This document shows, piece after piece, positions 1 through 64,000 of a stretch of DNA of 64,000 bases. The notes beneath the pieces are model-generated. The model was given only the letters and a program-made list of their open reading frames with translations, made no database searches and had not been told where the DNA came from. The position numbers and the translations under genes are program-made. Positions within the stretch are counted from its first letter, which is position 1; each line of letters opens with the position of its first letter. The DNA comes from Olsenella sp. An188 (GTDB taxonomy: Bacteria; Actinomycetota; Coriobacteriia; Coriobacteriales; Atopobiaceae): assembly GCF_002160255.1 (NCBI RefSeq), contig NZ_NFKF01000001.1, positions 372,001 through 436,000 of the forward strand, read 5' to 3'.

Positions 1-364
1 GCGTCTCGATGGCGGTCTTGGCCGCGGAGGTGACCCAGTTGTCCGGTGCGTACTCGACGAGGAAGATGGCCGCGCCGAGCGAGATGGGCACCGAGATGAC
101 GAGGGTGACGAGCAGCAGGTAGAACGAGTCCCACAGCTGGTAGAGGATGCCGGCGGCGACGTCGTCGTTGTAGGGGTTGGTGAGGAACCCCGGGGTGAGG
201 GCGCGACCGGCGCCGCGGACGATGATGTAGGCGATGATGGCCACGACGAGCAGGATCACGAGGCCCACGATGACGGTGAGGACGCCCGTGGCGATCTTGT
301 CCTGCCGGTTGATGCGGCTGACGTGCGCGTCGAGGTTGAGCTGGGAGTCCCTCTCGCTAGCCAT
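1..364 (-). CDS. pstA: Phosphate ABC transporter permease PstA (3' part beyond window)
   Basis: The reading frame begins at ATG (complement of 362-364) and runs off the window start, so only about 121 N-terminal residues are present. They begin MASERDSQLNLDAHVSRINR and continue into a hydrophobic segment (about residues 27-50) and the start of the permease fold, with the stretch SLGAAIFLVEYAP typical of PstA. The start lies inside the end of pstC (overlap 8 nt), so translation is probably coupled. PstA pairs with PstC to form the inner membrane channel for phosphate; the ATPase PstB and PhoU are presumably encoded beyond the window edge. Confidence 0.93.
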   Translation of the reverse strand, partial: MASERDSQLNLDAHVSRINRQDKIATGVLTVIVGLVILLVVAIIAYIIVRGAGRALTPGFLTNPYNDDVAAGILYQLWDSFYLLLVTLVISVPISLGAAIFLVEYAPDNWVTSAAKTAIET

Positions 365-1256
365 TGGCCTTCGCCCCCTTCCGGCCGATGAGGTGGATGA
401 TCAGGATAAAGACGAGCGACATGGCGAGCAGCAGCAGGCCGAGCGACCAGAGGGCGTGGTAGTAGACCGAGCCGGAGGTCGCGTTGGAGAGGCCGGCCGT
501 GAGGGCCGCCGTGAGGGTGGACGCCGGGTCGAGAAGGCCGGTGGGCATCGAGCGCTCCACGCCGCCGATGACCATCTGGACGGCGAGCGTCTCGCCGAAG
601 GCGCGGGTCATGCCCAGGATGACCGCCGTCATGAGGGAGGGCAGCGCGCTCTTGAGCACGACGTGCCACACCGTCTGCCAGCGCGTGCATCCCAGGGCGT
701 AGGAGCCCTCGCGGTACTGGTTGGGCACCGCGCGCAGCGCGTCCATGGAGAGCGTGGTGATGGTGGGCAAGATCATGATGGCGAGCACGATGGCGCCCGA
801 GAGGATGCCGGCGCCGGTGGGCGCCGCGTCTCCGAAGATCGCCTTGACGAGCGAGTTCACCACGTAGAGGCCGAGGACGCCGTAGACGACCGAGGGGATG
901 CCAACGAGCAGCTCGATGACGGGCTGGAAGACGCGGCGGCCGAAGGTCGGGGCGACCTCCACGACAAAGATCGCGGAGCCGATGGCGACGGGCAGGGCAA
1001 AGAGGGTCGAGAGCAAGGTGACCGCGAAGGAGCCCACGATCATGGGCAGGGCGCCGTAGCGCTCCTGCTCGGGAATCCAGTTCTGGCCGAAGAAGAAGTC
1101 GATCGGGTTGATGCCGTCAACGAAGAAGGTCGTGAGGCCCTGCTGGGCCACCATGAAGATCAGCGTGACGACGACGAGCGCCACGAGCGCGACGCAGAAG
1201 CCCGTGATCGACAGGCCGATGTTCTCGAGCCTCCGCTTGGGCATGAGGTTTGCCAT
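357..1256 (-). CDS. pstC: Phosphate ABC transporter permease PstC
   Basis: Encodes 299 residues, the usual PstC length, with about six membrane segments. It contains the permease signature region around SALPSLMTAVILGMTRAFGE, the EAA loop that contacts PstB, and the conserved N-terminal periplasmic stretch with QNWIPEQERYGALP. It lies 81 nt after pstS and overlaps pstA, in the normal pstS-pstC-pstA order. The function follows from family and gene order: high-affinity phosphate uptake under phosphate limitation. Confidence 0.97.
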   Translation of the reverse strand: MANLMPKRRLENIGLSITGFCVALVALVVVTLIFMVAQQGLTTFFVDGINPIDFFFGQNWIPEQERYGALPMIVGSFAVTLLSTLFALPVAIGSAIFVVEVAPTFGRRVFQPVIELLVGIPSVVYGVLGLYVVNSLVKAIFGDAAPTGAGILSGAIVLAIMILPTITTLSMDALRAVPNQYREGSYALGCTRWQTVWHVVLKSALPSLMTAVILGMTRAFGETLAVQMVIGGVERSMPTGLLDPASTLTAALTAGLSNATSGSVYYHALWSLGLLLLAMSLVFILIIHLIGRKGAKANG

Positions 1257-1337
1257 GGAGGAGCCTTTCTCGTCAGGTCAGGGAAGCGGCGGCGCCCCCG
1301 TGTGGGATGCGCCGCCGCAGGGAAGGTGATCTAGGTC

Positions 1338-2291
1338 CTAGGCAGCGGTGATGTTGCCGTCGGCGTCCTTCTTGACCTGCATGTCGCCCATCGGGATGAA
1401 GCCCTGCTCCACCACGGTGGCGGCGAAGTCGTCGGAGAGCATGAACTCGATGAAGGCCTGGGTCAGCGGAGCGGTGTCCTCGGACTCGTCCTCGCGGGTG
1501 TACATGTGCTCGTAGGCCCAGATGGTGAAGTCGCCGGACTCGACGTTGGCCTGCGTGGGCTCCACGCCGTCGACGGTGAGGGCCTTGATGCCGTCGCCCT
1601 CCATGTAGTTGAAGGCGACGTAGGAGATGGAGCCGTCCGTCGCGGCGACCTGCTCGACGACGGTGCCCGAGGAGTCGACCTCGGCGACCGGGCGGAAGCT
1701 GTCCGGAGCGGTCTCGCCGCCGAGGACGGCGGCCTCGAAGGTGGCGCGGGTGCCCGAGCCGGCCTCGCGCTGGATGACCTGGATGGTGCCGGCGGTGCCG
1801 CCGACCTCGGACCAGTCGGTGATCTCGCCCAGGAAGATGCCCTTGAGCTGGTCGAGGGTGAGGTCGTCGACGTCGACGCCCGCGTTCACGATCGGGCCCA
1901 TGCCCACGATGCAGACCTGGTTGTCGACGAGGCCCTCGCACTGGGACGCCTCGAGCTTCTCCTCGGCGTAGACGTCGGAGCGGCCGATCTGCACGGAGCC
2001 GTCGGCGATCTGGGAGAGGCCCTGGCCGGAGCCACCGGCGGAGATGGCGATGGAGGTCTCGGGGTTGGCCTCCATGAAGGCGTCGGCGGCAGCCTCGACG
2101 AGCGGCTGGAAGGAGGTGGCGCCAGAGCAGGAGATGGAGCCCATGAGGGTGGAGGAGCCGTCCCCGCCGTTGTCGCTGGCGGAGGAGTCGTTGCCGGTGC
2201 TGCCGCAGCCGGCGAGGCCGAGGCCGGCGACCGCCGCGGCGGCGCCCATGACGCTCACGAACTGACGACGAGAGAGATCAAACTTGGACAT
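1338..2291 (-). CDS. pstS: Phosphate-binding lipoprotein PstS
   Basis: The chosen ATG (complement of 2289-2291) follows the ribosome site AAAGGA; a longer in-frame extension upstream has no such site. The 317-residue product starts MSKFDLSRRQFVSVMGAAAA, a twin-arginine motif followed by the lipobox LAGC, so it is predicted to be exported folded by Tat and anchored as a lipoprotein. The mature part has the PstS landmarks GSISCSGATSFQPL, SAGGSGQGL, REAGSGTRATFEAAVLG and DGSISYVAFNYME, which form the phosphate-binding cleft. First gene of the pst operon, downstream of the Pho-box-like repeats at 2412-2452. Confidence 0.97.
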   Translation of the reverse strand: MSKFDLSRRQFVSVMGAAAAVAGLGLAGCGSTGNDSSASDNGGDGSSTLMGSISCSGATSFQPLVEAAADAFMEANPETSIAISAGGSGQGLSQIADGSVQIGRSDVYAEEKLEASQCEGLVDNQVCIVGMGPIVNAGVDVDDLTLDQLKGIFLGEITDWSEVGGTAGTIQVIQREAGSGTRATFEAAVLGGETAPDSFRPVAEVDSSGTVVEQVAATDGSISYVAFNYMEGDGIKALTVDGVEPTQANVESGDFTIWAYEHMYTREDESEDTAPLTQAFIEFMLSDDFAATVVEQGFIPMGDMQVKKDADGNITAA

Positions 2292-2411
2292 GCGAATCCT
2301 TTCCCGTGGATTGCCGGCCTCGGGAGGCACCGGCGTTTCGGCATGAATCCTAGGCGCGTCGGAGGCGTGAGACACCCTTGTTTCGCATGCATTACGGGAG
2401 CATGACAGCGG

Positions 2412-2452
2412 CTTACATCGGCCTTACAAAGCAGCTTACATTTCCCCTTACT
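2412..2452 (-). promoter_or_regulatory. Pho-box-like direct repeats upstream of pstS
   Basis: Four copies of CTTACA (last copy CTTACT) begin at 2412, 2423, 2435 and 2447, a period of 11-12 bp, 121-161 bp upstream of the pstS start. Tandem TTACA-type hexamers spaced one helical turn apart are how PhoP/PhoB family response regulators bind in Firmicutes and Proteobacteria. The assignment is inferred from the pattern and position; no two-component regulator is encoded in the window. Confidence 0.6.
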
Positions 2453-2600
2453 TTGTAAGGTCGCAGGTAGATTACTGTGTTTTGAGGCACGTCGGGCAGC
2501 GTGGGAGGTCACGCAGGGCCGCGTGTCGCGGGTTCTTCTCGCCGCGCGCTCCCCAGCCGGGGCCTCCGCCAGCCAAATGTTACGGCTCTGCGCAAATTAG

Positions 2601-2638
2601 CAAGGTACCTTGAAATCTTGCCAACCCGGTCGCAAAAT
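2601..2638 (+). promoter_or_regulatory. Promoter of first ABC exporter operon with overlapping palindromic operator
   Basis: A perfect 12-bp palindrome CAAGGTACCTTG (2601-2612) overlaps a -35 hexamer TTGAAA (2610-2615), which is followed after 17 bp by CAAAAT (2633-2638). The same palindrome sits in the same position upstream of the marR-like gene at 6938. This makes it a likely binding site of that MarR regulator; overlap with -35 suggests repression. No binding data. Confidence 0.62.
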
Positions 2639-2668
2639 GGGCGGGTTGCATTATGTGAAAGGAGCCGT

Positions 2669-4522
2669 ATGACACAGAAGAAACCAGACGAAGGCAAGAG
2701 GGGGGGCATGAGCGGGCGCGACGTGGTCCGCACCCTCGGCAGGAGCGTCCGCGAGTTCAAGGGGGCCTCCGTCGCCACCCCGATCATCGTCACGGGCGAG
2801 GTGGTCATGGAGGTCGCCATCCCCTTCGTGACCGCCCAGCTCATCAACGCCATCCAGGCGGGCGCCACGCTTGACGACATGCTCCCCTACGCGGGCGTGC
2901 TCGTGCTCATGGCCCTCGCGTCGCTCGCCTTTGGCATCGGCGCCGGCGTCACCTGCAGCCAGGCGTCCTGCGGGCTTGCCATGAACCTGCGCCACGACGT
3001 CTTCGCCGCGGTGCAGCGCTTCTCGTTCGCCAACATCGACCAGTTCTCGTCGAGCTCGCTCGTGACGCGCCTCACCACCGACATCACCAACGTCCAGCTC
3101 GCCTACATGATGATCATCCGCACGGCCATCCGCTGCCCGCTGCTGCTCGTCGCCGGCATCGTCATGGCCTTCATCATGGCCGGCCCCATGGCCCTGGTCT
3201 TCGTGATCATCGTGCCGATCCTGGGATTCGGCCTGTTCAAGGTCGTGCGCACCGTGCACCCGATCTTCCGCGCCGTCTTCCACAAGTACGACGCGCTCAA
3301 CGAGTCCATCGAGGAGAACGTCACCGGCATGCGCGACGTCAAGAGCTACGTGCGCCAGGACTATGAGAAGGAGAAGTTCGCCCGCGCGGCCCAGGACGTC
3401 TGCGCCGACTTCACCCGCGCCGAGAAGATCCTCGCGCTCAACACGCCGATGATGAACTTCGCGGTCTACACGGTCTTCGTGGTGGTCATCCAGTTCGGCA
3501 GCTACCTCATCATCTCCAGCCAGGGCACTCTGCTCAACGTGGGCCAGATGTCGGCGCTGACCACCTACGGCTTCATGATCCTCATGGCGCTCATGATGGT
3601 CTCCATGGTCTTCGCCATGATCACGATGGCCCAGGAGAGCGCCGAGCGCATCTGCGAGGTCCTCACGACCGAGCCCACGATCGAGAACCCCGAGCACCCG
3701 GTGACCGAGATGGCCGACGGGTCCATCGACTTCGACGACGTCACCTTCAAGTACTCCGAGAGGGCCGAGCACCGCGCCCTGGCAGAGATCGACCTGCACA
3801 TCAGAAGCGGCGAGACGATCGGCGTCATGGGAGGAACGGGCTCGGCCAAGACCTCGCTCGTCAACCTCATCAGCCGCCTGTACGACGTGACCGAGGGCTC
3901 CGTCAAGGTGGGCGGCGTCGACGTGCGCGACTACGACCTCGACTTCCTGCGCAACAACGTGGCCGTGGTGCTCCAGAAAAACGTGCTGTTCTCGGGCACC
4001 ATCAAGGAGAACCTGCGCTGGGGCAACCCGGACGCCACCTACGACGAGCTCGTCGAGGTCTGCAAGCTCGCGCAGGCCGACGAGTTCATCCAGGGCCTGC
4101 CCAAGAAGTACGACTACTACATCGAGCAGGGCGGAACCAACGTCTCCGGCGGCCAGAAGCAGCGCCTATGCATCGCGCGCGCCCTGCTCAAGCGCCCGAA
4201 GGTGCTCATCCTGGACGACTCCACCTCGGCCGTGGACACCAAGACCGACGCGCTCATCCGCGAGGGACTGAAGTCCTACCTGCCCGACGCCACCAAGATC
4301 ATCATCGCCCAGCGCGTGAGCTCGGTGCAGGACGCCGACCGCATCCTCGTGCTCGACAACGGCCACGTGGCCGGGCTCGGCACCCACGAGGAGCTCATGG
4401 AGAGCTGCCCGTTCTACCGTGACACCTACCTCGCGCAGAACCGCTCCGGGGCGCAGGAGGATGCCGCCGACGAGGACGACCTCGCCGTGGGCGACGTCTC
4501 CAGGAAGGGAGGTGAGGCGTAA
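2669..4522 (+). CDS. Heterodimeric ABC exporter, subunit with degenerate ATP site (pair 1)
   Basis: 617 residues from ATG 2669, preceded by AAAGGAG; an in-frame extension to 2501 lacks a ribosome site and crosses the promoter. N-terminal half: six-helix exporter membrane domain. C-terminal half: nucleotide-binding domain with Walker A GGTGSAKTS (Ala where Gly is usual), signature NVSGGQ, Walker B LILDD with Asp instead of catalytic Glu, and switch motif IIIAQR with Gln instead of His. This is the non-catalytic half of TM287/288- or LmrCD-type multidrug exporters. It overlaps the next gene by one base (TAATG), which encodes the partner. Substrate unknown; drug, peptide or lipid export are all possible. 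Confidence 0.9.
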   Translation: MTQKKPDEGKRGGMSGRDVVRTLGRSVREFKGASVATPIIVTGEVVMEVAIPFVTAQLINAIQAGATLDDMLPYAGVLVLMALASLAFGIGAGVTCSQASCGLAMNLRHDVFAAVQRFSFANIDQFSSSSLVTRLTTDITNVQLAYMMIIRTAIRCPLLLVAGIVMAFIMAGPMALVFVIIVPILGFGLFKVVRTVHPIFRAVFHKYDALNESIEENVTGMRDVKSYVRQDYEKEKFARAAQDVCADFTRAEKILALNTPMMNFAVYTVFVVVIQFGSYLIISSQGTLLNVGQMSALTTYGFMILMALMMVSMVFAMITMAQESAERICEVLTTEPTIENPEHPVTEMADGSIDFDDVTFKYSERAEHRALAEIDLHIRSGETIGVMGGTGSAKTSLVNLISRLYDVTEGSVKVGGVDVRDYDLDFLRNNVAVVLQKNVLFSGTIKENLRWGNPDATYDELVEVCKLAQADEFIQGLPKKYDYYIEQGGTNVSGGQKQRLCIARALLKRPKVLILDDSTSAVDTKTDALIREGLKSYLPDATKIIIAQRVSSVQDADRILVLDNGHVAGLGTHEELMESCPFYRDTYLAQNRSGAQEDAADEDDLAVGDVSRKGGEA

Positions 4523-6531
4523 TGGCAGCAAGCAACTCCGCCGAGACCGCCTTCAAGAACGTGACCGGCGTCAACCGCCCGAGCGAGCCCGAGCCCGAGC
4601 GCGAGCGCCAGAACGTCGCCGGGCGCCAGAGGCCCGTCGAGCGCCGTCGCGGGGGGCGCGGGCGCACGCTCGCCCGCCTCGTCAAGACGCTCTTCTCGTT
4701 CTACCCGGTGATGCTGCCCGTGGTCCTCGCGTGCATCGTGGTCTCCGCCGTGCTCTCGGCGCTCCCGGCCACCTTCATGCAGCGCGCGCTCGAGATCGTG
4801 ACCGCGCACTGGCAGGAGGGCGACTGGGAGAGCGTGGCCGGCCAGGTCACCACGCTCGTGCTCACGCTCGTCGGCATCTACGTGGTCTCCCTCGCCCTCA
4901 GCTTCACCTACACGCGCCTCATGGCCGTCATCACGCAGGGCTCGCTCGAGAAGTTCCGCGAGCGCCTCTTCGACCACATGCAGGACCTGCCCATCAGCTT
5001 CTTCGACCAGCACCAGCGCGGCGACATCATGAGCCACTACACCAACGACATCGACGCCCTGCGCCAGATGATCGGCCAGTCGCTGCCCAACATCACGCTC
5101 ACCATGGTCACGCTCGTCTCGGTCTTCTGCGTGATGATCTACTACAGCGTCTGGATGGCCGCCACCGTCGTCGCCGGCGTGCTGTTCATGGCCTACATGA
5201 CCAAGGTGCTCGGCAGCCGCTCCGCGCGCAACTTCGTGGCGCAGCAGAAGGAGATCGGCCTCGTCGAGGGCCACGTCGAGGAGGTCATGAACGGCCAGCG
5301 CGTGGTCAAGGTCTTCTGCCACGAGCAGGCCGCGCAGGAGGACTTCGACGTGCGCAACCGTCGCCTGTTCGAGGCGAGCCGCGCCGCCAACATGTACACC
5401 AACACGCTCGGCCCCATCCTCATGAACCTCGGCAACCTCATGTACGTCATCGTGGCGCTCGTGGGCGGCGTCTTCATCGCCGCGGGCGTGCCCAACCTCG
5501 CCATCTCGGGCCTGCCCTTCTCCATCGCCGTGACGGTGCCGTTCCTCAACATGACGCGCCAGTTCTCCGGGCAGATCGGCCAGATCTCCCAGCAGATCAA
5601 CTCCGTGGTCATGGGCCTCGCGGGCGCCGAGCGCATCTTCGAGCTCATGGACGAGGAGCCCGAGCACGACGAGGGCTACGTCACGCTCGTCAACGTGCGT
5701 CGCGGCGCAGACGGCCAGCTCGAGGAGTGCGCCGAGCGCACCGGCGAGTGGGCCTGGAAGCACCCGCACCACAGCGGCACCGTCGAGCTCGTCCCGCTCA
5801 GGGGCGACGTGCGCCTCTTCGACGTCGACTTCGCCTACCGCAGGGGCCACACCGTACTCCACGACGTGACCGTCTGGGCCAAGCCGGGCCAGAAGATCGC
5901 CTTCGTGGGCGCCACGGGAGCCGGCAAGACCACGATCACCAACCTCATCAACCGCTTCTACGACATCGAGGACGGCAAGATCCGCTACGACGGCATCAAC
6001 GTCAACAAGATCTGCAAGTCCGACCTAAGGCGCTCCCTCGGCGTGGTCCTGCAGGACGTCAACCTGTTCACCGGCACGGTCATGGACAACATCCGCTTCG
6101 GCCGGCTCGACGCCACGGACGCCGAGTGCATGGCCGCAGCGCGCCTCGTGGGCGCCGACGGCTTCATCAAGCGCCTGCCCGAGGGCTACGACACCATGCT
6201 CACCGACAACGGCTCCAACCTCTCGCAGGGCCAGCGCCAGCTGCTCTCCATCGCCCGCTGCGCCGTGGCCGACCCGCCCGTCATGATCCTCGACGAGGCC
6301 ACGAGCTCCATCGACACGCACACCGAGGAGATCGTCCAGCGCGGCATGGACGCCCTCATGAGCGGCCGCACCACCTTCGTCATCGCGCACCGGCTCTCCA
6401 CCGTGCGCAACTCCGACGCGATCATCGTCCTGGACCACGGCCGCATCATCGAGCGCGGCAGCCACGACGAGCTCATCGCCAAGAGGGGTACGTACTACCA
6501 GCTCTACACCGGGGCCTTCGAGCTCGAGTAG
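4522..6531 (+). CDS. Heterodimeric ABC exporter, catalytic subunit (pair 1)
   Basis: 669 residues. A basic, charged N-terminal extension of about 45 residues precedes the six-helix membrane domain. The nucleotide-binding domain has canonical Walker A GATGAGKTT, Walker B MILDEATSSID with the catalytic Glu, and VIAHRLST with the switch His; its signature is LSQGQ. A family-specific insert between membrane domain and ATPase carries WAWKHPHHSG. Together with the upstream gene it should form an exporter with one active and one degenerate site. The paralogue at 9275-11203 has the same insert. Confidence 0.9.
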   Translation: MAASNSAETAFKNVTGVNRPSEPEPERERQNVAGRQRPVERRRGGRGRTLARLVKTLFSFYPVMLPVVLACIVVSAVLSALPATFMQRALEIVTAHWQEGDWESVAGQVTTLVLTLVGIYVVSLALSFTYTRLMAVITQGSLEKFRERLFDHMQDLPISFFDQHQRGDIMSHYTNDIDALRQMIGQSLPNITLTMVTLVSVFCVMIYYSVWMAATVVAGVLFMAYMTKVLGSRSARNFVAQQKEIGLVEGHVEEVMNGQRVVKVFCHEQAAQEDFDVRNRRLFEASRAANMYTNTLGPILMNLGNLMYVIVALVGGVFIAAGVPNLAISGLPFSIAVTVPFLNMTRQFSGQIGQISQQINSVVMGLAGAERIFELMDEEPEHDEGYVTLVNVRRGADGQLEECAERTGEWAWKHPHHSGTVELVPLRGDVRLFDVDFAYRRGHTVLHDVTVWAKPGQKIAFVGATGAGKTTITNLINRFYDIEDGKIRYDGINVNKICKSDLRRSLGVVLQDVNLFTGTVMDNIRFGRLDATDAECMAAARLVGADGFIKRLPEGYDTMLTDNGSNLSQGQRQLLSIARCAVADPPVMILDEATSSIDTHTEEIVQRGMDALMSGRTTFVIAHRLSTVRNSDAIIVLDHGRIIERGSHDELIAKRGTYYQLYTGAFELE

Positions 6532-6552
6532 CGAGAAGGACGGCCAACCTGG

Positions 6553-6620
6553 GGCCGGGGCCGGCGTTCCTGAGGGAAGTGCGCTGCGCGGAACTTCTCT
6601 CAGGAACGCCGGCCCCGGCC
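6553..6620 (+). terminator. Very long hairpin after ABC pair 1
   Basis: A perfect 22-bp inverted repeat (6553-6574 with 6599-6620) continues inward for about six more pairs including one G-U, leaving a 12-nt loop. It sits 22 nt after the stop codon, where a terminator is expected, but is followed by TTGTTCG rather than a clear T-run. Stem length and GC content are well beyond a normal intrinsic terminator. Confidence 0.6.
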
Positions 6621-6680
6621 TTGTTCGTCGCACGCGCTTGGGGCGTTGACGTTCTTCTCGCCGCTGTCCCCTGTCCTCCC

Positions 6681-6806
6681 ATCGAGTGCGCGAAATACTG
6701 AGTTTTATTTAGTTAACAATCGCCGTCGGCGGTCGGAACCGGCCTGCGAGCGGTCGTTTTTCTCGTTGTGTTTTCAAATGTATAAGGGTAATTTCGCGCA
6801 CTCGAT
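6681..6806. repeat. 126-bp segment bounded by perfect 16-bp inverted repeats
   Basis: ATCGAGTGCGCGAAAT at 6681-6696 is repeated as its exact reverse complement at 6791-6806. The 94 bp between are markedly AT-richer than their surroundings (runs such as TTTTATTTAGTTAACAA) and hold no credible reading frame. The shape resembles a small non-autonomous element (MITE) or a regulatory cruciform. No target duplication is visible at the ends. A second segment of exactly the same length, with different sequence, lies at 29174-29299. Confidence 0.5.
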
Positions 6807-6862
6807 CGCAAGCGGAGCGGACGGCGAGAAGGACGTGCCGTCGCCGACGCGGGGATTGATCG

Positions 6863-6905
6863 CAAGGTACCTTGACACCTGCCCGGCGGGCGCTCAGAGT
6901 AGGGT
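6863..6905 (+). promoter_or_regulatory. Promoter of marR-ABC operon with palindromic operator
   Basis: CAAGGTACCTTG (6863-6874) overlaps a consensus -35 TTGACA (6872-6877). CAGAGT at 6895-6900 gives a 17-bp spacing; TAGGGT at 6900-6905 is an alternative. The arrangement matches 2601-2638, so both exporter operons are likely controlled by the same factor, and the MarR gene would be autoregulated. Confidence 0.62.
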
Positions 6906-6937
6906 ACGTACTTACACCAACCTGAAGGGAGGCTGCC

Positions 6938-7435
6938 GTGCGTGTTTCGGGGGACGTCCCCGGCGAGCAGAGCGTCGAGACGCGCATCATGCGCAACTTC
7001 GGCTACTTCGGCTACTACCTCCACGTCCACTGGGGCGGCCGGAACGGCAAGCAGCACATACTCGTCGAGCTTCTCGCCCACGACGGGCGCATGACGCAGC
7101 GCGAGCTCCAGGAGGCGTCGTGCATCACCTCCGCCTCGCTCTCCGAGGTCATCGCCAAGCTCGAGGCCGAGGGGCTTCTCGCCCGCGAGCGCTCCGAGAC
7201 CGACCGGCGCCAGCTCACCGTCACGCTCACCGAGGCGGGCTTCGAGCGCGCCCGCAGGCTCGTCCGCACCCGGGCGGAGTTCGAGGAGCGCGCCTTCGAC
7301 TTCCTCTCCCCCGCCGAGCGCGCGCGGCTCGCCGAGACCCTCGACCGCGTGGCGCAGCGCTGGCAGGAGATCGAGGCGCAGGAGAAGTGCCGACGTGCCG
7401 AGAAGGCCAGGAACGAGAAGGGAGACGAGCGATGA
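6938..7435 (+). CDS. MarR-family transcriptional regulator
   Basis: 165 residues from GTG 6938, preceded by GAAGGGAGG at proper spacing. It has the MarR winged helix-turn-helix order: a dimerisation helix, then HILVELLAHDGRMTQRELQE, recognition helix SASLSEVIAKLEAEGLLARE, and the wing ERSETDRRQLTVTLTEAG. It overlaps the downstream exporter gene by four bases (ATGA). Such regulators usually repress an adjacent efflux operon and are released by a ligand. The palindromes at 2601-2612 and 6863-6874 are the obvious candidate sites. The ligand cannot be read from the sequence. Confidence 0.93.
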   Translation: MRVSGDVPGEQSVETRIMRNFGYFGYYLHVHWGGRNGKQHILVELLAHDGRMTQRELQEASCITSASLSEVIAKLEAEGLLARERSETDRRQLTVTLTEAGFERARRLVRTRAEFEERAFDFLSPAERARLAETLDRVAQRWQEIEAQEKCRRAEKARNEKGDER

Positions 7436-9282
7436 GCCTGCTTCCGAAGAAGCCCGTCATCGATGAGGAGTTCGTCAAGACCGCGTCGCACGTGGGCTAC
7501 GCCACGGTCGGGCGGAGGCTCCTGGGAAGCGTGCGCCAGTACAAGGCCGCCGCGATCGCCACGCCGCTGCTCGTGCTCGGCGAGGTGGTCTTCGAGATCA
7601 TGATCCCGCTCTACACCGCCGACCTCATCGACGCCATCAAGGCCGGCGCAGACCTCGGCCAGATCGTCTCCACGGGAGCGGTCCTCGCCCTCATGGCGCT
7701 GATCTCGCTCGCATTTGGCGCCGCTGCGGGCCTCACCTGCGCGAAGGCCTCCACCGGCTTTGCCAAGAACCTGCGCAAGGACATGTTCTACAACATCCAG
7801 ACCTTCTCGTTCGCCGTGATCGACCGCTTCTCGAGCTCCTCGCTCGTGACGCGCATCACCACCGACGTCATGAACGTCCAGATGGCCTACATGATGCTCA
7901 TCCGGACGGCCATCCGCTCGCCGTTCATGCTCGTGCTCGCCTTCGCCGCCGCCTACAGCATGGCCGGCTGGCTGGCGCTCGTCTTCGTGGTCATCATCCC
8001 AGTGCTGGCGGTGGCGCTCTTTGCCGTCATCCGCAAGGTCGTCCCCGTCTTCCGGCGCATCTTCCGCAAGTACGACGCTCTGAACGAGCGCGCCGAGGAG
8101 AACCTCGCCGGCATCCGCGTGGTCAAGTCCTACGTCCGCGAGGACTACGAGAAGCAGAAGTACGACCGCGCGGCGTCCGAGGTCCAGGACGACTTCACCT
8201 ACGCCGAGCGCATCCTGGCCCTCAACGCCCCCATCATGAACTTCTGCGTCTACACCGTGATGGTCTTCGTCATCTACGCCGGCTCCTACGCCATCATCAC
8301 CACGCAGGGCCAGCAGCTCGACGTGGGCCAGTTCTCGTCGCTCATCACCTACGGCTTCATGATGCTCATGCAGCTCATGATGCTCTCGATGATCTTCGCC
8401 CAGGTCGTCATGAGCGAGGAGAACGCGCGGCGCATCTACGAGGTCCTCGACGCCACCACCACGATCGAGCAGCCGGACGACCCGGTCCTCGAGGTGGCGG
8501 ACGGCTCGATCGACTTCGACCACGTTGGCTTCTCCTACAGCGGCGACAAGAGCCGCGAGGCCCTGAGGGACGTCGACCTGCACATCGCAAGTGGCGAGGT
8601 CATCGGCATCATCGGCTCCACGGGCTCGGCAAAGTCCTCGCTCGTGCAGCTCGTGCCGCGCCTCTACGACGTCACGGAGGGCACGGTGCGCGTGGGCGGG
8701 CGCGACGTGCGCGAGTACGACCTCGAGACCCTGCGCAACTCCGTGGCGATGGTGCTCCAGAAGAACGTGCTGTTCAGCGGCACCATCAAGGAGAACCTGC
8801 GCTGGGGCAAGGCCGACGCGACCGACGACGAGATCCTCGAGGCGGCTCGCCTCGCGCAGGCCGACGAGTTCGTCCAGGGGTTCCCCGACAAGTACGACAC
8901 CTACATCGAGCAGGGCGGCACCAACGTCTCCGGCGGCCAGAAGCAGCGCCTGTGCATCGCGCGCGCCCTGCTCAAGCACCCCAAGATCCTCATCCTGGAC
9001 GACTCCACCTCGGCCGTGGACACCAAGACCGACCGCCTCATCCGCGAGGGCCTCAGGAACTACCTGCCCGAGACCACCAAGATCATCATCGCCCAGCGCA
9101 CCTCCTCCGTGGAGGACGCCGACCGCATCGTGGTCATGGACTCCGGGCGCGTGAACGACGTCGGGACCCACGAGGAGCTGCTGCGCCGCAACGCCATCTA
9201 CCGCGAGGTCTACCTCTCGCAGAACAAGAAGAGCCACGACGAGCGCGAGCTCGACGAGCTGGAGGTGAGCTCCGATGAGTAG
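7432..9282 (+). CDS. Heterodimeric ABC exporter, subunit with degenerate ATP site (pair 2)
   Basis: 616 residues from ATG 7432 (ATGA overlap with marR; a longer in-frame extension is rejected because it crosses marR). Close paralogue of the product of 2669-4522. Walker A is GSTGSAKSS, signature NVSGGQ, Walker B ILILDDSTSAVD with Asp in place of the catalytic Glu, switch motif IIIAQRTSS with Gln for His. The same substitutions in both copies show that the degenerate state is conserved, not accidental. It overlaps its partner gene by eight bases. Confidence 0.91.
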   Translation: MSLLPKKPVIDEEFVKTASHVGYATVGRRLLGSVRQYKAAAIATPLLVLGEVVFEIMIPLYTADLIDAIKAGADLGQIVSTGAVLALMALISLAFGAAAGLTCAKASTGFAKNLRKDMFYNIQTFSFAVIDRFSSSSLVTRITTDVMNVQMAYMMLIRTAIRSPFMLVLAFAAAYSMAGWLALVFVVIIPVLAVALFAVIRKVVPVFRRIFRKYDALNERAEENLAGIRVVKSYVREDYEKQKYDRAASEVQDDFTYAERILALNAPIMNFCVYTVMVFVIYAGSYAIITTQGQQLDVGQFSSLITYGFMMLMQLMMLSMIFAQVVMSEENARRIYEVLDATTTIEQPDDPVLEVADGSIDFDHVGFSYSGDKSREALRDVDLHIASGEVIGIIGSTGSAKSSLVQLVPRLYDVTEGTVRVGGRDVREYDLETLRNSVAMVLQKNVLFSGTIKENLRWGKADATDDEILEAARLAQADEFVQGFPDKYDTYIEQGGTNVSGGQKQRLCIARALLKHPKILILDDSTSAVDTKTDRLIREGLRNYLPETTKIIIAQRTSSVEDADRIVVMDSGRVNDVGTHEELLRRNAIYREVYLSQNKKSHDERELDELEVSSDE

Positions 9283-11203
9283 GAACATGCACCGCGGGCG
9301 TGCCCCCAAGTCCATGGGCCGGACGGCGGCGCGCGTCATCAGGATGCTGCGCGGCTTCTACCCGGTGATGCTGCCCGCCGTGGCGGCGTGCATCCTCGTG
9401 CAGTGCGTCGTCCAGGCCATGCCCAACGTCTTCATGGAGCGAGCCCTCACCGTGGTCGGGCAGTACTGGGAGAGCGGGGACTGGGCGAGCGCCCAGCCGC
9501 AGGTCTTCGCCAACGCCGCCATTCTCGCCGTCCTGTACTTCGCGAGCCTGATTTGCAACGCCGTCTGGCAGCAGTGCATGGCAATCATCACCCAGGGCTC
9601 GCTCAAGAAGTTCCGCTGCCTCATGTTCGACCACATGCAGGACCTGCCGATCCGCTACTTCGACACCCACCAGCACGGCGACGTCATGAGCTACTACACC
9701 AACGACATCGACGCCATGCGCCAGATGATCGCGCAGTCGCTGCCGCAGCTGTTCCTCACGATGCTCATGCTCGTCTCGGTGGGCTGCATCATGCTCTGGT
9801 ACAGCCTGCCGCTCACCTGCGTGGTCGTGGGCGGCGCCGTGGTCATGGCGCTTCTCGCCAAGGCTCTGGCGGGGCGCTCGGCGAAGAACTTCCTGCGCAC
9901 GCAGCGCGCCGTGGCCGCCGTGGAGGGCCACGTGGAGGAAATCATGAACGGCGAGAAGGTCGTCAAGGTCTTCTGCCACGAGCCGCAGGTCGAGGAGGCC
10001 TTCGACCGGCTCAACGACGAGTACGAGGCGGCGGCGCGCGCAGCGAACTCCTACGCCAACACGCTCATGCCCATCCTCATGAACATGGGCAACCTGCTCT
10101 ACGTGCTGGTCGCCGTGGCGAGCGGCGTCTTCCTGGTTGTGGGCACGCCCAACCCCTCCATCTCGGGGCTGCCGCTCACCATCGCGGTGGCGGTGCCGTT
10201 CCTCAACATGACCAAGCAGTTCGCCAACCAGATCGGCCAGATCTCCAACCAGGTGAACTCCGTGGTCATGGGCCTCGCGGGCGCGGAGCGCATCTTCGAG
10301 CTGATCGACGAGCCGATCGAGGAGGACGACGGCTACGTCGAGCTCGTGGCCTGCACGATCGACGCGGACGGCACCGTCCGCGAGTGCGGCCGCCGCGACA
10401 GCCAGTGGGCCGGCCGCTGGGCGTGGAAGCACCCGCACCAGGCAGACGGCACCGTCACCTACACGCCGCTCGCCGGCGACGTGCGCCTCTTCGACGTCGA
10501 CTTTGCCTACGAGCCCGGCCACACGGTGCTCCACGACGTGTCGCTCTACGCCAAGCCCGGGCAGAAGGTGGCCTTCGTGGGCGCCACGGGAGCGGGCAAG
10601 ACCACGATCACCAACCTGCTCAACCGCTTCTACGACATCGAGGACGGCAAGATCCGCTACGACGGGATCAACATCAACAAGATCAAGAAGCGCGACCTGC
10701 GCCACTCCCTCGGCATGGTCCTGCAGGACACGAACCTGTTCACCGGCACGGTCATGGACAACATCCGCTACGGCCGGCTCGACGCGTCCGACGAGGAGTG
10801 CGTGGCCGCCGCGCGCCTGGCCGGCGCCGACGACTTCGTCCGCCGCCTGCCCGACGGCTACGACACCATGCTCACCGACAACGGCGCCGCCCTCTCCCAG
10901 GGCCAGCGCCAGCTGCTCTCGATCGCGCGCGCCGCGGTGGCGGACCCGCCGGTCATGGTGCTCGACGAGGCCACGAGCTCCATCGACACCCGCACCGAGG
11001 CCATCGTCCAGCGCGGCATGGACGCGCTCATGACCGGGCGCACCACGTTCGTGATCGCGCACCGGCTCTCCACCGTGCGCAACTCCGACGTCATCATCGT
11101 CCTGGACCACGGCCGCATCATCGAGCGCGGCACGCACGAGGAGCTCATCGAGAAGCGCGGCACGTACTACCAGCTCTACACCGGCGCCTTCGAGCTCGAG
11201 TAG
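9275..11203 (+). CDS. Heterodimeric ABC exporter, catalytic subunit (pair 2)
   Basis: 642 residues; start ATG 9275 lies nine bases after GGAGG. Six-helix membrane domain followed by an insert containing RWAWKHPHQADG and a nucleotide-binding domain with Walker A GATGAGKTT, signature LSQGQ, Walker B MVLDEATSSID and VIAHRLST. Closely similar over its length to the product of 4522-6531 but without that protein's charged N-terminal extension. Last gene of the marR-exporter operon. Confidence 0.91.
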   Translation: MSRNMHRGRAPKSMGRTAARVIRMLRGFYPVMLPAVAACILVQCVVQAMPNVFMERALTVVGQYWESGDWASAQPQVFANAAILAVLYFASLICNAVWQQCMAIITQGSLKKFRCLMFDHMQDLPIRYFDTHQHGDVMSYYTNDIDAMRQMIAQSLPQLFLTMLMLVSVGCIMLWYSLPLTCVVVGGAVVMALLAKALAGRSAKNFLRTQRAVAAVEGHVEEIMNGEKVVKVFCHEPQVEEAFDRLNDEYEAAARAANSYANTLMPILMNMGNLLYVLVAVASGVFLVVGTPNPSISGLPLTIAVAVPFLNMTKQFANQIGQISNQVNSVVMGLAGAERIFELIDEPIEEDDGYVELVACTIDADGTVRECGRRDSQWAGRWAWKHPHQADGTVTYTPLAGDVRLFDVDFAYEPGHTVLHDVSLYAKPGQKVAFVGATGAGKTTITNLLNRFYDIEDGKIRYDGININKIKKRDLRHSLGMVLQDTNLFTGTVMDNIRYGRLDASDEECVAAARLAGADDFVRRLPDGYDTMLTDNGAALSQGQRQLLSIARAAVADPPVMVLDEATSSIDTRTEAIVQRGMDALMTGRTTFVIAHRLSTVRNSDVIIVLDHGRIIERGTHEELIEKRGTYYQLYTGAFELE

Positions 11204-11230
11204 CACGGACGAGAAGATCGGCCGCCGTGG

Positions 11231-11287
11231 GCGAGGGTCGCGCCGCGTGAGGGCGTGACCCTCGCTCTTTTCGAGCGGGGGTCACGC
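11231..11287. terminator. Bidirectional terminator with two alternative folds
   Basis: A 15-bp stem (11253-11267 with 11273-11287, one G-U pair, loop of five) lies between the convergent ABC operon and the DUF308 gene. The left arm of this stem can instead pair with GCGAGGGTC at 11231-11239, so the two folds exclude each other. Most simply a shared terminator. Confidence 0.6.
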
Positions 11288-11339
11288 TGGGGTGGGACGG
11301 ACTTCGGGCGCCGCCCGCGGCGGGCGGCGCGAGGGGAGC

Positions 11340-11930
11340 CTAGCGCTCGATCGGGCGCATCGCGGCCGCCTCGGCGAGCAGGCTCACGCCGCCCACGAGC
11401 AGGTAGCCCGCCAGCACGTAGCCGAGCATGAGGCTCGAGACGGCCGGCATCAGCAGAAACGCCACGCCCGCGACGATGTTGAGGACGCCCGTCGCCGTGG
11501 CGAGCCCGGAGCTGGGGACCCCGAAGTAGCGCATCCTGCGGGCGTACGTGATCCGCTCGGCGCCCGCGATGATGAACAGGAAGGCCAGCAGGAAGACGAG
11601 GGTCCCCGCCGTGAGGTAGGCCGGCAGCGCGAGCAGCATGACGCCGAGGAGCGCGTTGAGCACGCCCACCACGAGCGTCGTGGGGCTGCGGAAGAGCTCG
11701 GGGGTGCGGGCGTAGGACACGACCGCGCCGACGCCGCCTGCGATCAGCAGGGCCGAGACCACGCCCTGGATGGCCGCGTAGATGCCGAGGGGCGCCACCG
11801 CGCTGGCGACGCCACCCACCACGAGCAGGGCGCCGAGTACGGCCGTCCAGACGCGGGCGCGGCGGACGTTTGCGTTCCACGTGCTGACGAAGTTGCCCAC
11901 GTGGTCGAAGTCAGAGTCGTAACGTTGCAT
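11340..11930 (-). CDS. HdeD/DUF308-family membrane protein
   Basis: 196 residues with about six predicted membrane helices arranged as repeats of two, as in the DUF308 (short repeat) family that includes E. coli HdeD. A soluble N-terminal stretch of about 25 residues precedes the first helix. Glycine and alanine pairs recur inside the helices (for example GVVSALLIAGGVGAVVS). HdeD is linked to acid resistance in E. coli, but the biochemical role of the family is not known. It ends facing the ABC operon across a shared terminator and appears monocistronic. Confidence 0.8.
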   Translation of the reverse strand: MQRYDSDFDHVGNFVSTWNANVRRARVWTAVLGALLVVGGVASAVAPLGIYAAIQGVVSALLIAGGVGAVVSYARTPELFRSPTTLVVGVLNALLGVMLLALPAYLTAGTLVFLLAFLFIIAGAERITYARRMRYFGVPSSGLATATGVLNIVAGVAFLLMPAVSSLMLGYVLAGYLLVGGVSLLAEAAAMRPIER

Positions 11931-11953
11931 TTCTTCTCCTCAGATACGAAAGT

Positions 11954-11982
11954 GCCCCGAGACCGGGAGCTGGTCTCGGGGC
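11954..11982 (-). terminator. Hairpin downstream of the GH3 lipoprotein gene
   Basis: A perfect 11-bp stem, GCCCCGAGACC (11954-11964) with its complement at 11972-11982 and a 7-nt loop. On the minus strand it is followed by ACTTTCG. It lies about 100 bp after the stop of the gene at 12085, in front of the DUF308 gene start, and probably ends that transcript. Confidence 0.5.
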
Positions 11983-12084
11983 GTCGGATACCTCTGATAT
12001 GCCCAAAATGTCACTTCTATACTCACAGTTTGCCGCCGCGCGCCGCCGCCACGGGACCCACACAAACGCTCCCCGGGGGTATCG

Positions 12085-13314
12085 CTAGGCCCCGAGACGC
12101 CCGAGCTTGACGGCGAGCACGCGCCGCACGGACGCGTCGACGCGCGCCGCGTCGAGCTCCCCCGACGAGACGGCGTCGAGGACCCCCTGGTACGCAGCCT
12201 CGAAGCTCGGCGGCATGAGCACCACGTCGACCCCGGCGAGAAGAGCCTCGACCGCCACGCGCCCCTCGGGCACGGACGAGGTGGCGGCGCCCATCTCCAT
12301 GGAGTCGGTGATGACGACTCCGCCAAAGCCGAGCTCCTCGCGCAGGATGCCCGTCACGACCTCGTGCGAGAGCGAGGCGGGGGTGTCGCCGCCGGTGACG
12401 GACGGGAGCGAGAGGTGCCCCACCATCACGATCGGGACATCCTCGGCGATGGCCGCCTCGAAGGGGACGAGCTCCTCGAGGCGGAGCTCCTCGAGGGTCT
12501 TGTCCGAGTAGATGCGCGCGTCGTGCGAGTCCCCGAGGGCCCCGCCGATGCCCGGGAAGTGCTTTGCCGCGCAGAGCACCCCCGCGTCGGCGAACCCGCG
12601 CACCTGCGCCGCCACCATCGGCGCCACCTCCTCGGCCGTGGCCCCGAAGGAGCGGCGCCCCATCGTGCCGGAGGGGTTGCTCGCGACGTCGGCGTCCGGG
12701 GCAAAGTCCACGTTGAAGCCGAGGTCGGCGAGGTAGGTGCCTACGTGGAGCGCCACGTCGTAGGCCCGCGTCGCGTCCCCCGTCGCCCCGACGTCGCGCA
12801 TGTCCCCCACGTTCTCCACGCCGAAGCCCTCGCGCCCGCCCACGCGCGAGACGGTGCCGCCCTCCTCGTCCACGCACAGCAGTATCGGAAGGCCGTTCGC
12901 CTCCCGGGCGTACGTGGCCGTGTTCGCGAGCATCTCGCGCGTCTGCTCGGCGTCGACCAGGTTGGCGCCGAAGTACACGACTCCACCGACGGGGAACCTG
13001 AGAAGCGCGTCGCGCGTGGTCTGCCCCGCCGCCACGACGCGCCCTACGCCGGTCAGGGCCTCGGGGCTCACCACGAACAGCTGGGCCACCCTCTGCTCGA
13101 GCGTCATCCCCGCGAGGCGACGCTCCACCTCCGCCTCGAGGTCTCCCTCGGCCGCGGGAGCGCCTCGCGGGAGATCCTCGGCGGCCGGGACGTCGTCGCC
13201 CGCTTCGGGGACGCGCGGGGACGCGTCCCCGAGACATCCCGCGAGCGCGAGGGAGAGGCCGGCCCCAGCGGCCGCGAGCGCGGAACGCCGGGTCAGGCCG
13301 CCTCCCCTCCCCAC
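12085..13314 (-). CDS. nagZ: Glycoside hydrolase family 3 lipoprotein (beta-N-acetylhexosaminidase, NagZ-like)
   Basis: 409 residues from GTG 13314. The N-terminus has Arg-Arg followed by a hydrophobic stretch and the lipobox LAGC, so it is predicted to be a surface lipoprotein, possibly Tat-exported. The catalytic domain carries KHFPGIGG followed by GDSHD, the His-Asp dyad of NagZ-type enzymes, and VITDSMEMGA with the nucleophile Asp. It also has LCVDEEGGTVSR. Family members release N-acetylglucosamine from muropeptides or glycans outside the cell. It begins six bases after the D-Ala ligase gene, suggesting a cell-wall role. Substrate could also be host glycans. Confidence 0.88.
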   Translation of the reverse strand: MGRGGGLTRRSALAAAGAGLSLALAGCLGDASPRVPEAGDDVPAAEDLPRGAPAAEGDLEAEVERRLAGMTLEQRVAQLFVVSPEALTGVGRVVAAGQTTRDALLRFPVGGVVYFGANLVDAEQTREMLANTATYAREANGLPILLCVDEEGGTVSRVGGREGFGVENVGDMRDVGATGDATRAYDVALHVGTYLADLGFNVDFAPDADVASNPSGTMGRRSFGATAEEVAPMVAAQVRGFADAGVLCAAKHFPGIGGALGDSHDARIYSDKTLEELRLEELVPFEAAIAEDVPIVMVGHLSLPSVTGGDTPASLSHEVVTGILREELGFGGVVITDSMEMGAATSSVPEGRVAVEALLAGVDVVLMPPSFEAAYQGVLDAVSSGELDAARVDASVRRVLAVKLGRLGA

Positions 13315-13320
13315 GTCCGC

Positions 13321-14370
13321 CTACTCCCGCTCGAGGAGCTGGCCGACGATTCCCTCGAGCACGTCGCCGAGCTCGTGACCCGCCACGCGCATCATCTGCG
13401 GGAAGCGGGAGTAGTAGGTGAGCCCGGGCATCGAGTTGACCTCGTTGAACACGACCTCGCCCTCGGGCGTGACGAAGAGGTCGACGCGCGCCAGGCCCTC
13501 GCAGCCGAGTGCCTCGTAGACGCGCATGCCCGCCTCGCGCACGCGCGCGAGCACGTCCTCGGGAAGCTCGGCCGGGCAGCGCAGCTCGGTGTTGGCTCCG
13601 GGATCCTTCTCAAGGTGGATGCGGAAGAAGCCGTCGCCGGAGACCATGATCTCGTCGACGGCACCCATCCAGGTGCCGCGCACGCTGTCCCCCACGACCG
13701 AGCAGCCGACCTCGACCCCGACGATGGCCTCCTCCACGGCGACCTTCTCGTCCAGCGCAAAGGCTGCGTCGAGCGCCTCGGCGTAGGCCGCCTCGTCGGC
13801 GGCGCGGGAGACCCCGATCGAGGAGCCGCCGCGCGCGGGCTTCACGAAGACGGGAAAGCCCCCGCAGGCCTCGACGGCAGCGGAACGCGCCTCGTCCGGG
13901 CAGCCGCGCCAGAGCACCTCGCAGCGCGGGGAGCGCACGCCAGCGGCCGAGGCCAGGCGGTGCGCGGCGTCCTTGTCCATGCACACGGCGCTCGCCATGA
14001 CGCCGCACCCCACGTACGGGACGCCCGCGACCTCGAGCGCGCCCTGGATGGTCCCGTCCTCTCCGCCCTGCCCGTGCAGGACCGGCAGCGCGGCGTCGAC
14101 GTCGAGCGCGCGGGGCGACCCGTCGGCGAGAAGCTCCACGAGCCCCGACCCCGGCACGATGCCCACGCGCGCGAGGGACTCGTCGGCCTCCCACGCCCCG
14201 CCGCGCACGGGCGTCCCAGAGGGTACAAGCACCCAGCGCCCTTCTCGCGTGATGCCAATGAGGACCAGTTCAAAGCGCCCGTCCAGCGCAGAGATCACGT
14301 TCTCGGCGGAGGTGCAGGAGATGTCGTGCTCGGTGGAGATGCCACCAAAGATGAGTGCCACCCGCGTCAT
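13321..14370 (-). CDS. ddl: D-alanine-D-X ligase of the VanA/Ddl family
   Basis: 349 residues from ATG 14370, preceded by AAAGGA. ATP-grasp ligase joining D-Ala to a second D-residue for peptidoglycan precursors. Landmarks: GGISTEHDIS near the N-terminus, LHGQGGEDGTIQG, FVKPARGGSSIGV and NEVNSMPGLTYYSR. The omega-loop region reads GDGFFRIHLE with His at residue 252, aligning with FRIH (His244) of VanA, whereas ordinary Ddl enzymes have an EAKY-type Tyr there. Overall it resembles VanA more than E. coli DdlB. No vanH or vanX neighbours are present, so it may simply be the housekeeping enzyme of this lineage. Confidence 0.9.
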   Translation of the reverse strand: MTRVALIFGGISTEHDISCTSAENVISALDGRFELVLIGITREGRWVLVPSGTPVRGGAWEADESLARVGIVPGSGLVELLADGSPRALDVDAALPVLHGQGGEDGTIQGALEVAGVPYVGCGVMASAVCMDKDAAHRLASAAGVRSPRCEVLWRGCPDEARSAAVEACGGFPVFVKPARGGSSIGVSRAADEAAYAEALDAAFALDEKVAVEEAIVGVEVGCSVVGDSVRGTWMGAVDEIMVSGDGFFRIHLEKDPGANTELRCPAELPEDVLARVREAGMRVYEALGCEGLARVDLFVTPEGEVVFNEVNSMPGLTYYSRFPQMMRVAGHELGDVLEGIVGQLLERE

Positions 14371-14401
14371 GGCGCGTCCTTTCTCTCGTGTCGACCGTCC
14401 C

Positions 14402-14407
14402 ATTATA
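14402..14407 (-). promoter_or_regulatory. Consensus -10 element for the ddl-nagZ operon
   Basis: TATAAT on the minus strand, 32 bp upstream of the ddl start. No good -35 hexamer is seen 16-18 bp further upstream. Confidence 0.5.
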
Positions 14408-14503
14408 GAAAGTGCGGCCCCTTCCGACCCGTGCGATGTATAGCTGCCGCGGCGGATGCGCCGGCGAGAAGTGCCCGCGCACTGCCACTCAGGAAGGGAC
14501 GCC

Positions 14504-14700
14504 CATGCCTCACTCCCCCGCCGCGCCCTGCCGCCGCGAGCCGCGTGGCGCCGAGGCGCCTCATCCTTGCGGTGCTCGCGGTCTTTGCCGCAGGGCAGGT
14601 GGGCGCGGGCGTGGGCCTCGTCGGCGGCATCGTCGTCGGCGCAGGAGCTCTCTGGTGCGCCACACGGCTGCGCGGGCTTCTCAGGCACGCCAGCACCTAG
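14504..14700 (+). pseudogene. Small one-helix membrane protein gene with an apparent one-base frameshift
   Basis: ATG 14504 follows AGGAAGG at good spacing, but its frame soon becomes arginine-rich nonsense. The frame ending at TAG 14698-14700 encodes a clean membrane helix (LILAVLAVFAAGQVGAGVG and on to GALWCATRLRGLL) with GC-rich third positions. Removing one C from the CCCCC run at 14515-14519 joins them into one 64-residue protein starting MPHSPPRPAAASRVAPRR. Either a real frameshift, a sequencing error, or translation from GTG 14545. Function unknown. Confidence 0.5.
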
Positions 14701-14758
14701 AGGCAACCAACCGCGTCACGACGCACGGCCCTTCTCGCCGCAGCCCTTCCGACCGTGC

Positions 14759-15295
14759 CTACTGCTGCGGGTAGCGGGGCGGCACGAGGCCCGCGCGCTC
14801 CAGAGAGACCACGATCGGCACCACGACGGCGAGCTGCAGGACGATGCCCGTGATGGACGTGACGAACGACGTGGTCACCCAGGCCTCGAGCGTGTAGGCG
14901 CCCGGCGAGAAGATCAGCGCGCTCGCCACTCCCCGGACAGCGCGGCCCGCCAGCATGGCGCCCACGAGCGAGACGTAGAGGTCGCGGCTCGTGGCGCCGG
15001 TGCGCACGTGCTCGGAGAGCGCACCCGACACCAGGCCGTACACCACAAGCTCGACGGCCATCTGCGGCAGCATGCCCGTCGCGGGCATGCCGGTGAGCAG
15101 GCTCGAGAGCACCGGAGCGAGAAGCCCGGTCACCGCGCCGGACACGGGACCCGCCACAAGGCCGCAGATCATCACGGGGATGTGCATCGGCAGCCAGACG
15201 GCACCGGCGTTGGGAATGGCGTGGAACGCCATGGGCAGAACTATGCCGAGCGCGGCGCACACGGCCGCCACCACGATCCTCTTGACCTGACTCAC
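14759..15295 (-). CDS. ECF transporter substrate-binding (S) component
   Basis: 178 residues, about six membrane helices, starting at GTG 15295 within a GTGA overlap with ecfT. It has the ECF S-component pattern WLPMHIPVMICGLVAGP and LLTGMPATGMLPQMAVEL. It is the last gene of the ecfA1-ecfA2-ecfT-S operon, so this S component is dedicated to, or at least made with, its own energising module. ECF systems import vitamins or metals. The substrate cannot be assigned from sequence alone; no riboswitch was recognised upstream of the operon. Confidence 0.85.
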   Translation of the reverse strand: MSQVKRIVVAAVCAALGIVLPMAFHAIPNAGAVWLPMHIPVMICGLVAGPVSGAVTGLLAPVLSSLLTGMPATGMLPQMAVELVVYGLVSGALSEHVRTGATSRDLYVSLVGAMLAGRAVRGVASALIFSPGAYTLEAWVTTSFVTSITGIVLQLAVVVPIVVSLERAGLVPPRYPQQ

Positions 15296-16017
15296 GCTCG
15301 TCTCCCCTCTCGCGTGCGCGGGCCGGTCGGCGTGTCGGAGAGCCGGTAGCCGCGCGCCTCCATCGCTGCGGAAAGCTCGTCGGCCCGCCTGAAGGCCGAG
15401 ACGAATATCGGCACGAGCAGGCGCACATAGCTGACGGCGCGTCGCATAATACCACGAGAAGCGACGTCACCGCAACGCAGGCGCTGGGCCCATATGAGCT
15501 GGCGGCTCTCCCGCAGCAGCGTGGGGACAAACTGCACCGTCACCCCCACGGCGAGCGCGGCGGGCTCAACCGGGACGCCGAGGCGCGCGAGCGGAGAGAG
15601 GAGCCGGCGCACCCCCTCGACGAGCTCCTGGGGGCGCGTGGTGGCGGTGAGGAGGGCGCCGAGCGCGGCGACGAGCGCCACGCGCGTCGCGACCGTGAGC
15701 CCCTGGGCGAGGCCGCGCGGCGTGAGCGCGAGCGGGCCCAGCTCGAGGAGCGCCCCCTCCCGGCTGAGGAGCAGCGCGTTCATGGCGACCACGAGCAGCA
15801 GGAACCAGCGCATGCCCCACACGGGCGCGAGGGCGCGGCGCCATCCGACGCGCGAGAGGGCGACGAGGGCGAGAAGGACGAGAAGGGCCGCCGCGAGCGC
15901 CGGGCCCTCCGCGAGCGCCACGGCCAGGGAGAGGGCGAGAAGCGCGGCGAGCTTGGCCGACGCCGGCGTGCGGTGCAGCGGCGAGTCGCCCCACACGTAT
16001 CCGGCCGCCGCCCTCAC
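15292..16017 (-). CDS. ecfT: ECF transporter transmembrane protein EcfT
   Basis: 241 residues from GTG 16017, chosen because it overlaps the ecfA2 stop (GTGA) and gives a normal EcfT length; the frame stays open upstream by chance. After GYVWGDSPLHRTPASAKL come four to five membrane helices and a C-terminal cytoplasmic region with the coupling motifs ESRQLIWAQRLRCGD and FRRADELSAAMEARGY (the two A-R-G-type helices that dock onto the ATPases). It links EcfA1/A2 to the S component. Confidence 0.92.
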   Translation of the reverse strand: MRAAAGYVWGDSPLHRTPASAKLAALLALSLAVALAEGPALAAALLVLLALVALSRVGWRRALAPVWGMRWFLLLVVAMNALLLSREGALLELGPLALTPRGLAQGLTVATRVALVAALGALLTATTRPQELVEGVRRLLSPLARLGVPVEPAALAVGVTVQFVPTLLRESRQLIWAQRLRCGDVASRGIMRRAVSYVRLLVPIFVSAFRRADELSAAMEARGYRLSDTPTGPRTREGRRA

Positions 16018-16859
16018 GAGCGCCCCCTCGCGGCGAGGATCGCCGCGGCGAGCTCGTCGGCCGTGAGCGGGGCGCCCTCGACGGCGACGCCCGCGCGGCG
16101 CAGCGCGGAGGCGGCCCTCGACGCGCACGCGGGCTCGAGGCCGTGGGAGCGCATGAGGGGTGCGTCCCCAAGCAGCTCGCGGGCGGGGTCGTCGAGCGTC
16201 ACGCGCCCCGACTCGAGCACGACCACGCGGTCCGCGACGGCGGCGAGCACGTTGGCGTCGTGGCTCGCCATGACCACCGTGGCGCCCGAGCGCGCCGCGG
16301 CGCGAACGGCGTCGACGCAGGCGGAGCGCGAGCGGGGGTCGAGCCCGGCCGTGGGCTCGTCGAGCAGCAGCAGGGAGGGCTCGAGCGCGAGCACCGAGGC
16401 GATGGCCACGCGTCGCTGCTGCCCTCCCGACAGCGCGAGCGGGGAGCGCGCGGCGAGCTCGTCGAGCTCGAGCCCCATGAGCGCAAGCGCCTCGCCCGCA
16501 CGCTCGCGCGCCTCGGCCGCGCCGAGCCCGCGCGAGCGCAGCCCGAAAACGAGCTCGCGCTCCACCGTGGGCTCGAAGAACTGCCGCTCGGGTATCTGGA
16601 AGACGAGGCCGACCGCCCCGGCGAGCGCGCGCGACCCCTCCGCACCGCACGCGTCGCGGCCGTCGACGAGCACGCTCCCCTCGTCCGGGCGCAGCATCCC
16701 GGCCATGACCTCGAGCAGCGTGGTCTTGCCCGACCCCGTCTGCCCCATGAGGCCGACCACCCCGCCCGAGACCTCGAGCGAGACGTCCTCGAGCGCCCGG
16801 GTCCCCTCCCCGGGCGCGCCGTCGAAGGAGAGGCCAACGTGGGAGAGCGTCAGTCGCAC
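16014..16859 (-). CDS. ecfA2: ECF transporter ATPase EcfA2
   Basis: 281 residues from GTG 16859. Walker A GQTGSGKTT, Q-loop FQIPERQFFEPTV (the EcfA2-type Q-loop), signature LSGGQQRR, Walker B LLLLDEPTAGLDP, switch ASHD. It overlaps ecfA1 by ten bases and ecfT by four. With EcfA1 it forms the asymmetric ATPase of the transporter. Confidence 0.94.
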   Translation of the reverse strand: MRLTLSHVGLSFDGAPGEGTRALEDVSLEVSGGVVGLMGQTGSGKTTLLEVMAGMLRPDEGSVLVDGRDACGAEGSRALAGAVGLVFQIPERQFFEPTVERELVFGLRSRGLGAAEARERAGEALALMGLELDELAARSPLALSGGQQRRVAIASVLALEPSLLLLDEPTAGLDPRSRSACVDAVRAAARSGATVVMASHDANVLAAVADRVVVLESGRVTLDDPARELLGDAPLMRSHGLEPACASRAASALRRAGVAVEGAPLTADELAAAILAARGRS

Positions 16860-17674
16860 AGCGCGCTCACCAGCCCCTCGACCGTGACGGGCGCCGGGCC
16901 CGAGACCGCCCCCGCCCGCTCGAGCGCGCGCCAGGTCCGCGTCGCGAGCGGGGGCTCGAGCCCCGCCCGCCCGAGCAGGGCCTCGTCCGCGAGCACGTCA
17001 CCGGGCGCGCCGACGGCGACTACCTCGCCCCCCGACATGACCACGACGCGGTCGGCGCGCCCTGCGATCTCCATGTCGTGCGTGATCCAGACGACGGTCG
17101 TCCCGTGCTCGCGGCGGGCGTCCTCCACCGCGCGCGCGAGCTCGTCGCGGCCGCGCGGGTCGATCATCGAGGTGGCCTCGTCGAGCACGACGAGGCGCGG
17201 GCCGCACGCGAGCACGCCCGCGAGCGCGACGCGCTGCTGCTGGCCCCCGGAGAGGCCGTGGACGTCGCGCCGCTCGAACCCGGCGAGCCCCACCGCCTCG
17301 AGCGCGCGCCCGGCCGCCCCCGCCGCGTCCTCCTCGGACGCGCCGAAGTTGCGGGGTCCGAAGGCGACGTCCTCGGCCACCACGGAGGAGACGAACTGGT
17401 TCTCGGGGTTCTGGAAGACCATCCCGCACGCCCTTCTCAGCTCCCAGACGCACGCCGGGTCCGAGGCGTCGAGCCCCGCCACCGTGAGCGAGCCCGCCTG
17501 CAGGGCGATGAGCGCGTTCAGGTGGCGCGCGAGCGTGGTCTTTCCGGAGCCGTTCTCGCCGACCACGGCGACGAGCTCCCCGCCCGCCACGTCCAGGGAG
17601 ACGTCGCGCAGCGTCGGGCGCCCGGTCACGTAGGCGTGGCTCACGCCGCGCGCCTCCACGATCTTCTCGCCCAA
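16850..17674 (-). CDS. ecfA1: ECF transporter ATPase EcfA1
   Basis: 274 residues. The start is probably TTG 17674, four bases after GGAGGGAGG. Walker A GENGSGKTT, Q-loop FQNPENQFVSSVV (EcfA1 type), signature LSGGQQQRVA, Walker B LVVLDEATSMIDP, switch ITHD. First gene of the operon; a -10 like TACAAT lies at 17717-17722 on the minus strand. Confidence 0.94.
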   Translation of the reverse strand: MGEKIVEARGVSHAYVTGRPTLRDVSLDVAGGELVAVVGENGSGKTTLARHLNALIALQAGSLTVAGLDASDPACVWELRRACGMVFQNPENQFVSSVVAEDVAFGPRNFGASEEDAAGAAGRALEAVGLAGFERRDVHGLSGGQQQRVALAGVLACGPRLVVLDEATSMIDPRGRDELARAVEDARREHGTTVVWITHDMEIAGRADRVVVMSGGEVVAVGAPGDVLADEALLGRAGLEPPLATRTWRALERAGAVSGPAPVTVEGLVSALCD

Positions 17675-17854
17675 GCGACCTCCCTCCGGGCAGCCTTTGT
17701 TGACACGGCGTCGACTATTGTAGCCCCACGGCCCGCCCGGCGAGAAGAACCTCGCCCCCGTTATCCTCCCAAAACGTCAACGCCCCCGCCAAAAGGGCCG
17801 ACGACCTGCGCTATCCTTGTGTGACCACCCATCACATCCCAGGGAGGAGTACGC

Positions 17855-18652
17855 GTGCTGCGCTTTGAGAGGTACGTCTGCCCCGACACCCCGCAGGAGG
17901 CCTACGACCTGCTGCGCTCAGACAAGGCGGCCGTCGTCATCGGGGGCATGATGTGGCTGCGGCTCGCCGACCGGACCGTGCCGCTCGGCATCGACCTCTC
18001 CCGCTGCGGGCTGGACCGGATTGAGGAGACCGAGGAGGGGTTCCGCATCGGGGCCATGGTCACGCTCGGCCAGCTCGAGCGCCACGAGGGCCTCGCGGAC
18101 GCCACGGGCGGCATCCTCTCCGAGGCGGTCCGCGACATCGTGGGCACCCAGTTCAGGAACCTCGCCACGGTGGGCGGCTCGCTCTGGTCGCGCATGGGCT
18201 TCTCGGACGTGACCTGCGCGCTGCTGGCGCTGGACACCGAGGTCGAGCTCGTCGGCGCCGGGCGCGTCCCGATCATCCCGTTCGTCGAGCGCGGGGCCGG
18301 CCGCGACGTCCTCACCCACGTGATCGTCCGCAGGCACGCCTACCGCGCCGCCTACTCGTGCGTGCGCGCCGCCGCCACGGACTTCTCGTCGATAAGCGCC
18401 GCGGCGGCCTGCTGGAGGGGCTCCTGGCACGTCGCGGTCGGGTCGCGGCCCCAGAAGGCCACGCTCGTCACCGGCGGCGAGCGCATCCCGCTGCGCGAGC
18501 GCTTCTCCACGACCGAGCTCGACGCCGCGCTCGACGCCGTATCGAACCTCGCCTTTGGCTCCGACCTGCGCGGGAGCGCCGAGTGGCGCCGCGAGGTCGC
18601 GCCCGTGCTCGTCCGCCGCGCCATCGAGGCCGCGTCCGCCAAGGAGGCCTAA
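17855..18652 (+). CDS. Molybdenum hydroxylase FAD-binding subunit
   Basis: 265 residues from GTG 17855, preceded by GGGAGGAG. Matches the FAD-binding middle subunit of the xanthine dehydrogenase/CO dehydrogenase family: AVVIGGMMWLRL near the N-terminus and the second flavin loop GTQFRNLATVGGSLWSRM, with a C-terminal CoxM-like domain. It passes electrons from the Fe-S clusters of the partner to an acceptor via FAD. It ends three bases before the next gene, which carries the Fe-S and molybdopterin domains. No cofactor synthesis gene is adjacent. Confidence 0.88.
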   Translation: MLRFERYVCPDTPQEAYDLLRSDKAAVVIGGMMWLRLADRTVPLGIDLSRCGLDRIEETEEGFRIGAMVTLGQLERHEGLADATGGILSEAVRDIVGTQFRNLATVGGSLWSRMGFSDVTCALLALDTEVELVGAGRVPIIPFVERGAGRDVLTHVIVRRHAYRAAYSCVRAAATDFSSISAAAACWRGSWHVAVGSRPQKATLVTGGERIPLRERFSTTELDAALDAVSNLAFGSDLRGSAEWRREVAPVLVRRAIEAASAKEA

Positions 18653-18655
18653 AGC

Positions 18656-21436
18656 ATGCTCGTCAACCTCACCCTGAACGGCGCCCGCGTCTCCGAGGAC
18701 GTGCGCCCCGACGCGACCCTGTTCGACTTCTGCCGCGCCCACGGCGCCAAGTCCGTGAAGTGCGCCTGCGAGACCTCCAACTGCGGCCTGTGCACCGTGC
18801 TGCTCGACGGCGAGCCCGTGCTCTCGTGCTCGGTCACGATGGCGCGCGCCGACGGCCGCGAGGTCACCACCCTCGAGGGCATGCGCGACGGCCGCCGCGA
18901 GCTGCTGGCCCAGTGCCTCGCCGAGGAGGGCGCCGAGCAGTGCGGCTTCTGCGCCCCCGGCCTCGAGATGGCCGTCCTCGCCCTCGACGCCGCCCACCCG
19001 GACGCCGACGACGAGACCGTCCGCCGCTACCTCTCCGGCAACCTCTGCCGCTGCTCCGGCTACGCGGGGCAGATGCGCGCCGTCCGCCGCTTCCTCGCCC
19101 GCCACGCAAACGGCGGCGAACTCCCGCCGCGCGAGGTGCCCGCGGACCCCACCAGCGAGTCCGGCGAGGCCCACGCCCAGATCGCGCGGCCCGTGGTCAA
19201 GAAGGACGCCGAGGCGCTTCTCGCCGGAAGGCCCGTCTTCACCGCCGACCTCGCGCCCGAGGGAGCCCTCGTGGTGAAGCTCGTGCGCTCGCGCCACGCA
19301 AACGCCCTGGTCACGGACATCGACAAGAGCCGAGCGCTCGCGCTGGAGGGCGTGGTGGCCGTCTGGGGCCCCGACGACGTGCCCCACCACCGCTTCACCC
19401 TGGCCGGGCAGTCCTTCCCCGAGCCGAGCCCCTACGACACCGTGCTGCTCGACCGCCACGTGCGCTACGTGGGCGACGAGGTGGCCATGGTCGTGGCGGT
19501 CGACGAGGAGACCGCGGCGGCGGCGGCCAAGCTCGTGAGGGTCACCTACGAGCAGCTCCCGGCCGTGCTCGACGTCGAGGAGGCGCTCGACAACGCAACC
19601 GTGATCCACGACGAGGACGACTGGGCCGCCGGGGGCGACAGGTCCGGCGACGTGCGGCGCAACCTCGTGGCCTCCGGCGAGCGCGTCCACGGCGACCTCG
19701 ACGCCGCCTTCGCGAGCTCCGACGTGGTGATCGAGCGCACCTACCGCACGCAGGCCACCCAGCAGTCCATGATGGAGACCTTCCGCTCCTTCGCCTACAC
19801 CGACGCCTTCGGGAGGCTCACCGTGGTGAGCTCCACGCAGGTGCCCTTCCACATCCGCCGCCAGGTTGCCACGGCGCTCGGCATCCCCAAGAGCCAGGTG
19901 CGCGTCATCAAGCCGCGCGTGGGCGGCGGCTTCGGCGCCAAGCAGAGCGGCTGCAACGAGGCCTTCGCCGCGCTCGCAGCGCTGCGCACCGGGCGCCCCT
20001 GCGTCTGCACCTACACGCGCGAGGAGACCATGTGCTGCTCCAACACGCGCCACGAGATGGTGCTCACCGTGCGCGTGGGGGCCACGGAGGACGGCGAGAT
20101 CCGCGCCATCGACCTGCACGCCCTCTCCAACGCCGGCGCCTACGGCTACCACGGGACCACCACGGTGACCCTCGTGGGCGGCAAGGCGCTGCCGATCTAC
20201 AACCACGCCGCGGCGAGCCGCTTCTCCTACGAGGTGGTCTACACCAACACCACCCCGGGCGGGGCGTACCGCGGCTACGGCGCCACGCAGGGCTGCTTCG
20301 CCGTGGAGAGCGCCGTCAACGAGCTCGCCGACGAGCTGGGCATGGACCCGTGCGAGCTGCGCCTCAAGAACCTCGTGGGTCCCGGCGAGACCCTCTGGCA
20401 GCTGGGCGACGAGCCCCTGCACTCCTGCCGCGCCGACGACTGCCTGCGCCGCGCCATGGAGATGGTGGGCTGGCAGGACCGCCCGCTCTCCGAGGACCTC
20501 GGGGACCGCGTGCGCGGCCTCGGCGTGGCCCTCACGATGCAGGGCTCCGGCATCGCCAACGTGGACATCGCCAACGTGGACATCCGCCTCGAGGACGACG
20601 GCTTCTACGTGCTCTCCATCGGCGCCACCGACGTGGGCACCGGCGCGGACACGATCCTCGCCCAGATGGCGGCGGAGGTGCTCGGCTGCGACGTCGACCG
20701 CGTCGTCACCAAGGGCGTCGACACCGACACCTCCCCCTTCGACACCGGCGCCTACGCCTCCTCGGGCACCTACACCACCGGCGGGGCCGTCGTGCGCGCG
20801 GCGGAGGACCTCGTGCGCCAGATCCGCGAGCAGGCGGCGCGCATCTGGGGCGCGGACGAGGGCGACGTGGAGTTCGACGGCGAGTCCGTGCGCTGCGGGG
20901 AGCGGCGGATGACGGTCGCCGAGCTCGCCAACAAGATGATCGGCTTCGGCCTCATGCCCGGCATGCTCGAGGGCCACGGGGCCAACTCCCAGCCGAGCTC
21001 GCCGCCGCCCTTCATGGCCGGCGTCGCCGAGGTCGAGGTCGACAAGGCCACCGGCCAGGTGCGCGTCACGGACTACGCGGCCGTGGTGGACTGCGGCACC
21101 GTGGTCAACCCCTCGCTCGCGCGCGTGCAGGCCGAGGGCGGCATCGCCCAGGGCATCGGCATGGCCCTCACCGAGGACGTCTCGCGCGACGAGAGGGGCC
21201 GCCTGCGCACCGGGAGCCTCATGACCTACAAGGTGCCCACGCGCATGGACGTGCCCGAGCCGCGCGTCGAGTTCATGCCGAGCTTCGAGCCCACGGGCCC
21301 CTTCGGCGCCAAGTCCATCGGCGAGGTCGTCATCAACACGCCCTCTCCGGCCGTCATGAGCGCCGTGGCCCACGCCACGGGCCGCTACGTGCGCGACCTC
21401 CCCATCACCCCGACCAAGGTCCTTCTCGGCGAGTAG
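18656..21436 (+). CDS. Molybdenum hydroxylase, fused [2Fe-2S] and molybdopterin subunit
   Basis: 926 residues. Residues 1-155 form the Fe-S part: plant-type cluster ligands Cys38, 43, 46, 58 and the second cluster Cys96, 99, 131, 133. The rest is the molybdopterin domain, with GGGFGAKQ, the active-site loop AYRGYGATQ, and the catalytic Glu in FGAKSIGEVV. Fusion of small and large subunits with FAD on a separate chain is also found in selenium-dependent purine hydroxylases, but no selenium-cofactor genes are nearby. Probable substrates are purines or other N-heterocycles. A tandem 15-bp duplication at 20552-20581 repeats IANVD. A carbon monoxide role is unlikely because CoxL's active-site Cys motif is absent. 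Confidence 0.9.
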   Translation: MLVNLTLNGARVSEDVRPDATLFDFCRAHGAKSVKCACETSNCGLCTVLLDGEPVLSCSVTMARADGREVTTLEGMRDGRRELLAQCLAEEGAEQCGFCAPGLEMAVLALDAAHPDADDETVRRYLSGNLCRCSGYAGQMRAVRRFLARHANGGELPPREVPADPTSESGEAHAQIARPVVKKDAEALLAGRPVFTADLAPEGALVVKLVRSRHANALVTDIDKSRALALEGVVAVWGPDDVPHHRFTLAGQSFPEPSPYDTVLLDRHVRYVGDEVAMVVAVDEETAAAAAKLVRVTYEQLPAVLDVEEALDNATVIHDEDDWAAGGDRSGDVRRNLVASGERVHGDLDAAFASSDVVIERTYRTQATQQSMMETFRSFAYTDAFGRLTVVSSTQVPFHIRRQVATALGIPKSQVRVIKPRVGGGFGAKQSGCNEAFAALAALRTGRPCVCTYTREETMCCSNTRHEMVLTVRVGATEDGEIRAIDLHALSNAGAYGYHGTTTVTLVGGKALPIYNHAAASRFSYEVVYTNTTPGGAYRGYGATQGCFAVESAVNELADELGMDPCELRLKNLVGPGETLWQLGDEPLHSCRADDCLRRAMEMVGWQDRPLSEDLGDRVRGLGVALTMQGSGIANVDIANVDIRLEDDGFYVLSIGATDVGTGADTILAQMAAEVLGCDVDRVVTKGVDTDTSPFDTGAYASSGTYTTGGAVVRAAEDLVRQIREQAARIWGADEGDVEFDGESVRCGERRMTVAELANKMIGFGLMPGMLEGHGANSQPSSPPPFMAGVAEVEVDKATGQVRVTDYAAVVDCGTVVNPSLARVQAEGGIAQGIGMALTEDVSRDERGRLRTGSLMTYKVPTRMDVPEPRVEFMPSFEPTGPFGAKSIGEVVINTPSPAVMSAVAHATGRYVRDLPITPTKVLLGE

Positions 21437-21445
21437 CGCCCCGTT

Positions 21446-21482
21446 CCGCGCGCCGCGGCTCGGAGCGGGCCGCGGCGCGCGG
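21446..21482 (+). terminator. 14-bp perfect GC hairpin after the hydroxylase operon
   Basis: Arms 21446-21459 and 21469-21482 pair perfectly with a 9-nt loop, ten bases after the stop codon. TACAAT follows at once (21483-21488) and fits a -10 element for the next operon, so terminator and promoter abut. Confidence 0.55.
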
Positions 21483-21518
21483 TACAATCGTGCGGTCTCG
21501 ATTCCCTCCGGAGGCCGC

Positions 21519-23249
21519 ATGTTCAAGCTCAGGCGCTACCTCAGGGGCCACTACGCCCAGTGCGTGCTCGCGCCCCTCTTCAAGATGCTCGAGGCGCTGC
21601 TCCAGCTCCTCGTCCCGCTCGTGATGGCCCAGGTCATCGACGTGGGCATCGCCCGGCGCGACGCCGCCTTCGTGCTCGCCCACGGGGCGCTGCTCGTGGG
21701 CATGGGCGTCTTCGCCTGGGCCATCTCGGTCACGGCCCAGTACTTCTGCTCCAAGCTCGCCGCTGCCTTCGGCACGGCGCTGCGCGACGACCTCTTCCGC
21801 CACGTGCTCTCGCTCTCGCGCGCCGACGTCGAGCGACTCGGCCGCGCGACCCTCGTCACCCGCATCACCAACGACTCCCAGCAGGTGCAGGACGGCCTCA
21901 ACATGTTCTTCCGCCTCATCCTGCGCTCCCCCTTCGTGACCTTCGGCACCGTGGTCGCGGCCTTCCTCGTCGACGGGGTCGAGGGCGCGGCGCTGCTCGT
22001 CGCGGTCATCGCGTCGTTTGCCGTGGTCATGGGCTTCATGCGGGTGACCACGAGGCGCTACCGCGAGATCCAGCGCGGCCTCGACGAGGTGCTGCTGCGC
22101 ACCACGGAGAACCTCGAGGGCGTCCGCGTCCTGCGCGCCTTCCGCCGCGAGGCGAGCGAGCGGGAGGCCTTCGCCGGGGCGGCCCGCACCGTCCGCGACC
22201 GCCAGGTCTCGACCGGCGACCTCTCCGGCCTCGTGAACCCCCTCACCTACGCGGCCATCAACTGCGGCCTCATCGCGCTGCTGTGGCTCGGCGGGGCCCA
22301 GGTAAACGTCGGCCACCTCACGCAGGGCCAGCTCGTCGCGCTCGTGAGCTACGTGAGCCAGGCCCTCGTCGAGCTGCTCAAGCTCACCAACCTCATCGTC
22401 CTGCTCTCCAAGGCCTCCGCCTGCGCGCGCCGCGTGAACGAGGTCTTCGAGACCGTGCCGTCCATGTCCGACGGCACGCGCGAGGCCTCGCTCGCCCCGG
22501 GCGAGCCCGCCGTCGCCTTCGATGACGTGAGCTTCACCTACCCCGGCGGGGCGGGCCGCGCGCTGTCCCACGTAAGCTTCTCGCTCCCGCGCGGCGCGAC
22601 GCTCGGCGTCATCGGCGGAACGGGCTCGGGCAAGTCAACGCTCGCGAGCCTCGTCATGCGCTTCTACGACGTAACCGAGGGCGCGGTCAGGGTCGGCGGC
22701 GCCGACGTCCGCGAGCTCACGCGCGCCAGCCTGCGCAGGGTCGTCGCAATCGTGGAGCAGGGCGCCACGCTCTTCTCGGGGACCATAGCCTCCAACCTGC
22801 GCTGGGGAGGCCCGGGCGCGGGCGAGAAGGACCTCTGGTCGGCGCTTGGGACCGCGCAGGCCGCGGGCGTCGTCTCCGGCAAGGACGGCGAGCTCGAGGC
22901 CGAGGTCGAGCAGTTCGGGCGCAACTTCTCCGGCGGCCAGCGGCAGCGCCTCGCCGTGGCCCGGGCCCTCGCCCGGCGCTCCGGGGTGCTCGTGCTCGAC
23001 GACGCCTCCTCGGCGCTCGACTTCGCGACAGACGCCGCGCTGCGGCGCGCCATCGCCCGCGACCGGGCGGACGCCGCCGTCATCACCATCTCGCAGCGCG
23101 TGGCGGCGGTGCGCCAGGCCGACCAGATCCTCGTGCTCGACGGCGGCCGCCAGGTGGGCCTCGGGACCCACGAGGAGCTTCTCGCCAGCTGCCCGGTCTA
23201 CCGGGAGATCTGCGACTCGCAGCTCAGCGCCGAGGAGGTGGTCCGATGA
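21519..23249 (+). CDS. Heterodimeric ABC exporter, subunit with degenerate ATP site (pair 3)
   Basis: 576 residues. Six-helix membrane domain, then Walker A GGTGSGKST (canonical here), signature NFSGGQ, Walker B LVLDDASSALD with Asp for catalytic Glu, and switch motif ITISQR with Gln for His. It therefore fills the same role as the first genes of pairs 1 and 2 but is clearly more distant from them. It overlaps its partner by ATGA. No regulator gene is attached and the CAAGGTACCTTG palindrome is absent upstream. Confidence 0.9.
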   Translation: MFKLRRYLRGHYAQCVLAPLFKMLEALLQLLVPLVMAQVIDVGIARRDAAFVLAHGALLVGMGVFAWAISVTAQYFCSKLAAAFGTALRDDLFRHVLSLSRADVERLGRATLVTRITNDSQQVQDGLNMFFRLILRSPFVTFGTVVAAFLVDGVEGAALLVAVIASFAVVMGFMRVTTRRYREIQRGLDEVLLRTTENLEGVRVLRAFRREASEREAFAGAARTVRDRQVSTGDLSGLVNPLTYAAINCGLIALLWLGGAQVNVGHLTQGQLVALVSYVSQALVELLKLTNLIVLLSKASACARRVNEVFETVPSMSDGTREASLAPGEPAVAFDDVSFTYPGGAGRALSHVSFSLPRGATLGVIGGTGSGKSTLASLVMRFYDVTEGAVRVGGADVRELTRASLRRVVAIVEQGATLFSGTIASNLRWGGPGAGEKDLWSALGTAQAAGVVSGKDGELEAEVEQFGRNFSGGQRQRLAVARALARRSGVLVLDDASSALDFATDAALRRAIARDRADAAVITISQRVAAVRQADQILVLDGGRQVGLGTHEELLASCPVYREICDSQLSAEEVVR

Positions 23250-25009
23250 GCGGACGGGGGCGCGCCCGCGGGCGCTCGGACGGAACCGTCAGGCGCATGG
23301 TCGGCCTCTTCGCCGGGAGCCGGGCGCGCCTGTGCGCCGCGGGGGCGCTCACCGCGTGCGTGGTCGTGGGGACCCTCTCGCTGCCGGTGCTCTCCGGCCG
23401 CGCCGTCGACTGCGTGGTCGGCGCGGGGCAGGTCGACTTCGCGGGCCTCGCGCGCGAGCTCGCCGGCATCGCCGCCGCGCTCGGCGTCACGGCCGCGAGC
23501 CAGTGGGCGCTCACGGCCGTGACCAACCGGCTCGCCTTCGACGCGGGCCTCGAGCTTCGCCGCAGGGCCTTCGACCACCTGCAGGAGCTCCCGCTCTCCT
23601 ACCTCGACTCCCACGGCCACGGCGACCTCGCGAGCCGCATCGTCACCGACGCCGACCAGCTCGTGAACGGCCTCCTCATGGCCTTCCAGCAGCTCCCGAC
23701 CGGCGTCCTCACCATCGTGGTGACGCTCGCGTTCATGTTTGCGCTCAACCCCGCCATCGCCGCGGTCGTCGCGCTGCTCACCCCCGTCTCGGTCTTCTCG
23801 GCTCGCTTCATCGCCACGCGCAGCGCGCGGCACTTCTCGGGCCAGACCCACCTGCGCGGCGAGCTCACCTCCTACGTCGAGGAGATGGTCGGGGGCATCT
23901 CCTCGGTCGAGGCCTTCTCCATGGAGGACGAGGTCGCGCGGCGCTTTGCCCGGACCGACGCCGAGCTGGGCCAGGAGAGCTTCAAGGCGGTGTTCTTCTC
24001 GTCGCTCGTGAACCCGACGACCCGCTTTGCCAACGCGCTTGTGTACGCGGCGATCGGCATCTTCGGCGCCTTCGTGGCCATGGGCGGAGGCATCACGGTC
24101 GGCGGGCTCTCCGCCTTCCTGGGCTACGCCGACCAGTACGCCAAGCCGTTCAACGACATCTCGGGCGTGGCAACCGAGCTCCAGAACTCCGTGGCCTGCG
24201 CCCGGAGGCTCTTCGAGCTCCTCGACGTGGAGGCCGAGGAGCCGGACTCCGCACGCGCGGCCGTGCTCGAGGCCCCGCGCGGTGAGGTGGCGCTCGAGCA
24301 CGTGCGCTTTGGCTACGACGAGAAGAGCCCCGTGCTCAGGGACGTGGACCTCGCCGTGCGACCGGGGACGCGCGTGGCGCTCGTGGGCGAGACGGGCTGC
24401 GGGAAGACGACCCTCATCAACCTGCTCATGCGCTTCTACGACGTGGACGGGGGCTCCGTGTCCGTGGACGGGCGCGACGTGCGCGACTGGACGCGCGCGA
24501 GCCTGCGCGCGGGCTGGGGCATGGTGCTGCAGGACACCTGGGTGCGCCGCGCGACCGTCCGGGAGAACGTCGCCATGGGCGCGCCGGGCGCCACCCTCGA
24601 GGAGGTGCGCGCGGCGTGCCGCGAGGCCTACGCGGACGACTTCGTGATGCGGCTCCCGGAGGGCTACGACACGGTGCTCGACGGCACGGCGTCGCTCTCG
24701 GCGGGGCAGCGCCAGCTCCTGTGCATCGCGCGGGTGATCCTCGCGCGGCCGTCGATGCTCATCCTCGACGAGGCGACCTCCAACATCGACACGCGCACGG
24801 AGCTGCTGGTCCAGCGCGCGCTCGCCCACCTCATGGAGGGGCGCACGAGCTTCGTGGTGGCGCACCGGCTCTCCACCGTGCGCGACGCCGACCTCATCTG
24901 CGTGGTCGCCGACGGGCGGATCGCGGAGCGCGGGACGCACGAGGAGCTGCTCGCCGCCGGCGGTCGCTACCGCCAGATATACGAGGCGCAGTTCGCCCCG
25001 ACGCTGTAG
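23246..25009 (+). CDS. Heterodimeric ABC exporter, catalytic subunit (pair 3)
   Basis: 587 residues. Membrane domain with coupling region FDHLQELPLSYLDSHGHGDL, then Walker A GETGCGKTT, signature LSAGQ, Walker B MLILDEATSNID with the catalytic Glu, switch VVAHRLST. It lacks the WAWKHPH insert of pairs 1 and 2. Together with the upstream gene it should form a second subtype of exporter in this window. Substrate unknown. Confidence 0.9.
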   Translation: MSGRGRARGRSDGTVRRMVGLFAGSRARLCAAGALTACVVVGTLSLPVLSGRAVDCVVGAGQVDFAGLARELAGIAAALGVTAASQWALTAVTNRLAFDAGLELRRRAFDHLQELPLSYLDSHGHGDLASRIVTDADQLVNGLLMAFQQLPTGVLTIVVTLAFMFALNPAIAAVVALLTPVSVFSARFIATRSARHFSGQTHLRGELTSYVEEMVGGISSVEAFSMEDEVARRFARTDAELGQESFKAVFFSSLVNPTTRFANALVYAAIGIFGAFVAMGGGITVGGLSAFLGYADQYAKPFNDISGVATELQNSVACARRLFELLDVEAEEPDSARAAVLEAPRGEVALEHVRFGYDEKSPVLRDVDLAVRPGTRVALVGETGCGKTTLINLLMRFYDVDGGSVSVDGRDVRDWTRASLRAGWGMVLQDTWVRRATVRENVAMGAPGATLEEVRAACREAYADDFVMRLPEGYDTVLDGTASLSAGQRQLLCIARVILARPSMLILDEATSNIDTRTELLVQRALAHLMEGRTSFVVAHRLSTVRDADLICVVADGRIAERGTHEELLAAGGRYRQIYEAQFAPTL

Positions 25010-25023
25010 GCGCGCCGCAGGCG

Positions 25024-25221
25024 CTACAGGCCGCGCTCGCGCAGGCGGGCGTCGATCTCGCGCAGCGTCACGCGCGCGGCGAAGAGCTGGCGGTAGGTGG
25101 CCGTCCTCACCTTGCCCTGGGCGGCGAGCTCGTCCATGCGGGACTTGGTACTCTCGAGCTCGGCGCGCACGCCCACGGCGAAGTCCTCGAACGCCGCGAG
25201 GCGCTCCTCGGCCTCGCCCAT
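25024..25221 (-). CDS. Small helical protein of unknown function
   Basis: 65 residues, start ATG 25221 overlapping the stop of the MIF-like gene by one base (TGATG), which supports a real, coupled gene. The product (MGEAEERLAAFEDFAVGVRA at the start) is charged and predicted all-helical, probably a short coiled coil. No family recognised. It may be a partner of the MIF-like protein. Confidence 0.6.
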   Translation of the reverse strand: MGEAEERLAAFEDFAVGVRAELESTKSRMDELAAQGKVRTATYRQLFAARVTLREIDARLRERGL

Positions 25222-25571
25222 CAGAGGTTGGCCCCGTTCCAGCCGAAGTCGGTCGAGGTCCCGTAGCGGATGTAGATCCGCGCCGGGTCGACGCCCAGCT
25301 CGCGCGCGACGACGGGCGTGACCTCGCGGGTGAAGCGCTCCCACGCCTCGGAGGGCACCTCGGAGCGGGCGAAGGCGCTCACGTCGACGAGGGCCGAGGG
25401 CGCCGAGTCGTCGCCGGCGAAGTAGATGGGCACCTCGTCCTCGAACAGGCACATGAGCCAGGCCTCGGACTTGCCGGGGACGGCCTCGATGGCCCGTCCG
25501 TAGGCCGCCTTCAGGACCTCGCGGGCGGCGGGGGGCACGGGCTCGGAGCAGTAGGTGTGCACGACGGGCAT
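25221..25571 (-). CDS. MIF/phenylpyruvate tautomerase family protein
   Basis: 116 residues, the length of macrophage migration inhibitory factor. It begins Met-Pro, so Pro becomes the N-terminal catalytic base after Met removal. The C-terminal part ELGVDPARIYIRYGTSTDFG and WNGANL matches the MIF pattern RVYINYYDM-NVGWN. Family proteins are trimeric tautomerases; bacterial and parasite versions sometimes act on host cells. There is no signal peptide. Activity toward phenylpyruvate or dopachrome is untested. Confidence 0.8.
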   Translation of the reverse strand: MPVVHTYCSEPVPPAAREVLKAAYGRAIEAVPGKSEAWLMCLFEDEVPIYFAGDDSAPSALVDVSAFARSEVPSEAWERFTREVTPVVARELGVDPARIYIRYGTSTDFGWNGANL

Positions 25572-25622
25572 GGCAGGTCTCCTCTCTCGGCGTGCGCCGG
25601 CGTGGCGGGCGGGCCGGCGGCC

Positions 25623-26000
25623 CTACTCCCCCTCCACGCGTCGGCGCGTCTTCTTGATCTGGGCACGGGCGCGCTTGGCCTCCAGCCGGCGGCGCTTCTG
25701 CGCGGCGCTCACGCGCGTCTTCTTGCGGGGACGCGGCGGGCGTGCGCGGCGTCGGCAGACCTCGAGGATCTTCTCGGCGCAGAGCCGGCGGTTCTGGAGC
25801 TGGCTGTGCCTCTCGCGCGACACCACCACGATCCCGGTGGGCACGTGGCGCATGCGCACCGCAGAGTCGGTGGTGTTGACGCCCTGCCCTCCGGGCCCCG
25901 ACGCGCGGAACGCCTCCGCCTCACACTCGCGCGCGATCTGCTCGGGCGTCTGCCGCGCGAAGGCGGCGTAGTCACGGTATGTCAGACCCCTCTCGTCCAT
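25623..26000 (-). CDS. GGQ-domain peptide release factor-like protein (ArfB/YaeJ type)
   Basis: 125 residues with the catalytic class I release-factor loop [19 protein letters not shown] and the following RHVPTGIVV. There is no codon-recognition domain. The C-terminal 40 residues are rich in Lys and Arg, as in ArfB, whose tail enters the empty mRNA channel of stalled ribosomes. Ribosome rescue by hydrolysis of peptidyl-tRNA is the likely role. PrfH-like or mitochondrial ICT1-like relatives share the same domain. Confidence 0.8.
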
Positions 26001-26084
26001 GCGCCCATGCTAGCAGACCCGCGGGGAGGGCGTCGGATGCCGTATCATGAGGTGCGTGTAAGCTCCGTGTCAGAAGAGGACCAC

Positions 26085-28202
26085 ATGCCCCTCGTCATCC
26101 TTCCCGTTGCCTGCCTCGCACTCGTCGCCCTCGCCACCACGCTCGCCGTGCGGCCCTCGCGCGGCGCCCATCGCCCGGACGCCGGCGCGCTCGCCTGGCT
26201 CGTTCCCCCCGTCGCCGCGCTCGCGGCGCTCGTCGCCCTGTGCGCGCTCGGGCTCTACGTCGGTGAGGCGGGCGAGCTCGTCGCCTGCTGCCTCGCCGCG
26301 CTGCTCGCCGCGGCCGCGGCACTCGCGCGCCCCCGTTCGCTCGCGCTCCTCGACGACGTCGCCGGGCGCGTGGGCCTTAAGCCAAGGGCCGGCCGCGCGG
26401 TCGTCGCCGTCCTCGCGCTGCTGCTGTGCACGGCGCTCGGGTTTCTCGCCATAGAGCTCCCCTACAACCCCGCCGCGCTCCAGATAGCCCCCAACTTCGC
26501 CCTCATCCAGGGCCTCATCATCCTCGGGGCGCTCACGCTCGGGCTCTTCCTCTTCCAGCGCCACGGCGCCGGCCTCGCGCTCGGCGTGGTGGTCTGCGCG
26601 CTCATCGGCGTCGCCCAGTTCTTCGTCAAGAGCTTCAAGGCCTCCGCCATCCTGCCGAACGACCTCTTTGTCCTCGGCACCGCCGCGGCCGTGAGCGGCT
26701 CCTACGTCTACAGCGTCGACGGCGCGGTGCTTCTCGGCCTCTCGTGCGCGCTTCTCGCCTGCGCCGCCTGCACCGTCGTGGCACCGCCGAGCGCCGCCGA
26801 CTCCCGCGCCCTCGTGCGGCGCACGCTCGCCAACCTCGCGTGCGCGCTCGCCGCCTTCGCGGCGCTCTGGGCGGGCGTCACCGTCCCCGACTACTTCGGG
26901 CAGCTCGGCGTGGGCATGGAGTACTGGTACACGCTCGACTACTACGAGCGCCAGGGCTTCGTCACCACGTTCGTCGCCGTGGCGCAGGACCTGCCCGTGG
27001 ACGAGCCCGAGGGCTACTCGGACGAGTCGGCCCGCGAGCTCGAGGCCGCCTACGCCGCCACCTACGACGAGACCCTCGGCGCCACGGAGGCGCGCGCCGC
27101 TGCAGCGGAGCAGTTCGCGGAGGAGCAGCCCACCGTCATCTGCGTCATGAACGAGACCTTCGCCGACCTCTCCTCGCTCGAGGGCGCCTCGTGGGGCTAC
27201 GCGGGACCCGAGCGCTACGCCTCCGTCGACGACGCGCTCATGGGCGGCGAGCTTGCCGTGTCCGTCATCGGGGGCGGCACCTGCAACTCCGAGTTCGAGT
27301 TCCTCACCGGGATCCCGCTCGCGTACGTGGGCGACGGCAAGTACCCCTACTCGCTCTACGACCTCTCGGACGCCCCGAGCGTGGCGGAGCAGCTCTCCGC
27401 GCTCGGCTACTCGACCACGGCGATTCACCCCAACTACGCCACCAACTGGAACCGCGACCGCGTCTACGAGATGCTCGGCTTCGACCGGTTCCTCACGATC
27501 GACGACTTCGCGGGCGCGGAGCAGTTCCACAGCGGCGTCTCCGACGCAGAGACCTACGACAAGGTGCTCGAGCTGCTCGAGGCCGACGACGGCCCGCAGT
27601 TCATCTTCGACGTCACGATGCAGAACCACTCGAGCTACGACCAGGGAAACATCGGCGAGGTGGAGCAGTACGCCGTGGACGGCCTGAGCGACTACGACAA
27701 CGACCGCCTGTCCGAGTACCTGGCCTGCATCGAGGAGTCGGACCGGGCGCTCGCCGAGTTCATGGCCGAGCTCGAGCAGCTGGACCGTCCCGTGGTGCTC
27801 GTGTTCTTCGGCGACCACCAGCCCGCGCTCTCATCTATCGTGGCGGACGCGCTCTACCCCGACGAGGACCCGTCCTCGCTCGAGCACAGCCTCCGCACGC
27901 ACGAGACCACGTACTTCGTCTGGGCGAACTACGACGTTGCCGGCAGCGCCCAGGTGAGCGAGGAGCTGCCCACGAGCCCCGCCTACCTCGCCGCGCTCAT
28001 GGCCGAGGCGATCGGCGCGCCGCTCAGCGACTACCAAAAGGCACTTCTCGTGGCGCGCGAGGAGATGCCCTGCCTGAGCCTCGTGGGCGCGCAGGGGGCC
28101 GACGGCACCTGGTACGAGCTCGAGGACGCAGACGCACTCGGCGCGGCCTACGACGACCTGGCGTCCATCTCCTACCTGGAGTTCGCGAGCAAGCTCGAGT
28201 AG
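26085..28202 (+). CDS. LtaS/MdoB-type sulfatase-fold phosphoglycerol transferase
   Basis: 705 residues from ATG 26085, preceded by AGAAGAGGA. The first 270 residues hold about five to seven membrane helices. The extracellular part is alkaline phosphatase/sulfatase-like: VICVMNETFADLSSLEG, GGGTCNSEFEFLTG (nucleophile Thr), AIHPNYATNWNRD, MQNHSSYDQG and FFGDHQP for metal binding. Such enzymes transfer glycerol phosphate from phosphatidylglycerol to a polymer (lipoteichoic acid) or glycan. The exact polymer in this lineage cannot be read from the sequence. It stands alone, with a hairpin right after the stop. Confidence 0.87.
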   Translation: MPLVILPVACLALVALATTLAVRPSRGAHRPDAGALAWLVPPVAALAALVALCALGLYVGEAGELVACCLAALLAAAAALARPRSLALLDDVAGRVGLKPRAGRAVVAVLALLLCTALGFLAIELPYNPAALQIAPNFALIQGLIILGALTLGLFLFQRHGAGLALGVVVCALIGVAQFFVKSFKASAILPNDLFVLGTAAAVSGSYVYSVDGAVLLGLSCALLACAACTVVAPPSAADSRALVRRTLANLACALAAFAALWAGVTVPDYFGQLGVGMEYWYTLDYYERQGFVTTFVAVAQDLPVDEPEGYSDESARELEAAYAATYDETLGATEARAAAAEQFAEEQPTVICVMNETFADLSSLEGASWGYAGPERYASVDDALMGGELAVSVIGGGTCNSEFEFLTGIPLAYVGDGKYPYSLYDLSDAPSVAEQLSALGYSTTAIHPNYATNWNRDRVYEMLGFDRFLTIDDFAGAEQFHSGVSDAETYDKVLELLEADDGPQFIFDVTMQNHSSYDQGNIGEVEQYAVDGLSDYDNDRLSEYLACIEESDRALAEFMAELEQLDRPVVLVFFGDHQPALSSIVADALYPDEDPSSLEHSLRTHETTYFVWANYDVAGSAQVSEELPTSPAYLAALMAEAIGAPLSDYQKALLVAREEMPCLSLVGAQGADGTWYELEDADALGAAYDDLASISYLEFASKLE

Positions 28203-28231
28203 GCGGCGGACGCGGCGTAGCCGCCTGCATG

Positions 28232-28626
28232 GTCTTGCCGTCGGACGCGTAGAGCCCTATGTCCCCCGTGGACTCCCCGTCCAGCTCATCGTAGTAGCAG
28301 TACCCCCGCTCACCCGCCTCGCCCACGCACGCAACGAGGTCGAGGCGTCCGGCAAGATACTCGACGTCATAGCCTTTGGTCCCAAAGTACTGGCCTGAAT
28401 CGTTCAGTCCAAAGAGTTCGGTGCCGTCCTCGGCCCTTGCGACAAAAGGAGCGAGCACCACGTCACGATTGAGGCCCCTGTAGATCTCTGCCGACGGCTG
28501 GGGCGCAAGCCCCCTCCCCGCGACCACGCCCACAGCCACGCCCAGAACAAGTCCGACGAGAACCAGCCCAACCTTAACCGCGTAGCCCGAAGAAGATCGA
28601 CCGCTCGGCTTGCCCACTCGCCTCAC
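28232..28626 (-). pseudogene. Remnant of a single-pass membrane protein gene, 3' end lost
   Basis: The minus-strand frame from GTG 28626 encodes one N-terminal membrane helix (VGLVLVGLVLGVAVGVVAG) followed by a plausible extracellular domain with FGLNDSGQYFGTKGYDVEY and GYCYYDELDGE. At about 28232 the frame runs without a stop into the antisense of the LtaS-type gene and becomes Pro/Arg-rich, so the native C-terminus appears deleted. A better start, ATG 28648, is in another frame. GC content is lower than in its neighbours, consistent with decay or transfer. Family not recognised. Confidence 0.5.
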
Positions 28627-28894
28627 CCGCCCCGTTAGTCGCCGACATATGCAGTTGTGCCTTTCAGGAAGGGTGCCGCATTGCCTTCCGCGCGGCCGCC
28701 CGCCTGGCACGATCTTCGACGGATGATTTTTTGGGTGACAAGCGGACGGGACCTGTCCCCGGCAACGGTCCTCTTCAGACGCTTCAATTGAGACGTCAGT
28801 GGCCCCGCGAGAGGCGCGAGACGGGACGCGGGAGGGCCCTGCGCCCCCAGGAGCGGGCGATCGCATGGCCCTTCGGGCGGGTCCGAAAAAACCC
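28627..28894. other. Non-coding stretch, only a short palindrome seen
   Basis: No credible gene. It contains the palindrome GGGACCTGTCCC (28748-28759), which resembles the GGGAC/GTCCC core of the repeats at 31398-31463, and a weak poly-T at 28724-28736. Confidence 0.4.
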
Positions 28895-28935
28895 AAAATT
28901 GGGGCTTGCGCTCCGGTACGGTTCCTTGCTACTAT
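28895..28935 (+). promoter_or_regulatory. tRNA-Val promoter
   Basis: AAAATTGGGGCTTGC (28895-28909) contains the -35 TTGCGC (28906-28911); TACTAT (28930-28935) follows after 18 bp. The same GCTTGC block occurs in front of the tRNA genes at 34808, 35127 and 38444. Confidence 0.7.
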
Positions 28936-28973
28936 ATCCCTCGCGCTGCGGTCCCCAGCAGTGCATCACATAA

Positions 28974-29048
28974 GGGCGTTTAGCTCAGGGGGAGAGCGCT
29001 TCCCTGACACGGAAGAGGTCACAAGTTCAAATCTTGTAACGCCCACCA
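28974..29048 (+). tRNA. tRNA-Val (GAC)
   Basis: Full cloverleaf: acceptor GGGCGTT with AACGCCC, discriminator A, encoded CCA. Anticodon stem CTTCC/GGAAG with anticodon GAC at 29006-29008. Confidence 0.96.
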
Positions 29049-29056
29049 AATCTTCG

Positions 29057-29088
29057 CAGCTCAGAGCATGTCGGCTCTGAGCTGTTTT
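29057..29088 (+). terminator. Intrinsic terminator of tRNA-Val
   Basis: Perfect 11-bp stem CAGCTCAGAGC with its complement, 6-nt loop, then TTTT. Confidence 0.9.
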
Positions 29089-29173
29089 CGTATGCGTACC
29101 GGGCGTCGTTTGCGCTTCTGGGGGATTTGCGGCCAGGTTCGCCGTCCAGGCCGCGCGGTTAGGGCCCTCCGGG

Positions 29174-29299
29174 CGGTTGTCAGTGGTTTTTGGCGGGACC
29201 TACAAGTATCACCGCCCAGGTAGCATTTTGTTACCTGCGCTTTCTTGGTGTCACAGAGCCCCGATACTCGCGGTCGGCGAGAAAAACCACTGACAACCG
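29174..29299. repeat. 126-bp segment bounded by perfect 18-bp inverted repeats
   Basis: CGGTTGTCAGTGGTTTTT (29174-29191) is repeated as its exact reverse complement at 29282-29299. The interior of 90 bp has a small inner palindrome (CAGGTA with TACCTG). No reading frame. It sits just downstream of tRNA-Val and is exactly as long as the unrelated segment 6681-6806. Otherwise the stretch 29089-29441 shows nothing recognisable. Confidence 0.5.
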
Positions 29300-29441
29300 G
29301 GGCTTGCAGGACAAGCCTCAGGCGCCGTGCTCGAGCGGACGAGCGCTCATGGCACCCGCAACGGCAGGGGCCGTCGAGCCAGGCCGCGCAACCGTCGCAC
29401 CCGGCAGCTCGTGGCCGCCCTCACCCGGATGAGGCCAGGAC

Positions 29442-30806
29442 CTACGCGTCCTTCTCGCCCGCCGCCTTCCTGGCTGCCGCTGCCGCCTTGCCTGCCGCGA
29501 TGCGTGCCTGCACGTCAGAGCCGGTCGCCTTGCCAGCCGAGGACGCGACCTTCTTCTTGCCCGCGGCGCCCGGCTTCACCGTCACGCCGCCGCGCGCCGC
29601 CGCGCGCTTCCCGCCGCTGCCGCGGGCGCCGCCCACGAAGCCCCTCACGCGCTTCCAGGCGCGCTTCACGCGACGGTTGATGGACTCGCCGCTCGTGGAG
29701 CGCATGCCCATGCACGGGGCGGCTATGAGCACCGGCAGGAGGTACTCCACGGCACGCCAGATCACGAAGCCCGCGGACAGGTGCGGGCCGTACATCTTTC
29801 CGAAGAGGTAGGCAAAGCCCACCTCGGCGCCACCCGTGCCGCCCGGGAGCGGAACCGCGTTGATGAGCAGCTCGAGCATCGCCCCCGAGGCGAGGCACAC
29901 CAGGAAGTCGGCCTCCTCGCCAAAGGAGCGCAGCACGAACCACGGCAGCGCGTACATGCAGCCCAGCTGCAGCAGCGTCACGAGCATCGTCGCCAGCATC
30001 TCGCGGACGTTGGCGGCCGAGCGCTTGAAGGCGGAGGAGAACATGGCCACCTGGGTGTTCACGACCTCGTAGTAGTGGGCGTACTTCTCGTCCTTGAGCC
30101 AGCGCCGGCGGTTGGCGAAGCGCAGCGCCCAGTTGCCGATGGCCACGACCGGCCGCGGGAAGAGGCACAGGAAGAGCATGCCGCCCACCTGGACGACCTT
30201 GAAGCCAAACAGGAAGATGCCGATGAGCGTCACGTCCCCGAAGGCCTCGTAGAAGTAGCCCCCGCAGAAGACGAGCATGATGGCGGCGAAGACGCCCTCG
30301 CCCGCCTCGTAGAGCACCGTGCGGGTGAAGTTGAGCGCGCTCGCCTCCCCCACCGAGAGGCCCGCGCGCGTGAGGCGGTAGATCTGCGCCGGGGGCGCGC
30401 CGGCGCTGTTGGGCGTCAGGCGCATGAAGAAGACGCCGGAGGCCTCGACGCTCATGAGGTCGCGGATGCCGACCGGGTTGTCCGGGTCGGCGGCGACGGA
30501 GAGCACGTAGGCGAGCACGCCGAAGACGTAGTAGAACAGGAAGCACACCACTCCGGCGACGATCCAGCTCACGTCGACGCCGGCGAGCGACGTGACGAAC
30601 TCGTCGACCTGCCCGGTGAAGACGAGGTAGAGCGCGTAGGCGACCACGACGAAGCCGAGGAAGACGAGGGTCTTGCGCACCTGGCCGAGCGACTTCTTGT
30701 CCGCGGCGCGGTCCTCCGCGGAGACGGAGCGCACGGCGGAGACCTTGAGGGCGACCTTCCTGGCGCCCGACTTGGCCTTCTTGGGGGTGTTCTGCTCTTC
30801 TGCCAC
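29442..30806 (-). CDS. UPF0104/YbhN-type membrane protein (lysylphosphatidylglycerol synthase TM-like)
   Basis: 454 residues. After about 45 charged residues come roughly eight membrane helices with the family signature MRLTPNSAGAPPAQIYRLTR and, near the C-terminus, NAVPLPGGTGGAEVGFAYLF. The last 80 residues are a low-complexity tail rich in Lys, Ala, Arg and Gly, likely cytoplasmic and unusual for the family. This region is the flippase part of MprF; stand-alone versions are thought to move lipids or lipid-linked sugars. No synthase domain is present, so aminoacylation of lipids is not expected. Confidence 0.82.
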   Translation of the reverse strand: MAEEQNTPKKAKSGARKVALKVSAVRSVSAEDRAADKKSLGQVRKTLVFLGFVVVAYALYLVFTGQVDEFVTSLAGVDVSWIVAGVVCFLFYYVFGVLAYVLSVAADPDNPVGIRDLMSVEASGVFFMRLTPNSAGAPPAQIYRLTRAGLSVGEASALNFTRTVLYEAGEGVFAAIMLVFCGGYFYEAFGDVTLIGIFLFGFKVVQVGGMLFLCLFPRPVVAIGNWALRFANRRRWLKDEKYAHYYEVVNTQVAMFSSAFKRSAANVREMLATMLVTLLQLGCMYALPWFVLRSFGEEADFLVCLASGAMLELLINAVPLPGGTGGAEVGFAYLFGKMYGPHLSAGFVIWRAVEYLLPVLIAAPCMGMRSTSGESINRRVKRAWKRVRGFVGGARGSGGKRAAARGGVTVKPGAAGKKKVASSAGKATGSDVQARIAAGKAAAAARKAAGEKDA

Positions 30807-30906
30807 GCAAGCGCTCCAGACGCCGAGCCGACAAGGACCGTCAGCCTAGTTTAGCGCCACGCGGGGGCGCCATGGAGCCACGAGCGCGGCGAGCGGCAAT
30901 CTGCGG

Positions 30907-31386
30907 CTATTCTCCCTCTCTCCAGCCCTTGGCCACGTCTACCCAGCCGCGCGCGCCCGAGAATCGCTCGAGCTCGTCCAGGGTGAGCTCGATCGCGGAG
31001 CTGGCGCTGCCGGCCGCGGGCCAGACGGTCTCGAAGCGCCTCAGTGACTCGTCGAGAAACACGTCCACCCCGTCGTTGACGCCGAACGGGCACACCCCGC
31101 CCACGGCGTGGCCCACGAGCTCGGCGGCCTGGTCGGCGGAGAGCATCTTCGCCTTGCAGTGGAACGTGGCCTTGAACGCGGGGTTGTTGACGCGCGCGTC
31201 GCCGGCGAGAACCACGAGCGTGGGCGTGTCGCCCGCCATGAAGCTGAGCGTCTTGGCGATGCGCGCCGGCTCGGTGCCCACGGCGGCCGCGGCGAGCTCC
31301 ACCGTCGCGCTCGACTGGTCGAACTCCCGGATGCGCCCCTCGGCGCCGAACTGCGCGAGGTGCGCGCGTGCGCGTTCTATCGACAT
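30907..31386 (-). CDS. YbaK/ProX-family aminoacyl-tRNA deacylase
   Basis: 159 residues from ATG 31386, preceded by AGGGGG. It has the editing-domain features AKTLSFMAGDTPTLVVLAGD, FKATFHCKAKML and the core GHAVGGVCPFGV, where the conserved GGVCPFG-type loop forms the substrate pocket. Members hydrolyse mischarged Ala-, Cys- or Pro-tRNA in trans. A longer in-frame start is possible (31428) but lies within the repeat and lacks a ribosome site. Confidence 0.88.
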   Translation of the reverse strand: MSIERARAHLAQFGAEGRIREFDQSSATVELAAAAVGTEPARIAKTLSFMAGDTPTLVVLAGDARVNNPAFKATFHCKAKMLSADQAAELVGHAVGGVCPFGVNDGVDVFLDESLRRFETVWPAAGSASSAIELTLDELERFSGARGWVDVAKGWREGE

Positions 31387-31397
31387 GGCAACCCCCT

Positions 31398-31463
31398 GTG
31401 ACACGAAGGGACGATCCCTTTGCCTCATTCGGACTCAGGTGACACGAAGGGACCGTCCCTTCG
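31398..31463. repeat. Two direct copies of a 25-bp palindromic repeat
   Basis: GTGACACGAAGGGACGATCC... (31398-31422) and a near copy at 31439-31463 match at 22 of 25 positions. Each contains the palindrome AAGGGAC-nn-TCCCTT or close to it. The second copy is inside the 3' end of mnmA and encodes its last residues. The form is that of a dispersed intergenic repeat. Confidence 0.65.
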
Positions 31464-32522
31464 TACCACGCCGCCTCCCAGGCAGCGAAGACCATCGTAG
31501 ACCACCGCGGACTGGCCCGGCGCCACGCGGCGGACGGGCTCGTCAAATCGCAACACTGAGCCGTCGAGAAGCGCCTCCCGCAGCTCGCCGGTGTGACGGG
31601 TCCGCACGAGGTAGCGACCGGGCGCCGGGGCGTCCCCGGAGATCCAGCGCACGTCCTCGAGCGTGAGCTCGCGGCAGAAGAGCGCGGGGCTGTCGTGGTC
31701 GGCCGTCACGTAGACCACGTTCTCCTCGGTGTCCGTGGAGACGACGTAGCGCGCCGGGCCGCCGCCGAGGTCGAGCCCCTTGCGCTGCCCCACGGTGAAG
31801 AGGAAGGCGCCGTCGTGGCGGCCGAGCACGCGGCCGGTCTCCCACTCCACGACGTCGCCGGCGCGCCGCTCGAGCGCGTCGAGCAGGAAGGTGCGGATGC
31901 CCACCGGCCCCACGAAGCAGATGCCGTCCGAGTCCGGCTTGGCCTCCACGCCCAGGCCCCGCTCGGCGCACATGCGGCGCACCTCGGCCTTGTCGCGGAT
32001 CTCCCCGACGGGCAGCAGCGCGCGGGAGAGCGCCTCCTCGCCCACGCGCCACAGGAAGTAGGTCTGGTCCTTGTGCTCGTCGAGCGCGCGCAAGAGGCGC
32101 GTGCGCCCGTCGTCCCCGCGCTCGACGCGCCCGTAGTGCCCCGTCGCCACGAGGTCCGCGCCGCGCTCGAGGGCGCGGTCCACGAAGGTGCCGAACTTGA
32201 TGGTCTGGTTGCACATGACGTCCGGGTTGGGCGTGTAGCCGCGGGCGTAGGCGTCCACGAGGTAGTCGACCACCGTGGCGCGGTACTCATCCTCGCAGTC
32301 CCAGACCTCGAGAGGAATGCCCAGCGTCACGGCCACGCGCTCGGCGTCGGCGAGGTCGTCGGCCCACGGGCACCTGAATCCCGGCAGGTCCTGCGACCAG
32401 TTGCGCATGTAGACGGCCGTGACGTCGTAGCCCCGCTCGACGAGAAGGGCGCACGCCAGGGCCGAGTCCACGCCGCCGGAGAGCCCGCAGAAGACGCGGG
32501 ACGCACCGGCCACCTCAGACAC
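31425..32522 (-). CDS. mnmA: tRNA 2-thiouridylase MnmA
   Basis: 365 residues from GTG 32522. PP-loop SGGVDSA near the N-terminus, first catalytic Cys in NPDVMCNQTIKF and second Cys in SDGICFVG, followed by the C-terminal barrel. It activates U34 of Lys, Glu and Gln tRNAs with ATP and inserts sulfur delivered by a desulfurase, whose gene lies directly upstream with an 8-nt overlap. The last residues (RDGPFVSPESE) are encoded by a repeat copy that seems to have replaced the original end. Confidence 0.95.
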   Translation of the reverse strand: MSEVAGASRVFCGLSGGVDSALACALLVERGYDVTAVYMRNWSQDLPGFRCPWADDLADAERVAVTLGIPLEVWDCEDEYRATVVDYLVDAYARGYTPNPDVMCNQTIKFGTFVDRALERGADLVATGHYGRVERGDDGRTRLLRALDEHKDQTYFLWRVGEEALSRALLPVGEIRDKAEVRRMCAERGLGVEAKPDSDGICFVGPVGIRTFLLDALERRAGDVVEWETGRVLGRHDGAFLFTVGQRKGLDLGGGPARYVVSTDTEENVVYVTADHDSPALFCRELTLEDVRWISGDAPAPGRYLVRTRHTGELREALLDGSVLRFDEPVRRVAPGQSAVVYDGLRCLGGGVVRRDGPFVSPESE

Positions 32523-33741
32523 CCCCCGCGCCCGCGCCGAGCGCCGCCGCGAGCGCCGCCTGGGACTCGTCGTCGCGCCCGAGCCGCGCCATCTCCGCGC
32601 GCACGCAGCGCACGATCGCCGCGGCGGCGTAGTCGACGTCGCCCTCCGTCGTCGGGCGCCCGAGCGTGAGCCGCAGGCTGCCCTCGGCGAGCGGCCGCGG
32701 CATGCCGATGGCGTCGAGCACGTGGGAGACGCGCATGCGGCTCGCGGCGCAGGCCGAGCCCGTGCCCACCGAGACGCCCTCGCGCTCGAGCGCGATCACG
32801 AGCCGGCGCGCCTCGATCCCGGCGAAGGAGACGTGCAGCAGGCCCGGCAGGCGCCTCTTGGGGTTCCTCGGCCCGCTGACCACGACCCACGGCAGCTCGG
32901 ACGCCAGGGCCGAGCGCAGGCGCTCGCGCAGGCCGGCCAGGCGGCGGGACTCCTCGGCCCTCCGCTCGCTCGCGAGCTCGAGCGCCCGGGCGAAGCCCAC
33001 GACGCCGGCAACGTTCTCCGTGCCGGAGCGCACGCCGCCCTCCTGGCCGCCCCCGTAGACGAGCGGGCGCAGCCGCACGTCGTCGGAGGCCCACAGCACG
33101 CCCACCTGCTTGGGGCCGTAGACCTTCGCCGCGGAGAGCGTGAGCATGTCCACGCCGAGCGAGCCCACGTTCACGGAGAGCGCGCCGGCCGCCTGGGAGG
33201 CGTCCGAGTGCAGGTAGATGGGGGTCTTCTCGCCCGCCTCGAGGCGCCTTGCGCGCTCGGCGGCCACCACGCGCGAGATGTCGCGCACGGGCTGGATGCA
33301 CCCGACCTCGCCGTTGGCGAGCTCCACCGAGACGAGCTCGGTGTCGGGCCGGATGGCGCGCGCCACCGCCGCTGGGTCGACGAGGCCGTCGGCGCCCACG
33401 CGCACAGTGCGGCGGGCGTGCATGCCGGCGCAGGCGAGCACGCTCTCGTGCTCGATCGCGTCGACCACGACGTGCCCGTCGACCGCAGCGAAGGCGAGGT
33501 TGTTGGCCTCGGTCGCGCCCGCCGTGAAGACGAGGTTGTCCGGCCTCGCCCCGATGAGGCGCGCGAGCGTGCCGCGGGCGCGCTCGACGTCGTCGCGCAC
33601 CTCGCGGGCGCGGGCGTAGGGCGCAGACGGGTTCCAGAAGCGCTCGGTGAGGTAGGGCAGCATCACCGCGGCGACCTCGGGGTCGACGGGCGTCGCCGCC
33701 GCGTAGTCGAGGTAGACCTCGCGCCCGGCCCCGGCCGTCAT
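32515..33741 (-). CDS. Cysteine desulfurase (NifS/IscS family)
   Basis: 408 residues from ATG 33741 (ATGA overlap with the upstream gene; a longer open frame upstream is rejected). PLP enzyme: YLDYAAATPVD at the N-terminus, the PLP Lys in LSAAKVYGPKQVG (Ala replaces the usual His before Lys), and the sulfur-carrying Cys in GTGSACAASRM. It probably supplies sulfur to MnmA, whose gene follows immediately, and perhaps to Fe-S assembly. Confidence 0.92.
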   Translation of the reverse strand: MTAGAGREVYLDYAAATPVDPEVAAVMLPYLTERFWNPSAPYARAREVRDDVERARGTLARLIGARPDNLVFTAGATEANNLAFAAVDGHVVVDAIEHESVLACAGMHARRTVRVGADGLVDPAAVARAIRPDTELVSVELANGEVGCIQPVRDISRVVAAERARRLEAGEKTPIYLHSDASQAAGALSVNVGSLGVDMLTLSAAKVYGPKQVGVLWASDDVRLRPLVYGGGQEGGVRSGTENVAGVVGFARALELASERRAEESRRLAGLRERLRSALASELPWVVVSGPRNPKRRLPGLLHVSFAGIEARRLVIALEREGVSVGTGSACAASRMRVSHVLDAIGMPRPLAEGSLRLTLGRPTTEGDVDYAAAAIVRCVRAEMARLGRDDESQAALAAALGAGAGGV

Positions 33742-34718
33742 CGCGCGCCCCCCTCTGCCTCGGTCAGCGTGTTTCCGTTCTCGTCGTAGATGAGGTTGCC
33801 GTTCTCGTCCACCGCGTCGCGCTGGTCCCCGATCTTGAGGTTCTCGAAGCGCCCCGCGATGAACTCGTCGCTGTAGTTGGTGTCGACCCACTGCTCGAAG
33901 GCGTTGGCGGGCGGCACGCCGGCGTCGCGCGCGCTCTTGCGGTTGAAGCACACGAGCGTCATCGCGACGTCCGCGACCAGGTACACGGCGACGAGCGTCA
34001 CGAAGACGGCCTGGCGGCGCGTGGTGGGCATGCCGATCTGGTAGAGCAGGCGCGGCATGACGGCCCTGCACCACGCAAGGCCCAGAAGCCCCCAGAATAC
34101 CAGGAACCGCCAGGCCACCCACTGTGTGATGCGATCGGGCAGGCCGAGGTAGGTCCAGGACTCCGCGTCGAAGAACGTGGACATGCTCCAGCCCGCGAAC
34201 TGCTCGAGCAGGCCGCCCACGACTGCGGAGACGAGAAACACCTGCCAGTTCTTGGCCCCCCTGCGGCGCAGGAAGAAGCCCAGCAGGGTGAGTGCCACGG
34301 CACCCAGGCCGTAGAGCGGCGAGAAGGGCCCCCACACCAGGCCCACGCGGCTCTCCGTGAGCCCGGCGGTGGCGAGCATCCAGACCTCCTCGATCAGAAG
34401 GCCCGCCATCGAGCCCACGAAGAAGATGATGACGACCTGGTACCAACCCAGGTGAAGGTGGTCGAGGTACTCGTCGACGGCCTCGTTCGAGGCGTGCCAG
34501 CGGGCGAAGAGCCTCCCCAGGCCGCGCTGGCGCTCCGCACGGGCGAGCTCCCGCTCGAGGACGTCCTCGGACTCCTCCAGGGCCGTCTCCGCGCGCTCGA
34601 CGTCGTCGGCGTCGAGCTGGTCCCCGCCGGAGAGCCAGTCCCAGAAGAAGACCACCACCCGCACGAAGCCCTGGACCACCAGGAAGAGGAAGACGACGAA
34701 GATCAGCGAGAGAAACAT
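33738..34718 (-). CDS. CmpB-type membrane protein (putative ABC-transporter type IV, COG4905)
   Basis: 326 residues. One N-terminal membrane helix, a charged coiled region (about residues 35-80), then about five helices with the family pattern GSMAGLLIEEVW and VWGPFSPLYGLGAVAL and EQFAGWSMSTFFDAESWTY. The C-terminal 60 residues are hydrophilic. Despite the family name there is no evidence for an ATPase partner here; function is unknown. It shares an ATGA overlap with the desulfurase gene. Confidence 0.78.
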   Translation of the reverse strand: MFLSLIFVVFLFLVVQGFVRVVVFFWDWLSGGDQLDADDVERAETALEESEDVLERELARAERQRGLGRLFARWHASNEAVDEYLDHLHLGWYQVVIIFFVGSMAGLLIEEVWMLATAGLTESRVGLVWGPFSPLYGLGAVALTLLGFFLRRRGAKNWQVFLVSAVVGGLLEQFAGWSMSTFFDAESWTYLGLPDRITQWVAWRFLVFWGLLGLAWCRAVMPRLLYQIGMPTTRRQAVFVTLVAVYLVADVAMTLVCFNRKSARDAGVPPANAFEQWVDTNYSDEFIAGRFENLKIGDQRDAVDENGNLIYDENGNTLTEAEGGAR

Positions 34719-34771
34719 CTGCTTCGAGCTCCTAGCGAACGACTTTCCTGCGTCAGGTCCCCAAGCATAGC

Positions 34772-34796
34772 AAAAGGGCCGGTCAAAGACCGGCCC
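34772..34796 (-). terminator. Intrinsic terminator after tRNA-Gly copy 1
   Basis: GGGCCGGTC-TTT-GACCGGCCC followed by TTTT on the minus strand. Confidence 0.9.
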
Positions 34797-34807
34797 TCGT
34801 CACTTCA

Positions 34808-34883
34808 TGGAGCGGGCTACGGGGTTCGAACCCGCGACCTCCACCTTGGCAAGGTGGCGCGCTACCAACTGCGCTAAGCCCGC
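34808..34883 (-). tRNA. tRNA-Gly (GCC), copy 1
   Basis: Acceptor GCGGGCT with AGCCCGC, encoded CCA, anticodon loop TTGCCAA with anticodon GCC. Identical to the copy at 35127. Confidence 0.96.
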
Positions 34884-34896
34884 GACGCAAGGAGAA

Positions 34897-34935
34897 ATAA
34901 TACGGGGAGCGCGCCCGGAATGCAAGCCCCAATTT
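34897..34935 (-). promoter_or_regulatory. tRNA-Gly copy 1 promoter
   Basis: On the minus strand AAATTGGGGCTTGC (34922-34935) contains -35 TTGCAT (34920-34925); TATTAT (34897-34902) follows after 17 bp. Confidence 0.75.
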
Positions 34936-34980
34936 GAGGAAATTCTCGCCCGCGCAAGACGTCCCGGGAGCGGGCAGACG

Positions 34981-35004
34981 AAAAGGGCGCCCCGAGGGGC
35001 GCCC
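34981..35004 (-). terminator. Intrinsic terminator after tRNA-Cys
   Basis: GGGCGCCCC/GGGGCGCCC stem followed by TTTT on the minus strand. Confidence 0.88.
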
Positions 35005-35013
35005 GTCACGTCT

Positions 35014-35087
35014 TGGAGGCGAAGCCCGGATTCGAACCGGGGGTCAGGGCTTTGCAGGCCCGTGCCTTACCACTTGGCCACTTCGCC
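35014..35087 (-). tRNA. tRNA-Cys (GCA)
   Basis: Acceptor GGCGAAG with CTTCGCC, encoded CCA, anticodon GCA within loop CTGCAAA. No good promoter lies directly upstream; it may depend on read-through from tRNA-Gly copy 2. Confidence 0.95.
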
Positions 35088-35092
35088 GTATG

Positions 35093-35115
35093 AAAAAGGC
35101 CGAACGAGTCCGGCC
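35093..35115 (-). terminator. Hairpin between tRNA-Gly copy 2 and tRNA-Cys
   Basis: GGCCGGAC-TC-GTTCGGCC (one G-U pair) followed by TTTTT on the minus strand. Confidence 0.75.
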
Positions 35116-35126
35116 CGGAGCTCACA

Positions 35127-35202
35127 TGGAGCGGGCTACGGGGTTCGAACCCGCGACCTCCACCTTGGCAAGGTGGCGCGCTACCAACTGCGCTAAGCCC
35201 GC
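35127..35202 (-). tRNA. tRNA-Gly (GCC), copy 2
   Basis: Same sequence as the copy at 34808, with encoded CCA and anticodon GCC. Confidence 0.96.
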
Positions 35203-35215
35203 AAGAGCAGGGAAT

Positions 35216-35244
35216 ACTATACGGGCCAGGGGGCACGAGCGCAA
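35216..35244 (-). promoter_or_regulatory. tRNA-Gly copy 2 promoter
   Basis: -35 TTGCGC (35239-35244), 17 bp, -10 TATAGT (35216-35221) on the minus strand, again with C-GCTTGC at -35. Confidence 0.72.
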
Positions 35245-35283
35245 GCGGGAAGTTCGAGGAAGGTGAAGAATCTGTGAAGCGGC

Positions 35284-36057
35284 TCAGGCGGGGATGCCCG
35301 GAGCTGGGGGAACGTCCGCGTCGGCGGTACCGAAGAGCTTCACGAGCCGCACGACCGTCCCCTCCCCCGAGCTCTTGTGCGCGATGCTCACGGAGTCGGC
35401 GAGCAGGCGCATGAGCCGGATGCCGCGCCCGCGCTCCGCGCACGGCCCCGTCTCGGGGGGCTCCTCGTCCCCGGCGAGCTCGAAGCCGCACCCGCAGTCG
35501 GTCACGTCGATGGTCACGCGGTCGGGGTAGGCGGCCACCGTCGCGAGCACGCCCGTCCCCCCGGTGTGGTCCACCGCGTTGCCGAACGCCTCCCCGGAGG
35601 CGAGCGTCATATCAAACACCTCGTCCGGCGAGAAGGGCAGCGTGGCGAGAAGCCCCTCGAGCCGCTCGCGCGCCTCCCCGAGGGCCGACGAGTCCACCCG
35701 AAACGTCGTGCGCCAGCGCGGGAGCACCGAGGGGTCGAGAGCCGTCACCTCGCGCCGCACGCCGGCGCGCTCGACGGGCATGTAGTCGAGCATCCGCATC
35801 CGGCGTAGCGCCTGGTACACCTGCGGGGACACGTTGACGAGGGAGAGCAGCCCGCCCTGGCGGCGGATGTTTCTCAGCTCGGTGAGGATGAGGCCCATGC
35901 CGGCCGAGTCCACGTGCTCCACGCCGGCCATGTTCATGAAGACGCGACGGCACCCCTGCGCGACGAGGCGGTCCATGCGCCGCCTCACGACGGGCACCGT
36001 CGTGACGTCAAGGTCGGTGCCGACCGAGACCAGCGCTATGTTGGCCCTCTCAGACAT
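35284..36057 (-). CDS. STAS-HATPase fusion (anti-anti-sigma joined to anti-sigma kinase)
   Basis: 257 residues. Residues 1-105 form a STAS domain with the phosphorylatable site HVDSAGMGL (Ser51). Residues 112-250 form an RsbW/SpoIIAB-type ATPase: N-box with Glu156, Asn160 and His164 (EAFGNAVDH), DCGCGF and RGRGIRLMRLL. RsbV- and RsbW-like functions are normally on separate proteins that bind each other; here they share one chain. The upstream gene encodes a PP2C phosphatase that could dephosphorylate Ser51. The target, classically a sigma factor, is not encoded nearby. Confidence 0.86.
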   Translation of the reverse strand: MSERANIALVSVGTDLDVTTVPVVRRRMDRLVAQGCRRVFMNMAGVEHVDSAGMGLILTELRNIRRQGGLLSLVNVSPQVYQALRRMRMLDYMPVERAGVRREVTALDPSVLPRWRTTFRVDSSALGEARERLEGLLATLPFSPDEVFDMTLASGEAFGNAVDHTGGTGVLATVAAYPDRVTIDVTDCGCGFELAGDEEPPETGPCAERGRGIRLMRLLADSVSIAHKSSGEGTVVRLVKLFGTADADVPPAPGIPA

Positions 36058-36086
36058 GCTGTAGATATTCCCAAATCGGGCGGGCT

Positions 36087-38342
36087 CTATCGCGTCGTGC
36101 CCTCCCCGTCCCGGGGCGCGGCCACGTCGAAGCGCAGCGCGAGCATGGCAACGTCGTCCTCGAGGTTGCGACCGGTGAAGTCCTCGAGCGTCGCCAGGAG
36201 GCGGTCGACGAAGCCCTCGAAGGGCTTGTCGCCCTCCGACTCGCGCATCACCATGTCGCGCAGCCCCTCCTCGCCGAAGAAGGAGCCGGACGAGTCACGC
36301 GCCTCCGTCGTTCCGTCGGTGTAGAGCAGCAGCACGTCGTCGCGCTCGAGCCTCACGAGGCCGTCCTGGTAGTTGATGTCGTGGAAGGCCCCCACCACGC
36401 CCGACTGCACGTCGAGGATGGACAGCGCCTCCGCCCCCGCGTGGACCAGAATCGCGGGCGGATGCCCCGCCGAGCAGTAGCGCAGCGTGGCCTCCTCGAG
36501 GTCGATGATGCCCACGAAGAGCGTCGCGAAGGTCTCGAGGCGCGAGAAGCCCAGGAGGAACTCGTTGAGGGAGCGCACCATCCGTGCCGGGGCGAGCCCC
36601 TCCCACGAGTAGGCGCCGAGCGCGGTCTTGACGGCGGCAGAGACCGAGGCGGCCTCGACCCCCTTGCCCGAGACGTCGCCCATGATGACGCAGGCGCGCC
36701 GGTCGGGAAGGCGGATGAGGTCGTAGAAGTCCCCTCCCACCGAGGCCGCCTTCGTCGCGGAGCAGTAGACCGCCTGGGCAGTGATGCCCTCCACGTGCTG
36801 GAGCTCGTTTCTCATGCCGGTCTGGAGCGCCTGGGAGATGCGCTTGTCCTGCTCGCGCGCCTCCTCGCCGAGGGCGATGTCTCGGACGTCCCCGGCGAGC
36901 ATGCGCAGGAACTCGAGCTCTATGTCGTCGAGCGGCTCGGCCCCGTCGGGGCGCAGCACGAGGAAGCAGCGGCGCTCCCCCACGAGCTCGCCGAGGTCCA
37001 CCAGGGCGCCCACGCAGGGCTCCCCCAGGGCGCGCAGCAGCGAGAAGACCTCCGAGTCCGGCGCGACGCTCACCACCGCCACGCCGTCCGAGCGATGGGG
37101 CGCCACGAGCTCCTCGAGGTCGATGGGCAGCTCGCGCGGCCCGTTGAGCGGGAGGTCGGCGAGCACGACGCGCTGGCGGTCGTTCTCGCTCACGCGCACG
37201 ACCGCCGCGTCGAGCTCCTCCCCCGCCTCGGCGAGCGTGTCGCGCAGGATGGAGACGACGCCGTCGCCGCTGCCGTCGGTCGCCGAGGTGAGCAGCTCCT
37301 CGCGCAGCTCGGTCGCGAGCGACGCCAGGCGGTCGGCGCGCTGCGCACGGAGCGTGGTGAAGGCCCCCGCGAGCTGGACCGAGAGGTAGTGGGCCACGGA
37401 GTCGAGCAGGCGCGCGTCCTCCTTCATGAGCGGGTGGAGGCGCCGCCAGCCCACCTCGATGATCGAGATGACGTGGCCGCCGAACCACACCGGCACGGCG
37501 ATGAAGCTCGTGAACGGGGGCACCATGGCACTTCTCATCCGCAGGACCTCGTGGGTGTCCTCGTCGACCACGTCGCGCGTCACGAGGCGCCCCTGGCGCA
37601 GGGCCTCGCTCGTCGGGGCGCAGACCCGCAGGCGCACGGCACGTCCCTCGCGGACCGCCACGCGCTCCACGCTGCGCCCGAAGGGCATGAAGCGCGCGAC
37701 CTTCTCGCCGGAGAGGCCGCTCGATATGCCGCGCAGGTGAAAGCCGTCGGACTCGGCGAGGTACACGATCGTCCCGTCCGCCTCCATCGTGTCGGTCACC
37801 TCCTCGAGCACGCGCTCGAAGAGGGCGGCCACGTCGGTGGAGTCGATCGTGTCGAGCACGATGTTGAGCGTGCCCGAGAGGCGGTGGTTCGCGCGGCGCA
37901 GGTCCTCGATGGCGCGCAGGGCCTCACGGTCCGCAAGGGCGTCCTCGTCGGAGGGCATGGCCACGAGCAGGTAGGTCTCTCCGGGGGCCTGGACGGCCTC
38001 GCAGCGAACGCGAACCTGCGCGAGCTTCCCGTCGGCACGCCTCAGCGGGCAGCGCGTCGGGGAGCCGTCCGTGGTGAAGGGAAGCTGCGACACGTCAAAG
38101 TCGTCCGTCGACGCCTCTGGCTCGTCGGGAGACGGGAAGAGGGCGCGCACGTCGGCCCCCACGAGGCCCTCCGAGATCCCCAGGAGCTCGGAGGCCTCGT
38201 CGTTGGCGAGAAGGACCCTACCGGCCCCGTCGAAGATGAGCACGGCCTCGCACGTGAGCTGCAGGAGGCGCGAGAGGGTCCCGACGAGGCTTCCCTCCCC
38301 GATTCCCTCGACCCGCCTGATGCTGAGCCCCGCCTTGGCCAT
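36087..38342 (-). CDS. RsbU/SpoIIE-type PP2C phosphatase with PAS and GAF sensor domains
   Basis: 751 residues from ATG 38342; a TTG twelve bases upstream is less likely. Order: PAS-like domain (about 20-130), a helix linker, a GAF-like domain (about 165-330), a second GAF-like domain (about 345-490), then the SpoIIE phosphatase domain with GGDFYDLI, VIMGDVSGKG and NLEDDVAMLAL, whose Asp residues bind Mn or Mg. It is cytoplasmic; no membrane helix is seen. It probably senses a small molecule or redox state and acts on the STAS domain encoded 29 bp downstream. Confidence 0.9.
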   Translation of the reverse strand: MAKAGLSIRRVEGIGEGSLVGTLSRLLQLTCEAVLIFDGAGRVLLANDEASELLGISEGLVGADVRALFPSPDEPEASTDDFDVSQLPFTTDGSPTRCPLRRADGKLAQVRVRCEAVQAPGETYLLVAMPSDEDALADREALRAIEDLRRANHRLSGTLNIVLDTIDSTDVAALFERVLEEVTDTMEADGTIVYLAESDGFHLRGISSGLSGEKVARFMPFGRSVERVAVREGRAVRLRVCAPTSEALRQGRLVTRDVVDEDTHEVLRMRSAMVPPFTSFIAVPVWFGGHVISIIEVGWRRLHPLMKEDARLLDSVAHYLSVQLAGAFTTLRAQRADRLASLATELREELLTSATDGSGDGVVSILRDTLAEAGEELDAAVVRVSENDRQRVVLADLPLNGPRELPIDLEELVAPHRSDGVAVVSVAPDSEVFSLLRALGEPCVGALVDLGELVGERRCFLVLRPDGAEPLDDIELEFLRMLAGDVRDIALGEEAREQDKRISQALQTGMRNELQHVEGITAQAVYCSATKAASVGGDFYDLIRLPDRRACVIMGDVSGKGVEAASVSAAVKTALGAYSWEGLAPARMVRSLNEFLLGFSRLETFATLFVGIIDLEEATLRYCSAGHPPAILVHAGAEALSILDVQSGVVGAFHDINYQDGLVRLERDDVLLLYTDGTTEARDSSGSFFGEEGLRDMVMRESEGDKPFEGFVDRLLATLEDFTGRNLEDDVAMLALRFDVAAPRDGEGTTR

Positions 38343-38405
38343 ACGAGCCCCCAACCGTCGTCGTCCGCCCTAGCGTAGCACGCCCCGGCAGGGCGCCTCG
38401 GCAAG

Positions 38406-38434
38406 AAAAAAGCGGGCCTCCTTTGGAGGCCCGC
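38406..38434 (-). terminator. Intrinsic terminator of tRNA-Leu
   Basis: 10-bp stem GCGGGCCTCC/GGAGGCCCGC, 3-nt loop, TTTTTT on the minus strand. Confidence 0.93.
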
Positions 38435-38443
38435 GTTCTTTCG

Positions 38444-38534
38444 TGGTGTCGGAGGCGGGACTTGAACCCGCACGACCTTTTAGTCAGTCACTAGCACCTC
38501 AAGCTAGCGCGTCTGCCAATTCCGCCACTCCGAC
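38444..38534 (-). tRNA. tRNA-Leu (GAG)
   Basis: Class II tRNA with long variable arm; acceptor GTCGGAG/CTCCGAC, anticodon stem CTAGC/GCTAG around TTGAGGT, anticodon GAG, encoded CCA. Confidence 0.96.
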
Positions 38535-38560
38535 GTGCACTGCGCTTTCGCGCAAGGAGT

Positions 38561-38589
38561 AGTATGCACCAGTCGCCCAGGCGATGCAA
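38561..38589 (-). promoter_or_regulatory. tRNA-Leu promoter
   Basis: -35 TTGCAT (38584-38589) within GAGGCTTGCAT, 17 bp, -10 CATACT (38561-38566) on the minus strand. Confidence 0.68.
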
Positions 38590-38668
38590 GCCTCATTTTT
38601 GAAAAAAGTTGCCGAGTGAGAAAATCTGCCTCCTACCTGCGGGTTCTTCTCGCCGTCTCTGCCTCATA

Positions 38669-38698
38669 CGAGAAAAGGCACCCGCAGGTGCCTTCTCG
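38669..38698 (-). terminator. Terminator after secG
   Basis: On the minus strand CGAGAAGGCACC pairs with GGTGCCTTTTCTCG around a 4-nt loop; the T-run lies in the descending arm. Confidence 0.75.
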
Positions 38699-38721
38699 AA
38701 GCTACGTGCTGTTGCGGGCGG

Positions 38722-38973
38722 CTAGCCCATCGTACCCGTCGGGAACGTGAGGGCCATCACGACCACGCAGACGATGAAGACCGTCGTGGTGATCACGGTG
38801 AGGCGGTTGAGGTTCTTCTCGAGCACGCCAGAGCCCGTGCCGGAGTTGTAGAGCGACGAGGCGATCATGTCCGAGACGCCGGTGCCCTTACCCGAGTGCA
38901 TGAGGACGAGGATGACCGTCAGGAAGCCGGACAGGAAGAGCAGCACGGTGAGGATGATGTTGAGCGGGTTCAC
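38722..38973 (-). CDS. secG: Preprotein translocase subunit SecG
   Basis: 83 residues from GTG 38973, six bases after AAGGAG. Two membrane helices flank the conserved loop LMHSGKGTGVSDMI and the second helix region LTVITTTVFIVCVVVMALTF, as in SecG. It assists SecYE in protein export. It follows gap-pgk-tpiA on the same strand, a common actinobacterial and firmicute order. Confidence 0.93.
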   Translation of the reverse strand: MNPLNIILTVLLFLSGFLTVILVLMHSGKGTGVSDMIASSLYNSGTGSGVLEKNLNRLTVITTTVFIVCVVVMALTFPTGTMG

Positions 38974-39085
38974 GAAACACTCCTTAGGGGGCAGATGCAG
39001 TCCAAGGTGAAATGGTAGCACAAAGGGGCCCGGACGCTCGTCCGGGCCCCAGAACACACATCTGCCGAGAAAGGCCTGGCGGCAT

Positions 39086-39853
39086 CTACGCCATGGCGCT
39101 CTTGACCATCGCGGCGAAGCTGTCGGCCTTGAGGGAGGCACCGCCGACGAGCGCGCCGTCGACGTCCTCCTTCTCGAGGAAGCCGGCGATGTTCTCGGGC
39201 TTGGCGGAGCCGCCGTAGAGCACGCGGATGCCGGCTGCCGTCTCCTCGCCGAAGATCTCGACGAGGGTGGCGCGGATGGCGCCGCAGACCTCCTGGGCGT
39301 CGTCGGCCGTGGCGGTCTTGCCGGTGCCGATGGCCCAGATGGGCTCGTAGGCGATCACGTACTTGGACGGGTCGGTGATCTCGAGGCCCTCGGTGTCCTT
39401 CTTGATCTGGTCAACGACGAACTCGACGTGCTTGCCGGCCTCGCGGACCTCGAGGGACTCGCCGCAGCAGGAGATGGGGACGATGCCGTGAGCCATGAGG
39501 GCCTTGGCCTTCTTGTTCACGTCCTCGTCCGTCTCGCCGAAGTAGTCGCGGCGCTCGGAGTGGCCGATGATGCAGTGGGTGGCGCCCACGGCCTCGAGCA
39601 TGCTGGGGGCCGTCTCGCCGGTGAAGGCGCCGGACTCCTCCCAGTAGACGTTCTGGCCGCCGAGGGCGAACGGCGCGGAGGTCTGCTCGATGACCTCGGA
39701 GACGCCCTTGAGGTCGACGGCAGGCGGGCAGACGACGACGTCAACGTCGCCGGTGCCATCCTTGAGCTCGTCGGCGAGGCCCTGGGCCAGGACGACGCCC
39801 TCGCCCCAGGTCTTGTTCATCTTCCAGTTGCCAGCGATCATCCTCTTACGCAT
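39086..39853 (-). CDS. tpiA: Triosephosphate isomerase
   Basis: 255 residues from ATG 39853. Landmarks: GNWKMNKT with the catalytic Lys, CIIGHSERR with His, and AYEPIWAIGTGKTA with the catalytic Glu, then the phosphate-binding YGGSAKPEN. It interconverts dihydroxyacetone phosphate and glyceraldehyde-3-phosphate. It overlaps pgk by eight bases. Confidence 0.98.
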   Translation of the reverse strand: MRKRMIAGNWKMNKTWGEGVVLAQGLADELKDGTGDVDVVVCPPAVDLKGVSEVIEQTSAPFALGGQNVYWEESGAFTGETAPSMLEAVGATHCIIGHSERRDYFGETDEDVNKKAKALMAHGIVPISCCGESLEVREAGKHVEFVVDQIKKDTEGLEITDPSKYVIAYEPIWAIGTGKTATADDAQEVCGAIRATLVEIFGEETAAGIRVLYGGSAKPENIAGFLEKEDVDGALVGGASLKADSFAAMVKSAMA

Positions 39854-41036
39854 CGAGAAGCGCCTCCACTCCAGGAAGGGCCTTGCCCTCGACGAGCTCC
39901 ATGGACGCGCCACCGCCGGTGGAGATCCAGCTCATCTTGTCGGCAAGGTCGAACTTGTTGATGGCCGCGACGGAGTCGCCGCCGCCAATGATCGAGGTGC
40001 AGTCGGAGTCGGCCACCGCGCGGGCGACGGCCTCGGTGCCGGCCGCGAACTGATCCATCTCGAAGACGCCCATCGGGCCGTTCCAGAAGACGGTCTTGGC
40101 GCCCTTGATGGCCTCGCAGTAGAGCTCGCGGGTCTTGGGGCCGATGTCCATGCCCATGCGGTCGTCGGGGATGCTGTCGGAGTCGACGACCTCGCCCACG
40201 GCGTCCTCGCCAAAGTGGTCGGCGACGACGTTGTCCACGGGCAGCAGGATCTTGACGCCCTTCTCCTCGGCCTTCTTGAGCATCTCGCCGGCGCGCTCGA
40301 CCCAGTCCTCCTCCTTGAGGGAGGTTCCCACGGTGTAGCCCTTGGCGAGGAAGAAAGTGTAGGCCATGCCGCCGCCGATGATCAGGGTGTCAGCGGAGTC
40401 GATGAGGTGATCGAGCACGCCGATCTTGGAGGACACCTTGGAGCCGCCGACGATGGCGACGAAGGGGCGCGCGGGATCGGCGAAGATCGAGGTCAGGGTG
40501 TCGACCTCCTTCTCCAGCAGGAAGCCGGCATAGGCCGGAAGATACGCAGCGGGGCCGACCACGGAGCCCTGGGCGCGGTGCGCGGTGCCGAAGGCGTCGA
40601 GCACGAAGATGTCGCCGTAGGAGGCGAGGATCTTGGCGATCTCGGGGTCGTTCTTCTTCTCGCGCTTGTCAAAGCGGACGTTCTCGAGGACGAGGATGTC
40701 GCCCGGCTCGAGGGCGGCCACGGCGGCGGCGGCCTTCTCGCCGTAGGTGTCGTCGACGAACTTCACATCATAGCCGGTGAGCTCGGCGAGCTTGTCGGCC
40801 GCGGGCTTGAGGGAGAAGGCGGGCTCGGGGCCGTCGCCCTTGGGGCGGCCGAGGTGGCTCATGAGGATGATCTTGGCGCCCTGCTCCTTGAGGTACTGGA
40901 TGGTGGGGATGGCGGCGCGGACGCGGGTGTCGTCGGTGACGACGCCGTCCTTCAGGGGCACGTTGAAGTCAACGCGCATGAGGACGCGCTTGCCCGCGAC
41001 GTCGGCGTCGCGAACGGTCTTCTTGGTGAAAGCCAT
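39846..41036 (-). CDS. pgk: Phosphoglycerate kinase
   Basis: 396 residues; ATG 41036 has AAGGAG at spacing five, better than GTG 41042. Landmarks: RVDFNVPLKDG at the N-terminus, SHLGRPKG, a hinge region, and the nucleotide site FWNGPMGVFEMD with GGGDSVAAINKF. It makes ATP in glycolysis. Second gene of the gap-pgk-tpiA-secG cluster. Confidence 0.98.
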   Translation of the reverse strand: MAFTKKTVRDADVAGKRVLMRVDFNVPLKDGVVTDDTRVRAAIPTIQYLKEQGAKIILMSHLGRPKGDGPEPAFSLKPAADKLAELTGYDVKFVDDTYGEKAAAAVAALEPGDILVLENVRFDKREKKNDPEIAKILASYGDIFVLDAFGTAHRAQGSVVGPAAYLPAYAGFLLEKEVDTLTSIFADPARPFVAIVGGSKVSSKIGVLDHLIDSADTLIIGGGMAYTFFLAKGYTVGTSLKEEDWVERAGEMLKKAEEKGVKILLPVDNVVADHFGEDAVGEVVDSDSIPDDRMGMDIGPKTRELYCEAIKGAKTVFWNGPMGVFEMDQFAAGTEAVARAVADSDCTSIIGGGDSVAAINKFDLADKMSWISTGGGASMELVEGKALPGVEALLDA

Positions 41037-41141
41037 GCTCACTCCTTAAGACTGCTGTTTTCCTGCTTACGAGAAGGGGCGCGGCCGCGGCCCTGTGAGC
41101 TGCAAACCGCACCCCTCTGCGAAAAGCCTGTGGGACGAGAA

Positions 41142-42167
41142 CTACGCGACGAACTTCTCGAAGTACTTGATGGTGCGGACCATCTGAGAGGTGTAGGAGT
41201 TCTCGTTGTCGTACCAAGAGGTGACCTGGACGAGGCTCTGGCCGTTGCCGAGGTCCTGAACCATGGTCTGGGTGGCGTCGAAGATCGAGCCGTGGGTCTC
41301 GCCGATGATGTCGGAAGAGACGATGTCGTCCTCGTTGTAGGCGAAGGTCTCGGGGATGGTCTCGGCGTAGGCCTTCATGGCAGCGTTGACCTCGTCGACG
41401 GTGACCTTCTTGTCAACGACGCAGTAGAGGTTGGTGATGGAGCCGGTGGGCGTGGGAACGCGCTGAGCGGCACCGATCAGCTTGCCGTTGAGCTCCGGGA
41501 GGACCAGGCCGATGGCCTTGGCGGCACCGGTGGAGTTGGGGACGATGTTCTGAGCGCAGGCGCGGGAGCGACGCTTGTTGCCCTTGCGCTGCGGGCCGTC
41601 GAGCGGCATCTGGTCGCCGGTGTAGGCGTGGATGGTGGTCATGATGCCGGAGACGATCGGCGCGAAGTCGTTGAGGCCCTTGGCCATCGGGGCGAGGCAG
41701 TTGGTGGTGCAGGAGGCGGCGGAGATGATGTTGTCCTCGGCGGTCAGCTGCTCGTGGTTGACGTTGTAGACGATGGTGGGCAGGTCGTTGCCGGCCGGAG
41801 CGGAGATGACGACCTTCTTGGCGCCAGCGTCGATGTGGGCCTGGGCCTTGGCCTTGGAGGTGTAGAAGCCGGTGCACTCGAGGACGACGTCAACGCCGAG
41901 CTCGCCCCAGGGGAGCTTGGAGGCGTCGGCCTCCTTGTAAATGGTGATCTTCTTGCCGTCGACGGTAATGGAGTCCTCGCCGGCCTCGACCTTGTGGTCG
42001 CGGGCGTAGTTGCCCTGCGTGGTGTCGTACTTCAGAAGGTAGGCGAGCATGTCCGGGGAGGTGAGGTCGTTGATGGCGACGATCTCGGAGCCCTCGTGAC
42101 CGAACATCTGGCGGAACGCCAGACGGCCGATGCGACCAAAGCCGTTGATAGCAACCTTTACTGCCAT
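41142..42167 (-). CDS. gap: Glyceraldehyde-3-phosphate dehydrogenase
   Basis: 341 residues from ATG 42167, preceded by GAAAGGAG. NAD-binding [15 protein letters not shown], catalytic Cys in [12 protein letters not shown], and [14 protein letters not shown] at the C-terminus. It is the type I, glycolytic enzyme. First gene of the cluster; a promoter and an inverted repeat lie upstream at 42237-42272. The 5' untranslated part has a small hairpin (CCGaCGGGG/CCCCGaCGG, 42187-42209). Confidence 0.98.
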
Positions 42168-42236
42168 GCTTTCTCCTTTCACGGGGCCGACGGGGTCCCT
42201 CCCCGACGGACCATGCAGACAGGGCTCGATGCCCTA

Positions 42237-42272
42237 ACCAGACGATAGTGTACCCCACAAGCATCGTCTGGT
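42237..42272 (-). promoter_or_regulatory. Inverted repeat around the -10 of the gap promoter
   Basis: ACCAGACGAT (42237-42246) and its exact complement ATCGTCTGGT (42263-42272) flank a 16-bp spacer that contains TACACT (42247-42252, minus strand), a fair -10. The geometry suits a dimeric repressor site; it could also form a leader hairpin. Confidence 0.5.
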
Positions 42273-42364
42273 ATCGCGCAATCTGAGACACGGGTGAAAT
42301 TTAAGCGGTGGGCGCTCAGATTCCTCCCGCAGCCGCAGGCCGCGGGGTCCGAAGAGGGTGCGCC

Positions 42365-43300
42365 TCAGTCCCGCTCGGCCGCCTCCACGAGCTCCTGGAG
42401 CCTGAGCACGCGGTGGTACATGGCCGACTTGGACGCGGGCGGGTCGAGCTCGGCGCCGAGCGCCGCGAGGCTGAGCTCGGGGTGGGCCCGGCGCGCGGCG
42501 CAAAAGGCGCGCAGCGCGGGCGGCAGCGTGGCGAGCCCGACGCTCCTCTCGGCGCGCTCTATGAGGTCGAGCTGCGAGGCGGCCGCCCCCGTGGAGCGGG
42601 CCTGGTTGGCCATCTCGGCGTTGACGCGGCGGTTGACGTCGTTTTTCACCGACTTCTTCGCGCGTGCCACCTCCACGACGCGCGCCATGCGCCGCGCGCC
42701 CATCGCGCGCAGCAGCGCGATCACGTCGTCGAAGCTCTTGAGGTAGATGGCGTAGGCGCCGCGCCGGCGGTTGAGGCGCGCCGAGACGCCGAAGGAGTCC
42801 ACGAGGGCGACGAGCCCGCGTGCGAAGTCCTCCCCCGTCACGGCGATCTCAAGGTGGAAGTCCCCGCGGGGGTCGGCGATGAAGCCGCCTGCCATGAATG
42901 CCCCGCGCACGAACGCCTCTCGCGCGGGGCGCGTGCCGAGAAGGGCCTGGGGCACGCCCGTCGCCAGGCCGCGCCCCGGGACCAGGATCCCCAGGCGCAC
43001 CAGGTCGGCCGCGAGCCCCTCCTGCTCGGGCATCTCTATGAGGTAGTTGCGGGTCTTGTGCAGGACCGAGCGGCGCACCGTGAGCGAGGTGTCCAGGTCG
43101 AATATCTTGTGCGTGAGCTTGATGACGGTGCGGGCCACGGCGCCCGTCTCCGTCGCAATGCGGATGGAGTAGCGGCCCGACCCCCGAAACGAGAGCGTCC
43201 CGCACACGCGGATGAGCGCCGAGAGCTGGGCCAGCTCGGCGGCCGCCACGGGCGCCTCGACGCGCGAGAGCTCGTCTTTGACCTCGGCGGTGAACGACAT
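42365..43300 (-). CDS. whiA: WhiA, sporulation/cell-division regulator
   Basis: 311 residues. N-terminal degenerate LAGLIDADG-like region (SFTAEVKDELSRVE and FVRGAFMAGGFIADP) and C-terminal helix-turn-helix (ELSLAALGAELDPPASKSAMYHR). WhiA is found across Gram-positive bacteria; it controls septation genes in Streptomyces and affects division and chromosome segregation in Bacillus. The gene begins one base after rapZ. A yvcK gene, normally between them, is missing. Confidence 0.96.
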   Translation of the reverse strand: MSFTAEVKDELSRVEAPVAAAELAQLSALIRVCGTLSFRGSGRYSIRIATETGAVARTVIKLTHKIFDLDTSLTVRRSVLHKTRNYLIEMPEQEGLAADLVRLGILVPGRGLATGVPQALLGTRPAREAFVRGAFMAGGFIADPRGDFHLEIAVTGEDFARGLVALVDSFGVSARLNRRRGAYAIYLKSFDDVIALLRAMGARRMARVVEVARAKKSVKNDVNRRVNAEMANQARSTGAAASQLDLIERAERSVGLATLPPALRAFCAARRAHPELSLAALGAELDPPASKSAMYHRVLRLQELVEAAERD

Positions 43301-43301
43301 G

Positions 43302-44228
43302 CTAGCTCGTCCTCACGTTGGCGAGCGCGAGGTCGCGGTGCGAGAGGACCACGTGGTACCCGGACCGCTCGAGGTAGGCGGCCGTGGCGTTGGCGATGGC
43401 GACGCTGCGGTGCTGGCCGCCCGTGCACCCCACCGCGATGGACAGGCTCGTCTTGCCCTCGGCCACGTAGCCCGGCATCGTCACGTCGAGCAGGCGGTAC
43501 CACGCGTCGAGGAACTTCTCGGTGGTCGGGTTCTGCAGCACGAAGTCGGCCACCAGGCGGTCGTTGCCGGTGAGGGGGCGCATCTCGGGGTCGTAGAAGG
43601 GGTTGGGCAGGAAGCGCACGTCGACCATGAGGTCGGCCTCGACGGGCATGCCGTGCTTGAAGCCGAACGAGAAGACGCTCACCTCCATGAGCTGCTGGTC
43701 GGTGAGCTCGGAGAAGGCGCGGGTGAGACGGCTCCTGAGCGCGCTCGTGCGCAGGCGGCTCGTGTCGATGACGAGGTCCGCCGACTCGCGGACGCTGCCG
43801 AGCTGGGCGCGCTCGCGGGCGATGGCGCTCGAGACCGCCTCCCCGGGCGCGGCGAGCGGGTGGCGCCGGCGGTTCTCGTCGTAGCGACGGATGAGGACGT
43901 CGTCGGAGGTGTCGAGGAACACCACCTTGGCCGAGATCTCGTGCTCGCGCAGCTGGCGCACGGAGTCGGAGAGCTCGTCGAAGAGCCCCTGGGAGCGCAG
44001 GTCGCAGGTGACGGCGAGGTGACGCCCCACGCCCGAGTTGATCCCCACGAGCTCGGCGAGCTGAAGCAGCAGCCGCGGGGGCAGGTTGTCGATCGCGAAG
44101 TAGCCCATGTCCTCGAAGACGTGCAGGGCCTGGGTGCGGCCCGACCCGCTCATCCCCGTGATGACCACGACGTCGGGCACGCGCGCCGCGCTCTCCGCCG
44201 CACGCATCTGCTGGTTGGCGTCTGCCAT
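43302..44228 (-). CDS. rapZ: RapZ/YvcJ-family nucleotide-binding protein
   Basis: 308 residues. N-terminal P-loop VVITGMSGSGRTQAL, where Arg replaces the usual Lys of Walker A, and C-terminal domain with FGFKHGMPVEADLMVDVRFLPNP and SIAVGCTGGQHRSV, both family hallmarks. E. coli RapZ guides a small RNA to RNase E; Gram-positive YvcJ hydrolyses GTP and affects competence gene expression. The usual partner yvcK is not next to it here. Confidence 0.95.
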   Translation of the reverse strand: MADANQQMRAAESAARVPDVVVITGMSGSGRTQALHVFEDMGYFAIDNLPPRLLLQLAELVGINSGVGRHLAVTCDLRSQGLFDELSDSVRQLREHEISAKVVFLDTSDDVLIRRYDENRRRHPLAAPGEAVSSAIARERAQLGSVRESADLVIDTSRLRTSALRSRLTRAFSELTDQQLMEVSVFSFGFKHGMPVEADLMVDVRFLPNPFYDPEMRPLTGNDRLVADFVLQNPTTEKFLDAWYRLLDVTMPGYVAEGKTSLSIAVGCTGGQHRSVAIANATAAYLERSGYHVVLSHRDLALANVRTS

Positions 44229-44252
44229 GGCTCCCCCTTTCGCGACTGGTCT

Positions 44253-44699
44253 TCAGTCTAGCGCACGGGAGGGCCCGGCGGGCGAGAAGGGCGCCGGTCC
44301 CACGAGGGGTGCCTCCTCGCGCCCGTCGACGAGCCGGCGGAACTCCTCGGGCGTGGCCGCGGCGCGCAGGCTCGCGCAGAAGTCCGCGTCGAGCAGCAGC
44401 GTGGAGAGGCGCGAGAGCACCTCGAGGTGGGTGTCGGCCTCGCCCTCCGGCGCCGCGATGAGGAAGAGCAGCGTGGCCGGCTCGTCGTCGGCCGAGTCGT
44501 AGTCGACGCCCGCGGGCACCGTCATGGCCTCGAGCCCCGGCGCGAAGACGGCCGCGGTCTTGGCGTGCGGGATGGCGATGCCGTCACCCAGGTCGGTGGA
44601 GAACTGCGCCTCGCGCTCGCGCACCGCCGCGGCGTACCCCGCGCGGTCGACGACGTTGCCTGTTTTTTCGCAAGGTGGTACCGACACCCCGTCCCCCAA
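44253..44699 (-). pseudogene. Truncated fructose-type PTS EIIA domain
   Basis: The open frame of up to 148 residues contains the EIIA-Fru active site GDGIAIPHAKTAAV (His about residue 45) and the rest of the domain (ATLLFLIAAPEGEADTHLEVLSRLSTLL). The usual first 20-25 residues of the fold are replaced by sequence with no similarity, and the only start is TTG 44699 with no ribosome site. It lies next to fruK and a DeoR gene, the normal fructose operon order, but EIIB and EIIC are absent. Most likely the rest of fruA after a deletion. Confidence 0.6.
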
Positions 44700-44752
44700 C
44701 GGGGTGGCATTGCCAGATTTGGATTGGTGCTTGACGGTCCCGGCCGCGCCGG

Positions 44753-45652
44753 CTAGCCCGCGAGCAGGGCCTCCACCTCGGCACGGGTCGCCAGGTTCTC
44801 GGAGAACGCGCTCGCCGAGCCCGTTGCCAGGCCCATGCGGAAGGCCGCCTCGTAGCTTCCGGTCTCGGCGAGGCCGGCCAGGAATCCCGCCACGGAGGAG
44901 TCGCCGGCGCCCACGGAGTTGACCACGGTTCCGCGCGCCGCGGGGCTCTCGAAGACCTCGCCCGTCTGCGCTACGAGCACGCCGCCCTCCCCCGCCATCG
45001 AGACGAGCACGTTTGCGGCACCCATCTCCTGAAGCCTGCGCGCGTACGGAACGACCTCGTCGCGGCGGCGCAGCGTGACCCCGAAGATGTCTCCGAGCTC
45101 GTGGTTGTTGGGCTTCACGAGGAAGGGGTGGTGCGGCAGGGCGCGCGTGAGGAGGTCGCGCTCGGCGTCAACCACCACGCGCACGCCGCGGCCGGCGACG
45201 CGCACCATGAGCCGCTCGTACATGTCGGAGGGCAGGCACGCCGGGACCGAGCCGGAGATCACGAGCGTGTCACCCTCCCCCAGGGCGTCCAGGCGCTCGA
45301 GAAGCGCCTCCACGTCCGCGGCCGTGATGTTCGGCCCCATGCCGTTGAGCTCGGTCTCCTCGGCGCTCTTGACCTTGACGTTGACGCGCGTCATCCCCTC
45401 GGCCACGCGGATAAAGTCGCAGTCCACGCCCGACTCGGCGCACAGGCGCTCGAGCTCCGCCCCGGTGAAGCCGGCGGTGAAGCCGAGCGCGCGGCTCGTG
45501 TGCCCGAGGTTGCCGAGCACGATGGAGACGTTCACGCCCTTGCCGCCCGGCAGGACCCTCTCGTAGGTGGTGCGGTTGATGGCGCCCAGGCGCATGTCGT
45601 CCACGCGGACGATGTAGTCGAGCGACGGGTTGAAGGTAACGGTGTAGATCAT
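44753..45652 (-). CDS. fruK: 1-phosphofructokinase
   Basis: 299 residues, PfkB family. TFNPSLDYIVRVDD at the N-terminus, GGKGVNVS substrate loop, LISGSVP-type motif (TLVISGSVPACL), and the anion hole and base in NSVGAGDSSVAGFLAG. It phosphorylates fructose-1-phosphate; tagatose-6-phosphate kinase is a related alternative. It overlaps the deoR gene by ATGA. Confidence 0.92.
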   Translation of the reverse strand: MIYTVTFNPSLDYIVRVDDMRLGAINRTTYERVLPGGKGVNVSIVLGNLGHTSRALGFTAGFTGAELERLCAESGVDCDFIRVAEGMTRVNVKVKSAEETELNGMGPNITAADVEALLERLDALGEGDTLVISGSVPACLPSDMYERLMVRVAGRGVRVVVDAERDLLTRALPHHPFLVKPNNHELGDIFGVTLRRRDEVVPYARRLQEMGAANVLVSMAGEGGVLVAQTGEVFESPAARGTVVNSVGAGDSSVAGFLAGLAETGSYEAAFRMGLATGSASAFSENLATRAEVEALLAG

Positions 45653-46398
45653 CGGGGCACCTCCACGACGTTTTCGAAGGCCTTGTATCTCTCGGGGACG
45701 TCCCCGCAGGTGACGATCGTCGCAGACGAGAAGGGCCCGAACCCCACGAGGCTCGTGCTGTCGAACTTGGAGGCGTCGGCGAGCACGTAGCGCCGGGTGG
45801 TGTGCTCCATGGAGAGCTGCTTGATCAGGGCCTCGTTGCTCTCCGGCGAGGTGAAGCCGCTCTCGGGGGTGATGCCGTTCACGCCCCAGAAGCCGATCGT
45901 GAAGTGGTAGCGCGAGAGCGTCGCGATGGTGTCGGGGCCGATGAGCGACTCGGTCGCGCTCTTGAGCTCCCCTCCCAGCACGCTCACGTGGAATCCCCTG
46001 CCCGCGAGCTTCATCGCGTGCGAGACCGAGTCGGTCACGTAGCGCGCCCGACGCTCGGTGAGGTGCGAGAGCAGCTCCTCGACCGTCGAGCCGGCATCGA
46101 GGTACACCAGGTCGTCCGGCCCCACGAGCGGAGCCACGTGGGCGCAGATGGCGCGCTTCTCCTCGGCGTGCAGGCCGTAGCGCTCGGAGAGCGTGAGGTC
46201 GCGCGTGAGGTGGGCGGCCTCGAGGGCCGTGGCCCCGCCATGCACCTTGACGAGGCGGTGGGCCTGGTCGAGCTTGTCGAGGTCGCGGCGGATGGTGGAC
46301 TCGGAGATGTCGAGCGCGGAGGCCAGCTCGGTGACGCTCGCGGTGCCGCGCCGCTCGACCATCTCGACGATGCGGCCCAGGCGCTCCTCGGCGATCAT
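45649..46398 (-). CDS. DeoR-family transcriptional regulator
   Basis: 249 residues. N-terminal winged helix with the DeoR signature SVTELASALDISESTIRRDL, then a sugar-phosphate sensor domain with LVYLDAGSTVEEL and FWGVNGITPESGFTSPE. By position (between an oxidoreductase and fruK) it probably senses a sugar phosphate such as fructose-1-phosphate and controls this operon. It starts one base after the upstream gene ends. Confidence 0.93.
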   Translation of the reverse strand: MIAEERLGRIVEMVERRGTASVTELASALDISESTIRRDLDKLDQAHRLVKVHGGATALEAAHLTRDLTLSERYGLHAEEKRAICAHVAPLVGPDDLVYLDAGSTVEELLSHLTERRARYVTDSVSHAMKLAGRGFHVSVLGGELKSATESLIGPDTIATLSRYHFTIGFWGVNGITPESGFTSPESNEALIKQLSMEHTTRRYVLADASKFDSTSLVGFGPFSSATIVTCGDVPERYKAFENVVEVPR

Positions 46399-46399
46399 G

Positions 46400-47485
46400 C
46401 TAGCGCTCCTCGGGGTAGACGACGCCCCACTCGGCGCGCAGGCGCGTCATGAGCTCCATGACGTCTGCCGCGTAGCCGAGAAGCGCGCGGCGGGACTCGT
46501 CGCCGGCCACGGCGGCCTCGAGGTCGGCCATCTCGTAGCACAGGGCGTAGGCCTCCTCGCCGGCCGTCACGGTCTCGCGGCGGCCGTCGGCGGTCCAGAC
46601 GATGGTGGCCGTGTCGGCGCGCGGGTACTCCGTGACCTCGACGTAGCACTTGTCGAAGGAGATGACGGCGCGCTTGGGCTGCTTGGAGTGCAGGGTGAGC
46701 GAGACCACGCCGAGCTGGCCCTGCTCGTTTCTGCAGACGATGCCGCCCGCCACGTCCACGCCCGTCTCGCAGAGGTTGCCGAGCGAGACCACCTCGTTGG
46801 GCTGGGAGGCCATGAACAGGCGCATCAGGCTGAGCGCGTAGACGCCGATGTCGAGCATGGCGCCGCCGGCCAGGTTGGGGTTGTAGAAGCGGTTGGTGAG
46901 GTCGCCGTACTCCTTGTAGGAGCCGAAGTTGAGCTGCGCCAGGTTCATGCGGCCGAACTCGCCGGCGTTGGCGCGGCGAAGCAGCTCCTGGTAGAGCGGC
47001 ATGTGCAGGATCGTCGTGGCGTCCATGAGCACCACGCCGTGGGCGTCGGCGATGGCGCGGGCCTCGTCGAGCTCGGCGGAGTTCAGCGTGATGGACTTCT
47101 CGCAGAGCACGTGCTTGCCGGCGGCCAGGGCGTCACGCAGGTAGCGGATGTGCGTGTTGTGCGGAGTGGTGATGTAGATGGCGTCGATCGAGGGGTCGGC
47201 GTAGAGCTCCTCGCAGGAGTCGTAGACGCGCTCGACGCCGTACTTCTCGGCAAAGGCGACGGCCTTGTCGCGCGTGCGGTTGACCACGCCGGCCAGGCGG
47301 CGGCCCGCGAGCGCGAGAGACGCGGCCATTTGGTTGGCGATGACGCCGCAGCCGATGACGGCCCAGTTGAGCTGCGGGGCGGTGAAGACGTCGTCGGGGA
47401 ACGGCTTGCCCTGGACGGAGGCGAAGGCCGCGGTGGCGGCGGCTGCCGCGTCGAGCGGGGCGGTGGTCTGGGTGGTGTCTGCCAT
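46400..47485 (-). CDS. Gfo/Idh/MocA-family oxidoreductase
   Basis: 361 residues from ATG 47485, preceded by CAGGAG; about 45 residues precede the Rossmann fold WAVIGCGVIANQMAASLALAG. The conserved AGKHVLCEKSITLN (EKP-type motif, here EKS) and a C-terminal substrate domain with GGAMLDIGVYAL follow. Members oxidise sugars or inositols with NAD(P). It heads the operon with deoR and fruK. Substrate unknown. Confidence 0.9.
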   Translation of the reverse strand: MADTTQTTAPLDAAAAATAAFASVQGKPFPDDVFTAPQLNWAVIGCGVIANQMAASLALAGRRLAGVVNRTRDKAVAFAEKYGVERVYDSCEELYADPSIDAIYITTPHNTHIRYLRDALAAGKHVLCEKSITLNSAELDEARAIADAHGVVLMDATTILHMPLYQELLRRANAGEFGRMNLAQLNFGSYKEYGDLTNRFYNPNLAGGAMLDIGVYALSLMRLFMASQPNEVVSLGNLCETGVDVAGGIVCRNEQGQLGVVSLTLHSKQPKRAVISFDKCYVEVTEYPRADTATIVWTADGRRETVTAGEEAYALCYEMADLEAAVAGDESRRALLGYAADVMELMTRLRAEWGVVYPEER

Positions 47486-47524
47486 GGGATGCTCCTGTTC
47501 TTCTCGTTCCGTGATTCTCATTTT

Positions 47525-47629
47525 TGCGCAAGTTCTTCCAAAAGTGCGCATGATTGTGCCGACGACCGGTAAGCGGTCTTGAATCTCCGCCTAACGTCAA
47601 TTTCACTCAATAGTACGCATTTATGCGCA
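47525..47629 (-). promoter_or_regulatory. Three TGCGCA palindromes upstream of the oxidoreductase operon
   Basis: TGCGCA occurs at 47525-47530, 47545-47550 (20 bp apart, two helical turns) and 47624-47629, all in the promoter region of the gene starting at 47485. They could be half-sites or operators for the DeoR protein. This is pattern-based only. Confidence 0.4.
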
Positions 47630-47663
47630 CACATACGAGCAAAACCGCGCAAAGCGTGAGCTC

Positions 47664-47776
47664 TGTAGGCGCAAAGCGACACTTTCTCCGCCCAAACTGT
47701 CGCTTAGCTCCTACACAACCCGGTTGTAGGCACTGAACGACAGTTTTTTCACCCAAACCGTCGCCTAGCGCCCACA
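47664..47776. repeat. Two tandem 52-bp REP-like hairpin units
   Basis: Units at 47664-47715 and 47725-47776 have equal length, no gaps and about 40 of 52 identical bases. Each begins TGTAGG and ends CCTACA or CCCACA, with an inner stem (AAGCGACA/TGTCGCTT in unit 1). The short linker is itself palindromic (CAACC-C-GGTTG). Substitutions partly preserve the pairing. Confidence 0.75.
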
Positions 47777-47799
47777 AACCAGGGCGCGCCGAGAAGAAC

Positions 47800-47833
47800 G
47801 CGGGGCCGCGGCCCAGACGGACCGCGGCCCCGC
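47800..47833 (-). terminator. Terminator after nanE
   Basis: Perfect 12-bp stem GCGGGGCCGCGG with its complement, 10-nt loop, then GTTCTTCTCGG on the minus strand. Confidence 0.75.
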
Positions 47834-47856
47834 GCGTTCGAAACTGCGGCGCTCCC

Positions 47857-48543
47857 CTACTTGATGGCGTCAACGAACCAGCTGGTGATCGACGTGGGGT
47901 GCGTGATGGCGGTACCGGACACCACGGCCCAGGCGCCCGCGTCCATGGCGGCGCGCGCGTCGGCCGGGGTGTGGACGTGGCCCTCGCAGATGATGGCGGC
48001 GTCCGGGAACTCGCTCACGGCCTGCGTGAGGATCGGGATGTCCGGGCCGTCGTCCATCGTGGTGTCGATGGCAGCCTTGTTGTGCGAGAGCGTGGTGGAG
48101 ACGAGGTCGCACCCGGCGGCCACGCCGCGGCGGATGTCCTCGATGGTCATGCAGTCGGCCATGATGAGCACGTCGGAGGCGGCGCGGATCGCCTCGACCG
48201 TCTCCTCGAAGGTGCGTCCGTCAGGGCGCGGGCGGTCGGTGGCGTCGAGGGCCACCACGTCGGCTCCGGCGTGCACGCACGCCATGGCGTGACGCAGCGT
48301 CGGGGTGATGTAGACGCCCTCGTGGCCCTCCTTCCACAGGCCGATGACGGGAATCTCCACGCGGCCCTTGATGGCGGCGATGTCAGAGAGTCCCTGGCAG
48401 CGGATGGCCGCGGCGCCGCCCAGCTCGCAGGCGCGCGCCATCTGCGCCATGGTCTCCGGGTGACGCAGGGGCTCGCCCGGGTAGGCCTGGACGCTCACGA
48501 TGAGCTTGCCGCGCAGGGACTCGACGAGCGGATGATGTGCCAT
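47857..48543 (-). CDS. nanE: N-acetylmannosamine-6-phosphate 2-epimerase
   Basis: 228 residues from ATG 48543 after GGAGGAAGC. TIM barrel with IRCQGLSDIAAIKG, IPVIGLWKEGHEGVYITP, DVVALDATDRPRP and STTLSHNKAAIDTT, all NanE features. It converts ManNAc-6-P to GlcNAc-6-P in sialic acid breakdown. Third gene of the nanA-ROK-nanE set. Confidence 0.95.
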   Translation of the reverse strand: MAHHPLVESLRGKLIVSVQAYPGEPLRHPETMAQMARACELGGAAAIRCQGLSDIAAIKGRVEIPVIGLWKEGHEGVYITPTLRHAMACVHAGADVVALDATDRPRPDGRTFEETVEAIRAASDVLIMADCMTIEDIRRGVAAGCDLVSTTLSHNKAAIDTTMDDGPDIPILTQAVSEFPDAAIICEGHVHTPADARAAMDAGAWAVVSGTAITHPTSITSWFVDAIK

Positions 48544-48588
48544 GCTTCCTCCTTTGGATGACTCAAGAGGGGGTCGTCCCCCTTCGAG

Positions 48589-49548
48589 TCAGTCGGTGAC
48601 CTCGGCGTAGCCGGAGCTGACGAAGTTCTCCGCCGCGCCGATGAGCGGGGCGTCGCCGCCGAGCTCGCCGCCCACGATAGGCGTGGTGGCAACGGGCGGC
48701 ATGGCCTGTCCCCTGAAGGCCTCGGACATGGCGTCGGACCAGGCGGGCCCGCACTGGGCCACCGACCCGGAGAGGATCACGCAGTCCGGGTCGAGCATGT
48801 TGCACATGCTGCCGAGGACCTCGCCGAGGGCGCGGCCCGCGCGGGCCTCCGCGGCGCAGGCGTTCTCGTCGCCCGCGGCGGCGCGGCGGTCGATCTCCGC
48901 GCCGTCCATCGGGGTTCCGTCGGGCAGCTCGGCGTCGCCGCCGAGGCGCACGTACTCCTCGATGATGCCGGGGCCGGCCGCGATGGGCTCGAGGTGGCCG
49001 GTGGCTCCGCAGCTGCACGGCACGCCCGCGGCGGCCGGGCAACAGACGTGGCCGATGTGGCCAGCCTCGTCGTGGGCGCCGAGCATGATCTTGCCCCACT
49101 CGACGAAGGCGCCGCCGATGCCGGTGCCCACGGCCACGACCAGGCAGCTCTTGGCGTCGCGCCCGCCGCCCCAGCGCGCCTCGCCGAGTGCGTGCGCGTG
49201 GACGTCGTTGAGGACGCGGCAGGGCAGCCCGGTGGCGGCGGTGACCTCGGTGCCGAGGCGCGTGCCACCCCAGCCGGGCATGAGCTCGTTGGCGAAGGTG
49301 ATGTCGCCGTTGCGCGGGTTTACCACGCCGGCTGAGGAGATGCCCACGCCCACGGGCGGCTCGTCGGCGCGCTCGATGGCGGCCTTGATCTGCGCGAGGA
49401 CCGTGGCGAGGACGTGCTCGCCGCCGGCCATGGCGTCGGTGGGAACCTTCTCCACCTTGGAGATGACGGGCTTCTCGCCGCCCAGGGCGACGAGGCCGCA
49501 GGCGATCTTGGTGCCGCCGATGTCGACGGCCACGATGGTCTGGCTCAT
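48589..49548 (-). CDS. nanK: ROK-family sugar kinase, probable N-acetylmannosamine kinase
   Basis: 319 residues. ATP site VAVDIGGTKIACGL, catalytic Asp in LNDVHAHALGEARWG, VVAVGTGIGGAFV, and the ROK zinc region GHIGHVCC...PCSCGATGHLE. The usual last zinc Cys of CxCGxxGC is His here. Its position between nanA and nanE makes ManNAc phosphorylation the likely reaction; glucokinase is the general alternative for this family. Confidence 0.87.
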   Translation of the reverse strand: MSQTIVAVDIGGTKIACGLVALGGEKPVISKVEKVPTDAMAGGEHVLATVLAQIKAAIERADEPPVGVGISSAGVVNPRNGDITFANELMPGWGGTRLGTEVTAATGLPCRVLNDVHAHALGEARWGGGRDAKSCLVVAVGTGIGGAFVEWGKIMLGAHDEAGHIGHVCCPAAAGVPCSCGATGHLEPIAAGPGIIEEYVRLGGDAELPDGTPMDGAEIDRRAAAGDENACAAEARAGRALGEVLGSMCNMLDPDCVILSGSVAQCGPAWSDAMSEAFRGQAMPPVATTPIVGGELGGDAPLIGAAENFVSSGYAEVTD

Positions 49549-49557
49549 GGCTCCCCC

Positions 49558-50481
49558 CTAGAGAAGGCCGGTCTCGGCGAGGACCTTGCGGATGGCCTCG
49601 ACGTTGTCGCCCTCGAGGGCCTTGACCGGGCGCGGCATGGTGTTGGAGTCAAAGACGCCGAGCAGCATGAGGGCGGTCTTGAAGGCGCCCACGCCCCCCG
49701 CGTAGCCCTGGACGCCGCTCGTCACGTCGAAGATGTGGGAGATGTCGTTGAGTCGGTCCTGCTCGGCCTTGACCGTCGCCCAGTCGCCCGCCTCGGCGGC
49801 CCTCCACATGCGCACGTAGCCCTCGGGCTCGACGTTGGCCAGGCCAGGGACGGAGCCGTCCGCGCCGGAGAGGTAGGCTCCGTCGACCACGATCTCGTGG
49901 CCGGTGAGCAGGCTCAGCGGGTGGCCGGCCTTCTCGTTTGCCTGGCAGAGATAGCGGAAGGAGATGTCGTCGCCGGAGGAGTCCTTGACGCCGGCGAGCA
50001 CGCCCTCGCTGCCGAGCTTCACGAGCAGCGGCCACGGCAGCTTGGTGTGCACGCACACCGGGATGTCGTAGGCGAAGATGGGCAGGTCGAGCTCGTCGTG
50101 CAGGATGCGGAAGTGCTCCTCGACCTCAGCCATGCCGCCGAGCGCGTAGAAGGGCGCGGTGGCGACGAGCGCGTCGGCGCCGAGCTCGGTGGCGACGCGG
50201 CCGTGCTCGAGCACGCGCTCGGTCTCGGTGTCGATGATGCCCACGAGGACGGGCACGCGGTGGTCGACGATGCGCACGGCCTCGGAGATGATCTGGCGGC
50301 GGCGCTCGTCGGTGGAGAAGACGACCTCGCCGGAGGAGCCGAGGAAGAACAGGCCGTCGACGCCGGCGTCGATCATGCGGTTGATGAGGCGCTCGAACGA
50401 GGGGACGTCGAGCTGGTGGTCGGGGGTGTCGGGGACGACGACGGGCGGAACGACGCCCCTGATCTTGAAGTTCTCTGCCAT
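49558..50481 (-). CDS. nanA: DapA/NanA-family aldolase, probable N-acetylneuraminate lyase
   Basis: 307 residues. TIM-barrel aldolase with FLGSSGEVVF (GxxGE motif), the Tyr in FAYDIPVCV and the Schiff-base Lys in LAGVKDSSGD. The family includes dihydrodipicolinate synthase, but the two downstream genes complete a sialic acid pathway, so cleavage of Neu5Ac to ManNAc and pyruvate is favoured. The 5' region has the ribosome site AAAGGATC and a small hairpin at 50499-50517. Confidence 0.85.
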   Translation of the reverse strand: MAENFKIRGVVPPVVVPDTPDHQLDVPSFERLINRMIDAGVDGLFFLGSSGEVVFSTDERRRQIISEAVRIVDHRVPVLVGIIDTETERVLEHGRVATELGADALVATAPFYALGGMAEVEEHFRILHDELDLPIFAYDIPVCVHTKLPWPLLVKLGSEGVLAGVKDSSGDDISFRYLCQANEKAGHPLSLLTGHEIVVDGAYLSGADGSVPGLANVEPEGYVRMWRAAEAGDWATVKAEQDRLNDISHIFDVTSGVQGYAGGVGAFKTALMLLGVFDSNTMPRPVKALEGDNVEAIRKVLAETGLL

Positions 50482-50587
50482 GCTGATCCTTTCTTCGGTG
50501 CGGTCGGGGGGACCGCAAACGGGATGGCACGCTCAGATGCTAGCGGCTGGCGGGCGAGAAGTGCCCGCCGCCCGCCGATTTCGCAAA

Positions 50588-50613
50588 GCGGGCGCGCCCG
50601 GAGGCGCGCCCGC
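50588..50613 (-). terminator. Terminator after the transporter operon
   Basis: 11-bp stem GCGGGCGCGCC with complement, loop of four, then TTTGCG on the minus strand, directly after the ATPase gene. Confidence 0.75.
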
Positions 50614-50629
50614 GGACGAACGGGTGGGC

Positions 50630-51454
50630 CTACTGGCCGAGGTTGGGGTGGAGCAGTGACGGCGCAGCCGCGAGGAGCGTCTTGGTGTAGGCGTCCTTGG
50701 GGTCCTCGAATATCTGCCTCGCGGGCCCCTCCTCCATGATCTGGCCGTGGTTCATGACGACGATGCGGTCGGAGATGTAGCGCTCCGTCTGGATGTCGTG
50801 GCTGATGAAGACCATGGCCAGGCCGAGCTCCTTCTTGAGGTCCGTGAGCAGGTTCAGGATCTGCGCGCGGACCGAGACGTCGAGGGCGGACGTGGGCTCG
50901 TCCGCGATGATGACGTCGGGCTGGAGCGAGAGCGCGCGGGCGATGGCGACGCGCTGGCGCTGGCCGCCGGAGAGCTGGCCGGGCAGCGCGTACATCGCCG
51001 ACGACGGCAGGCCGACGACGCCCAGGAGCTCCTGGACGCGCGCCTCGCGCTCGTCCTCCGAGGCAACCTTGTGGACGACCAGCGGGTCGAGCAGCTGGTC
51101 GTGTACGGACATGCGCGGGTTGAGCGCCGTGGCAGGGTTCTGGAACACCACGGAGACCACGCGGCCGATCTTCTTGCGGAGCTCCGCCGTGCGCTTGGTG
51201 ACGTCGTCACCCTTGAAGTAGACGTGGCCCGAGGTCGGCGACTGGAGGCCGCACATGACGTTGGCCGTCGTGGACTTGCCGCAGCCGGACTCGCCGACGA
51301 TGCCGATGGTCTCACCGGGCATGAGCTTGAGGGTGAGGCCGTTCACGGCGTGCACGAGGTTGGGGTGGAACAGCGACCCCGTGCGGGACTTGAACGTGAC
51401 CGAGATGTTGTCGAGGAAGATGATGGGGGTCTGCCCAGAGTTCTTCTCTGCCAT
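50630..51454 (-). CDS. Peptide/sialic acid-type ABC transporter ATPase (OppF/DppF-like)
   Basis: 274 residues. Walker A GESGCGKST, Q-loop VFQNPATALNPRMSV, signature LSGGQRQRVAIARAL, Walker B IIADEPTSALDVS, switch ISHD, and the oligopeptide-transporter C-terminal extension ending YTKTLLAAAPSL. Second ATPase of the transporter, paired with the C-terminal half of the upstream fusion protein. Probable substrate is sialic acid, from the adjoining nan genes. Confidence 0.9.
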   Translation of the reverse strand: MAEKNSGQTPIIFLDNISVTFKSRTGSLFHPNLVHAVNGLTLKLMPGETIGIVGESGCGKSTTANVMCGLQSPTSGHVYFKGDDVTKRTAELRKKIGRVVSVVFQNPATALNPRMSVHDQLLDPLVVHKVASEDEREARVQELLGVVGLPSSAMYALPGQLSGGQRQRVAIARALSLQPDVIIADEPTSALDVSVRAQILNLLTDLKKELGLAMVFISHDIQTERYISDRIVVMNHGQIMEEGPARQIFEDPKDAYTKTLLAAAPSLLHPNLGQ

Positions 51455-53476
51455 CTACCTCACCTCCAGTCGGGAAACGAGACCGTTCTTCGCGAGCTCC
51501 TCGTCCGGGATCTCCGAGACGAAGTGGTGCTCGGTTCCGGGGACGAGCTTGAGCACGGGATGGACGTCGAGGCCCACGGTGGGGTGGCTCGAGCGCGGGG
51601 CGAAGCGGTCGCCCTTGGGGAAGTCCGCCGGGCTCGGGACGGAGCCGGGCACCTGGTGCAGGCGGCTGCCGTCGTGCGCCTCGATCGAGAGCACGGAGCC
51701 GAGGAGGCCCTGGGTGTACTCGTGGACCGGGTTGGTGAGCAGCTCCTTGGTGGGGGCGGACTCGACGACCTGTCCTGCGTACATGACGGTGATCTCGGAG
51801 GCGACCTCCGCGACGAGCGCGAGGTCGTGGGACACGAAGATCATCGCGAAGCCGAGCTGCTTCTGGAGGTCGTTCAGGAGCTTGATGACCTGCTTCTGGA
51901 CCGTCACGTCAAGCGCCGTGGTGGGCTCGTCGCAGATGACGAGCGACGGGTTGCGCGTGAGCGCCATGGCGATGATGACGCGCTGGCACTGGCCACCGGA
52001 GAGCTCGTGCGGGTAGGACTCGAGCGTGCGCTTGGGGTCGAGGCCCACGAGCTCGAGCAGCTCCTCGGCGCTGCGGGTGCCGCCGCGGCTCGTGAGCTGC
52101 TTCATCTGCGCGGAGATGAGCATCGAGGGGTTGAGCGAGGAGAGCGAGTCCTGATAGACCATCGCGAGCTCGTGGCCCAGCAGCTTGCGGTGCTCCTCCT
52201 TGGTGAGCTTGAGCAGGTCCTGGCCCTTGTAGAGCACCTCGCCGGTGATGCGGGCGCTGTCGGGCAGGAGGTTCATGATGGTCTTGGTGGTGATGGACTT
52301 GCCGCAGCCGGACTCGCCCACGAGGGCCATGCACTGGCCGGGGCGGACGTCAAAGGAGACGTTGTCGACCACGTTGACGTCACCGTGGCGCGGGAAGCCG
52401 ATCGAGAGGTTCCTGACCTGCAGCAGCGGCTCCACCGAGTAGTCGGGCACGCGACGGTCCGTGCGCGCGAGCTCCACCTCGCGCAGGGCGCCGAGACGGC
52501 GAGACAGGGACTCGGCCTGCTCCTTGTAGGCGCGCACGGGGTCGGCGACGAGAAGGTCGGCCTCGCGGCGGCTCTCGGCGTTCTCGTTGGCCACGGGGGC
52601 GGACGGGGCGGCGGCCATGGCGTCGGTCAGGCCCTCGGAGAGGATGTTGAGCGCGAGGCAGGTGACCATGATCGCGATGCCCGGGAACAGCGCCTGCCAC
52701 CAGCGGCCGAGAAGGACGCCGTCGCGCGCGGAGGACAGGATGTTGCCCCACGTGGCGGTAGGTTCAGCGATGCCGGCGCCAATGAAGGTGAGCGACGCCT
52801 CGAAGATGATGGCGTCAGCGACGAGGGTGACCGTGAAGACCATGATCGGCGCGATGCAGTTGCGCAGGACGTGGCGCATGAGAATCCACGGAGCGCGGGC
52901 GCCGGAGACGATGACCGCGCGGACGTAGTCCTCCCCGTACTCGGACACCACGTTCGCGCGGACGATGCGCGCAATCTGCGGCGTGTACATGAAGCCGATC
53001 GAGAAGATGATGGCCGGAACGGAGTTGCCCAGGATGAGCACCAGGATGGCGGCGAGGGCGATGCCCGGGATGGACATGATGACGTCGAGCACGCGCATGA
53101 TGACCTCGGAGATGGCCTTGCGCGCGACGGCCGCCACAGCGCCGATGATCGAGCCGAGCACGAGCGCGAGCGCGGTGGCGCCGAAGCCGATCACGAGCGA
53201 GTACTGGCCGCCGTAGAGCATGCGGGAGAGGATGTCACGGCCGATGTTGTCCGTGCCAAAGACGAACTCCTGCGAGGGCGGCTGGTAGGCCTGGTAGATG
53301 TTGAGCGGATCGTGCGGGGCGATGACCGGGGCGAGAATCGCGGAGAGCGCCACTAGAATGAGAAGGACGAGGGAGATCTTGCTCGACAGGCTCATGTTCT
53401 TGAGTCCGCTGAACCTCGCGCCCTTGGCGGCGGCCTGCTCAAGCTTCTTTGTCTTGTTCTCTCTGATCTTAGTCAT
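51455..53476 (-). CDS. ABC transporter permease-ATPase fusion (DppC-DppD)
   Basis: 673 residues. Residues 1-290: DppC-type permease with APHDPLNIYQAYQPPSQEFV, FGTDNIGRDILSRMLYGG and about six helices. A linker of about 50 residues rich in Ala, Glu and Arg follows. Residues 345-610: ATPase with GESGCGKSI, signature LSGGQCQRV, ICDEPTTALDVT and VSHD; residues 610-673 are the family C-terminal extension. Permease and ATPase are normally separate; sialic acid transporters of this family may also be fused. It lies five bases after the DppB-like gene. Confidence 0.9.
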   Translation of the reverse strand: MTKIRENKTKKLEQAAAKGARFSGLKNMSLSSKISLVLLILVALSAILAPVIAPHDPLNIYQAYQPPSQEFVFGTDNIGRDILSRMLYGGQYSLVIGFGATALALVLGSIIGAVAAVARKAISEVIMRVLDVIMSIPGIALAAILVLILGNSVPAIIFSIGFMYTPQIARIVRANVVSEYGEDYVRAVIVSGARAPWILMRHVLRNCIAPIMVFTVTLVADAIIFEASLTFIGAGIAEPTATWGNILSSARDGVLLGRWWQALFPGIAIMVTCLALNILSEGLTDAMAAAPSAPVANENAESRREADLLVADPVRAYKEQAESLSRRLGALREVELARTDRRVPDYSVEPLLQVRNLSIGFPRHGDVNVVDNVSFDVRPGQCMALVGESGCGKSITTKTIMNLLPDSARITGEVLYKGQDLLKLTKEEHRKLLGHELAMVYQDSLSSLNPSMLISAQMKQLTSRGGTRSAEELLELVGLDPKRTLESYPHELSGGQCQRVIIAMALTRNPSLVICDEPTTALDVTVQKQVIKLLNDLQKQLGFAMIFVSHDLALVAEVASEITVMYAGQVVESAPTKELLTNPVHEYTQGLLGSVLSIEAHDGSRLHQVPGSVPSPADFPKGDRFAPRSSHPTVGLDVHPVLKLVPGTEHHFVSEIPDEELAKNGLVSRLEVR

Positions 53477-53481
53477 GGGGC

Positions 53482-54447
53482 CTACACCGTCCTAATGCGC
53501 GGGTTGATCAGCAGGTAGAGCATGTCAACCACGATGTTGATCACAACGAAGGCCAGTGCCACGACCACGACGACGCCCTGGACGAGCATGATCTCGCCGC
53601 CGGTGATGCCCTGCTGGATGAGGGTGCCCATGCCGGGGAGCGCAAAGATGACCTCGATGACGACGGCACCTCCCATGAGGTAGCCGATCTTGAGGCCAAG
53701 CGTGGTGACCGGGGTGATGAGGGCGTTGCGCAGCACGTTCTTCGCAATGACCACGTTCTCGGGGATGCCCGAGCCGCGGGCCGTCTGCACGTAGTCCTTG
53801 TCAAGCTCCTCGACCATGGCCGTGCGCACGATACGCGTCATCTGGCCGATGACCGGGAAGGCCAGGGCGATGGCCGGCATAATCATGCGCCCGAAGTAGC
53901 CGGCGGGGCTGGTGAAGAGGTTCGGCAGGGCGCCGGAGGACGGGAACACCCTCGTGAGGCCTGCCATGGTCACGAGAAGTATCAGCAGGACCGCCAGCCA
54001 GAAGGACGGCGTTGCGATTCCCGCGATGGATATCACGCGTATCACCTGGTCAGGCCATTTGTCCCGGTAGAGGGCCGATATGACGCCAAGCGTGAACGAG
54101 AAGACGGCCGCGATGAGCAGGCCGAAGAAGGTGAGCTGCATCGTGATGGGCAGGGCCGACGCGATGGCGGTGGACACCGGGGTCTGGCGGCTGCCGTAGG
54201 TGCCCAGGTCGCCCTGGACGAGACCGCCGATGTAGTCCACGTAGCGAACGGGCCACGGGTCATTCATGCCGTGCTCGTCCATGTACTCCTCGACGGCCTC
54301 CGGAGACGCGCCCTCGCCGAGGACGGTTCGTGCCGGAATGGAGGGGTCGGTGAAGGACATGAGGAAGAACACGAGCAGGGTGACGCCCAGGGCCATGATC
54401 GGCAGCGCGATGAGACGCCGGCCGATAAGGCGCAGGAGGTTGTTCAT
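53482..54447 (-). CDS. ABC transporter permease (DppB-like)
   Basis: 321 residues, about six helices. LLRLIGRRLIALPIMALGVT at the N-terminus and the EAA region RGSGIPENVVIAKNVLRNALITP place it with DppB/OppB. It partners the permease half of the downstream fusion protein. It is separated from the binding-protein gene by an attenuator-like hairpin. Confidence 0.93.
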   Translation of the reverse strand: MNNLLRLIGRRLIALPIMALGVTLLVFFLMSFTDPSIPARTVLGEGASPEAVEEYMDEHGMNDPWPVRYVDYIGGLVQGDLGTYGSRQTPVSTAIASALPITMQLTFFGLLIAAVFSFTLGVISALYRDKWPDQVIRVISIAGIATPSFWLAVLLILLVTMAGLTRVFPSSGALPNLFTSPAGYFGRMIMPAIALAFPVIGQMTRIVRTAMVEELDKDYVQTARGSGIPENVVIAKNVLRNALITPVTTLGLKIGYLMGGAVVIEVIFALPGMGTLIQQGITGGEIMLVQGVVVVVALAFVVINIVVDMLYLLINPRIRTV

Positions 54448-54482
54448 ACCCTCTCCTCTCTCTTGCCTACCTTGCGAGAAGA

Positions 54483-54512
54483 GGGGCCCGAGCAGACTCG
54501 TGCCCGGGCCCC
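54483..54512 (-). terminator. Attenuator-like hairpin between binding protein and permease genes
   Basis: GGGGCCCG/CGGGCCCC stem with 14-nt loop, followed by TCTTCTCGC on the minus strand. Such partial terminators commonly make binding protein more abundant than permease. Confidence 0.6.
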
Positions 54513-54574
54513 CCGAACATCCTCGCCCGCCTCGTCACCGTCAGGTCAACGAGGCGAGAAGAACCTCGACGGCC

Positions 54575-56173
54575 TTACGCGGTGACGGTCTTAGCGCCGA
54601 GGAAGTACATGCCGGTCGTGCCGATGCCCTCGAAGCCCTCGATGGCGGTGCCGGTCGGGGACGCGGAGGCGTCAGCCCAGGACGCGGTCACGGTCTGGAC
54701 GTGGATGAGCGGGTACAGGACGCAGTTCTCGGCGATGAGGTCGTAGACCTGCTTCCAGGTAGCCTGCTGCTCGTCGCCGGACTGGCCGAGGGCGGTGTTC
54801 ATGAGCTCGCGAATCTGGGCGAACTCCTCGGACTCCGACCACTTGGTGCGGGTGTCCTGCCACGGGGTCACGCCGTACCACCAGTTGAGGAGCAGGTCGG
54901 GATCGGCGCCCCAGCAGGACGGGTCGCCCGGGGCGATGAGGATGTCGAAGTCGTCGGACCCGCCGTCGATGGCTGCGTAGGTGGCCTGCGAGGTCTGCTC
55001 GTCGATAGTAGCGTTGAAGCCGAGCGCCGAGAGGTCCTGCTGCGCCTGAGTGGCCATCGCGGAGGCCTGGGTGTTGTCCGTGCAGCGAATCTTGAGGTCG
55101 CCCGGGGTTACGCCGGCCTCGGAGAGCAGGGACTGGGCCTTCTCCGGGTCGTAGGTGTAGACCGTGGAGGCCTCCTGGTAGTTGGGGAAGTCCTTGGGGA
55201 TGTAGGACGAGGCGGTGGCGGCCAGGCCGTTGAAGATGTTGGTGACCATCTGGTCGGTGTTGAGGGCGTACATGATCGCCTGGCGGGCGCTCACGTTGTC
55301 CCACGGGGCCTTAGCGGTGTTGAACATGATGAAGCGGGTGCCGAAGCCCTGGACGGTGTCAACCTTGCAGCCAGCCCCCTCGATGGTCTCGATGGCGTCT
55401 GCGGTGACGGACTCCATGACGAGCGTGGTGCCCTGCTGCTGCGCGGTCATGCGCGCGGTGGCGTCCGTGAGGATGTCGTAGTGCAGGGTGGAGTCCTCGG
55501 CGGGCAGCGAGCCGTTGTAGTTGGGGTTGGGGACGAGCTCTACCGCGGTGTCCGTGATGGAGCTGTACATCCACGGGCCGGAGCCGACGGGCGTGTTGGC
55601 GAGCTCGTCATCAGTCGTGCCGGCGGGGAAGACGCGAACGAGCGCCAGGCGCTCCTTGAGCAGCGAGAAGTTGGCGATGGCGGTCTTCACCGTGATGGTG
55701 GCGTCGTCGGTGGCCTCGAGCGAGTCGATCGGAGTCAGGAACGAGGCGTAGGTGCCGTTGGCCTTGGTGCGGTCGAAGGACTCGACGACGTCGGCGGCGG
55801 TCACGGCGTTGCCGTTGGAGAACGCGGCGCCCTCACGCAGCGTGACGGTGAAGGTGGTGTCGTCGACCTGCTCCGGGTCGCCGGTGGCGAGCTCGGGGAA
55901 GGTGCTGTAGTCGTGCGGGTCGCACCCGTAGAGGCCCTCGAGGACGTGCCAGTTGGAGCCAAGGCAGAAGGCCGAAGAGGTGGACGTGGGGTTGTAGTCC
56001 GAGGGGGCGTACGCGGAGCCCGCGGAGATGATGCCGCCCGTGGCGGTGTCGCCGCCCTGGGTGTCGTCGGTCGTCGTGGTGTCGCCGCCGCACGCGGCGA
56101 GACCGAGGGCGCTGACCGCCGCCGCCCCACCGAGGAACGTACGACGAGACACGGCGCTGCTGAGCTTCTTCAT
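54575..56173 (-). CDS. Family 5 extracellular solute-binding lipoprotein, probable sialic acid receptor
   Basis: 532 residues. N-terminus MKKLSSAVSRRTFLGGAAAV is a twin-arginine signal, followed by lipobox LAAC and a Thr/Asp-rich linker. The mature protein matches the dipeptide/nickel binding family, with TVTLREGAAFSNGNAVTAADVVESFDR near residue 100 in pieces and a C-terminal lobe. First gene of the transporter operon and just upstream of nanA-nanK-nanE, like the SatA-type receptors of sialic acid importers. Peptides remain possible ligands. Confidence 0.88.
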   Translation of the reverse strand: MKKLSSAVSRRTFLGGAAAVSALGLAACGGDTTTTDDTQGGDTATGGIISAGSAYAPSDYNPTSTSSAFCLGSNWHVLEGLYGCDPHDYSTFPELATGDPEQVDDTTFTVTLREGAAFSNGNAVTAADVVESFDRTKANGTYASFLTPIDSLEATDDATITVKTAIANFSLLKERLALVRVFPAGTTDDELANTPVGSGPWMYSSITDTAVELVPNPNYNGSLPAEDSTLHYDILTDATARMTAQQQGTTLVMESVTADAIETIEGAGCKVDTVQGFGTRFIMFNTAKAPWDNVSARQAIMYALNTDQMVTNIFNGLAATASSYIPKDFPNYQEASTVYTYDPEKAQSLLSEAGVTPGDLKIRCTDNTQASAMATQAQQDLSALGFNATIDEQTSQATYAAIDGGSDDFDILIAPGDPSCWGADPDLLLNWWYGVTPWQDTRTKWSESEEFAQIRELMNTALGQSGDEQQATWKQVYDLIAENCVLYPLIHVQTVTASWADASASPTGTAIEGFEGIGTTGMYFLGAKTVTA

Positions 56174-56451
56174 GTTCTCTTCCTATCTCCTCCTGCGACC
56201 GCCTCTGCGTGGCGGCCGTCCCTATTCGATTACCCTACGGGACGGCGGTCCCCCTCCGGCGCTCAAACCGACAGACGGCATGATTGGTCCCCGCAGACGG
56301 TTAACGGAATGTAAACTGGCACACCCCTGGTATGGTGGTCACACTCACTTTGCCAGCCGGACGACGTCCTGGGCCCGCCGCCTCACCCTCGGAGATAGCT
56401 GCGTGGCCTCGGGCGTCGGCCCACGGCGTCACACTCTTTAAGCTACTGGTA
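56174..56451 (-). promoter_or_regulatory. Upstream region of the transporter/nan operon with repeated motifs
   Basis: No gene. GTCACACTC occurs at 56338-56346 and 56428-56436, and CTGGTAT at 56327-56333 and 56446-56452, so each copy of the first lies near a copy of the second. The ribosome site is AGGAGGAGATAGGAAG. GGTAT repeats recall NanR sites of E. coli, but no GntR-type regulator is encoded in the window. Promoter hexamers are not clear. Confidence 0.4.
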
Positions 56452-58386
56452 TCAACCAAGTGCCCTAAGCGTCTCGAAGACCGCGTGGGCCACCTCCGCG
56501 GGAATCCCCGGCGTGGCCGCGATCTCCTCCTCGCTCGCCGCGCGCAGGCGCTTGAGCGAGCCGAAGCGCTTCAAAAGCGCGCGCTTGCGCTTGGGCCCCA
56601 CGCCCGGCACCTCGTCGAGGACCGAGACCGTCATGGCCTTGTCGCGGAGCTCCCGGTGGAAGGTGATCGCAAAGCGGTGCGACTCGTCGCGCACCTGCTT
56701 GATGAGGTAGAGCGAGGGCGAGCCGGAGGGCAGCACGACCGGCGTGTCGTCCCAGGGGACGAAGATCTCCTCGTCGGACTTGGCGAGGCCGCAGACCGGG
56801 ATGTCGAGACCGAGCTCGGCGAGCTGGGCCATGGCGGCCGTCAGCTGAGGCTTGCCGCCGTCGACCACGAGCAGGTCGGGGCGCGAGCCAAAGCGCTCGT
56901 CGGCCATGCGCTCCGGGGCGTAACGCCGACCCAGGACCTCCTGCATGGAGACGAAGTCGTTCGCCTCGTCGAGCTCGGCGCGCACCTTGAAGCGGCGGTA
57001 CTGGGACTTGTCCGGCCGCCCGTTCGTGAAGACCACCATCGAGGCCACGGTGAAGCGGCCGTGCAGCGTGGAGATGTCGAAGCACTCTATGCGCAGGGGC
57101 GGGGCGTCGAGCGCCAGCGCGCTCTCGAGCTGCAGGAGCGCCTTGTTGGTGCGGTCGTCGGCGTAGCCCGTGCGCACCATGTAGCGCATGAGCGCGTGGC
57201 GGGCGTTGGCGGCGGCCATGTCGAGCAGGTGGCGCTTCTCGCCGCGCTGGGGCCGGTGGAGGCGCACGGAGTGCCCGCGCTTCTCGGCGAGCCACCCCGC
57301 TATGACCTCCGCGTCCGAGAGCTCCACGTCGAGGTCGACCTCGGAGGGGACGTCGGCCGTCTCGTCGTAGTAGCGCTTGACGAAGCCGGAGACGAGCTCC
57401 TCCTCCGAGACATCGAGGCCCTTGTCCAGCACGAACTCCACGGAGCGGACCGTGCGGCCCTCGCGCACGCAGAAGACGCAGGCGCAGCTGATGGTCTCCT
57501 CGCGGTAGACGCCCACGAGGTCGAGGCTCACGCTCGACGAGAAGACCACCTGCTGGCGGTCGTCGAGCGCGTCGAGGCTGTCGAGGCGCGCCTTGATGCG
57601 GCCGGCGCGCTCGAAGTCCAGGTCGGCGGCGGCCGCGCGCATCTGCTCGGTGAGCTCGCCCACGATCTCGGAGCGGTGCCCCTGCAGGAAGCGCTCCACC
57701 TGGTCCACGTGGCGCGCGTACTCGACGGTGTCGATCATGCCGGCGCACACGCCGGGGCCGCGGCCCACGTGATAGTCGAAGCACGGGCGACAGCGCTCGG
57801 CGAGCACCATGTTGGCCACGGCCGCCTGGTCGGGGTCGCGCTCGAGCAGGCGCCGCGCGCGCTTCCACTCCGCGCACGTGGCCACGCAGATGGGGACCAC
57901 CTTGCGCAGCGTGTCGATCGTCTCGCGCGCGGCGCGGGCGTCGGTGTAGGGGCCAAAGTAGCGCGTGCCCTTCCTGTGCTTCTCGCGCGTGTACTTGATG
58001 GCCGGGAAGACGTCGGACTCGGTGATGGCGATGAAGGGGTAGCTCTTGTCGTCCTTGTAGTCCACGTTGAAGTAGGGGTGGTACTGCGCGATGAGGTTGC
58101 GCTCCAGCACGAGCGCCTCGTGCTCGGAGCCCACCACCACGTAGTCGAAGGACTTGACCACCTGCATCATGAGCGGGATCTTCTCGCGCTCGTCGGCGAG
58201 CGTCACGTACTGGCGCATGCGGGCGCGCAGGTTCTTTGCCTTGCCCACGTAGACGACCTCGCCCTTGGCGTCCTTCCACAGGTAGCAGCCCGGGTCCGTG
58301 GGGACCTGGGCCACCTGCTCGGCGAGGGTGGGCTCCACGTGGGCGGACGCGGGCTCGGGGGCGGCCGGGCGCCCGGGCTCGCTCAC
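56452..58386 (-). CDS. uvrC: Excinuclease ABC subunit C
   Basis: 644 residues from GTG 58386 (GTGA overlap with the ATP-grasp gene). N-terminal GIY-YIG nuclease with GCYLWKDAKGEVVYVGKAKN, UvrB-binding region around LDFERAGRIKARLDSL, a C-terminal RNase H-like nuclease with LLVVDGGKPQL, and a helix-hairpin-helix end (PGVGPKRKRALLKRFGSLKRL). It makes both incisions in nucleotide excision repair. Confidence 0.97.
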   Translation of the reverse strand: MSEPGRPAAPEPASAHVEPTLAEQVAQVPTDPGCYLWKDAKGEVVYVGKAKNLRARMRQYVTLADEREKIPLMMQVVKSFDYVVVGSEHEALVLERNLIAQYHPYFNVDYKDDKSYPFIAITESDVFPAIKYTREKHRKGTRYFGPYTDARAARETIDTLRKVVPICVATCAEWKRARRLLERDPDQAAVANMVLAERCRPCFDYHVGRGPGVCAGMIDTVEYARHVDQVERFLQGHRSEIVGELTEQMRAAAADLDFERAGRIKARLDSLDALDDRQQVVFSSSVSLDLVGVYREETISCACVFCVREGRTVRSVEFVLDKGLDVSEEELVSGFVKRYYDETADVPSEVDLDVELSDAEVIAGWLAEKRGHSVRLHRPQRGEKRHLLDMAAANARHALMRYMVRTGYADDRTNKALLQLESALALDAPPLRIECFDISTLHGRFTVASMVVFTNGRPDKSQYRRFKVRAELDEANDFVSMQEVLGRRYAPERMADERFGSRPDLLVVDGGKPQLTAAMAQLAELGLDIPVCGLAKSDEEIFVPWDDTPVVLPSGSPSLYLIKQVRDESHRFAITFHRELRDKAMTVSVLDEVPGVGPKRKRALLKRFGSLKRLRAASEEEIAATPGIPAEVAHAVFETLRALG

Positions 58387-59651
58387 GAGGCGTCCCCGTC
58401 CGGCAGGTACCTCTTGAACTTCGAGATCTGGTGGTAGAAGTTGACGTAGGCCCAGAGGCGCTGGGCGAGCGCGTCGCGCCCGCCGCGCCAGTCGAGGGCA
58501 AAGCTCGCGCGGCGCTCGCGGAAGGCGGCGAGGATGCGGTCCCTGAGCGCCCCCGCGGGCATGCAGCGCTCGATGACCTGGCGCGGGGCGGCCACGTAGA
58601 CCCACTCCGCGCTCGGCTCGACGCGCTCCGGGCGGCGCCCCAGGACGACGTCCTCCACCTGCACCCGCGCGAAGTTCACGCCGGCGAGAAGCACGATCCA
58701 GGAGCTGCGCCCCGGGCGCGCGTTCATCTCGAGGAACTTGTAGGTGCCCGTGCGCTCGTCCCACTTGGCGTCGAAGGTGCCCATCCCGTGGTAGCCCACG
58801 CGCTTCACAAAGCGCGCCGCCGCCTCCTCGAGCTCGGGGTTCTTCTCGCCGGTCATGGCCACGGCGTTGCCGATGGCGCCGGGGGCGTGGTCCTCGAGGC
58901 CCACGTGGCCGCAGACGCAGAAGCTCACGTCCGAGTGCTCGTCCGCGTAGAGGTAGACGGCGTGCATGTGGGAGTCCCCGCCGCCCACGTACTCCTGCAC
59001 GATGAGGCTCTCGTCGTAGCACGAGCGCTTGAGCGCGTCGAAGATGCGCCGCAGCTCGGCGGGCTCGTCGACGTAGAAGACCTTCTTCTTGCCCTCGAAC
59101 TCGGCGTAGTGGTAGGCGGCCGAGTTGGAGGGCTTGGCGACGAGCGGGTAGGTGAAGCCGGAGTCGTCCGCCTCCGCGGAGGGGTCCGAGCAGTCGAGGA
59201 AGCGCGTCCTGGGGTAGGCCACGCCCACCTCGTCGCAGACGCGGTAGAAGTTCTCCTTCTGCGTCACGAGGTCGAGCACGGCAAAGTCAACGACCGGCGT
59301 GTAGAACCAGCGCTCGAGCTCCGCCTTGTGCTGGGAGACGATGCGCGCGTAGAAGTCTCCGCAGGTCACGAGGAACGGGAGCCTTCCCGCGGAGCAGAGC
59401 TCCTCGCCCATCTCGCGCAGGGTGGCGAGAAGGACCTCGGGCTCGTCGATGCCCTCCACCACGCGGTAGTCGGCGAAGCGCGTGCGCGAGATGGACTTGA
59501 CGTCGAAGCTCGCGCAGATGATCGGGCGTGCCCCGTAGGCCTCGCGGAAGGCGCGGACGTAGGCGTACGCCGAGTAGTCGGCCCCCAGGATGACGGGCTG
59601 GATAACGGACGCAAGGTCCCTCTCGGTGACGTTTTCCGGTCTTGAGGCCAT
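58383..59651 (-). CDS. ATP-grasp carboxylate-amine ligase
   Basis: 422 residues. ATP-grasp features: PVILGADYSAYAYVRAF at the N-terminus, YPLVAKPSNSAAYH with the ATP-binding Lys, LIVQEYVGGGDSHM, and FLEMNARPGRSSW with metal-binding Glu and Asn. Relatives in Gram-positive bacteria include D-aspartate ligases that build peptidoglycan cross-bridges. That role is plausible here but not proven; other amide ligations are possible. No membrane segment. It overlaps uvrC by four bases. Confidence 0.8.
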   Translation of the reverse strand: MASRPENVTERDLASVIQPVILGADYSAYAYVRAFREAYGARPIICASFDVKSISRTRFADYRVVEGIDEPEVLLATLREMGEELCSAGRLPFLVTCGDFYARIVSQHKAELERWFYTPVVDFAVLDLVTQKENFYRVCDEVGVAYPRTRFLDCSDPSAEADDSGFTYPLVAKPSNSAAYHYAEFEGKKKVFYVDEPAELRRIFDALKRSCYDESLIVQEYVGGGDSHMHAVYLYADEHSDVSFCVCGHVGLEDHAPGAIGNAVAMTGEKNPELEEAAARFVKRVGYHGMGTFDAKWDERTGTYKFLEMNARPGRSSWIVLLAGVNFARVQVEDVVLGRRPERVEPSAEWVYVAAPRQVIERCMPAGALRDRILAAFRERRASFALDWRGGRDALAQRLWAYVNFYHQISKFKRYLPDGDAS

Positions 59652-59669
59652 GCGGCTCCTATCTACGAA

Positions 59670-59987
59670 CTACCTGTGGCGTGCGTCGAGCTCGCCCGCG
59701 AGCTCCTCTACGGACACACCATAGCGCTCCAACGTGACGAGAAGATGATAGACAAGGTCGGCCGCCTCGTAGCGGATGTGGTCGTGGTCATTGTCCTTGC
59801 AGGCCAGCGCGACCTCGGTGGCCTCCTCGGTCACCTTCTTGAGCAGGGTGTCCACCGGGCCTTGAAGCAGGCGGGCGGTGTAGGACTGCTCCGGCGAGGC
59901 GTCGCGGCGACCGTGAATGACGGCGGCGAGCCCGCCGAGCGTCTCGCCGATGTCGCCGTCCTGGACGTTTGCGGTTCTCTCCCCCAT
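59670..59987 (-). CDS. hisE: Phosphoribosyl-ATP pyrophosphatase
   Basis: 105 residues. All-helical MazG-like fold: SYTARLLQGPVDTLLKKVTEE, EATEVALACKDND and YEAADLVYHLLVTLE, with the Glu and Asp residues that bind Mg. Second step of histidine synthesis. Located 38 bases after hisI. Confidence 0.95.
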   Translation of the reverse strand: MGERTANVQDGDIGETLGGLAAVIHGRRDASPEQSYTARLLQGPVDTLLKKVTEEATEVALACKDNDHDHIRYEAADLVYHLLVTLERYGVSVEELAGELDARHR

Positions 59988-60025
59988 GGGTCCTCCTTAG
60001 GCACGGTTGCCGGGACGAGCCGGCA

Positions 60026-60427
60026 TCACGCGAGCTCGCGGTAGAAGCAGCTGCGGTGGCCGGTGTGGCAGGCGGGTCCGGGCGAGTCCACGACCACGAG
60101 CAGCGTGTCCGCGTCGCAGTCCACGAGCACGCGACGCACGCTCTGCACGTTGCCGCTGGTGGCGCCCTTATTCCAGAGCTCCTGCCTGCTGCGGCTCCAG
60201 AACCACGTGGTGCCGGTCTCGAGCGTGAGGCGCAGGGACTCCTCGCTCATCCACGCCACCATGAGCACCTCGCCGGTGCCCTCCTGCTGGACCACGCACG
60301 GCACGAGGCCGCGCTCGTCAAGGCGGACGCCTGCGGAGGCGAGCGTCACGGGCTCGAGCGGCTCGCCGGCGTAGGCGGGTCGGGATGCGCCAGGCGCGCA
60401 GGTATAATCGTCGGGGCTCTTGGACAT
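60026..60427 (-). CDS. hisI: Phosphoribosyl-AMP cyclohydrolase
   Basis: 133 residues from ATG 60427, preceded by GAGGAGG; the open frame upstream is rejected. [35 protein letters not shown], and the metal-binding DCDADTLL and [12 protein letters not shown] are the HisI signature. Third step of histidine synthesis. Separate from HisE here. Confidence 0.96.
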
Positions 60428-60479
60428 GATGCCTCCTCTCGCGTGCCAGTGTAGCGCGCCGCAGTGAAGGGAAGGACCG

Positions 60480-62027
60480 ATGCTCGACGCGCGTAACAAT
60501 GACGTATTCGACGTCCTCGTGGTGGGCGCGGGCATCGCGGGCTGCGAGGCCGCGCTCGCGGCGGCCGGTCGGGGGGCGCGCGTGGCGCTCGCGAGCGCGG
60601 GCCCCACGTTCTCCGGATCGAGCTTCTTCGGGGGCACCTGGGGCCTCGGCCTCGTAGGGCCGGACGGCGAGAAGGACGAGGACGACCTCGTGGGCGCGAT
60701 CTGCGAGGTGGGGCGCGGCGTGGCGGTGCCAGAGCTCGCGCGGGCGCTCGTGCGCGGAATCGCTCCGGCGGTGGGGCGCCTCGAGGCTCGCGGCGTGGAG
60801 CTCCTTGGCGCGGACAACCCGGACGAGCGCGACTTCATCCCCTGCTTCGACCGCAAGCGTCGGTGCTGGCACGGGATTGGGCGCGCGTCGTATCGCGCCG
60901 CGACCGAGGCGGCGCTTGCGCGGGCGGGCGTGACGCTGCTCCCCCGCCACGAGCTGCTCGACCTCGTCGAGAAGGACGGGCGGGTCTGCGGGGCCGCGCT
61001 TCACGACGTGCGGTCGGGCACGGCGCGCGTCGTGGCGGCCGGGGCCGTCGTGCTCGCGACGGGCGGCTTCGGCGGGCTCTTCTCGCGCACGCTCACCATG
61101 CCCGACGTCATGGGCACCTCGGCCGCGGTGGCGCTGCGCCATGGCGCGCGGCTCGTGAACGTGGAGTTCATCCAGATCATGCCGGGGCTCGTAGAGCCCG
61201 TGGGCGGCGTCGTCTTCAACGAGCGGACCTTCCGCTACGCACGGGTCGAGGGCGTGGACGGACCGGAGGCGGGCGCCCTTCTCGACGAGCGCGGTGGCCA
61301 CGGGCCCTTCTCGGCGAGCCTGCCAGATCGGGCGGTCGACCTGGCCGTCTCCGCCGCGGGCCCGCGCGGGGCCGCGGTGACCTACGACCTCCCGGAACGC
61401 CTGCCCGAGTTCATGCAGACGTACTTCGACTGGTTCGAGGGCGCGTTTGGGAGGAGTCCCGCCGAGGGCGTGCGAATCGCGCCGTACGCGCACGCCTCCA
61501 ACGGCGGCATCCTCGTCGACGAGCTCGGCTCCACCGGCGTGCCTGGGCTCTTTGCGTGCGGCGAGGCCACGGGCGGGATGCACGGGGCAGACCGCATCGG
61601 CGGGCTCTCGAGCGCAAACGCCCTGGTCTTTGGCCACGCCACCGGGCGCGCCGCCGCCGACTGCGCAGCCTCCGTCGCAGCTCTCGACGGCGAGGCGGGG
61701 CGGCCCCCTCATGCCAGCCCGGACCTGGGCGACCTGAGGCGCGCCATGGACAGGCTCTGCCTGATCGGGCGCACGGACGAGGGGCTGCGCCAGATGGGCC
61801 GCATCCTCGACGAGCTGGACGAGAAGAACGCGCAGGCCGGGTCAGTCCACGCCGCAAACGCGATCCTCTCCGCTCGGGCGCTCGTCACCGCGATGCTGGC
61901 CCGCACGGAAAGCCGCGGCGCCCACTTTCGCGCGGACTTTCCCCAGGAGGACCCCGCCCAGGCGCGCCCGCTCGTCGTCTCGCTCGACGAAGGCGGACGC
62001 CCCGTGGCCGCTACGCCGTCGGCGTGA
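60480..62027 (+). CDS. FAD-dependent oxidoreductase, L-aspartate oxidase/fumarate reductase family
   Basis: 515 residues from ATG 60480. FAD-binding [19 protein letters not shown] and [14 protein letters not shown], active-site region [18 protein letters not shown], second FAD loop [12 protein letters not shown], and the C-terminal [17 protein letters not shown] typical of NadB and SdhA. About as long as NadB, but nadA and nadC are not adjacent and it is the only plus-strand gene among the his genes. L-aspartate oxidase is the best guess; a soluble fumarate or acrylate-type reductase is possible. Confidence 0.78.
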
Positions 62028-62481
62028 GCACGAACTCGCGGACCTCCTCCACCGCAGCCTCGAGGTCCTCGACCACGCCCTCGCTCGCCGCGTCGGAGAA
62101 CTCCCGCGTGAACCCGTAGGCCTCGCCGCTCGATGTTGTGAAGCCCCACTCGGAGCGCTCCCCCAGTCCGTGGTCGCCAAAGACGCGCTGGAAGAAGCCG
62201 CTCGTTGCCACCGCGTAGGCAACGCCCCCGGTGGAGAAGCCCCCGTAGTAGTGCAGAACAAGCGGCACGCGATAGCGCTCCGGGAGGCGCATCACCGCCG
62301 TGAACACGCGGACGTGCCCCTCGCTCGGCATTTGCAGCTGGTTTGCGTAGGCCTCGATGTCCTCCACACGCCGCCACGGGCGCCTGAAGAGCGAGCGGCA
62401 CTCGTTCACGGTCACACGCACGAGCCAGTTGCGCAGGTACGCGTCGGTCTCAAAGCTCTTCTCGCCTGCGTTCTTTGGGCC
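62011..62481 (-). pseudogene. Broken ECF sigma factor gene joined to another coding remnant
   Basis: The minus-strand frame encodes sigma-70 region 2.4 to the start of region 4 (AYLRNWLVRVTVNECRSLFR, RLPERYRVPLVLHYYGGFST). About 60 N-terminal residues with region 2.1-2.3 and any start codon are missing. After FST the expected helix-turn-helix is absent; the frame continues with unrelated residues (FGDHGLGERSEWGFTTSSGE to REFVLTPTA), apparently the end of a different, maybe anti-sigma-like, protein. It overlaps the 3' end of the flavoprotein gene by 17 bases. Best read as a deletion remnant. Confidence 0.68.
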
Positions 62482-62553
62482 CTCACCTTGGATGCGCGGC
62501 AGGAGCGGGATTGTTTCAGACTTTCTTGGCGGCCGCCGATTCTGGCAAGAAGC

Positions 62554-62600
62554 GCGCTCTTCTCGCCGTGCCGTCAGCCCGAGCCAGGCGAGAAGAGCGC
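62554..62600 (-). terminator. Terminator after hisF built from an inverted pair of the repeated 9-mer
   Basis: Perfect 14-bp stem GCGCTCTTCTCGCC (62554-62567) with its complement at 62587-62600, 19-nt loop, two bases after the hisF stop codon. Each arm contains CTTCTCGCC or GGCGAGAAG. Confidence 0.72.
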
Positions 62601-62602
62601 CG

Positions 62603-63373
62603 CTAGAAGTCAAGCCGCACGGGGATGCCCTGGCTGGCCATGTACTCCTTGACCTCGCGGATCGTGTAGGTGCCAAAGTGGAAGACGCTCGCGGCGAGAA
62701 CCGCGTCGGCCTCGCCCTCGACGATGCCCTCGGCAAAGTGCTCGAGCGTGCCTACGCCGCCCGACGCGATCACGGGAATGGGCACGGCGCGCGACACCGC
62801 GCGGGTGAGCGCCAGGTCGAAGCCGTCCTTGGTGCCGTCGCGGTCCATACTCGTGAGCAGGATCTCCCCCGCCCCGCGCCGGGCCGCCTCCTCAGCCCAC
62901 GCAACCGCGTCGATGCCCGTGGCCTGCCGGCCCCCCGCCAGGTAGACCTCCCACTTGTCGCCCGCGCCGGGCACGCGCTTGGCGTCGATGGCGCAGATCA
63001 CGGCCTGGGAGCCAAAGGCCGTCGCCGCGGCCGTGATGAGCTCGGGGCTGCGCACCGCGGCGGAGTTCACGGACACCTTGTCCGAGCCCGCCGCGATCAT
63101 CTGCCGACAGCCCGCCACGTCGCGAAAGCCGCCGCCCACCGTGAAGGGGATGCGCAGCTCGGCCGCCGCGCGCGCGGCGAGGTCGATCGTGGTGGCGCGG
63201 TCGTCCGAGGTGGCCGTGATGTCGAGGAACACCACCTCGTCGGCGCCCTCCTTGTCGTAGCGGCGCGCGAGCTCCACCGGGTCGCCGGCGTCGCGCAGGT
63301 CCACGAAGTTGACGCCCTTCACCACGCGGCCGTCCTTCACGTCCAGGCAGGGTATGACGCGCTTGGTAAGCAT
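62603..63373 (-). CDS. hisF: Imidazole glycerol phosphate synthase, cyclase subunit
   Basis: 256 residues. TIM barrel with both catalytic Asp residues, in [15 protein letters not shown] and in [10 protein letters not shown], plus [13 protein letters not shown] and [14 protein letters not shown]. It acts with HisH to make imidazole glycerol phosphate and AICAR. Downstream of hisA on the same strand. Confidence 0.98.
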
Positions 63374-63396
63374 GGCCTCTCCTCCAGCCCCGGCGA

Positions 63397-63474
63397 GCCG
63401 TCACCCCTCTTGCCGGGCTCGGCGCTCGCCTCGCTCGCTCACTTCGTGACTCGCCCCGCAAGAGGGGCGACGGC
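63397..63474 (-). repeat. 78-nt inverted repeat in the hisA-hisF gap
   Basis: GCCGTC-A-CCCCTCTTGC (63397-63413) pairs with GCAAGAGGGG-C-GACGGC (63458-63474): 16 pairs with one mismatch. The 44-nt loop can fold further (TCAC/GTGA). In the hisF messenger it would lie 24 nt before the start codon. It may be a repeat element or a structured leader; the rest of the gap (63475-63571) shows nothing. Confidence 0.55.
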
Positions 63475-63571
63475 CCGCCCGCTCGCACGGGCCCATGCCG
63501 CCAAGCTTACCGCGAGCCGGGACCTCCTGCCCCTCTCGCCGCCAGGTCGTAACACGCGGAGCCGGCCACGC

Positions 63572-64000
63572 TCACGCGCAGGCCGCCAGGGCCTCCTCCA
63601 GCGAGAAGGACCCCTCGTAGAGGGCGCGTCCGCAGATGGCGCCCTCCACCGCGTCCGGCCCGAGCGCCGCGAGCGCCCGCAGGTCGTCCAGGCTCGCGAT
63701 GCCGCCCGAGGCCACCACGGGAAAGCCCGCAACCTCGGCCACGTGGGCGTAGGCGGCCGCGTCCACGCCGCAGCGCATGCCGTCGCGCGCCACGTCGGTG
63801 AAGACGAGGTGGCGATACCCCATCTCCGCGAGGCGCGCCACCAGCTCGTCAGCCGAGAGCGCCGCTCCCTCGCGCCAGCCGTTCACGCGCACCTCGCCGT
63901 CTCGCGCGGCCACGTCGGCCACGAGCAGCTCGCCGTAGCGCGCCGCGGCCTCCCGCGCAAAGTCGGGGTCGCGCACGAGCGCCGTCCCGATGGCGATCCG
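63572..64000 (-). CDS. hisA: Phosphoribosylformimino-5-aminoimidazole carboxamide ribotide isomerase, 3' part
   Basis: The frame is open to the window end, so the first part of the protein is outside; about 142 residues are present, starting RIAIGTALVRDPDFAREAAA. The half-barrel has HLVFTDVARDGMRCGVD with the catalytic Asp and FPVVASGGIASLDDLRAL with the phosphate site. Fourth step of histidine synthesis, next to hisF as usual. Confidence 0.95.
   Translation of the reverse strand, partial: RIAIGTALVRDPDFAREAAARYGELLVADVAARDGEVRVNGWREGAALSADELVARLAEMGYRHLVFTDVARDGMRCGVDAAAYAHVAEVAGFPVVASGGIASLDDLRALAALGPDAVEGAICGRALYEGSFSLEEALAACA

Follow-up and report, generated by a model that had tools for sequence, protein, structure and literature searches.

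Two adjacent genes on the minus strand of the analysed window, a stretch of 64,000 nucleotides from Olsenella sp. An188, encode a sensor phosphatase and a fusion of an RsbV-like STAS domain with an RsbW-like kinase domain. We consider it rather likely that a sigma factor of the SigB/F/G type is controlled by a partner-switching circuit with scattered genes, to which this pair contributes the kinase, an antagonist, and the phosphatase. As judged from the sequences, the switch would be of a known kind, partner switching, here with an antagonist-kinase fusion found in many members of the class Coriobacteriia.

The fusion gene (35284..36057, minus strand) is an intact open reading frame of 257 residues, in which the RsbV-like domain spans residues 3-96 and carries Ser51, and the RsbW-like kinase domain spans residues 122-240. 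Both domains were identified by Pfam, with 61.1 bits for STAS (PF01740, cut-off 22.6) and 65.1 bits for HATPase_c_2 (PF13581, cut-off 27.4). The fused STAS domain exceeds the anti-sigma-antagonist profile TIGR00377 (59.8 bits, cut-off 53.45) and stays below the SpoIIAA equivalog TIGR02886 (44.8 bits, cut-off 114.75); it also differs from the stand-alone RsbV/SpoIIAA form in not being a single-domain protein. The kinase domain likewise lies below the RsbW/SpoIIAB equivalogs PRK04069 (32.4 bits, cut-off 145), TIGR01925 (31.1 bits, cut-off 135), and TIGR01924 (23.1 bits, cut-off 155.05). Ser51 sits inside a VDSAG motif as a phosphorylatable serine directly after D50. In the kinase domain, E156, N160, and H164 form what we take to be the N box, D187-x-G-x-G191 the G1 box, and G210-R-G212 the G2 box. 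Among 41 aligned fusions of the class, D50, S51, E156, N160, H164, D187, G189, G191, G210, R211, and G212 are invariant, and all three boxes are present as patterns in 41/41. In a second alignment, of 54 fusions, the kinase box residues are again invariant (54/54); 53 of these sequences carry Ser at residue 51 and one carries Thr. By these motifs, the fusion is an RsbV-type STAS domain with a phospho-acceptor serine joined to a kinase domain of the RsbW type whose ATP boxes are intact, and is a predicted kinase. The AF2 model of the fusion (pLDDT 88.8, pTM 0.83) contains folds that match RsbV/SpoIIAA and RsbW/SpoIIAB/UsfX in Foldseek, and its pTM suggests that the two domains are packed in a fixed arrangement; the best Foldseek match, LvrC, is uninformative at an rmsd of 18.9.

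The phosphatase gene lies directly upstream of the fusion on the same strand, with a spacer of 29 nt (36058..36086) between its stop and the fusion start. Its open reading frame (36087-38354, minus strand) is intact at 755 residues, and the ATG at 38342 gives a protein of 751 residues (36087..38342) with PAS, GAF, and C-terminal SpoIIE/PP2C domains. Residues 550-742 match SpoIIE (PF07228) with 155.9 bits against a cut-off of 25, and the sensor domains match GAF_2 (44.6 bits, cut-off 28.6) and PAS_8 (22.8 bits, cut-off 21.8) in Pfam. In the class alignment, D538 and D556 are kept in 40/41 sequences and D676, D729, and D730 in 41/41; these aspartates presumably take part in metal binding. With the SpoIIE domain and the conserved aspartates, the protein belongs to the RsbU-type SpoIIE/PP2C phosphatases, and the nearest solved sequence is chain 3ke6_A of Rv1364c (E 2.6e-18). 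The short spacer, gene order, and shared strand indicate that phosphatase and fusion probably form an operon, and the PP2C gene lies upstream of the fusion on the same strand in 39/40 class loci (the loci, 40 for the fusion and 40 for the sigma gene, were picked for spread over families, not at random) and in 77/80 named contigs. The earlier note had described a partner-switch module in two proteins, a PP2C sensor phosphatase and a STAS-HATPase fusion with Ser51 and the kinase motifs intact on one chain; the domain scores, the intact reading frames, and the invariance in 41/41 class sequences bear this out.

A survey of related genomes, as that note had proposed, finds the fusion in 170/236 sampled genomes of the class, a count obtained from 171 matches by removing one weak match (G117, E 2.9e-4). 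In 79/80 named contigs the fusion is one continuous reading frame, and the remaining one runs off its contig (L269). These figures rule out an assembly or frame error that joins two genes by a stop lost only here, a refutation that the earlier note had envisaged and to which we assign a practically negligible chance. The distribution tracks families: f2, f4, f6, f9, f10, and one of the two f7 genomes are without the fusion, and such presence and absence along family lines points to few independent loss events, which tells against a link to the sigma factor described below. Outside the class, STAS and kinase are separate neighboring genes in 18/18 of the two-domain loci fetched; at least 22 such two-domain places occur among the matches listed, each with at least one internal stop, and G449, G375, G247, and G569 were left out of the fetched set. 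Degenerate RsbW-like genes adjoining separate STAS genes occur outside the class as well, so that loss of the boxes alone is independent of the fusion.

An intact sigma factor of the SigB/F/G type (P0003) is encoded on contig C15 of the same genome. It reaches 285.4 bits against SigBFG (TIGR02980, cut-off 234.35), and its regions 2, 3, and 4 (PF04542, PF04539, and PF04545) are all above cut-off. The ATG of the sigma gene overlaps the end of the gene for a 122-residue RsbW-like protein (P0002), and the order of this gene followed by the sigma gene is found in 40/40 fetched loci, although the two genes themselves had served to select these loci. P0002 is RsbW-like by NCBIfam (E 2.1e-5 across residues 3-49), although it lies below every curated RsbW cut-off (13.0 of 27.4 bits for HATPase_c_2 and 24.0 of 145 bits for NCBIfam RsbW). 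In profile comparison with hhalign, P0002 aligns with the fusion kinase domain at a probability of 90% over 113 columns, and with the fused STAS domain, taken as a control, at 0.1%; the former value speaks for a distant homology to RsbW and for nothing closer. Across 41 rows of this box-less RsbW, the N-box Asn is absent in 41/41, a D-x-G-x-G string occurs in one and a G-x-G string in three, never together. This RsbW-like protein is probably kinase-dead and probably holds the sigma factor. The box-bearing RsbW-type kinase, with its adjacent STAS domain, lies on C1, apart from this sigma operon.

Within the sampled class genomes, the pair of box-less RsbW and sigma factor goes along with the fusion. 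The box-less RsbW gene matches 168/170 genomes with the fusion and 0/66 without it, and SigBFG is above cut-off in 167 of the 236 genomes. The earlier note had seen no sigma gene beside the phosphatase and fusion in the window, which is correct, and a search of 40 class loci likewise gave no SigBFG gene adjoining the fusion. It had also reported a broken sigma gene at 62011-62481; a fragment is indeed present there, but its match to Sigma70_r4_2 is weak (20.5 bits, cut-off 25.7), and it is ruled out as the sigma partner. The suggestion that the output may not be a sigma factor took account of the window only; it is not supported, given the intact sigma factor found elsewhere in the genome.

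The own genome contains few further parts of this kind. Apart from the fusion, a histidine kinase is the one protein with HATPase_c_2 over cut-off, and no further RsbW-type kinase was recognised there. SpoIIE is found in the phosphatase of the window and as a partial match in another protein, which we read as a PPM/Stp phosphatase. STAS is found in the fusion and in one free RsbV-like gene (C10:217893-218222, motif DSTGIGVLVG). Fusion, sigma operon, and free STAS gene lie on three different contigs, with no physical link between them, which tells against a common circuit. The free STAS sequence used as query has a match in each of the 117 fusion genomes in families f1, f3, and f5 (E <=1.4e-18), and the 17 f1/f3 loci inspected are free STAS reading frames. 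A TPR gene is upstream of the free STAS gene on the same strand in 17/21 loci, directly so in 14. The five genomes of genus g13 carry 10 to 13 SpoIIE and 3 to 6 STAS matches each, and may possess further partner-switch circuits.

We also considered autoregulation by a SigF-type promoter, searching for the pattern GTTT-N12-18-GGGWA. The pattern is missing upstream of the PP2C gene (0/41), the box-less gene (0/41), the sigma gene (0/40), the free STAS gene (0/17), and the TPR gene (0/13), and SigF-type autoregulation was rejected on this ground. Upstream of the fusion it occurs in 4/40 regions against 0.54 expected from 50 shuffles, which keep base composition only and, like the counts, use mechanical ORF starts.

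These components could be combined in the following way. As long as no signal arrives, the Ser51 of the fusion would be phosphorylated by its kinase domain, either in cis or between the two chains of a dimer, and the free STAS protein may be a further substrate. Since STAS and kinase are on a single chain, phosphorylation may act within the molecule, for which Rv1364c offers a precedent. Phosphorylated STAS domains would fail to bind the box-less RsbW, which would then hold the sigma factor. Upon a signal, the PP2C phosphatase would strip the phosphate, and unphosphorylated STAS (fused, free, or both) would capture the box-less RsbW and release the sigma factor. The kinase and anti-sigma duties of a classical RsbW would thereby be split over two proteins, with the antagonist tied to the kinase. 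Tentatively, the fusion may be a self-resetting antagonist, in which the dephosphorylated STAS domain captures the kinase-dead anti-sigma factor and only the kinase of the fusion ends the signal. The timing would then be set by the antagonist's own kinase against the phosphatase rather than by the kinase of an anti-sigma factor, an arrangement kept class-wide.

The part played by the fused STAS domain may also be a lesser one. It could be a regulatory or docking part only, the true antagonist being the free STAS protein, phosphorylated by the fusion and dephosphorylated by PP2C. The free gene with its DSTGIGVLVG motif, its matches throughout the 117 fusion genomes of f1, f3, and f5, with free reading frames at 17 f1/f3 loci, and its TPR neighbor in 17/21 loci are consistent with this, but for docking alone there would be no need of the Ser or Thr found at residue 51 in 41/41 and 54/54 fusions, and outside the class the two domains are neighboring genes resembling the substrate-kinase pair rsfB-rsbW2; we regard this alternative as rather doubtful. 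It is improbable that the HATPase domain of the fusion itself acts as anti-sigma factor in the manner of a classical RsbW, with some other part left to the 122-residue protein. That domain of the model does match SpoIIAB, RsbW, and UsfX, but the gene that overlaps the sigma gene, in the order of rsbW1-sigF, is the one for the 122-residue protein, and the box-bearing kinase of M. smegmatis does not bind SigF (PMC7693655).

It is unlikely that the fusion acts on something different, such as another STAS target or an enzyme instead of a sigma factor, with the sigma pair unrelated. It would fit the lack of a SigBFG gene beside the fusion in 40 class loci, the wealth of SpoIIE (10 to 13) and STAS (3 to 6) matches in g13, and genome G052, which has the fusion with neither box-less RsbW nor SigBFG over cut-off. 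Against it stand the co-occurrence of the box-less RsbW with the fusion (168/170 against 0/66) and the own genome, where no other RsbW-type kinase was recognised. The second exception, G114, has the fusion and is without box-less RsbW, SigBFG, and an alaS match alike; alaS lies near the sigma gene in a congener, and the sigma stretch is therefore probably missing from the G114 assembly. An assembly gap is a possible cause in G052 too (94% complete, 110 contigs). The circuit that ends on the SigB/F/G-type sigma factor thus remains our preferred reading.

If it is right, a SigB-type response is present in many Coriobacteriia, among them Collinsella and Olsenella from the gut, with a parts list of one kinase-antagonist fusion, a phosphatase, a free antagonist, a box-less RsbW, and a sigma factor that is testable in vitro. 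Nature would then offer, besides M. smegmatis, another instance of separated kinase and anti-sigma duties of RsbW, and this one would show the consequence of an antagonist and a kinase that are unable to part. Among the titles and opening abstract lines of the open-licence literature, we found no description of a SigB-type response or partner switching in Coriobacteriia, and among its titles and abstracts no STAS-kinase fusion that lacks a phosphatase on the same chain.

In the Bacillus RsbU/RsbV/RsbW/SigB system, one protein, RsbW, serves as kinase and as anti-sigma factor, with RsbV as a separate protein. The present system shares with it a PP2C phosphatase, a STAS antagonist, a GHKL kinase, and a SigB-type sigma factor, but here the roles appear to be split, the RsbV and kinase parts are fused, and the genes are dispersed. 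In Actinoplanes SsdA, an antagonist-type domain is reportedly fused to the sigma factor; other parts are joined here, and we know of no kinase fusion in that system. The accessible text on SsdA presents it as an unusual sigma/anti-sigma arrangement in an actinomycete (PMC10733313). M. tuberculosis Rv1364c (PAS-PP2C-kinase-STAS, 3ke6) similarly ties PP2C, RsbW-type kinase, and STAS together with a PAS sensor, and is reported to autophosphorylate and dephosphorylate its own STAS serine (PMC10950880); it is a single chain in the order kinase-STAS, whereas two proteins and the order STAS-kinase are found here. The double role of RsbW as kinase and anti-sigma factor is noted in PMC7693655, which reports for M. 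smegmatis that RsbW2 is the kinase of RsfB without SigF binding, and that SigF is bound by RsbW1, which showed no phosphorylation of RsfB. In the same species, rsfB and rsbW2 share an operon, and phosphorylated RsfB is a substrate of RsfR, a PP2C encoded nearby (PMC10950880). In this SigF switch, kinase and anti-sigma roles fall on different RsbW homologues, as we propose for the present system, the anti-sigma gene is in an operon with the sigma gene downstream, and STAS is next to the kinase with a PP2C nearby. The system described here, known from sequence alone, differs from it in that STAS and kinase form one chain, the PP2C phosphatase carries PAS-GAF sensors instead of a receiver domain, and the free STAS gene is set apart beside a TPR gene.

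The two ORFs that the earlier note placed at 35284-38342 were both present and intact. The fusion ORF (35284-36057, minus strand, 257 aa) carries a STAS domain (residues 3-96) and an HATPase_c_2 domain (residues 122-240), both over the curated Pfam cut-offs. The nearest relatives of the STAS part are RsbV (E 5.6e-7) and SpoIIAA, and the kinase part matches RsbW (E 2.2e-4). The AF2 model of the fusion reached a pLDDT of 88.8 and a pTM of 0.83, and Foldseek matched its halves to RsbW/SpoIIAB/UsfX and RsbV/SpoIIAA. Ser51 and the kinase motifs, noted earlier as intact, are invariant in the An188 protein and 40 further fusions from the class Coriobacteriia (D50, S51, E156, N160, H164, D187, G189, G191, G210, R211, and G212), and the ATP-binding N, G1, and G2 boxes are all present in 41/41. 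A separate 54-row set has Ser (53) or Thr (1) at residue 51; since P113 is invariant there and W115 is found in 52 of the 54 rows, the linker is constrained.

The PP2C ORF (36087-38354, minus strand, ATG at 38342) encodes 755 aa and lies 29 nt upstream of the fusion. Its PAS, GAF, and SpoIIE/PP2C domains exceed the curated Pfam cut-offs, and its closest solved sequence is Rv1364c (3ke6, E 2.6e-18). D676, D729, and D730 are conserved in 41/41 aligned sequences, and D538 and D556 in 40/41. Conserved residues and fold matches together suggest kinase activity for the fusion and phosphatase activity for the PP2C. Of the PP2C ORFs at 40 loci chosen from the class, 23, from the family of An188 and its order, span 599-848 aa, and the remaining 17, from other orders, span 846-1172 aa. 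One PP2C of family f3 has GAF without PAS, and three long proteins show HAMP and repeated GAF matches. The sensor domains thus vary, so that the input differs while the kinase-phosphatase pair stays. Minus-strand tRNA genes border the operon at both ends (34808-35202 and 38444-38534), a Gly-Cys-Gly group at one and Leu(gag) at the other.

The survey of related genomes proposed in the earlier note covered 236 class genomes of at least 90% completeness, 171 of which matched the fusion, or 170 after a weak match (G117, E 2.9e-4) was dropped. These comprise 66 genomes of family f1, 51 of f3 and f5, and 53 of others; 15 families had the fusion, a sixteenth (f7) had it in one of its two genomes, and families f2 (G117 apart), f4, f6, f9, and f10 of this sample yielded no match. 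A second set, from a scan of named genome contigs, retained 80 fusion loci, assigned by record title to Olsenella, Thermophilibacter, Tractidigestivibacter, Atopobium, Collinsella, Enorma, and uncultured relatives; these belong to families of Coriobacteriia, as judged from the titles and from the lineages of Atopobiaceae and Collinsella. The fusion is a single ORF in 79 of them (77 distinct rows, with L232 and L286 duplicating others) and reaches the contig end in L269. Loss of the stop only in this assembly is therefore rejected by both sets. The PP2C lies upstream on the same strand in 77/80 named-contig loci (no PP2C was found in L240 or L243, and that of L250 is inverted) and in 39/40 class-genome loci picked by us (inverted in L141); in 37 of these 39 the two genes overlap or lie within 350 nt, and in L132 and L142 they are separated by about 1 kb.

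In a phylum sample of 396 genomes, the fusion profile matched 260, most with a single domain. Among the matches listed, at least 22 two-domain places lie outside the class, each with an internal stop, and the fused form was seen only in the class in these samples. In all 18 places fetched, STAS and HATPase are separate neighboring ORFs, STAS first, 0-27 nt apart; the domain order of the fusion therefore equals this gene order.

The sigma fragment at 62011-62481 (minus strand), described earlier as broken, is indeed a degraded sigma-like remnant with only a weak Sigma70_r4_2 match (20.5 bits, cut-off 25.7) and no sign of a SigB-type factor. The 2.14 Mb, 16-contig An188 genome contains six Sigma70_r2 matches, including a SigB/F/G-type sigma factor on contig 15 (TIGR02980, 285.4 bits vs cut-off 234.35). 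Its ATG overlaps the 3' end of a 122-aa ORF, here called the box-less RsbW, which scores under the cut-offs of both Pfam and NCBIfam but whose N-terminus matches RsbW (E 2.1e-5). Its 41-row profile aligned with the kinase domain of the fusion over 113 columns (probability 90%, vs 0.1% for the control STAS domain). The N-box Asn column holds Tyr in 35 rows, Phe in 5, and Trp in 1; D-x-G-x-G occurs in one row and G-x-G in three others, never both together, while R21, D40, E47, F49, and D99 are invariant. We read the protein as a putative kinase-dead anti-sigma factor. G boxes are also missing from several of the HATPases encoded beside separate STAS genes outside the class. Elsewhere, at L024:5663-7356, the gene after that of a sigma-70 region 2 protein resembles, by its sequence, one for an RsgI-type anti-sigma factor.

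The box-less RsbW was matched in 168/236 class genomes, all within the 170 fusion genomes, and in none of the other 66. The distribution follows families, which implies few independent events rather than 168. The sigma factor exceeded its cut-off in 167 genomes, the 170 minus G114, G052, and G088. The sigma region of G114 is probably missing from the assembly, because alaS, which in the congener G107 is located about 1.5 kb past the sigma match, is also unmatched there. In G088 the box-less RsbW gene sits at a contig end, and in G052 the fusion is present, with the sigma factor below cut-off and the box-less RsbW unmatched.

An188 has two STAS matches, one in the fusion and the other in a free STAS protein of 110 aa. 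With the free STAS as query, all 170 fusion genomes matched, as did, weakly, five f2 genomes; the match is strong in the 117 fusion genomes of f1, f3, and f5 (E at most 1.4e-18), and in the other 53 it may reflect other STAS domains, including that of the fusion. A TPR gene precedes the free STAS gene in An188, and its product may belong to the circuit. Of 21 loci, 17 have a same-strand TPR gene upstream of the free STAS gene, 14 of them directly (the TPR-free STAS pair is seen, e.g., at L019:7040-8226). In four class members outside the order of An188 (L321-L324), a second, oppositely oriented STAS ORF adjoins or overlaps the first, with a TPR gene nearby in three. HATPase_c_2 exceeded its cut-off in the fusion and one histidine kinase, and SpoIIE in the window PP2C and one partial match (26.5 bits, cut-off 25), read as a PPM/Stp-type phosphatase. 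The five genomes of genus g13 (G132, G166, G183, G212, and G219) each have 10-13 SpoIIE and 3-6 STAS matches; G142, for example, has two of each.

These parts probably form a SigB-type circuit. With the kinase on, STAS would be phosphorylated and the sigma factor held; with the phosphatase on, STAS would be free to take the anti-sigma protein, and the sigma factor would be released. Either STAS, fused or free, could make the capture, or both could. Three observations speak against such a circuit: the genes are unlinked, losses are few, and a SigF-type promoter pattern was not found upstream of the PP2C, box-less RsbW, sigma, free STAS, or TPR genes. The pattern does occur in 4/40 fusion upstream regions vs 0.54 expected.

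The closest precedent is M. smegmatis. There, RsbW2 is the kinase for RsfB and does not bind SigF, and RsbW1 binds SigF and did not phosphorylate RsfB (PMC7693655); rsfB and rsbW2 form an operon, and the nearby PP2C RsfR works on phosphorylated RsfB (PMC10950880). The M. tuberculosis protein Rv1364c reportedly phosphorylates its own STAS domain (PMC10950880). Set against the M. smegmatis parts, the fusion would correspond to RsfB plus RsbW2, the PP2C to RsfR, the box-less RsbW to RsbW1, and the sigma factor to SigF.
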